A DNA stretch of 26,519 bases from a virus. The notes below the pieces were generated by a model that was not told where the DNA came from, ran no database searches, and worked only from the letters and a program-made list of their open reading frames with translations. The stretch covers positions 1 to 26,519 of IMG/VR virus record IMGVR_UViG_3300030108_003867. The stretch is one strand, 5' to 3'. Of this stretch, positions 1-26,519 are shown piece after piece (within the stretch, counting starts at the first letter, position 1; each line of letters opens with the position of its first letter). A program made the position numbers and the translations under genes.

Positions 1-60
1 TTGGTGATTAAGCGCTGGGTTTTACAACCTGTTCGTCGCTGTTGCAGCGGCTCCTAGCTC

Positions 61-83
61 GGGCCGGTAGCGCCGGCCCTTTA
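61..83 (+). terminator. Hairpin, likely terminator upstream of the first gene
   Basis: GGGCCGG (61-67) pairs perfectly with CCGGCCC (73-79) across a 5-nt loop and is followed by TTTA. The stem is very GC-rich in an AT-rich window. The T-run is short, so termination may be partial. It probably ends the transcript of the gene upstream of the window. Confidence 0.55.
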
Positions 84-106
84 CCCTTTATATTGGAGAT
101 GCATAA

Positions 107-553
107 ATGAAAATAACAAAAGAAACGCTCAAAAGAATTATAAAAGAAGAATTAGAAGGCCTACTCGATGAATCTCAAGATAGCGCCATGATGGGAATAA
201 TGGCAGCTAGTTTAATTGGAATGGTTGGGTTACTTAAGGATTATAGTGAAATGCGAGCAGCACGATTTAGTCAAGATGAAGTTGAACTATCATTTGATCA
301 AAGAGTCGAGTCTGATATGCAAATGTTGAATGACATAAAAGCAGAGTTCAGCGCAGCGGAGTATGACTACTATACTACTACTAGAGATGATTCTCGAGAA
401 ACAACTCTGAATATACCACTACAGGATTACGCAGAAATTGTAAGAGAAACCAATCAAGATCCTCTTCAACTAGAAGATAAAAATGAAATGTTGTGGAATA
501 GAGTTCAACAGATTAATCTTGAATACAATCCAGAATTAGGTTACAAGAGGTAG
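107..553 (+). CDS. Unknown phage protein with one predicted membrane segment
   Basis: A 148-aa protein I cannot assign. It starts with a charged amphipathic helix (MKITKETLKRIIKEELEGLL). Residues about 27-44 (AMMGIMAASLIGMVGLL) form a hydrophobic, glycine-containing stretch that could span a membrane. The rest is acidic and hydrophilic. GGAG at 95-98 precedes the ATG at a normal distance. Only 3 nt separate it from the gp21-like protease gene, so the two are probably co-transcribed. From memory, similar MKITK-LK-IIKEEL N-termini occur in small proteins of marine T4-like phages; the function is unknown. A role in head assembly or as a membrane-attached assembly initiator is only a guess from position. 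Confidence 0.8.
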   Translation: MKITKETLKRIIKEELEGLLDESQDSAMMGIMAASLIGMVGLLKDYSEMRAARFSQDEVELSFDQRVESDMQMLNDIKAEFSAAEYDYYTTTRDDSRETTLNIPLQDYAEIVRETNQDPLQLEDKNEMLWNRVQQINLEYNPELGYKR

Positions 554-556
554 AAT

Positions 557-1183
557 ATGTCTAAACGATTACTAAGAGAATTTCACGCACTATGCCCCGA
601 TGGGATGTGTCTAGATCTATTAACTGAAAGAGAGAAAAAGGAAGTGGTCCAAGAAGGCGTGGTATACTTGACAGGACGTATTCAGACGGCTGATAAGAAA
701 AACGGCAATGGTCGTGTTTACCCGGAGAAAGTTCTCAAAAGAGAAATGGACAATTACATGAAAATTGTCAAAGACAATCGTGCCACTGGTGAACTTGATC
801 ATCCGGATGATTCTGTCATCAACCTTAAAAACGTTTCTCACATGGTAACAGATTGTTGGTGGGAAGGAAAGGATGTGATGGGGAAGATTAAAGTTCTTGA
901 CACGCCAAGTGGAAGAATATTAAAGGACCTAATTAATGCTGGTGTTAAGCTTGGCATCTCTTCACGCGGACTTGGCTCTGTTAAAGAGTCGATGGGTGTG
1001 ACAACTGTAGAAGAAGACTTCCAGTTGATTTGTTTCGATATTGTTTCAGAACCATCAACTCCAGATGCCTATGTATTTCCCAAAGGTCAAGGAGGCGGAA
1101 TGAAAATGGCGTTCTCTACAAAATTGCGAGAACAGAGAGAGTCAAACATTGACGGATTATTTAAAAAGATTCTTGGAGACTAA
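557..1183 (+). CDS. 21: Prohead core protease, T4 gp21-like (peptidase family S80)
   Basis: A 208-aa protein, close in length to T4 gp21. It is expected to sit inside the prohead and to cleave scaffold and capsid proteins after (L/I)-X-E before packaging. Visible family features are GRVYP (52-56), GELDHP (78-83, probable catalytic His82), GISSRGLGSV (133-142, nucleophile Ser135 or Ser136) and FDIVSEPSTPDA (160-171, acidic residue in the third active-site region). The order His, Ser, Asp fits the herpes-protease-like fold of this family. AAGAGG at 545-550 is the ribosome site. The gene lies about 13 kb upstream of its expected substrates gp22 and gp23, whereas T4 keeps 21, 22 and 23 adjacent. 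Confidence 0.93.
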   Translation: MSKRLLREFHALCPDGMCLDLLTEREKKEVVQEGVVYLTGRIQTADKKNGNGRVYPEKVLKREMDNYMKIVKDNRATGELDHPDDSVINLKNVSHMVTDCWWEGKDVMGKIKVLDTPSGRILKDLINAGVKLGISSRGLGSVKESMGVTTVEEDFQLICFDIVSEPSTPDAYVFPKGQGGGMKMAFSTKLREQRESNIDGLFKKILGD

Positions 1184-1591
1184 ATGAACAAGGAACAACT
1201 TAAAAAAACTTTGAGACCAATGATCAAAGAATGTATTAAAGAAGTGATTTTTGAGGAAGGAATACTTTCTTCAATCATTTCGGAGGTCGTAAAAGGGACT
1301 GCTCAACCTCTTGTTGAGTCTCGTCAACCAACCTATCAACAACCTCAAGTAGACTATGAAGCCAAACAAAGAGAAGAGAAAGAGCGAAGAAGAAAAATCT
1401 TAGACTCAATTGGTAGAGATGCATATAACGGCGTCGACTTGTTCGAAGGCACACAGCCTCTAAAGGAAAGCAGATCTACAGCTCCACATGGCTCTAAAGC
1501 TTTGGATGGTATAGCACCCAACGACCCAGGCGTAAATCTTGCTGCTTTAGGCATCAACACTAGCATTTGGTCTAAGCTGGCAGGAAATTAA
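1184..1591 (+). CDS. Unknown small protein next to the prohead protease
   Basis: A 135-aa protein without a recognised domain. It starts directly after the protease stop codon (TAA then ATG sharing bases around 1181-1186), which implies translational coupling. Residues 1-40 are an amphipathic helix (NKEQLKKTLRPMIKECIKEV), followed by a Pro/Gln-rich linker, a charged helix near 58-73 (KQREEKERRRKIL) and a Gly/Ala/Asn-rich tail. The segment DLFEGT fits the T4 gp21 cleavage rule (L/I)-X-E before G or A. That and the position make a prohead-core or virion role plausible, but this is inference. The N-terminal helix resembles in style that of the gene at 107. Confidence 0.78.
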   Translation: MNKEQLKKTLRPMIKECIKEVIFEEGILSSIISEVVKGTAQPLVESRQPTYQQPQVDYEAKQREEKERRRKILDSIGRDAYNGVDLFEGTQPLKESRSTAPHGSKALDGIAPNDPGVNLAALGINTSIWSKLAGN

Positions 1592-1592
1592 A

Positions 1593-1781
1593 ATGGCATC
1601 AAATTACAAGGTTAGGCCTCGCAAAAATGAAAGTGGCGAGCGCATGATTAAAAGATTTATCAAGAAGTGCAAGAAGCTTGGGATTATTAATGAAGTACGC
1701 GACCGCAAAGAATTCAAATCAAAGTCCGAAAGAAAAAGAATTGCTAGAAGAAAAGCGGCGAGAAATAATAACAAAAAGTAA
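1593..1781 (+). CDS. rpsU: Phage-encoded ribosomal protein bS21 homologue
   Basis: A 62-aa, highly basic protein. The layout follows bS21: KVRPRKNES at the start (compare KVRENEPFD in E. coli), the central helix IKRFIKKCKKLGIINEVRDR (compare RRFKRSCEKAGVLAEVRRR), then an aromatic residue and ERKR (ERKRIARRKAAR). The YEKP-like step is replaced by FKSKS. bS21 binds the 30S subunit near the anti-Shine-Dalgarno end of 16S rRNA and affects initiation; homologues are known in pelagiphages and other uncultured phages. Here it sits between an unknown head-region gene and fibre genes, 1 nt after the preceding stop, so it would be made with structural proteins. A basic nucleic-acid-binding virion protein is the less likely alternative. 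Confidence 0.85.
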   Translation: MASNYKVRPRKNESGERMIKRFIKKCKKLGIINEVRDRKEFKSKSERKRIARRKAARNNNKK

Positions 1782-1790
1782 CTATTTAGC
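1782..1790 (+). promoter_or_regulatory. Recurrent intergenic motif CTATTTAGC (copy 1)
   Basis: First copy of a motif seen in most intergenic gaps of this window. It begins right after the bS21 stop codon and 28 nt before the ATG of the next gene. A late-promoter -10-like element is the favoured reading. Confidence 0.35.
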
Positions 1791-1809
1791 TTAAAAGAGG
1801 TGCAAAAAG

Positions 1810-2226
1810 ATGAGTAAATATAATACTGGATTACAAAATGTTGGTAATTATTTGGTTTCTGGTCGACCACACATAGATCAGGTAACTTTATCTACAAATG
1901 CTAATCACTCTGAAAGGGTGCAATTTTCCTCTGTGACTAAGAAAATTATCGTTAGAACAACTTCGTCTCACGCTGTTAGGATTCATTTTGCACCATTTAC
2001 TGGATCTGGGCCATATGGCTACACAAACAACGCATCAAGCAACAATAATTTTATAACACTATCTGGCTCTGGTCAGATTGAACTAGACGTTAAGTGCAAA
2101 GAAGTTTTTATCTCAGCTCCTGCTGGTGCATATAGTTCTGATGTAGTTGAGGTTTATGGTGAACTCACTAATATTCCTGCCGGAAGAATGTTTAGTTTAG
2201 ATGGTGTAGCCGGAGTGACTAGCTGA
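1810..2226 (+). CDS. Small virion surface protein, compact paralogue
   Basis: A 138-aa, Ser/Thr/Gly-rich beta protein, probably a virion structural or decoration protein. It is clearly paralogous to the next gene: both begin MSKYN-GL-NVG-Y--SGRP, both have F--VTKKI-V near residues 38-48, and both end with a PAG/SG-IEL-VK-K--F segment and LTNIP(A/S)GRM. This copy has only a short Gly/Asn loop (about 62-80) where the next gene carries a large insertion. AAAGAGGTG (1795-1803) gives the ribosome site. The TGATG overlap with the following gene implies coupling. Exact location on the particle is not known; capsid decoration or fibre attachment are both possible. Confidence 0.75.
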   Translation: MSKYNTGLQNVGNYLVSGRPHIDQVTLSTNANHSERVQFSSVTKKIIVRTTSSHAVRIHFAPFTGSGPYGYTNNASSNNNFITLSGSGQIELDVKCKEVFISAPAGAYSSDVVEVYGELTNIPAGRMFSLDGVAGVTS

Positions 2227-3263
2227 TGAGTAAATATAATGTTGGATTAAATAATGTCGGATCCTATCAAGCCTCGGGTCGGCCTTTCTTAAAGACCGTT
2301 ACATCGCTAGCATCAAATGCTACAGAATATATAAAGTTCGACAATGTTACAAAAAAGATAAGAGTCAAAAATCACTCGACATCAGGTAAATTAAAAATTG
2401 GGTTTGCCGACAATGCTCGGAGAGCTTATGACATGCCAAACGGTGTCAGCGACAGATTCGATGGAACCTTGGCGAGTAGCCCAGGCATATCTGCCGTCAC
2501 GGTTTCTTTTTGGGTAAAAGATAGAACAACTGATACACTAGCAAGGGTTGTGGAATTTACCGGAACCGGAGTATCAGACACAAGAGTTCAAGGTTATGGA
2601 GCAGGTGGGATTAGATTTAGAATCCAAGGAAACACTCAAAATTCAGCAGCTTCGAACCTAACGTCCCAAAATTCTTGGCATCAAATCACCACTGTGTTGA
2701 CTGGGACAGATAGTAAAGTTTATGTAGATGGTACCCTAGCGGTTAGCAACCCAACAGCAATAGTGGATCCTACTGGTATTTCTTTTGGCGATACTACGAC
2801 TGCAAATCACGACGAACTTTATGATGAGATTTATGTTTATAATACGGCATTTACAGCAGCAGAGGTTCTCGAGTTATATAATGAAGGTTCCTATCTTGAC
2901 CCAAGAGATCATTCAAAATCATCAAACTTGCAGTCTTGGTGGGCGTTCGAAGACAATACTTACAGAACATATTTTTCCACCAACGATACAACAACAACTA
3001 TTGTTGATCGAATTGGAAGCAATAATTTAACAAAAGGCGGCAGTGGTACTGGTGCTTTCGTAAATGGAAGACAACTAGACACAGCTATAAACTCTCACTC
3101 AATTATAATACCTGCAGGCGGAGAAATTGAATTAAGTGTAAAAACTAAGTCAATGTTTTTATTCGCAGACGGAGCAACGCAAAATTTTGATGTTTATGCT
3201 TCATTGACAAACATACCATCTGGGAGAATGTATGATCTAACCGGCGCAGGAATTGATGCGTAA
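2226..3263 (+). CDS. Paralogous virion protein with an inserted LamG-like lectin domain
   Basis: A 345-aa protein. Residues 1-62 and 286-345 match the two halves of the preceding 138-aa protein (SKYNVGLNNVGSYQASGRP; ELSVKTKSMF; LTNIPSGRMYDL). Between them lies about 220 aa with concanavalin A/LamG features: VTVSFWVKDR (91-100), SWHQITTVLTGTDSKVYVDG (150-169), ELYDEIYVYNTAFTAAEVLELYNEG (197-221, quoted in part as DEIYVYNTAF plus AAEVLELYN) and the frequent partner segment LQSWWAFEDN. Such domains commonly bind sugars. The inference is a surface protein that displays a carbohydrate-binding module. It starts inside the stop codon of its paralogue. Confidence 0.82.
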   Translation: MSKYNVGLNNVGSYQASGRPFLKTVTSLASNATEYIKFDNVTKKIRVKNHSTSGKLKIGFADNARRAYDMPNGVSDRFDGTLASSPGISAVTVSFWVKDRTTDTLARVVEFTGTGVSDTRVQGYGAGGIRFRIQGNTQNSAASNLTSQNSWHQITTVLTGTDSKVYVDGTLAVSNPTAIVDPTGISFGDTTTANHDELYDEIYVYNTAFTAAEVLELYNEGSYLDPRDHSKSSNLQSWWAFEDNTYRTYFSTNDTTTTIVDRIGSNNLTKGGSGTGAFVNGRQLDTAINSHSIIIPAGGEIELSVKTKSMFLFADGATQNFDVYASLTNIPSGRMYDLTGAGIDA

Positions 3264-3287
3264 TGAATATGGAAAACAGGTGGTTAA

Positions 3288-3362
3288 ATGTTATTAGGAA
3301 AAACACTATCAGTTGCTAAAAACCGGTTTGTGCGCTTGTGTTTAGGAGGCGCAAATGGCTGA
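3288..3362 (+). CDS. Possible 24-aa peptide gene or leader
   Basis: A short ORF beginning MLLGKTLSVAKNRF. It has a good ribosome site (AGGTGG, 3278-3283) 4 nt upstream of its ATG. Its last codons include the ribosome site (GGAGG) and ATG of the large fibre gene, and its TGA overlaps that gene's first codons, an arrangement typical of translational coupling. No homology recognised. It could equally be chance within a 91-nt gap. Confidence 0.3.
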   Translation: MLLGKTLSVAKNRFVRLCLGGANG

Positions 3363-6300
3363 TTTTGGATGGGCATTTGTAAAAAGCAATCTATTAACTG
3401 GCTCAGCACCTCCTGCTGGAGCTGTTCAATATAGTAGCGGCAATGAGAAGTTGGCAGCATCAGGCGACTTCATGTTTATATCGTCTTCTACGTCTCAATT
3501 AAATTTAACTGGGACACTGAATGTTTCTGGTACAATCAATGCAAATGAATATAATGTTACTGTAACAAATCAAAACGTTATAAATTTAACAGCCACTGGT
3601 TCAACTAAGTTTGGAGATACAAACGATGACTTACACAGATTCACTGGGTCAGTCAATGTTAAAGGAGTCATCTCCGCTTCTAACAATATATCAGCGTCTG
3701 CTTTCTATGGCAATGGCGCTAACTTAACAAATATTATCGGTGGAGCAAATACACAAATTCAATTTAATAATTCTGGTGATTTTGCTGGATCTAGCAATCT
3801 TACATTTGATGGCACAAAATTAAGCGTCTTGGGGAATGTGTCTGCTTCAACAAACATTTCTGCTTCCGGTTTTTATGGCGATGGTTCTAACCTAACAAAT
3901 ATAGTTGGAGGATCAAATACACAAATTCAATTTAATAACTCCGGAGATTTTGGCGGATCTAGTAATCTTACATTCGATGGGACAAAACTAAGCGTCATAG
4001 GTAATGTGTCTGCTTCAACAAATATTTCTGCTTCTGGCTTTTATGGCAATGGCGCTAACATTAGCGGTGTCGTAAAGAGTCCCGCAGGATCTACAACACA
4101 AGTACAATTTAATAATGGTGGCTCATTCGCTGGGTCAAATAATTTAACTTTTGCTTCTAACAACCTAAGAGTCACTGGTAGTGTGTTGGTTAGTGGACCC
4201 ATCTCGGCTTCGGCTAACATTTCCGCTTCGGCTTTTTATGGTAACGGAGCAAACCTTACTGGTATTGCCGCAACTTTAGATCAAGTCACAGACAATGGAA
4301 ATACTACTACAAATGCATTAACCGCATCTGCCTTAAAACTAACGGGGCTGGTAGCAGGAACAGCAGCTAATACAAAATTTTTAGCTTTAAATTCTAATAA
4401 TAATATTGTATTGACATCTTCCTCAGGTGGTGGAGCAGGTGGCAATATTGGCTCCGCCGAGGATGGATCTTATGCTGATGGTTTATTTTCAGATTTTGTA
4501 TCTACAACTCCAATTGGGACTGCTATTGACAAGTTTAATGAAATATTAAAAATAATTGTACCAGGTCCTGCTCCAGCTGTTGACAGGATAAACTATACAA
4601 ATACTAGTGGTATAGCCACTAAACTTACTTTTACAAATCAGGGTCAGGCACCAGACGGATATACTGATGTCGCCTCTACTGGTTCTTTCACATCCCCTCC
4701 AGTTATAAATGAACAATACACTGTTGCAACTGCTGGTGAAGATTTTAGACTTGGGGTTTATAATGGAACACAAGAGATCACTGGTGTTATAAACTTTCAT
4801 GTTTCTGAGGAACTTAAATCATCGCAAGTTAACTATTCTCACAATGCTTTTGGTAACGCTGAGAGCGGATCTTTAAAGCTTATTGTTAACGGATCATTGC
4901 TGCACACATTAAATTTGACAGCATCCGGAACTGGGAATCCAAATACAGGCTCTGCTGTTTTCACGGGATCAAACGGCTCTGGCTTTTTTGACGTTTCGGT
5001 GCCCACCTCTGCTAGAGATCAGAACGGATCGACATACGACATATTCAAACATAGGACATCAAAATACGTTATTGACCCACAAGATCAAAGAAAAGGCTGG
5101 AACATAGCGAAAGTTGAACATCATTATGGATCAACAATGTATATTACAAATTTTGCCCAATGGTTTAATGATACAGACTCTCCCTCTCAAGCAATGTCGG
5201 TTTCAAACTCAAAAGTTACTTTTACTGGAAATGGCTCAAAGTATTTATCAGGGGTTCAGTATTTTAGATCAGCTTCTTTGGTTTACAATGCTGATGTATC
5301 AAATGTGTATAAATTTACTTACCCAACTGGAAATGTGGTTACTTTTAACAAAACATCTAACATAAATGCGATATCGGCACAATCATTACCAGCCACGGAT
5401 GGGACAGATTTGTTTAACAAGGTATTGAGATTGACCGCTTCAACGAATACAAATGACAACACAATGCTAAGTGATTCTACAACGATATCAATTAGTTTAG
5501 ATCACCCCTTAAAAACAAATCTGTCAGCAGCCGGATCAGTTACTACATCTCAAATACTAATTTATCATGTAGACACAGCAAATGCAAACTTATCTGAAAA
5601 CTTTGACTTAGAAGACTTTAGAATAACAAACGGATCTTATAGTACTCAAGCATCTGTAACTAATGGGGCCGCATCTTGGAATTCTCAAAATCACATGACA
5701 TCTTCTGGTGCCTCAGGGCACACCGATGGGTTGATGATGTACAATGGGTCTCTTAGGTCACCCTTGCAAGGGTTAAATTCCGGAAACTTTTCTTCGATAT
5801 CTAATGGTCCAGCTGGGAATCCAAACTATTCTGGTGTCACAGGAACCAGAACTTTCTACAGAAAACTACAAAATACTACTGGGTCTCCTGTTAGAGATTT
5901 AAAAATAACATCTACAAAAAGTAGCAGAATAAACAATAGTTCTCTTGTAGCAAATAATGTTAAGTTTTCCATTAAAGTGCCCGAGAGCACTGCTTTTTTA
6001 GACATATCCCAGAACTTTGCTTATGGCAACGTCTCCTCAGATGGAGATGGTGCTTTGATAAATGGAGCGTCGGACAATAGCAATACTGGCACTACGAACT
6101 CTGGCAACTCTGTACATTGTATTACATTTGGAACTGCATCTATACCTGCAGGTGGATATGCTGTAATAAAAATAGAAGCTGATGAATCTTGGACTGGTAA
6201 TTTTGACACATTACAATTCCAGTTGGGTGCATCCGATGTGTCTGCTCCGACAGAATCTCAAGCGCTTGACGATATCGATCTTGACGACGCAGCAGGTGAA

Positions 6301-8022
6301 ACCGCTAAACTTTCTTTTGGTTCATCTAATATTGTCGCAGGATACACCAATGTTGCTGGTGGTGTTGGCTCAATGGATTCCGTAAACTCCAATGGTACAT
6401 ATACCGATAACTCAGATACAAACAGAGGTGTGTTCAAAGTTGCTGAGGTTATGGGCGGGACTTTAAATGAAGATGTTGCTGCTAGTGGAAACAACTTTAC
6501 AGCAAATAGTTTTAAAAATGCATATACTGGATCTTTGCTATTGGTTGTTAATAATTCTACAGCAAGCACTCTTAGTCTTGCAAACTTGAACGCCAATAAC
6601 AATTTAGATGAGAACACTGGATTTAGCGTCGGGGCTGTTGCGTTTTCAACAACAACTGATAACATTCCCGACTACACAAAACCATATAGAACTGGAACAT
6701 ATAGTATTGGCACTGGTCAACAAAGATCTGGTTGGAATTATGCGAAAGTTGTTCATAGAATTGGAGCATCCGATACAACAACAAATTATGTTCAATGGGT
6801 AGTTGATCCATCTGGTAATGTTGACAATACAGCGGTGACCACACCGACCATTTCAAACTTTAATCACCCAACGACATATTATCAGTCAGGTATTGGATAC
6901 TTTGCTTCAAATCCATCGGGCACTTTTGATTTTGTAGGTTCAAACTTTTACAGCAATGTTTACTCTTCAAACGCAGCGGCAATTTCTTTCCCTACAACCA
7001 CAAATTGTTCAGTGTCCAACATTAGAGTTGTGGGCACAGGTATAACAACAGAGGATGAAGACGATTCATCTATTCCAATGCCACCATTAAATAACTCTAG
7101 CGGGTGTGAAACAACGACAATACAAGTAACAGGAACAATGTTGTATAATGGTGCCACGCCTTCAATAAGCGGGGGACTTGGTTTATTTACAGCTCAAAGT
7201 GTTGTAGCTACTGGTAGAATACTACATCCACACAAAACAGACCGAACAACCAACTCTGCTAGCAAAACATCGTTTATGGTCCACTCCGGAGCAATTGGTA
7301 GTACGACACTGACAAACGATGAATACTTTAATACAGAGCACTATAGAATTGTTTCAGGCGCATATGCAAACCAAGCTGCTTTGACATCCTCTACTAATAC
7401 TTGGAATTCACAAACTCATATGAATGCCGCCAATGCTCATGGTGATGGCTTAGCTTCTGTTGCTGGATATGTCTTATCTCCTTTAATGATTGGAAATGAT
7501 GGAGATACTCGCAATACTGCACAAGGTGGATCTTTACAAGCACCAGCAGGAAACCCTAACTACTCAAGTTTAACAGAAAATACTAGAACATACTACAGAT
7601 TGTTTAGATATACCGGAGCTTCAACTGTCGCTAGTTTTACATTAACCCTATACGGAGACGCAACACTTCGGTCGATAGCTCCAACAAATGATCCGTACTA
7701 CGCCGCACTAGGTGCTAATAAAAATTGTAATGTAGAGCTCAAAGTTGCTTATGATCCTAATTTTTCTGGCGCTGACGATCAATCTACTGGATGGACAGAT
7801 GTTGCAAAAATATTTGACTCAGGTAATCAACCAAATAACGACGGAGCAGGTATTAGATCTGGGGCTTCATCCGGTGAAGATGTGTCAATTGATACGAATG
7901 GTCTGGCTCTCACATTAACTTTGGGAACTCGAAGAATTAAGCAAAATCAATACTTTGCTGTGAAAATATCGGCACACAAAAATTGGACAGGATACATCTC
8001 TAGAATACAGGTGGCTTACTAA
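3355..8022 (+). CDS. Large tail-fibre-like protein with repeats and a tandem duplicated domain
   Basis: A 1555-aa protein rich in Ser, Thr, Asn and Gly, typical of trimeric beta-structured phage fibres. Residues about 98-304 hold four copies of a module with NISAS-FYG(N/D)GAN/S and, between copies, TQ(I/V)QFNN-G-FAGS-NLTF, a kind common in marine phage fibre proteins. Residues about 411-968 and 975-1555 are a diverged tandem duplication: matched landmarks are GYTDVA/GYTNVA, QRKGWNIAKVEHH/QRSGWNYAKVVHR, W(N)SQNHM/WNSQTHM and GPAGNPNYS/APAGNPNYS. A role in host binding is inferred. GGAGG at 3345-3349 sets the start. It shares its stop with the start codon of the next gene (TAATG). Confidence 0.82.
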   Translation: MADFGWAFVKSNLLTGSAPPAGAVQYSSGNEKLAASGDFMFISSSTSQLNLTGTLNVSGTINANEYNVTVTNQNVINLTATGSTKFGDTNDDLHRFTGSVNVKGVISASNNISASAFYGNGANLTNIIGGANTQIQFNNSGDFAGSSNLTFDGTKLSVLGNVSASTNISASGFYGDGSNLTNIVGGSNTQIQFNNSGDFGGSSNLTFDGTKLSVIGNVSASTNISASGFYGNGANISGVVKSPAGSTTQVQFNNGGSFAGSNNLTFASNNLRVTGSVLVSGPISASANISASAFYGNGANLTGIAATLDQVTDNGNTTTNALTASALKLTGLVAGTAANTKFLALNSNNNIVLTSSSGGGAGGNIGSAEDGSYADGLFSDFVSTTPIGTAIDKFNEILKIIVPGPAPAVDRINYTNTSGIATKLTFTNQGQAPDGYTDVASTGSFTSPPVINEQYTVATAGEDFRLGVYNGTQEITGVINFHVSEELKSSQVNYSHNAFGNAESGSLKLIVNGSLLHTLNLTASGTGNPNTGSAVFTGSNGSGFFDVSVPTSARDQNGSTYDIFKHRTSKYVIDPQDQRKGWNIAKVEHHYGSTMYITNFAQWFNDTDSPSQAMSVSNSKVTFTGNGSKYLSGVQYFRSASLVYNADVSNVYKFTYPTGNVVTFNKTSNINAISAQSLPATDGTDLFNKVLRLTASTNTNDNTMLSDSTTISISLDHPLKTNLSAAGSVTTSQILIYHVDTANANLSENFDLEDFRITNGSYSTQASVTNGAASWNSQNHMTSSGASGHTDGLMMYNGSLRSPLQGLNSGNFSSISNGPAGNPNYSGVTGTRTFYRKLQNTTGSPVRDLKITSTKSSRINNSSLVANNVKFSIKVPESTAFLDISQNFAYGNVSSDGDGALINGASDNSNTGTTNSGNSVHCITFGTASIPAGGYAVIKIEADESWTGNFDTLQFQLGASDVSAPTESQALDDIDLDDAAGETAKLSFGSSNIVAGYTNVAGGVGSMDSVNSNGTYTDNSDTNRGVFKVAEVMGGTLNEDVAASGNNFTANSFKNAYTGSLLLVVNNSTASTLSLANLNANNNLDENTGFSVGAVAFSTTTDNIPDYTKPYRTGTYSIGTGQQRSGWNYAKVVHRIGASDTTTNYVQWVVDPSGNVDNTAVTTPTISNFNHPTTYYQSGIGYFASNPSGTFDFVGSNFYSNVYSSNAAAISFPTTTNCSVSNIRVVGTGITTEDEDDSSIPMPPLNNSSGCETTTIQVTGTMLYNGATPSISGGLGLFTAQSVVATGRILHPHKTDRTTNSASKTSFMVHSGAIGSTTLTNDEYFNTEHYRIVSGAYANQAALTSSTNTWNSQTHMNAANAHGDGLASVAGYVLSPLMIGNDGDTRNTAQGGSLQAPAGNPNYSSLTENTRTYYRLFRYTGASTVASFTLTLYGDATLRSIAPTNDPYYAALGANKNCNVELKVAYDPNFSGADDQSTGWTDVAKIFDSGNQPNNDGAGIRSGASSGEDVSIDTNGLALTLTLGTRRIKQNQYFAVKISAHKNWTGYISRIQVAY
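3673..4266 (+). repeat. Four tandem fibre modules (NISAS-FYGNGAN)
   Basis: In-frame repeats inside the large fibre gene. The two central units are also close at DNA level with a 168-nt (56-codon) period: the run starting CAAATACACAAATTCAATTT occurs at 3746 and 3914. The fourth unit is more diverged. Confidence 0.8.
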
Positions 8023-9131
8023 TGGCAAAAACTAACGTTACATCAACACAGTTTGCTGCAAAGAAACTGCTTGGAAAAACCCAAACGAGACCATCACTTA
8101 CAGATGCTCAAGAAGCTTACCCTTCAAATGTATCGGTGCCTGGAGCCGGTGTTTTTGCCGAGAGCATCCCAAGAGAGCCTGGTACAAGCTACTATACTAT
8201 GTATTCAGCATCAGCCGGTGCTCCAGCAACTGTTGAGAGAGTTTATTTTGATCTCGTTGCCATTGGAGATGGATACTATGACGGGGACGCAGCGAGCGAG
8301 GATGGTGGCGAAAGCGGTCAAAATGCCGCTAATCACGCATATTACCTAAAACTTCCTTCGAACTACCAAACAACATCTTCTAATCCGAACAAGGGAAGTG
8401 GCAACTTTATAAACAACAAAAGATTATATCTCTCAAGAGGGGGATTACAACTAGTTCCGCCATTCACAACTGATGCTGGTTTGCCCGGATCATCAGGAAA
8501 CAATCGATATTTTGTTGAGATTTATAGTGGAGATCCCTCTGACCCAGCAAACAAGATATCATCCACCGACGCGATTGACTGGCAATTCGACTATTATTCT
8601 GGTATCTTATTTATCCAAGATAGTGCCTCAGCAGCACCTGTCACAGCTTCAGCATATATGTATGTGGGAAAATATCTTGACGAAAAATTAACAGATATAA
8701 GTTCATCATCTGGTAACTCTATAGTCGTAAAAGACGAAGGATCAAACATAACAACTTCAGCATCATCATTTAATTTTGTTGGGGCCTCTGTTGTCGCTAG
8801 CAATAGTGGCAACGATGTAACCGTCACCCTATCTTCAGCTGTATACTCTAGGACGCCAATAAACTCAACAACAACAGCCTCAGTTGATTCAGTGATACTA
8901 GGCGTCTCAGGAACGGCAGCAATTGATATTAGACTTCCATCAGCTGATGCTTATAGTGCCGGTCAAAACTTTATAATTAAAGATGAGAGCGGAGCAGCAA
9001 ATACAAAAAATATAACTATTCGTACAACCGGTGGACAAAAAATAGATGGAGCCTCTTTTATTGTTTTAGAGTCGCCTTATGCTGCTGTCAATATTTATTC
9101 AAATGGAACTGACAAATTCTTCTTATACTAA
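8022..9131 (+). CDS. Tail-fibre or fibre-connector protein
   Basis: A 369-aa structural protein. The N-terminal part (about 1-230) contains IDWQFDYYSGILFIQD followed by a short Ser/Ala segment and AYMYVGKYLDEKL, a pattern I associate with proteins near the baseplate or fibre base in marine T4-like phages. The C-terminal 90 residues form a beta-domain ending QKIDGASFIVLESPYAAVNI and then a terminal KFFLY. The same type of domain ends the next gene (QTIDGATSITLESPLAAVEL, then DLWKVF). The ATG overlaps the stop of the upstream fibre gene, so the two are coupled and probably form one structure. Function as an attachment or trimerisation tip is inferred. Confidence 0.75.
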   Translation: MAKTNVTSTQFAAKKLLGKTQTRPSLTDAQEAYPSNVSVPGAGVFAESIPREPGTSYYTMYSASAGAPATVERVYFDLVAIGDGYYDGDAASEDGGESGQNAANHAYYLKLPSNYQTTSSNPNKGSGNFINNKRLYLSRGGLQLVPPFTTDAGLPGSSGNNRYFVEIYSGDPSDPANKISSTDAIDWQFDYYSGILFIQDSASAAPVTASAYMYVGKYLDEKLTDISSSSGNSIVVKDEGSNITTSASSFNFVGASVVASNSGNDVTVTLSSAVYSRTPINSTTTASVDSVILGVSGTAAIDIRLPSADAYSAGQNFIIKDESGAANTKNITIRTTGGQKIDGASFIVLESPYAAVNIYSNGTDKFFLY

Positions 9132-9152
9132 AGATTTACAGGCACTTTTAAA

Positions 9153-9161
9153 CTATTTAGG
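9153..9161 (+). promoter_or_regulatory. Recurrent intergenic motif CTATTTAGG (copy 2)
   Basis: Lies 81 nt upstream of the chosen start of the next gene, farther than most copies, and upstream of a possible terminator hairpin, so its role at this site is less clear. Confidence 0.25.
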
Positions 9162-9167
9162 GTGAAT

Positions 9168-9197
9168 TCAAAAGTTCTCTCTTTTGATTCCTTTTTT
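9168..9197 (+). terminator. AT-rich hairpin with T-run, possible terminator
   Basis: TCAAAAG (9168-9174) pairs with CTTTTGA (9181-9187) over loop TTCTCT, followed by TTCC and TTTTTT (9192-9197). The stem is weak (one internal G-C and one C-G pair at ends), so efficiency is doubtful. Confidence 0.4.
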
Positions 9198-9199
9198 GC

Positions 9200-9207
9200 T
9201 ATAAATA
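9200..9207 (+). promoter_or_regulatory. TATAAATA, exact match to T4 late-promoter -10
   Basis: TATAAATA is the consensus T4 late promoter element read by the gp55-type sigma. This copy lies 34 nt upstream of the ATG of the 1002-aa fibre gene, immediately after the hairpin and T-run. The window is AT-rich, so a chance match is possible, but the position is right for a promoter. Confidence 0.5.
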
Positions 9208-9220
9208 TTACAATTATTTT

Positions 9221-9225
9221 GGAGG
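9221..9225 (+). promoter_or_regulatory. Ribosome site GGAGG that fixes the start at 9234
   Basis: GGAGG lies 8 nt before ATG 9234. An in-frame GTG at 9162 would add 24 residues, but it would span the hairpin and TATAAATA element and has no such site. Confidence 0.8.
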
Positions 9226-9233
9226 ATAATAAT

Positions 9234-12200
9234 ATGGCTTATAAATTTCAATTAGGGCCTGCTACGCTTAGTGGCTCTATTACACACAAAGAAGCTCCCG
9301 TATTTAGTTCTGGTTTTAATAATAACGACCAAAACATTACAAATGTTGGAGTTTTGGAGGCGGACACAATTCAAAGTGACGCCGATGGTACTGGGTTAAA
9401 CATCAACTTCGATGGTAACACAACTACAAACAAAATTACTTTAAAAGATAATCTTGCTGATGCTTTGAATATCAACGAAGGTGGCACTTCTTATCTTAAA
9501 TTTACAACAACCAATGATGGCGAGATGATGACTGCTGGAAAGCCTCTCGTGATGAACTCTACAAATTTCCTCGGACTCGGCGGTCCGGATAGTTCAATCT
9601 TTGGATCTGACGCTAACACAATCAATATTGATGGTAACACATCAATTTTGCTTCAACAAGGTGGATCAACAAAGGCAACTGTAAATTCTTCTGGACTTTC
9701 TGTTTCTGGTCAAGTTTCTGGTTCTGGAAATTTGCTAGTAGGCGGAACTGTTCGCCTTGATGGTGTTGCACAAACAGCTGTTGATGTTGATGCTGATAGC
9801 ATTCTTTTTGTTGATGCTACCAACAGCCTTGTCAGAAAAGAAACTATGGGTGCTTTTGCAACGGACTTAGCTGGAGATGGTATCACTGTTGGTTCGAATA
9901 AACTTGCCGTAAATGTTGACGACTCATCTATTGAGACTAATTCTGATGCTATTCGTGTTAAAGCTTCTGGTATCACTAATGCTATGCTAGCTGGATCAAT
10001 TGCTAATGCTAAATTAGAAAACTCTACCATCTCAGGTGTTGCTCTTGGTTCTAATCTTAACGATTTAACTGTAGATAACGCTACACTTGCATTGAACTCT
10101 GGCACAACCTTCAATGGTGGTGCTGCTAGAACAATTTCTGTTAAGGATGGTGGTATTGACACTGACGCTCTTGGAGCAGATGCTGTTACTGCTGCTAAAA
10201 TTGCCGACGATGCGGTTCAACCGGAACACTTGCACAATGATGTATTTGGTCTTGGTTTGGCACCAAATGGCTCATCCAATGCTATTGATGTTCAAGTTGA
10301 TGATTCATCTATTGAAATCAATTCAGACTCACTTCGTGTTAAGGCTTCCGGTGTGACCAACGCTATGTTGGCTGGATCAATTGCTAATGCTAAATTGGCT
10401 AACTCTGCTGTAACTGTTACAGCTGGAGATGGACTTAAAGGTGGGGGCTCTGTATCTCTTGGTGGATCTGTAACCTTAAACGTTGATGTTGATGTTATGG
10501 CTGGTGTTGGTTTAACTGCTGACAACACGAATGAAGAGTTGGATGTATCTGCTGCTCAAACTGGTATTACTAGTATTTTGAACAGTTCCTTAAAAGTTGG
10601 TAGAGGTTCTGATACAGAGTATATTGACTTTAGTACTGATAACCAAATTCACTTTGTTAACAATGACGAAGTTGTGGCAAGAGTTATTTCTGGATCTTTC
10701 GTTGTCCATGGTGACTTACATGTTTCTGGTACAACTACTACTGTAGATTCTACTACCATTCACGTCTCTAGTTCATTCACCTTTGAAGGACCTGTTGATG
10801 CTCACGAAACTAAGCTGGAAGCTGGTACTCCAGTTGCCGATACTACTGTTCAGCTTCCTGAGTTCAGCAGTGCTGGTACTTATTACATGGCTGCTTTTGC
10901 TGCTGATCCAGGTGCAACCGGTGCAATCACAGCAACTCCTGCTGAATTGAATCTTGTTGATGGTGGTACTGCTCGTGGAACTGAAGAAGTTGCTAATGGT
11001 GATGGGTTTTTGCACAATGATGGCGGAACTATGAGAATGACAAACGTTAGCAGCTTGGCTACCTTGTTTGCTGGTAACGGTCTTGCTGCTAGTAATTCTG
11101 TACTGAGATTAGATATCAATGGTATTGCTAGTGCAAAGACCACTCTTGCACAAGCTGACCTTGTAGGTATTTCTGATTCTGCTGATGCTAATGCTGCAAA
11201 GAAAATTACTTTCTCAAATCTTGAAGATCAAATCTTCGGAAATGTTTCTGGTGATGCTCTTATCGCTGCTGGTGGTGCTCTTACCATTCAAGATAGCGCT
11301 GTTGAGAATGATATGTTGGCTGGTTCAATTGCTGACTCAAAACTGAACACAATCTCAACAGCAAACAAAGTTGCTTTGTCTGCTTTGGATATCGACGGCG
11401 GATCAGCTCTTGGTAGTGCAGGTTTGGCTCAAGCTGACTTGTTCATCTTTGATGATGGAGCAGGTGGAACGAACAAGAGTGTAACATTTTCAAACCTTGA
11501 AGATTCAATCTTTGGAAATGTTTCTGGTGACGCTACTATTGCTGCCGGTGGTGCTCTTACCATTGCTAACGATGCCGTAGAGCAAGCAATGATTGCCGAT
11601 GATGCCGTTGGTGCAGACCAGCTAGCTTCAGACGCGGTTGTAAATGCTTCTATTGCCTCGGGAGCGGCGATTGCTCATAGTAAATTAGCTGGTATAACTG
11701 CTGGTTCAATCCTTATGGGTAATGGTTCAGGTGTTGCTACTGCTACTGCTATCTCTGGAGACATAGCTTTGACAGCCCTTGGTGCTACAAGTATTACATC
11801 AAATGCTGTTCACGCCTCTATGCTTAATACTGATATTATTTCTGGTTTGGATGACATTGGCGCTGCTATCGTTTCTACTGATGAGTTGCTCATTAGTGAT
11901 GCTGGTACAATTAGAAGAACTGATGTTTCTAGACTTAAGACTTTTGTTGGTGCTGCCGATGTTGCCGTTTTTGGAAATGCTAATGCTACTCTTGAAGTAG
12001 GTGTAAACTATTCAAATGCTGCACCAGCCGCAGACAGAACTTTGACTCTTCCTGCTTCAGCTGGAATGGTCGTTGGTCAGTCAGTAAAAGTTAAGGCTAA
12101 TGCTGATATGGACAATGGTAACTACATCATTGCTAGAGCTGGTTCTCAAACAATTGACGGCGCAACGTCAATTACATTAGAATCTCCACTTGCTGCTGTT

Positions 12201-12242
12201 GAACTTGTTTATGTTGCTGCTGATCTTTGGAAAGTATTCTAA
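9234..12242 (+). CDS. Long repetitive tail-fibre protein
   Basis: A 1002-aa fibre protein starting MAYKFQLGPATLSGSITHKE. It is built from repeats: VDDSSIE(T/I)NSD--RVKASG(I/V)TNAMLAGSIANAKL appears near residues 228 and 355; a second unit with LAQADL, ITFSNLEDQIFGNVSGDALI and AAGGALTI occurs twice (about 640-690 and 730-780). The C-terminal 78 residues (TLTLPASAGMVVGQSVKVKA ... QTIDGATSITLESPLAAVEL) match the end of the preceding gene in style. The low-complexity, Ala/Asp/Ser/Gly-rich composition suits a long thin trimeric fibre. A strong terminator follows the stop. Host-receptor binding is inferred from family type; the receptor is unknown. Confidence 0.83.
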   Translation: MAYKFQLGPATLSGSITHKEAPVFSSGFNNNDQNITNVGVLEADTIQSDADGTGLNINFDGNTTTNKITLKDNLADALNINEGGTSYLKFTTTNDGEMMTAGKPLVMNSTNFLGLGGPDSSIFGSDANTINIDGNTSILLQQGGSTKATVNSSGLSVSGQVSGSGNLLVGGTVRLDGVAQTAVDVDADSILFVDATNSLVRKETMGAFATDLAGDGITVGSNKLAVNVDDSSIETNSDAIRVKASGITNAMLAGSIANAKLENSTISGVALGSNLNDLTVDNATLALNSGTTFNGGAARTISVKDGGIDTDALGADAVTAAKIADDAVQPEHLHNDVFGLGLAPNGSSNAIDVQVDDSSIEINSDSLRVKASGVTNAMLAGSIANAKLANSAVTVTAGDGLKGGGSVSLGGSVTLNVDVDVMAGVGLTADNTNEELDVSAAQTGITSILNSSLKVGRGSDTEYIDFSTDNQIHFVNNDEVVARVISGSFVVHGDLHVSGTTTTVDSTTIHVSSSFTFEGPVDAHETKLEAGTPVADTTVQLPEFSSAGTYYMAAFAADPGATGAITATPAELNLVDGGTARGTEEVANGDGFLHNDGGTMRMTNVSSLATLFAGNGLAASNSVLRLDINGIASAKTTLAQADLVGISDSADANAAKKITFSNLEDQIFGNVSGDALIAAGGALTIQDSAVENDMLAGSIADSKLNTISTANKVALSALDIDGGSALGSAGLAQADLFIFDDGAGGTNKSVTFSNLEDSIFGNVSGDATIAAGGALTIANDAVEQAMIADDAVGADQLASDAVVNASIASGAAIAHSKLAGITAGSILMGNGSGVATATAISGDIALTALGATSITSNAVHASMLNTDIISGLDDIGAAIVSTDELLISDAGTIRRTDVSRLKTFVGAADVAVFGNANATLEVGVNYSNAAPAADRTLTLPASAGMVVGQSVKVKANADMDNGNYIIARAGSQTIDGATSITLESPLAAVELVYVAADLWKVF
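9915..10411 (+). repeat. Repeated fibre module (DDSSIE-NSD--RVKASG-TNAML)
   Basis: Two in-frame copies of about 105 nt begin near 9915 and 10296 and remain similar at DNA level, including the identical run GCTGGATCAATTGCTAATGC (9990-10010 area and 10371-10390 area). A third partial AMLAGSIA-like copy is near 11312. Confidence 0.7.
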
Positions 12243-12278
12243 TTCTTGGATTGGATTATCTCAAGATTTTTCTTGGAA

Positions 12279-12305
12279 GGGTTGGGCGAAAGCTCAGCCC
12301 TTTTT
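12279..12305 (+). terminator. Strong Rho-independent terminator with GAAA tetraloop
   Basis: GGGTTGGGC (12279-12287) pairs with GCTCAGCCC (12292-12300) with two wobble pairs, closed by the stable GAAA loop, then TTTTT. It ends the transcript of the 1002-aa fibre gene. Confidence 0.88.
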
Positions 12306-12314
12306 CTATTTAAT
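12306..12314 (+). promoter_or_regulatory. Recurrent intergenic motif CTATTTAAT (copy 3)
   Basis: Begins directly after the terminator T-run and 28 nt before the next ATG, the same distance as copy 1. This position is what a promoter for the next unit would need. Confidence 0.4.
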
Positions 12315-12333
12315 ACAAACGTGAGGATAAACT

Positions 12334-13332
12334 ATGTCATACAAATATTCGAAAGGGTCTCAGGTAATTGGAGACCTAAAAGCAGCGGATGATACACAAA
12401 GAGATACATTGATTGACTTTGGAGAAGACCAAATTGATTTTCAAACAAGTGGATCCGTAAGATTACAGGTCAACAACGATGGGGTTTACATCCCAGACAC
12501 ATCTACTGATGCTAGTCTTTTTGTTTCTGGTGGCATTCAATTAACGCCGGGAAACCAAGAAGGTATAAGGTTTGCGAACAAAGGTGGCGCTGAGTTAAAT
12601 TTCATATCTTTTCAAGAAGGGAGCGAAGGCGGATCATATAATGCTAGATTGGGCTATAACTCTGAGGAATATATCTTTATAGCACCAGGTCGAGGAGCAG
12701 ACTTCTTCCTTAATACTGGTAAGTCTAGTGGAAACTTTACTTACCCGTTTAGCATTATGGATGACGGGACAGCCAAGTTCACAAAGGGGCTGGAGAGTAG
12801 TTCTGATCGATCAGCAGATGTAGACAGCAATATTGCTTTCTATGTTTCCGGAACATTGGATGGAAACAATGATGCTGTTTTCTTGGGAAGAACAGGTGTT
12901 GGAGTATCCGCTCCAAAAACAACCTTTGATGTCCATCATGACCCAACCGGACTTGCCAATGATACTGGTGGCGGAGAGGTTGTAAAATTTGGTTCTGGAA
13001 CATTGACTGCTGGAAAGCTGTATTACCTTAACGGCTCTACGTGGGCAGAAACGGACGCCGATGGGGTTTCTTATGGTGCGGAGTGCTTATTGGGAATTGC
13101 GCTTGGATCAAGCCCGACAACCAATGGCGTATTGATCAGAGGATTCTTTGACGCCAATAGTTATTTGTCAAACTTTTCAGCTGGAAAAGCTGTATATGTC
13201 AGCACAACTGCTGGTGGTATGGATACAACGAGACCGAGCGCGAGTGGAGACTTTGTTAGAATAGTTGGATATTGCACAACCACAGCGAACGTTATCTATT
13301 TTAATCCATCGACAACTTGGGTTGAATTATAA
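12334..13332 (+). CDS. Tail-fibre-like protein
   Basis: A 332-aa protein beginning MSYKYSKGSQVIGDLKAADD. The N-terminal half has the fibre pattern IDFGEDQIDFQTSGSVRLQV-NDG, related in style to YIDFSTDNQIHFVNNDE in the 1002-aa fibre. The C-terminal region (about 225-332) contains LGIALGSSPTTNGVLIRGFF, YLSNFSAGKAVYVSTTAGGM and GDFVRIVGYCTTTANVIYFN, a compact domain that I recognise from fibre proteins of marine phages though without a known function. GTGAGGATAA upstream supplies the ribosome site. Its stop overlaps the ATG of the LamG protein that follows, suggesting they are made together and perhaps assemble together. Confidence 0.78.
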   Translation: MSYKYSKGSQVIGDLKAADDTQRDTLIDFGEDQIDFQTSGSVRLQVNNDGVYIPDTSTDASLFVSGGIQLTPGNQEGIRFANKGGAELNFISFQEGSEGGSYNARLGYNSEEYIFIAPGRGADFFLNTGKSSGNFTYPFSIMDDGTAKFTKGLESSSDRSADVDSNIAFYVSGTLDGNNDAVFLGRTGVGVSAPKTTFDVHHDPTGLANDTGGGEVVKFGSGTLTAGKLYYLNGSTWAETDADGVSYGAECLLGIALGSSPTTNGVLIRGFFDANSYLSNFSAGKAVYVSTTAGGMDTTRPSASGDFVRIVGYCTTTANVIYFNPSTTWVEL

Positions 13333-14087
13333 TGTCTGGTTTTACAAAAATCATTGGCATTGCTCTCGATAATGTTACCAAGCTAATCGGTGTAAGCCCC
13401 GAAAATATGGAAAAAGTATTTGGGGTTGCCCCTGCTGGTGATGGAGGCGGTGGAGATGAAGGTGAGGGCGCAGGCCTAGAAGAGAGCGGTAGCGGAACTC
13501 TTGTTGGAAACGCCTCTTTATCAAGTGGGGTTTTGAGTCTGGATGGAAATGGAGACTACTTTAGGATTCCGGATGCAGACAACCTTGATCCAGCAGGTGG
13601 GAACTTTTCCGTTCGCTTTTGGTTTAACGCAGCATCCTTCCCAAGTAACTCAAATGATAATATAATAAACAAAATTGCTCCTTGGCAAGGCTATGCCATT
13701 ACCCTATCTACCTCAACAAATATTGGAGGAACCAACTTATCAGCCGGAGGTATTAGTTTCTATACAAACCATGTATCATATGGAGCTGGTTCTCACAAAG
13801 GTGTTGTGCCATCTGGTGGTATATCTTTAAATACATGGCACCACGTTGCAGTTACAATAAACAGCAGCAACAGCCAATTTAAAATCTACTTTGATGGGTC
13901 GCCAGAACTAACTTATACGGCGACATTACCTCAATCAACTGCCGCTGAACTTTGGGTCGGAGCAGGAAGAACTAATGCCTCATCCAATCCGGGGATGTAT
14001 TTCCACGGACAAGTGGATCAACTATTTGTAACTCAGCAATTATTATCTGATTCTGAGATTTCAAACATTTACAATGCTGGTAGATAG
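13332..14087 (+). CDS. LamG/concanavalin A-like lectin-domain virion protein
   Basis: A 251-aa protein. Residues 1-34 contain two related short helices (KIIGIALDNVTKLIGVSPEN, then MEKVFGVAP), probably an anchor. A Gly/Glu-rich linker (36-55) leads into a LamG_3-type jelly-roll: VLSLDGNGDYFRIP (67-80), FSVRFWFNA (92-100), NTWHHVAVTINSSNSQFKIY (167-186), FDGSPEL and the closing VDQLFVTQQLLSDSEISNIY (228-247). The typical role is binding sugar or glycoprotein, so it may be a receptor-binding tip or surface adhesin. It is coupled to the upstream fibre gene by ATAATG overlap. It is the second LamG-type protein in the window; the two are not close copies. Confidence 0.85.
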   Translation: MSGFTKIIGIALDNVTKLIGVSPENMEKVFGVAPAGDGGGGDEGEGAGLEESGSGTLVGNASLSSGVLSLDGNGDYFRIPDADNLDPAGGNFSVRFWFNAASFPSNSNDNIINKIAPWQGYAITLSTSTNIGGTNLSAGGISFYTNHVSYGAGSHKGVVPSGGISLNTWHHVAVTINSSNSQFKIYFDGSPELTYTATLPQSTAAELWVGAGRTNASSNPGMYFHGQVDQLFVTQQLLSDSEISNIYNAGR

Positions 14088-14099
14088 ACGTGTCAATAT

Positions 14100-14116
14100 G
14101 TCCTTTAAGGACTTTT
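14100..14116 (+). terminator. Short hairpin plus TTTT, weak terminator
   Basis: GTCCT (14100-14104) pairs with AGGAC (14108-14112) over a 3-nt loop, then TTTTATT. The stem has only 5 bp, so it is a moderate candidate; its place between the fibre cassette and gp22 supports it. Confidence 0.5.
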
Positions 14117-14129
14117 ATTAATATAACGA

Positions 14130-14138
14130 CTATTTATT
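14130..14138 (+). promoter_or_regulatory. Recurrent intergenic motif CTATTTATT (copy 4)
   Basis: Lies between the weak terminator and gp22, 38 nt before the gp22 ATG. It would head the unit gp22-gp23, which has no other motif copy between its genes. Confidence 0.42.
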
Positions 14139-14167
14139 GAAGAAATATATTTTTAGGAGATAAATTG

Positions 14168-15316
14168 ATGTCCAACATGTTAGAACAAGCAATCGCTGAT
14201 GCTGCAGCATTAAGAGAACAAGCTATCAAAAATGCTGAACAATCTGTTCTTGATAAGTATTCGAGACAAATTAAAGAAGCAGTAGATCAAATGTTAGAAA
14301 TGGACGATGCTCCCAACAAAGCGAATGAGATTATTAGCGAAGTTGAAGAAGAACTTATGGAACAAGAAGAAGCCCCTGCTATGGCAGAACCAGCAGCGGA
14401 CGCTGGTATTGAAGCTCCTCAAGCATGGGATTCTCGATTTGATGACATCTCAATGAAACTAACCGCAATGGTTGATAATCTCCCAGAAGATGAAAATGGA
14501 ATGATTGATTTAGATCTCGGAGACTTCTCCATTCCTGCTGATGAAGCAGCAGCCGCAGAAGGGGCTCCAGAAGAGCCCGAGGGCGATCTTGGAGAACTCG
14601 GAGGGGATGAACCCGAAGAAGGTGAAGATGAAGGCTTAGATAACCTTATTGGAGACCTAGAAGGCGATGATGAAACAGAAACCATGGATGATGAAGATAT
14701 TGATCTTCAACTTCAAGAAGTTCTACGCCTGTTGGGAGAAGAGATGGAGCTTGATTATGATCCACAAATTGATTCTCTTGGAAAGTGGAGAAACAATAGA
14801 TCAAGAGAAGAGTTTAATCAAGATGCTGCTGATCTATTATACGAAGAAGAATCAGAAGAAGAAAAAGTCGATGAGGAAAAAGAAGAACTCATGGGCAAAG
14901 TTAACGAATTACATGAGACCGTAGAGAGTCTGACGTCACAAAACGAACAACTAGTTGACGTCCTATCCAAGTTGGAGATCCACCTTGAGGAGTCTTTATT
15001 GTCAAACGCAAAACTTTTATATCAAAACCGCACACTAGCTGATGCCTCCCTGAATGAGCGACAAAAGTCAAAAATTGTCGAAGCCATTGCTAATGCGGAG
15101 TCTCCGAAAGAAGCTAAAAATCTTCACGAGACACTCAAAACTACAGTGGGATCGACGCCTAATAGCAAAAGAGGTCCAAAATCGCTTAGTGAGTCAGTCA
15201 ATAGAAGATCGAACTTAAGTTCTATGTTGAATTCAAGACAAAACATTAACGAAAGCAAGCAGAGCGCCGACCCTCTTATGGAAAAGATGCAGAAGCTTGC
15301 AGGCATAAAAAAATAA
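14168..15316 (+). CDS. 22: Prohead core scaffold protein, T4 gp22-like
   Basis: A 382-aa acidic protein placed directly before the major capsid gene, as in T4. Start: ATG 14168 has AGGAGA (14155-14160) at a 7-nt gap; a TTG just before it would add one residue. The N-terminal part is an Ala/Glu-rich helix (AIADAAALREQAIKNAEQSV), followed by a strongly acidic Glu/Asp/Pro/Gly region (about 55-190), a coiled coil (about 225-300; KEELMGKVNELHETVESLTS) and a basic Ser/Asn/Arg-rich tail. LLYQNRTLADASLNERQKSK resembles scaffold C-terminal parts of marine T4-like phages. QIKEAV and KIVEAI fit gp21 cleavage sites. It is expected to be assembled in the prohead core and then degraded. T4 gp22 is shorter (269 aa); the acidic insert accounts for much of the difference. 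Confidence 0.87.
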   Translation: MSNMLEQAIADAAALREQAIKNAEQSVLDKYSRQIKEAVDQMLEMDDAPNKANEIISEVEEELMEQEEAPAMAEPAADAGIEAPQAWDSRFDDISMKLTAMVDNLPEDENGMIDLDLGDFSIPADEAAAAEGAPEEPEGDLGELGGDEPEEGEDEGLDNLIGDLEGDDETETMDDEDIDLQLQEVLRLLGEEMELDYDPQIDSLGKWRNNRSREEFNQDAADLLYEEESEEEKVDEEKEELMGKVNELHETVESLTSQNEQLVDVLSKLEIHLEESLLSNAKLLYQNRTLADASLNERQKSKIVEAIANAESPKEAKNLHETLKTTVGSTPNSKRGPKSLSESVNRRSNLSSMLNSRQNINESKQSADPLMEKMQKLAGIKK

Positions 15317-15333
15317 TTTAAGGAGATTTTAAA

Positions 15334-17166
15334 ATGTCTATTATCGAAACTCTTACAGAGGGCATCGTCAATCGTGACTTAAGTCGTGAAGGCGAAGCGC
15401 TTCTGAATAAGTGGACCGCAACTGGTCTGCTTGAGGGCCTTGACGGCGCTCATAAATCAAACATGGCTGTTCTTCTCGAGAACCAAGCTAAGTCATTGTT
15501 GAAGGAATCTTCATCTATGGCAGCTGGTGACGTTGAAGGTTTTGCCGCTGTTGCTTTTCCAATCGTTCGTCGTGTATTCGCCGGATTGATTGCTAACGAT
15601 CTCGTAAGCGTTCAGCCGATGTCATTGCCATCTGGTCTGATCTTCTTCCTTGACTTCGTATTTTCACCTAATCTTGCTGGTGAAGCTGACATTGATACTC
15701 GCTTGGGTAATGATGTAAATAAATCAATTTATGGTACTGACCGAGTTGGTTCTCAAATCACTGGTGGTGTTAACTTGTCTGACGCTGATACCAAAGCTGG
15801 ATTTGGCGGACCTGGGCGTGATGGTTCTGTAGGTTACGCTTACGCATCCGCGACTGGAAGTTTGGAAACTGCACTGACAGCTGATGCTGAAAACACTGCT
15901 GTGATTTTTACACTTGATGGCGCTGTCTCCGCAGCAAATGCTAAAAGAATTCAATATGATCCAGACCTTCTGGCTATTACAGATAGTAGCAAGAGAGTTG
16001 TTGTCCTTGATATTGATTCGGCAAACATCACCTCGACACAAGGTCTTCCAGATTTTGACAATCTTTCTGCTTTTATTGCTGATGGAACCGGTCTTAATTC
16101 TGCAATCACAGCTGTAACAGCTAATACTGCTGTCCAGATTCGCCGTCTATCGGCTCGTGTACTGGATGCAGATTCTGATAATACACCTGCTGTATCTGGT
16201 ACTGATGCTATCAGACTAGTATATACGATTGCTGCTGGTGATGCCTCGGATCAAACAGCTACTGCTTTGAACTCAACATTTCCAACTGCAAACTTTACGA
16301 TGCCAGTTGTAGATAGTATCGCTCAAGGCTCTGTCCTTGGTGGGGTTGGGTCTTCATCCAACTTGTTCGCTCTTGAAGGGCAAGATGCGCTTCCAGAAAT
16401 CGACATCAAGGTAGATAGTATCGCTATCACAGCACAAACCAAAAAGTTGAAAGCAAAGTGGACTCCTGAATTAGGACAAGACTTGAATGCTTATCACAAC
16501 ATTGATGCTGAGGTTGAGTTGACTTCTATCCTTTCAGAGCAAATTGCTTTGGAAATTGATCGTGAGATTCTTGCTGACCTTGTAAATGGTGCTACTGCTG
16601 CTACTTACTACTGGTCTCGTTCTCCCGGTTTGTTTTTAAATCGTGAAACTGGTCTTGAAGTTGGTGCATCTTCTGCTGCTCCTGACTTTACTGGTACGGT
16701 TTCTGAATGGTATGAGACTTTGATTGAAACAATCAATGACGTATCGGCTCAGATCCACAGAAAGACCTTGCGTGGTGGCGCAACTCATATTATTTGCTCT
16801 CCTGAAGTTGCAAACATCCTTGAGTTTACCGCTGGTTTCCGTGCAAACGTAACCGCCGATGCTGACAAAGGTGACATTGGAGCAACTAAGGTTGGTTCTT
16901 TGAATCGTAAGTTTGACGTTATCGTCGATCCTTACTTCCCGCGTCAAGTCATCTTGGTTGCTCGTATCGGTTCCTCTTTCCTTGAAAGTGGATATGTGTA
17001 CGCACCATACGTGCCACTGCAAACTACACCAACGATCTTCGGACCAGAAGACTTCGTACCTAGAAAGGGTGTCATGACTCGCTATGCGAAGAAAATGGTT
17101 CGCCCTGATATGTACGGTTTGGTTATCTGCCGTGATCTTCTTGGTGGAGAATACTCTGCTACCTAA
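15334..17166 (+). CDS. 23: Major capsid protein, T4 gp23-like
   Basis: A 610-aa HK97-fold capsid protein. Family signatures: LLNKW (23-27), LLENQAKSLLKE (47-58), FPIVRRVFAGLIANDLVSVQ (75-94) with PMSLPSG, KLKAKWTPELGQDLNAYHNI (365-385 area), DAEVELTSILSEQIALEIDR (386-406 area) and the C-terminal PYVPLQTTPTIFGPEDFVPR region. The N-terminal propeptide is probably removed by gp21 near LLKE-S (58/59) or DVE-G (68/69). Residues about 170-355 form a long variable insertion, making it larger than T4 gp23 (521 aa). AAGGAG precedes the ATG at 15334; gp22 ends 17 nt upstream. Arginine codons are mostly CGT/CGC (about 20 of 26), unlike neighbouring genes that use AGA, consistent with very high expression. 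A strong terminator follows. Confidence 0.97.
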   Translation: MSIIETLTEGIVNRDLSREGEALLNKWTATGLLEGLDGAHKSNMAVLLENQAKSLLKESSSMAAGDVEGFAAVAFPIVRRVFAGLIANDLVSVQPMSLPSGLIFFLDFVFSPNLAGEADIDTRLGNDVNKSIYGTDRVGSQITGGVNLSDADTKAGFGGPGRDGSVGYAYASATGSLETALTADAENTAVIFTLDGAVSAANAKRIQYDPDLLAITDSSKRVVVLDIDSANITSTQGLPDFDNLSAFIADGTGLNSAITAVTANTAVQIRRLSARVLDADSDNTPAVSGTDAIRLVYTIAAGDASDQTATALNSTFPTANFTMPVVDSIAQGSVLGGVGSSSNLFALEGQDALPEIDIKVDSIAITAQTKKLKAKWTPELGQDLNAYHNIDAEVELTSILSEQIALEIDREILADLVNGATAATYYWSRSPGLFLNRETGLEVGASSAAPDFTGTVSEWYETLIETINDVSAQIHRKTLRGGATHIICSPEVANILEFTAGFRANVTADADKGDIGATKVGSLNRKFDVIVDPYFPRQVILVARIGSSFLESGYVYAPYVPLQTTPTIFGPEDFVPRKGVMTRYAKKMVRPDMYGLVICRDLLGGEYSAT

Positions 17167-17191
17167 TCTCTGATTAGTTGAAGACAATCAG

Positions 17192-17219
17192 CCCTGTCAC
17201 TTCGGTGATGGGGTTTTTT
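17192..17219 (+). terminator. Strong Rho-independent terminator with UUCG tetraloop after gp23
   Basis: CCCTGTCAC (17192-17200) pairs with GTGATGGGG (17205-17213) with two wobble pairs. The C(TTCG)G loop is an unusually stable tetraloop, and TTTTTT follows. Confidence 0.93.
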
Positions 17220-17232
17220 GTTTTATTTGAGA

Positions 17233-17241
17233 CTACTTATT
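17233..17241 (+). promoter_or_regulatory. Recurrent motif variant CTACTTATT (copy 5)
   Basis: One-base variant, 14 nt after the gp23 terminator. The following context TTATTAGGAA also occurs at copy 7 (before gp18), so the two share more than the core. It lies 136 nt before the next long gene but close to the small ORF at 17248. Confidence 0.35.
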
Positions 17242-17247
17242 AGGAAC

Positions 17248-17346
17248 TTGAACATATCCTCCTTGGGCGAGGCCACTGCCCTTGAAGAGTCCAATACCGA
17301 AGTGGCTGGTATGGAACTCGAAGATTTGAACAAGTTATTGCAATAA
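17248..17346 (+). CDS. Possible 32-aa peptide, or the remnant C-terminus of a gene
   Basis: A short ORF in the 202-nt gap after gp23. Reading from TTG 17248 it encodes NISSLGEATALEESNTEV followed by AGMELEDLNKLLQ and TAA. The composition is protein-like (acidic amphipathic helix) and the segment is richer in G and C than its surroundings. The start is uncertain: the frame is open from 17209, with other TTG codons at 17218 and 17227, no ATG near the front, and AGGA only 2 nt before TTG 17248. SLGEA fits the T4 gp21 cleavage rule (L-G-E before A). It may be a small internal head peptide or a decayed gene end; both are inference. Confidence 0.4.
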   Translation: MNISSLGEATALEESNTEVAGMELEDLNKLLQ

Positions 17347-17368
17347 CATAATTTAAGGAGAAATTATT

Positions 17369-17977
17369 ATGGGAAATAGAAGATTTAGTCGCAAGAGACT
17401 CTTTGAAGTCGAGAAGCGCGGACAAACAATTGATCTTGAATCAGGGGTAGGAATTAAAGACGCAATTGTATCTGCTACACAGCACAGACAAGGTCAAGAA
17501 ATCATTACAGAGATCGCTATCGATCTAGGAACTTCAAAAGCAGCAATCGTTCCGGGTGGTGGAAACGGACAAGCAATAGGTGTTGCTAGTGCAGCATCTG
17601 CAATAACACAACTCACAAATGCAAAATTTGGAATAATTACCGAGATTAGAGTTGTATGCGTTGAAGCAATTGACGCCACTTCAAATGGACAAGATATTGA
17701 CATTTTTGCCTTACCCGGTGGTGTTGCTGCTAATGCCACTAGAGCACAAGCATTCAATGTTGCTGGTGTAGGTTCTGCTGTAACCGTATTTACTGGTGGA
17801 GCTGCGGTGGTAGCAGGTAGAGATGACTCTTACACTACAGACGCAGAAGCTGTTAAAGATCATTATCTTTATTTAGCAGATGGTGCTGGTTCGGCTTCAG
17901 GTGCCTACAACGCTGCTAGTAATGGCGGTAAGCTTGTTATTCACATTCATGGGTTTGTTGCCCCTGCCGATCTATAA
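17369..17977 (+). CDS. Capsid-associated structural protein, compact paralogue
   Basis: A 202-aa protein, not one I can name. It begins NRRFSRKRLFEVEKRGQTID and shares with the next gene RKRLFEVEK-GQ-ID, VSATQHR-GQ-(I/L)(I/V)T(E/D), (I/F)DLGTSK, the TEIRVVCVEA/TSVETVCLEA strand and the C-terminal HGFVAPADL/TGFVAPDDL. Two genes so similar and placed just after gp23 suggest virion components, possibly capsid decoration or vertex proteins; T4 gp24, Soc and Hoc have no obvious homologue in this window. AAGGAG at 17355-17360 sets the start. The gene ends 14 nt before its paralogue. Confidence 0.78.
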   Translation: MGNRRFSRKRLFEVEKRGQTIDLESGVGIKDAIVSATQHRQGQEIITEIAIDLGTSKAAIVPGGGNGQAIGVASAASAITQLTNAKFGIITEIRVVCVEAIDATSNGQDIDIFALPGGVAANATRAQAFNVAGVGSAVTVFTGGAAVVAGRDDSYTTDAEAVKDHYLYLADGAGSASGAYNAASNGGKLVIHIHGFVAPADL

Positions 17978-17991
17978 GGGAGGGTGATACT

Positions 17992-18999
17992 ATGACTATG
18001 AGAAGATTAGATAGGAAACGATTATTTGAAGTTGAAAAACTAGGTCAAGATATTGATGCTGGTACTTCACCTTTGATGAAAAAAGCACTTGTTTCCGCAA
18101 CTCAACACAGAGAGGGTCAAAAATTGGTTACAGACCTTGTTTTCGATCTTGGTACATCCAAAGTATCACTGATTAGTGGTGGAGACGAAAGCGCACATAG
18201 AGAATCAATTGGTGCTGGATCTGATGCTGCTTATCTTTGTCAACTGACAGAGGCAACATTTGGTGCAGTTACATCAGTTGAAACTGTTTGTCTTGAAGCA
18301 TTTGTTGGTTCAGCAGGTGCCCTTGCTGGGTCTGGTTCGCTAGACTTGCTTCAAGGTGCTGATGCTGCTGGGGTTTTAAACGGACAACCAGGAACACCTG
18401 TAACATTGACTCTAGATATTGGAACGGCGACCGGTAAGCATACAATTGCACTTCAAGATGACAAAACAACTTTAGCAAACAAGTATCTCTACTTTACTCT
18501 TGGTGATGAAGCTGGTACAGACGTTGCTACCGCTACTGCTACAATCACTGTGACAGATACTGATGTTACCAACATGACCAATGGCATGACTCACGTTCGT
18601 CTTACAAAAGCAGATGGTACTATTGTTGATTTTCAAGCTAATAGTGGAGCTGATTTTGATGCTGTGAATACCACTAACAACAGCTTTAACATTGGTGGGA
18701 CCGTTAACACTGCTGCCAAAGTAGCTCAAGGGATTTCAATTGGTATTCATGGAAACGCCTCTGTTTTTACAACAGATGCCAGCTCCAGAGGTGGCAGTAG
18801 TGCAACAATTACTGTAACTCAAACAGCTGCTGGAGAAAATGGAAATCGAACAAACTTTTTTGTTGATGCTCCAGGCAAAACAGCAGGAGTTACGGTGGGT
18901 AACTTCACCGGTGGAACTACAAAGGGCGATGCTCTTCCAATTACTGCTGGTAAGTTCTTGATCAGAGTTACTGGTTTCGTAGCTCCAGATGATCTATAA
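17992..18999 (+). CDS. Paralogue of the preceding capsid-associated protein with an inserted beta-domain
   Basis: A 335-aa protein. Residues 1-175 align with most of the preceding protein (RRLDRKRLFEVEKLGQDID; VSATQHREGQKLVTDL; DLGTSK; KYLYFTLGDEAG) and the last 20 match its end (RVTGFVAPDDL). Between them, about residues 178-312 are new: TATITVTDTD, NGMTHVRLTKADGTIVDFQA, AKVAQGISIGIHG, SATITVTQTAAGENGNRTNF. This has the layout of a beta-domain common in phage virion proteins, with a central helix that usually reads like A--LA-AI. A similar layout is inserted in the sheath protein at 21937. GGGAGGGTG (17979-17987) is the ribosome site. A hairpin follows the stop. Confidence 0.8.
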   Translation: MTMRRLDRKRLFEVEKLGQDIDAGTSPLMKKALVSATQHREGQKLVTDLVFDLGTSKVSLISGGDESAHRESIGAGSDAAYLCQLTEATFGAVTSVETVCLEAFVGSAGALAGSGSLDLLQGADAAGVLNGQPGTPVTLTLDIGTATGKHTIALQDDKTTLANKYLYFTLGDEAGTDVATATATITVTDTDVTNMTNGMTHVRLTKADGTIVDFQANSGADFDAVNTTNNSFNIGGTVNTAAKVAQGISIGIHGNASVFTTDASSRGGSSATITVTQTAAGENGNRTNFFVDAPGKTAGVTVGNFTGGTTKGDALPITAGKFLIRVTGFVAPDDL

Positions 19000-19006
19000 T
19001 TTATAT

Positions 19007-19028
19007 CTGGGGTGATTTTTCGCCCCAG
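19007..19028 (+). terminator. Hairpin after the capsid-associated pair, possible terminator
   Basis: CTGGGGTG (19007-19014) pairs with CGCCCCAG (19021-19028) around ATTTTT, with one wobble. There is no clean T-run after it (AACTATTTATTTT), so it may terminate weakly or protect the transcript's 3' end. Confidence 0.55.
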
Positions 19029-19030
19029 AA

Positions 19031-19039
19031 CTATTTATT
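19031..19039 (+). promoter_or_regulatory. Recurrent intergenic motif CTATTTATT (copy 6)
   Basis: Directly downstream of the hairpin and 29 nt before the ATG of the Lys/Ala-rich small gene, matching the 28-nt spacing of copies 1 and 3. Confidence 0.42.
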
Positions 19040-19059
19040 TTAATAAACGGAGTTAGATT

Positions 19060-19221
19060 ATGTCTGGTAGAAGAAGAATGGCTGTAAAGCGTAAACTTGA
19101 AGAAGCGGCGCAAGCTGTCGAAGAAGCAAAAAAGAAAAAACAAGCGGAAGCTAAAAAGAAAGCTGCTCCTAAAAAGAAAGCGGCACCAAAGAAAAAAGCT
19201 GAAGCTAAAAAAGAACAATAG
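19060..19221 (+). CDS. Small Lys/Ala-rich histone H1-tail-like protein
   Basis: A 53-aa gene flanked by a hairpin and motif upstream and a strong terminator downstream, so it appears to be its own transcription unit. The N-terminus SGRRRMAVKRKLEEAAQAVE is followed by EEAKKKKQAEAKKKAAP and two KKKAAP-type repeats. Such KKAAPKKK tails resemble the C-terminal tails of histone H1-like and AlgP-like bacterial proteins, which bind DNA by charge. CGGAG at 19048-19052 is the ribosome site. Its place between capsid and neck genes allows a packaged DNA-binding internal protein; binding of RNA or of the acidic scaffold are alternatives. None is shown by the sequence. Confidence 0.72.
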   Translation: MSGRRRMAVKRKLEEAAQAVEEAKKKKQAEAKKKAAPKKKAAPKKKAEAKKEQ

Positions 19222-19246
19222 AATTGTTTCATTGTATTCCTTTTGG

Positions 19247-19276
19247 CCTCCGATGTTTTACGTCGGAGGTTTCTTT
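19247..19276 (+). terminator. Strong Rho-independent terminator
   Basis: A 10-bp stem, CCTCCGATGT (19247-19256) with ACGTCGGAGG (19260-19269) and one wobble, closes a TTT loop and is followed by TTTCTTT. It ends the small Lys/Ala-rich gene. Confidence 0.9.
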
Positions 19277-19285
19277 AATTTCAAA

Positions 19286-19294
19286 CTAATTAAA
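19286..19294 (+). promoter_or_regulatory. Diverged motif CTAATTAAA
   Basis: Shares AACTAATTAA with the gap before the tube gene (25160). It lies 26 nt before the gp13 ATG, at the place of the CTATTTATT copies in other gaps. Weak evidence. Confidence 0.22.
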
Positions 19295-19311
19295 GGGACG
19301 GAGGATATTAT

Positions 19312-20556
19312 ATGAGTTTCCCTGATTTAACCCCAACCTCAACCACATCTGCTATTACGCTTCCAGAGACCGCAACTGATTCTGATGCTGATATCAAATC
19401 ATCACTAGCAATCGGACACTATACTGGCTCTGCTGCTTTTTTGCTTGGAGCAAAGGCTCAAGTTGCTTTCACTTATAAAAGATTAGGTGGAGACATACTT
19501 GACATTGAATTGACAGCCAAGAACGTCTATAATCACTACGAGGAGGCGTGTTTGGAGTATTCCTATATCGTGAACCTCCATCAAGCTAGAAACGCTTTAG
19601 GAAGCGCCCTAGGAGGTCCTACGGGGTCATTTGATCACAAGGGAGAGCTTACATCAGGAGATGGTGTGTCTCTTAAGTATCCAAAGTTTCAATTTGATTA
19701 TGCTTTTAGAACTGCTGATAAATTTTCTTCTGAGGCTTTTGTTGGTGGAACAGATCCAATTTACTCAGCTTCTTTCGCAAGTGTTCCTGATCAGCAGGTT
19801 TATGACCTGCAACAAGTGGTATCCAGCTCTCAATCATCAAATGATTGGAGTGGCATGGGTAACAAAAGAATCAAAATTAGACAAGTTTATTATGTTTCAC
19901 CAAGACAAATGTGGAGATTTTATGGGTATTATGGCGGCCTTAATGTTGTGGGCGATTTTCATACATACGGTCAGTACGCTGATGACTCATCCTTCAATGT
20001 CATCCCAGCATGGCACAACAAAGCACAAGCAATCGCATACGAAGACCACCTCTACACGAGAACATCACACTATTCGTATGAGATTATAGACAATAAGCTT
20101 AAGCTTTATCCTATTCCAGACTCTGTATCGCCAGAGAGAATTTGGTTCAGGTTTACCGTTGAAAATAACGACGCATTTGCGGCAGGGTCTTATGATTCTG
20201 GTGTGGATGGAGTTAATAATATGAATACGCTTCCAATGGAAAACATTCCGTTTGAAAGCATCAACTCAATTGGGCAACAATGGATTAGAAGATTTGCCTT
20301 GGCTCTCTCCAAAGAAACTCTTGGGCAAGTTAGAGGAAAGTTTGGTGGTAGCATACCTATACCGGGCGATAATGTCACCTTGAATGCCTCAGACCTTCTA
20401 AGTCAAGCATCGACAGAGCAGCAGGCTTTAAGAGAAGAGTTGAACAAACAACTTGATGAAATGCTTTATGCCAAACTTGCCGAGACAGACAAGGGAATGG
20501 TTGACAATATGGACGCGATTGTAGCAAAAACTCCAATGAAAATCTTTGTGGGGTAA
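19312..20556 (+). CDS. 13: Neck protein, T4 gp13-like
   Basis: A 414-aa protein. The N-terminal segment LGGDILDIELTAKNVYNHYE and EACLEYSYIV matches the gp13 pattern of LG-PV--I-(V/L)-(D)----(I/V)D-AL--(F/Y). The C-terminal part RRFALALSKETLGQVRGKFG, then IPGDNVTLNASDLLSQASTE and a helix, matches the gp13 ending (W-----LIK-QWG-NL-KF-G---PGG--LNG-E---EA). In T4, gp13 and gp14 form the neck that seals the filled head and accepts the tail. It is longer than T4 gp13 (309 aa) because of a middle region with QVYYVSPRQMWRFYGYYGG. GACGGAGG at 19297-19304 is the ribosome site. All arginines are AGA or AGG. Genes 14 and 15 follow, in the T4 order. Confidence 0.82.
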   Translation: MSFPDLTPTSTTSAITLPETATDSDADIKSSLAIGHYTGSAAFLLGAKAQVAFTYKRLGGDILDIELTAKNVYNHYEEACLEYSYIVNLHQARNALGSALGGPTGSFDHKGELTSGDGVSLKYPKFQFDYAFRTADKFSSEAFVGGTDPIYSASFASVPDQQVYDLQQVVSSSQSSNDWSGMGNKRIKIRQVYYVSPRQMWRFYGYYGGLNVVGDFHTYGQYADDSSFNVIPAWHNKAQAIAYEDHLYTRTSHYSYEIIDNKLKLYPIPDSVSPERIWFRFTVENNDAFAAGSYDSGVDGVNNMNTLPMENIPFESINSIGQQWIRRFALALSKETLGQVRGKFGGSIPIPGDNVTLNASDLLSQASTEQQALREELNKQLDEMLYAKLAETDKGMVDNMDAIVAKTPMKIFVG

Positions 20557-20560
20557 TTAA

Positions 20561-21046
20561 ATGTCAAAATGGGAAAGACCAACTCAGCCCCCAGCTCCAA
20601 TGTTTCTTGGGGAGAAAGAAAAAAACCTTGTTAAACAAGTTAATGACGAAGTTATTGAAAGAGTTGTTGGACAACAAGTTTTATATTTTCCAATTGATAT
20701 GGAAACAACCAACTTCCACCCACTTTACGGAGAAGCGATTCAAAAAAACTTCTTACATCCAATTAGAGTGTTTGCCCTAGTGGAATATATGGGAGTTGAA
20801 ACATCGTTTATGGAAGGTATCGGTATTGACAAGAAAACCGGTCTAAAAGTCAACTTTCACAAGCGAAGATTAACAGAAGATCAAAACCTATTCGTTAGAG
20901 AAGGAGATTTTGTCCGCTACGGAAGTATTTACTATGAGATAGTAAAGATAAATGAACCAAAACAATTGTTTGGACAGATTGATTCAAGATTTGAAGTAAC
21001 AGCTGAATGTATTAGAGCGAGGGATGGAGTTTTCAATGCCGAATAA
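20561..21046 (+). CDS. 14: Neck protein, T4 gp14-like
   Basis: A 161-aa protein, shorter than T4 gp14 (256 aa). The match is in layout: VGQQVLYFPIDMETTNFHPL with YGEAIQKNF near residues 37-65 corresponds to the gp14 stretch DVYYLPR...LGED..S.F, followed by (V/I)--YME----F-G-G, a READ-type GDFVRYGSIYYEIVKINEPK segment and the C-terminal strand FEVTAECIRAR, comparable to Y-L-CE-F in gp14. Role: with gp13, closes the head after packaging. It starts 4 nt after gp13 and overlaps gp15, so the three neck genes are translated together. Confidence 0.75.
   Translation: MSKWERPTQPPAPMFLGEKEKNLVKQVNDEVIERVVGQQVLYFPIDMETTNFHPLYGEAIQKNFLHPIRVFALVEYMGVETSFMEGIGIDKKTGLKVNFHKRRLTEDQNLFVREGDFVRYGSIYYEIVKINEPKQLFGQIDSRFEVTAECIRARDGVFNAE
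21026..21029 (+). promoter_or_regulatory. Ribosome site GGAG favouring the start at 21036
   Basis: GGAG is 6 nt before ATG 21036. The earlier in-frame ATG at 21024 has its GAGGG directly adjacent, which is too close. Confidence 0.55.
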
Positions 21047-21875
21047 AGATTACACATTAAAACCATCTACGATTGAGACTATTGATACCGCTATTTATAA
21101 TCTTATCAATGATAAATTTGACCTTCATACTGATACCAATAGTGGATTTAGGAAAGTTCCCGTATTGTGGATGTCACCAGAGCGTGCAGTAAATTCAAAA
21201 GACAAAGATATCAGAGATTCCGTTGGCAAATTAAAGCTTCCTTTGATTTCTGTTGACAGAACAAGTTTCAACAAAGACCCGCAATTTAAAGGCGGATGGC
21301 AAGCAAATGTATTCCCTGATACGGATGGTCCGAGAGGATACAGGAAACATCAAAGATTAGTCTCTAGGGAAATTGCACAAGCTTCATCAAGAAAATTTGC
21401 CTCATCAAAAAGCGGACAATTCAATGAGCAACAAAACTATCCGGTGGACAACAAAAAAGTTGTCTACATAGAAACTTACGCACCCATTCCTGTTTGGGTG
21501 ACCGTAAACTATTCTGTTACACTTAGAACAGAATACCAACAGCAAATGAACGACCTTATGACACCATTTGCGACAAAAACAGGATTAATTAACGCATTAT
21601 TTGCAGAATATGATGGACACAGGTACGAGACCTTTATTGAAGGTAACTTGAATACATCAAACAACACAGCCAATCTAGGGGAAGATGAAAGATCTTTTGA
21701 AACAAAAGTTGATTTAAAAGTTCTTGGATATCTCCTAGGAGATGGCATAAACGAAGAGGCCCCGAAAGTAACAACAAGAGAGACTATTGTTGAAGTAAAA
21801 CTAATCAGAGAAAGATCGATTGTTGGAGACACTAAACCTTGGAAAAGCGACGATGACTCTTTTAGAGAGTTTTAA
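21036..21875 (+). CDS. 15: Tail completion / sheath stabiliser protein, T4 gp15-like
   Basis: A protein of 279 aa from ATG 21036 (283 aa if started at 21024). The gp15-type pattern is visible: FRKVPVLWMSPERAV near the front (T4 has FIRVPITYAS-E), KLPLISVDRTSFNKD (ILPRI-L-LVD), then VYIETYAPIPVWVTVNYSVT and LRTEYQQQMNDLMTPFATK (T4 has Y-LSI-TRYEDDM-QIVEQI-PYF) and FETKVDLKVLGYLLGD (WSLTFEVNGWMYP). In T4, gp15 forms the hexameric ring that ends the tail and joins it to the head. It overlaps gp14 by 11 nt. A weak hairpin lies at its 3' end. Confidence 0.84.
   Translation: MPNKDYTLKPSTIETIDTAIYNLINDKFDLHTDTNSGFRKVPVLWMSPERAVNSKDKDIRDSVGKLKLPLISVDRTSFNKDPQFKGGWQANVFPDTDGPRGYRKHQRLVSREIAQASSRKFASSKSGQFNEQQNYPVDNKKVVYIETYAPIPVWVTVNYSVTLRTEYQQQMNDLMTPFATKTGLINALFAEYDGHRYETFIEGNLNTSNNTANLGEDERSFETKVDLKVLGYLLGDGINEEAPKVTTRETIVEVKLIRERSIVGDTKPWKSDDDSFREF
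21856..21873 (+). terminator. Weak hairpin at the end of gp15
   Basis: ACTCT (21856-21860) pairs with AGAGT (21866-21870) and is followed by TTTAA. The stem is only 5 bp and sits in the coding end of gp15; it may act as a weak terminator before the gp18 unit. Confidence 0.25.
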
Positions 21876-21896
21876 TGACTTTGAACTTTAGGGCTA

Positions 21897-21905
21897 CTAT
21901 TTATT
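21897..21905 (+). promoter_or_regulatory. Recurrent intergenic motif CTATTTATT (copy 7)
   Basis: In the gap before the sheath gene, 40 nt before its ATG. The following TTATTAGGAA is shared with copy 5. GGAGATAAAT before the ATG is also shared with the gp22 leader. Confidence 0.42.
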
Positions 21906-21936
21906 AGGAAAATGATTTTATTAAGGAGATAAATCC

Positions 21937-24900
21937 ATGGCTAAAAAATTTGACTTTCTTTCACCCGGAGTTCAGATCCGCGAGATTGACCAAAGCTTTA
22001 TTCCAACAGAGGCAGAGGCTGAAGGGCCGATTATTATTGGTCGTACCAGAAAAGGACCAGCAAACAAACCAGTGAGAGTAAGAAATCTAGATGATTTTGT
22101 ATCCGTGTTTGGTTTACCTGTTGCTGGTGGTAACGGAAACCTTGGAGACGTATGGAGAGAAGGGAACACAGTAGGTCCCACATATGCATCTTACGCCGCT
22201 CAATCTTGGTTGGCTTCGGAACAATCTCCTGTCACAGTTGTGAGACTAGCTGGTGAACAACACAGCGATGTCGGAAGCGGTGGTGAAGCTGGTTGGCAAG
22301 TTGGTGCAAGTCCAATTGGTTCTACTGGTGCTAATTCAACCGCTTATGGACTTTTTGTCTTAGATGAAACCGATACTGGTGAATTAACGTTTAATACAAT
22401 TACGATTAGTGGGAATAGTATGGCTGATGGATCACACATCACTATTAGTGATGGTGATAATCCTGCCGTACGCTTTGAATTCGAAAGTGGTGGCGGCGTG
22501 ACTGCCGGTGCCGTTCCAATAACGTTTGCTACTTTGAGCCATGCTACTATCGCTGCTAACCTTGCTGCGGCAATTGAAACACAAGCAGCAGCTGGAAATC
22601 TTAATGTTGCTATAGACTATAACACTGGTGATGAAACTATTAGAATAGCAGTGACTCATACAACTGGCGGAACAATAACAAGGGATGCCTCTGGTTGTAC
22701 CGATGATGGATCAGGTACCCTAAACGCTGCAACAAGAGCTGCCGCAAACGGATCATTAGCCGCTGTTCTTTATTGTGTAACTGGTGCTTTATCCTTGAAG
22801 GGTAAATTAGCAGACGGCGGTTCGGATATATCCCTTGCTGGTTCTTTAATTGAGTCTGTTGGTGCAAATGCAGAATTTCAACTTGAAGTTCATAGCGCTG
22901 CAGGAAGCTCAGTTGAAACGATTAATTTTGACTTCAATAGAAGTTCAGCAAAATACATTAGAAACGTTTTAAACACAAACCCACAACTTACAAACTCAAC
23001 ATTAATTGAAACCGCAGATCAAAAAACTTATTGGCTTGGAGAATCATTTGTAAACCATTTAGAAACCAATGTTACACTAACAAATCCCGCTGGGCAAACT
23101 TACGCTATTCTACTTCCATTGGGTGATGGTCTAGCCGCTGACCCTGATGCTGCCTCTGCAAACTGGGGATATCAAAGATATGGTGCAAGAGAAGCAAAGT
23201 CTGGTTGGGTATTTTCTGATAGATTAACAGGCGAAAAGAAATTATTCAGATTTAAGTCTCTTCATGTTGGTGAAGACATTCAAAGAAACTATCTCATTGC
23301 AATCGAAGATATCAGACTAGCCTCTAATCCATCAACAAATGCTTATGGCTCTTTCTCAGTATGCTTTAAGGATCTTGCCGGCAATACTATTGAGAAATAC
23401 TCTGGGTGTAACTTGAACCCTGCATCTCCAAATTATGTTGCTGCTAGGATTGGAGATCAATATCAAGAATGGAGCGACGCCGATAGAAGATACAGAACTT
23501 ACGGAGATTTCCAAAATCAATCAAACCTTTTCTATATTGAAATGAATGACACAATTGTTAATGGCGGCGGGCAAGGACTATCGCCTGCTGGTTTTTTTGG
23601 TCCGGTTCGTCCAAAAGGATTTGGCTTGGTTAATGGTGAAAAAACTCCTAAAAGTCTAGATTTATCATCTGATTTTGCTGGTGCCTTGGCAAGAGTATCT
23701 GATGATAGTAACTTATTCAAAGGCCACGGGGGTGGAACTGGTGAAGTTGCCAACTTGGGTGACACAGAAGCCATTAGACTTGAGTTTCCCAAACTCAGAA
23801 TGAGAGACAACGGGACTGATGGAGGTTCAGTAGATCAAGCAAGAAGTTATTGGGGAGTACGACCTAAAGTGTCTGCCAATTCCAATACAAACGACCCAGA
23901 CTATATTGATTACACAAGAGCTTTTGGTATGAGTCTTACTGAAGAAGCGGGACACCAATCACCACCTGCAAACTTTGAGTATTCTTTCATCTTTTCTTTG
24001 GATGATGTATCTGGATCAACTGCAACAGGTATTTGGTCTTGGGCCTCTGGTAACTATGGCAGTGGCGCCTCGTTTACTTCAAAGTCCAATCAAAACTATG
24101 GTGATCTACTAGAAGCTGGTGTTAAGCAGTTTATCATGCCAGTATGGGGTGGGTCCGAAGGATTTGATATTACCGAAATGGAGCCACTTAGAAATGATCT
24201 TATTGCAACTGCTGGTAATTTAGCTGAGAGAACAAACTATGTTGATTATACAATCTCCAAAGCTTTAGACTCAATTTCAGATTCTGAAGTTGTCCCTGCT
24301 AATTTACTTGTCATGCCCGGTATCTATAAGGCAGCTGCTACAAATAAAATGATCAATATAGCCGAGAGCAGAAGAGATATTCTTTCAATTATTGACCTTG
24401 AACATGATTACGTACCACGAGCAGAATCAAAATCTAATGCTTCTACTAGATTGGGAGATGTCACTCAAGCAATAACTAAGCTTAAATCAAGAAACCTAAA
24501 TTCATCATATGCTTGCTGTTTTTACCCAGCAGTTCAAGTATCAGACAATCTTAATGCAAATCAATTAGTGTGGATACCATCCTCCGTTGCAGCGCTTGGA
24601 GCACTTGGTAGATCTCAAGCACAATCAGAATTGTGGTTTGCTCCTGCAGGATTCAATCGCGGTGGACTTGGAGCACTTGGCGGCTCAAGAGGACCTAGGG
24701 TTGTTCAAGCAAGACAGAGACTCGACTCTAAAGAAAGAGACGCTTTGTATGAACAGAACATTAACCCTATTGCAACATTTCCTGCGGAAGGTGTTGTGAT
24801 CTTTGGTCAAAAAACTCTTCAAGCAGATCAGTCTGCTTTAGACAGAATCAATGTTCGTAGATTGCTTCTTTTCTTAAAATCTAGAGTTAACACTATTTCC

Positions 24901-25155
24901 AGAAATTTATTGTTTGATCAGAACGTTCAGTCTACATGGAACAGATTTAAGAATCAAGTAGAGCCTGTTCTAGCTGATACTCAAGCAAGATTTGGATTAT
25001 CTGGATACAAACTGGTTTTGGATTCCTCCACAACTACAGCAGACTTGATTGATCGTAACATCATGTATGCTAAAATATTTGTAAAGCCTGCTCGTGCTAT
25101 TGAATACATTGTTGTTGACTTTGTTATCACTAGAACCGGTGCAGATTTCGTTTAG
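21937..25155 (+). CDS. 18: Contractile tail sheath protein, T4 gp18-like, enlarged
   Basis: A 1072-aa sheath protein; T4 gp18 has 659 aa. The N-terminus (FLSPGVQIREIDQSFIPTEA, then GPIIIGRTRKGPANKPVRV) and the C-terminus (LDRINVRRLLLFLKSRVNTI, then KIFVKPARAIEYIVVDFVIT) are typical. Between residues about 149 and 272 there is an inserted beta-domain: TFNTITISGNSMADGSHITI, VRFEFESGGG, TIAANLAAAIETQAAAGN, ETIRIAVTHTTGG. Its layout (strands, DG, a helix like A-(L)A-AI, strands ending near TGG) resembles the insertion in the capsid-associated protein at 17992. The middle region has the conserved protease-resistant sheath core. AAGGAGAT is the ribosome site. It is followed by the tube gene as in T4. 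Confidence 0.95.
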   Translation: MAKKFDFLSPGVQIREIDQSFIPTEAEAEGPIIIGRTRKGPANKPVRVRNLDDFVSVFGLPVAGGNGNLGDVWREGNTVGPTYASYAAQSWLASEQSPVTVVRLAGEQHSDVGSGGEAGWQVGASPIGSTGANSTAYGLFVLDETDTGELTFNTITISGNSMADGSHITISDGDNPAVRFEFESGGGVTAGAVPITFATLSHATIAANLAAAIETQAAAGNLNVAIDYNTGDETIRIAVTHTTGGTITRDASGCTDDGSGTLNAATRAAANGSLAAVLYCVTGALSLKGKLADGGSDISLAGSLIESVGANAEFQLEVHSAAGSSVETINFDFNRSSAKYIRNVLNTNPQLTNSTLIETADQKTYWLGESFVNHLETNVTLTNPAGQTYAILLPLGDGLAADPDAASANWGYQRYGAREAKSGWVFSDRLTGEKKLFRFKSLHVGEDIQRNYLIAIEDIRLASNPSTNAYGSFSVCFKDLAGNTIEKYSGCNLNPASPNYVAARIGDQYQEWSDADRRYRTYGDFQNQSNLFYIEMNDTIVNGGGQGLSPAGFFGPVRPKGFGLVNGEKTPKSLDLSSDFAGALARVSDDSNLFKGHGGGTGEVANLGDTEAIRLEFPKLRMRDNGTDGGSVDQARSYWGVRPKVSANSNTNDPDYIDYTRAFGMSLTEEAGHQSPPANFEYSFIFSLDDVSGSTATGIWSWASGNYGSGASFTSKSNQNYGDLLEAGVKQFIMPVWGGSEGFDITEMEPLRNDLIATAGNLAERTNYVDYTISKALDSISDSEVVPANLLVMPGIYKAAATNKMINIAESRRDILSIIDLEHDYVPRAESKSNASTRLGDVTQAITKLKSRNLNSSYACCFYPAVQVSDNLNANQLVWIPSSVAALGALGRSQAQSELWFAPAGFNRGGLGALGGSRGPRVVQARQRLDSKERDALYEQNINPIATFPAEGVVIFGQKTLQADQSALDRINVRRLLLFLKSRVNTISRNLLFDQNVQSTWNRFKNQVEPVLADTQARFGLSGYKLVLDSSTTTADLIDRNIMYAKIFVKPARAIEYIVVDFVITRTGADFV

Positions 25156-25159
25156 GTAA

Positions 25160-25168
25160 CTAATTAAT
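25160..25168 (+). promoter_or_regulatory. Diverged motif CTAATTAAT, followed by TATAAAATA
   Basis: In the 34-nt gap before the tube gene, 30 nt from its ATG. TATAAAATA (25168-25176) is one insertion away from the T4 late element but lies very close to the ribosome site, so either element may be chance. Confidence 0.25.
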
Positions 25169-25189
25169 ATAAAATAGGAGAACATTACC

Positions 25190-25780
25190 ATGGCATTTTG
25201 GGCGACACCACTCACACCAGGATCGGGAGATCCAAAAAGAAAATTTAGATTCACGGTTCAATTCGACGGACTCGATATGGATGGCAGCGCAGTAATCTGG
25301 TTTGCTAAATCAGTAACCAAACCTGCTATCACCGTCACCGAAACAGATCATACTTTTTTAGATAAAAAATATTATTATCCAGGTAGAGTTGAATGGAATA
25401 CTATTACGCTAACCCTTGTTGACCCCGCAGACCCAGCAAAATCGCAAGACGCAGTACGTCAAATGAATAAACTAATTGAAACAGCAGGGTACAACATTTC
25501 AACTGATCCTACAGCATTAAGAACAATGTCTAAAAGTAACTCCGTTGGAGCACTTGGTACCATCATAATTAATCAACTTAATGCTGAGGGCAAAACCATT
25601 GAATCTTGGAAGCTAACCAACCCTTTTATCAAGGATGCAAAGTTTGGAGACCTAGACTATACAGGTGATGAATTGATTGAATTAAGTTTGGAACTTCGTT
25701 ATGATTGGGCGACATGCACAATCTTTGATGCAGAAGGTGCAGAAGTCGAAAGTTTCTACCAATTACAAGAAAAAGGTTGA
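25190..25780 (+). CDS. 19: Tail tube protein, T4 gp19-like
   Basis: A 196-aa tube protein placed directly after the sheath gene, the T4 order. Recognised pattern: RKFRFTVQFDGLDM (18-30), VTKPAITVTETDHTFL (42-57), YYYPGRVEWNTITLTLVDPA (61-80), a middle helix with AVRQMNKLIETAGY (88-101), ESWKLTNPFIKDAKFGDLDY (138-157) and the final ELSLELRYDWATC (164-176), equal to the T4 F-VTLALDYWE ending. Monomers stack as hexameric rings inside the sheath. AGGAG at 25176-25180 is the ribosome site. It is somewhat longer than T4 gp19 (163 aa). Confidence 0.92.
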   Translation: MAFWATPLTPGSGDPKRKFRFTVQFDGLDMDGSAVIWFAKSVTKPAITVTETDHTFLDKKYYYPGRVEWNTITLTLVDPADPAKSQDAVRQMNKLIETAGYNISTDPTALRTMSKSNSVGALGTIIINQLNAEGKTIESWKLTNPFIKDAKFGDLDYTGDELIELSLELRYDWATCTIFDAEGAEVESFYQLQEKG

Positions 25781-25792
25781 TAGAGAGCACAA

Positions 25793-26519
25793 ATGGCATG
25801 GTGGACAAATCCAAATATTCAGCTAAAACAAAAGAATAGATTCATTATGTCAATTGGTGAATTTTTAATTCCCACTGTTGTGTCTGTAGACAAACCAAAG
25901 GTTCAAATTGATTCAAAAGAGTACACAATGATCAACCATGTTTACCGTTATCCGGGAATAGCCAAATGGCAACCGATAACGGTTACATTTATTGATGGAT
26001 CTGGAAATAGCTTAGTTCGCGATTTGTCTGGATTTTCTGGTGATGCTCAAGTTAAGAAATTAATTCCCGGGATTGATGATTTAGATGCTGCGCAAATGTT
26101 GTACAAAATGTTACTTGGATCTGGATATTACTTTGGCGAAACAGTTTATGGTGCAACAAGCAAGACAGATATGAAAAACAACTCCCTAGGAACATCAGTA
26201 AGAATTGAGCAAATAGAACCTGATGGGAAAACCGTTTCAGAAGGATGGAGACTACACAATCCTATATTTACAGAAATCAGCTGGGGCAACCTTTCATACG
26301 CTGACGATACAGCTGTCGAATATTCATTAACAATTGCTTATGATTGGGCAGAATTCTACATTGGTGGTGACGCATCATTAGGTTCTCCAACGGTCCAAAA
26401 GCCAATGAGAAAACAGCCGGCTGAATTTCAATCTCTATTGGACAAGGCTAAGGAACGCGATATTCAAGCTGAAGCTGATCGTACAGAACTAGAGCGTCAA
26501 GAAGCGGCTAGATTGGCGA
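25793..26519 (+). CDS. Second tail-tube-like protein, cut by the window end
   Basis: Begins 12 nt after the tube gene and runs off the window (242 codons seen). It repeats the tube layout: KQKNRFIMSIGEFLIPTVVS (13-32), YRYPGIAKWQPITVTFIDGS (51-70), AAQMLYKMLLGSGYYF (99-114), EGWRLHNPIFTEISWGNLSY (150-169) and YSLTIAYDWAEFYI (177-190). It then adds a Lys/Gln/Glu helical extension (FQSLLDKAKERDIQAEADRT). It is a diverged paralogue of gp19 and may be a tube initiator or terminator subunit like T4 gp48/gp54 or gp3, but which one cannot be told. Only weak AGAGAG precedes the ATG. Confidence 0.85.
   Translation, partial: MAWWTNPNIQLKQKNRFIMSIGEFLIPTVVSVDKPKVQIDSKEYTMINHVYRYPGIAKWQPITVTFIDGSGNSLVRDLSGFSGDAQVKKLIPGIDDLDAAQMLYKMLLGSGYYFGETVYGATSKTDMKNNSLGTSVRIEQIEPDGKTVSEGWRLHNPIFTEISWGNLSYADDTAVEYSLTIAYDWAEFYIGGDASLGSPTVQKPMRKQPAEFQSLLDKAKERDIQAEADRTELERQEAARLA

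Follow-up and report, generated by a model that had tools for sequence, protein, structure and literature searches.

Two adjacent genes in the head gene cluster of a T4-like phage, orf138 and orf345, are paralogues as judged by sequence comparison, and we consider it somewhat better than an even chance (probability about 0.55) that they encode small virion-surface proteins in which one fixed loop acts as a port for the exchange of LamG domains, with the plain protein forming a base on the head and the LamG domain pointing outward as an adhesin. The DNA analyzed (the window) is a virus record from IMG/VR, 26,519 bases long, that carries a T4-like head and tail module, in which the sheath and tube genes were also recognized by position and sequence. 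By its genes, which include both gp23 and an S77 prohead protease, the source is a T4-like phage that lies far from T4 itself, and the best matches of its gp23 include Microcystis phage Mel-JY01, the immuto phages (immutoviruses) and RM378. The features discussed below, all on the + strand, are as follows:

557..1183, +, prohead protease gp21 (S77; PF03420, E 5.8e-33), which adjoins the array, upstream of it, in most relatives
1184..1591, +, orf135, a conserved hypothetical neighbour whose position is kept in relatives
1593..1781, +, ribosomal-protein-S21-like ORF (phrog_21469, E 2e-4), position conserved
1810..2226, +, orf138, plain scaffold protein of 138 aa, a single predicted beta-sandwich/jelly roll
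2224..2228, +, TGATG stop/start overlap of orf138 and orf345, read from the sequence
2226..3263, +, orf345, second scaffold copy with a LamG insert, 345 aa
2226..2408, +, N-terminal scaffold half of orf345 (aa 1-61), with strands that agree with those of orf138
2409..3092, +, LamG or pentraxin/PAPP-A-like insert of orf345 (aa 62-289), an exchangeable cassette (PF13385 and predicted fold; exchange seen in relatives)
3093..3263, +, C-terminal scaffold half of orf345 (aa 290-345), from BLASTP and profile comparison
3355..8022, +, repeat-containing fibre-like protein of 1,555 aa, named from its sequence and usually next after the array
14165..15316, +, gp22-like prohead scaffold, assigned by position and from relatives (minimal phages, L020 and L021 among them, have it directly 3' of their one plain gene)
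15334..17166, +, major capsid protein gp23 (PF07068, E 1.4e-70)

Some other features of the region were also observed. The S21-like ORF is conserved in the head gene cluster (it is also present at L171 9143-9370), and phage Mel-JY01 has an annotated RpsU at the matching place. A second LamG protein, separate from the scaffold family, is encoded just before gp22 (13332-14087; PF13385, E 1.2e-17). The 1,555-aa fibre-like protein gave no match in a Pfam scan, and by eye it has near-identical tandem repeats near its N-terminus, apparently two-fold repeated. Two additional fibre-like proteins (8022-9131 and 9162-12242) have C-terminal domains that look related by eye (...IDGA..I.LESP.AAV...).

The two ORFs, of 138 and 345 aa, lie at the coordinates that an initial annotation of this DNA had given for them, and its central claim, that the second gene keeps both halves of the first with a LamG domain between them, was borne out by BLASTP and profile comparison as follows: residues 1-62 of the two proteins are 50% identical (E 2e-14), and their C-terminal halves align with an E value of 1e-11 (39% identity over residues 280-341). 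Against a profile built only from the plain genes of other contigs, orf345 reaches 119.7 bits; the match is in two parts, residues 3-66 and residues 285-344, which join at profile positions 69/71, a single split point. Every insert-bearing protein (56/56) scores between 68.6 and 128.5 bits against the plain-gene profile, and the best of 1,120 shuffled insert-bearing proteins scores 7.3 bits. From these comparisons we conclude that both flanks of orf345 are homologous to orf138 around one insertion point. The same annotation described the insert as about 220 aa in place of a short loop, which is broadly correct and can be refined to about 220-230 aa replacing a loop of about 17 aa.

AlphaFold2 models were built from alignments of viral-contig relatives, 48 sequences for orf345 (pLDDT 86, pTM 0.84) and 97 for orf138 (pLDDT 79, pTM 0.71). 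The plain protein is modelled as a small jelly-roll-like sandwich with strands at residues 20-26, 34-38, 41-50 and 56-59 before the insertion site and 82-84, 88-92, 98-102 and 112-123 after it, and the orf345 scaffold has strands at 21-28, 33-37, 40-49 and 55-59 before the site and 293-296, 300-303, 309-315 and 319-331 after it. There are thus four strands on each side of the insertion site in both models, and when they are compared by strand positions the eight correspond, so that two independent models predict that the flanks make one common domain in the two proteins. The initial annotation had proposed such structure predictions as a check and had named flanks that form no common domain, or that align no better than background, as evidence against its reading; neither was found, since the strands agree and the flanks align.

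The insert of orf345 matches PF13385 (E 2.7e-10, 41 bits against a Pfam cut-off of 27.6), and 45 of the 48 insert-bearing proteins with inserts of 216-330 aa among the matches listed also match LamG at E<=0.01. Residues 63-292 of the orf345 model match the PAPP-A LG domain with Z 19.5 (200 aligned residues, rmsd 3.2) and pentraxins with Z 17-18, and according to this model the insert is one complete LG/ConA-like domain over its whole length. It therefore resembles known LamG/ConA-like domains (PF13385; PAPP-A LG, pentraxins) in sequence profile, predicted fold and complete length, and it differs from the usual LamG in that it sits within a loop of a second domain and is exchanged between phages as a single piece (below). 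A circularly permuted LamG was suspected because WWAFEDN...IVDRIGSNNL sits at the end of the insert, but this idea was dropped when the model was found to align end-to-end with pentraxin and PAPP-A. The LamG insert may bind glycans; the fold alone does not imply carbohydrate binding, and LamG domains also make protein-protein contacts.

How widespread is this arrangement? A scan of IMG/VR with the alignment of plain proteins found 464 stretches that encode a scaffold relative, of which the best 80 were kept; the best 80 loci were kept per scan, so the architecture counts given here are not frequencies. When viral contigs were scanned with the single orf345 sequence no match was obtained, whereas the alignment-based scan did find relatives. 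One scaffold relative was found in a MAG contig. No relative was found in 50,697 annotated phage records by tblastn with four diverse queries, and the scaffold profile had no match in the head regions of Mel-JY01, immuto and RM378. In the PHROGs orf138 had no match at E<=0.01, and there is likewise no Pfam family for the scaffold; one of 97 plain proteins matches a PHROG (E 0.00047), an unnamed family.

Separate N-flank and C-flank profiles, run on the ORFs of the relatives, gave 171 unique proteins that have both flanks among the matches listed, and in these the flanks are separated by no more than 35 aa in 114 proteins and by 216-1,514 aa in 56. Between these two size classes there is a single protein, at 172 aa, which is a fused double gene, and none at 36-110 aa. 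All five of the proteins scanned that have inserts of 531-1,514 aa contain at least two LamG matches each. Large inserts in the same loop with at least two LamG matches are found at L143 6710-11461, L147 6710-11563, L155 3298-6141 and L049 6838-8718, and L079 6710-8290 has a 424-aa insert in this loop without a Pfam match, possibly another cargo domain. A search for different inserts at the same loop, also suggested by the initial annotation, thus turned up exchanged LamG types, LamG in tandem and, once, an insert with no Pfam match.

At these loci gp21 is followed by orf135, the S21-like ORF and one or two plain genes; the insert-bearing gene closes the array, and the long fibre-like gene usually comes next. 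The family sits between the prohead protease gp21 and the scaffold and capsid genes gp22-gp23. The array takes three forms: one plain gene, a plain gene plus an insert-bearing gene (28 unique arrays among the matches listed) or two plain genes plus an insert-bearing gene (21 unique arrays, likewise). In three loci the two plain copies are fused to one protein of 284-293 aa with the insert-bearing gene next (L066 5986-6840, L068 5986-6840 and L081 5986-6864), which hints that neighbouring subunits touch in the assembly. Extra scaffold copies were seen far from the array in the records of L007 (130026-130409, - strand) and L063 (103116-103496, + strand), and L120 has an insert-bearing copy upstream of gp21 (5971-7107).

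In the window the TGA of orf138 and the ATG of orf345 have the A at 2226 in common, a one-base overlap that had been thought to keep the two products in proportion. The plain and insert-bearing genes overlap by -1 or -4 in 28/28 two-gene arrays; in the three-gene arrays the plain genes overlap each other (21/21) and the lectin-bearing gene follows after a gap of 2-15 nt (21/21). Because of that gap, overlap is not required for a lectin copy, and the proposed role in proportioning is weakened accordingly: the overlap is a mark of an operon and not of a fixed ratio. A copy ratio of plain to lectin-bearing product is presumed here.

The flanks also bear on the origin of the two kinds of copy. A tree of joined N and C flanks, which is a short alignment of 115 columns, sorts the proteins by array position (7 label changes, versus 72 with shuffled labels), and first, second and insert-bearing copies fall apart on it. 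Thirty-eight of the 41 first copies form one clade (support 97), and these 38 are all of the first copies of insert-bearing arrays. When all insert-bearing copies were forced into one clade the likelihood was better than that of the free quick search (p-AU 0.736). Duplication followed by LamG insertion into one loop, as originally suggested, is thus well supported in that plain-only phages exist, plain and insert-bearing groups separate and a single clade of insert-bearing copies is not rejected; duplication, one insertion and then descent appears to be the simplest reading, compatible with the tree and not rejected by it, and with 115 columns it is not proof.

After the insertion, as the sequences show, LamG has been exchanged repeatedly among relatives while the scaffold stayed. 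The amino acid identities of the N flank, insert and C flank are 100/58/100% for L005/L006, 97/39/95% for L037/L038, 87/30/100% for L123/L141 and 92/42/89% for L014/L018. In 100-base windows, five near-identical locus pairs have nucleotide identities that are mostly 90-99% outside the insert and about 40-75% over it; the dip spans approximately bases 200-870 of the gene and the C flank is back at >=90%, so that within the gene the dip is limited to the insert (it is milder in L011/L012 than in the other pairs). Could such inserts instead have diversified in place by rapid selection without exchange, the dip being accelerated point evolution of a ligand-binding domain? Nearly identical flanks around a different insert would fit this, but in three pairs the flanks on both sides are about 95% identical, whereas the insert contains indels and drops to a nucleotide identity near 40-60%, and the reverse combination also occurs: the same insert (74-80% amino acid identity) is found in scaffolds that are 48-53% identical, for example L040 versus L031 (48/80/51%) and L038 versus L031 (49/77/53%). 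Exchange explains nearly the same cassette in different scaffolds and diversification in place does not. In addition, trees of the insert and of the flanks disagree at well-supported groupings: by their flanks L037, L038, L040, L044 and L052 form a clade (support 99/100) that the insert sequences reject (p-AU 0.0003), the scaffold of the window is sister to that of L004 (99/90) and its insert is sister to that of L006 (100/100), and L005 and L006 have identical flanks with inserts of different sub-types (the L005 insert groups with L036). Diversification in place is already disfavoured by these data, and we think it very improbable.

Variation at these loci is not unique to LamG, since the first plain copies vary more than their neighbours in some pairs and the fibre gene shows identity dips of its own. 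For example, the first plain gene of L036 is only 55% identical to those of L005/L006 and the orf135 and S21 neighbours are 95-97% identical; the plain gene appears also to have been replaced, or to be evolving fast, in some pairs.

Where in the virion might these proteins be? A surface location on the head is probable, because the array sits among the head genes and the solved structures nearest in fold are jelly rolls from the capsid vertex or capsid surface. The orf138 model matches chain Y of SH1 6qt9 best (Z 8.2), then HCIV-1 VP9 6h9c (Z 8.1), and it aligns with the HFTV1 turret 8qpg over 96 residues at Z 7.5; almost the same scores are obtained with picornavirus capsids, cupins and endospore appendage proteins, which are unrelated, and values of 7.5-8.2 are in the range of common arrangements, so that this predicted likeness is suggestive, a hint only. 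No penton or turret chain was matched when PDB sequences were searched with the scaffold profile at E<=1. Because a gp24-type vertex protein would compete for the vertex role, such a protein was sought in nine large relatives (the records of L007, L037, L049, L063, L072, L087, L100, L144 and L147, 120-192 kb), and each of these records, which may be incomplete, contains a single gp23 gene and no further member of the Gp23 family.

Fibre genes come after the array, so a role at the tail fibres or neck must also be weighed: the scaffold proteins could be adaptors or tips of the neighbouring long fibres, not head proteins, with LamG a swapped receptor-binding tip that changes host range. The long fibre-like gene is usually the next one after the insert-bearing gene, baseplate proteins are among the fold matches (8gtc_T, Z 6.4; 9f4b, Z 6.7), and phage host-contact proteins are known to be mosaic (PMC10684548). 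However, in six relatives (L020, L021, L074, L092, L154 and L170) a lone plain gene is followed immediately by gp22-gp23, without an intervening fibre gene, the plain copies of other relatives precede unrelated fibre types, and wherever neighbours are readable the array is inside the head cluster, the exceptions being the extra copies (L120 and the distant ones in the L007 and L063 records). A fibre-adaptor role thus seems to us unlikely, if well worth keeping in mind.

The head position would equally suit a decoration protein, and LamG and jelly-roll domains can be purely structural, so that LamG in the lectin-bearing copy could stabilize the shell by protein-protein contacts with no host-binding role. 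But a domain that contacts the capsid is unlikely to be replaced by versions only 30-58% identical in a scaffold that is 87-100% identical, and we consider a purely structural role improbable.

The preferred reading, an exchangeable LamG adhesin on a head-bound base, can be set out as follows. A single ancestral jelly-roll gene between gp21 and gp22, a state suggested by the plain-only relatives, would have been duplicated, and one copy would have gained a complete LamG domain in the loop that joins its fourth and fifth strands, with which a single event is compatible. This loop would then have become a fixed port in which LamG was swapped among relatives and in some lineages grew to two or more LamG domains, the exchange presumably being driven by homologous recombination in the conserved, near-identical flanks. 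On the head, the plain copies would assemble into an oligomeric base and the last copy would present LamG outward, where it may serve as a glycan-binding adhesin that makes reversible first contact with host glycans.

Several known systems resemble parts of this scheme. The HFTV1 turret comprises a base protein seated on capsid hexamers and a head protein in which a carbohydrate-binding domain is predicted (PMC12494034); its chains (gp30 base, gp31 head; 8QPG) provide a works-like comparison, with a small chain of similar size and suggestively similar predicted fold and a carbohydrate-binding part above the capsid. In HFTV1, however, base and head are separate proteins, whereas in our phage the lectin forms part of a paralogue of the plain protein, both of them probably on the head, and no sequence similarity was found. 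VP9 of HCIV-1, a penton that is the adaptor for spikes (PMC6414509), is like its SH1 counterpart a single jelly roll and, as noted above, a top fold match to orf138, but these are tailless membrane-containing viruses with no sequence similarity to the proteins described here, and the phage of the window builds its capsid from a gp23 of the HK97 type. Neither lectins nor gp21/gp22 are mentioned in the Far-T4 paper (PMC4360716), and a literature search for LamG in phage heads, or for these scaffold proteins, found none. The scaffold family had no Pfam entry, PHROG entry or cultured member in our searches.

T4 Hoc-type proteins are optional Ig-like domain proteins on the head that are thought to aid adhesion; they have a different fold, and the scaffold here is without a PHROG or Pfam family. 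Mosaic domain exchange is a usual finding in tail fibres, spikes and similar proteins, and the present case is unlike those in that it affects a loop inside a small paralogue whose neighbouring sister copy is empty. Protein-fragment shuffling is reported to give mosaic phage host-contact proteins (PMC10684548), in which a domain is likewise swapped within a conserved protein frame. A mosaic phage adhesion protein is thus a known kind of system, and what is new is a nested lectin, swapped at one constant loop, next to a sister copy that carries no insert.

More tentatively, and at something short of an even chance, a widespread, uncultured T4-like lineage may carry a head socket array of one to three jelly-roll paralogues, the last with a lectin-exchange loop, by which the adhesion specificity of the head would change with capsid and tail untouched. 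Contact of phages with their hosts is generally attributed to tail fibres; should these proteins prove to be on the head, there would be a modular adhesion system there. The family, which is absent from current phage libraries, demonstrates that the loop of a small viral jelly roll tolerates whole-domain inserts. It also constitutes a natural experiment, one scaffold with different lectins and one lectin in different scaffolds, and thereby a matched domain set that is ready for testing what these phage lectins bind.
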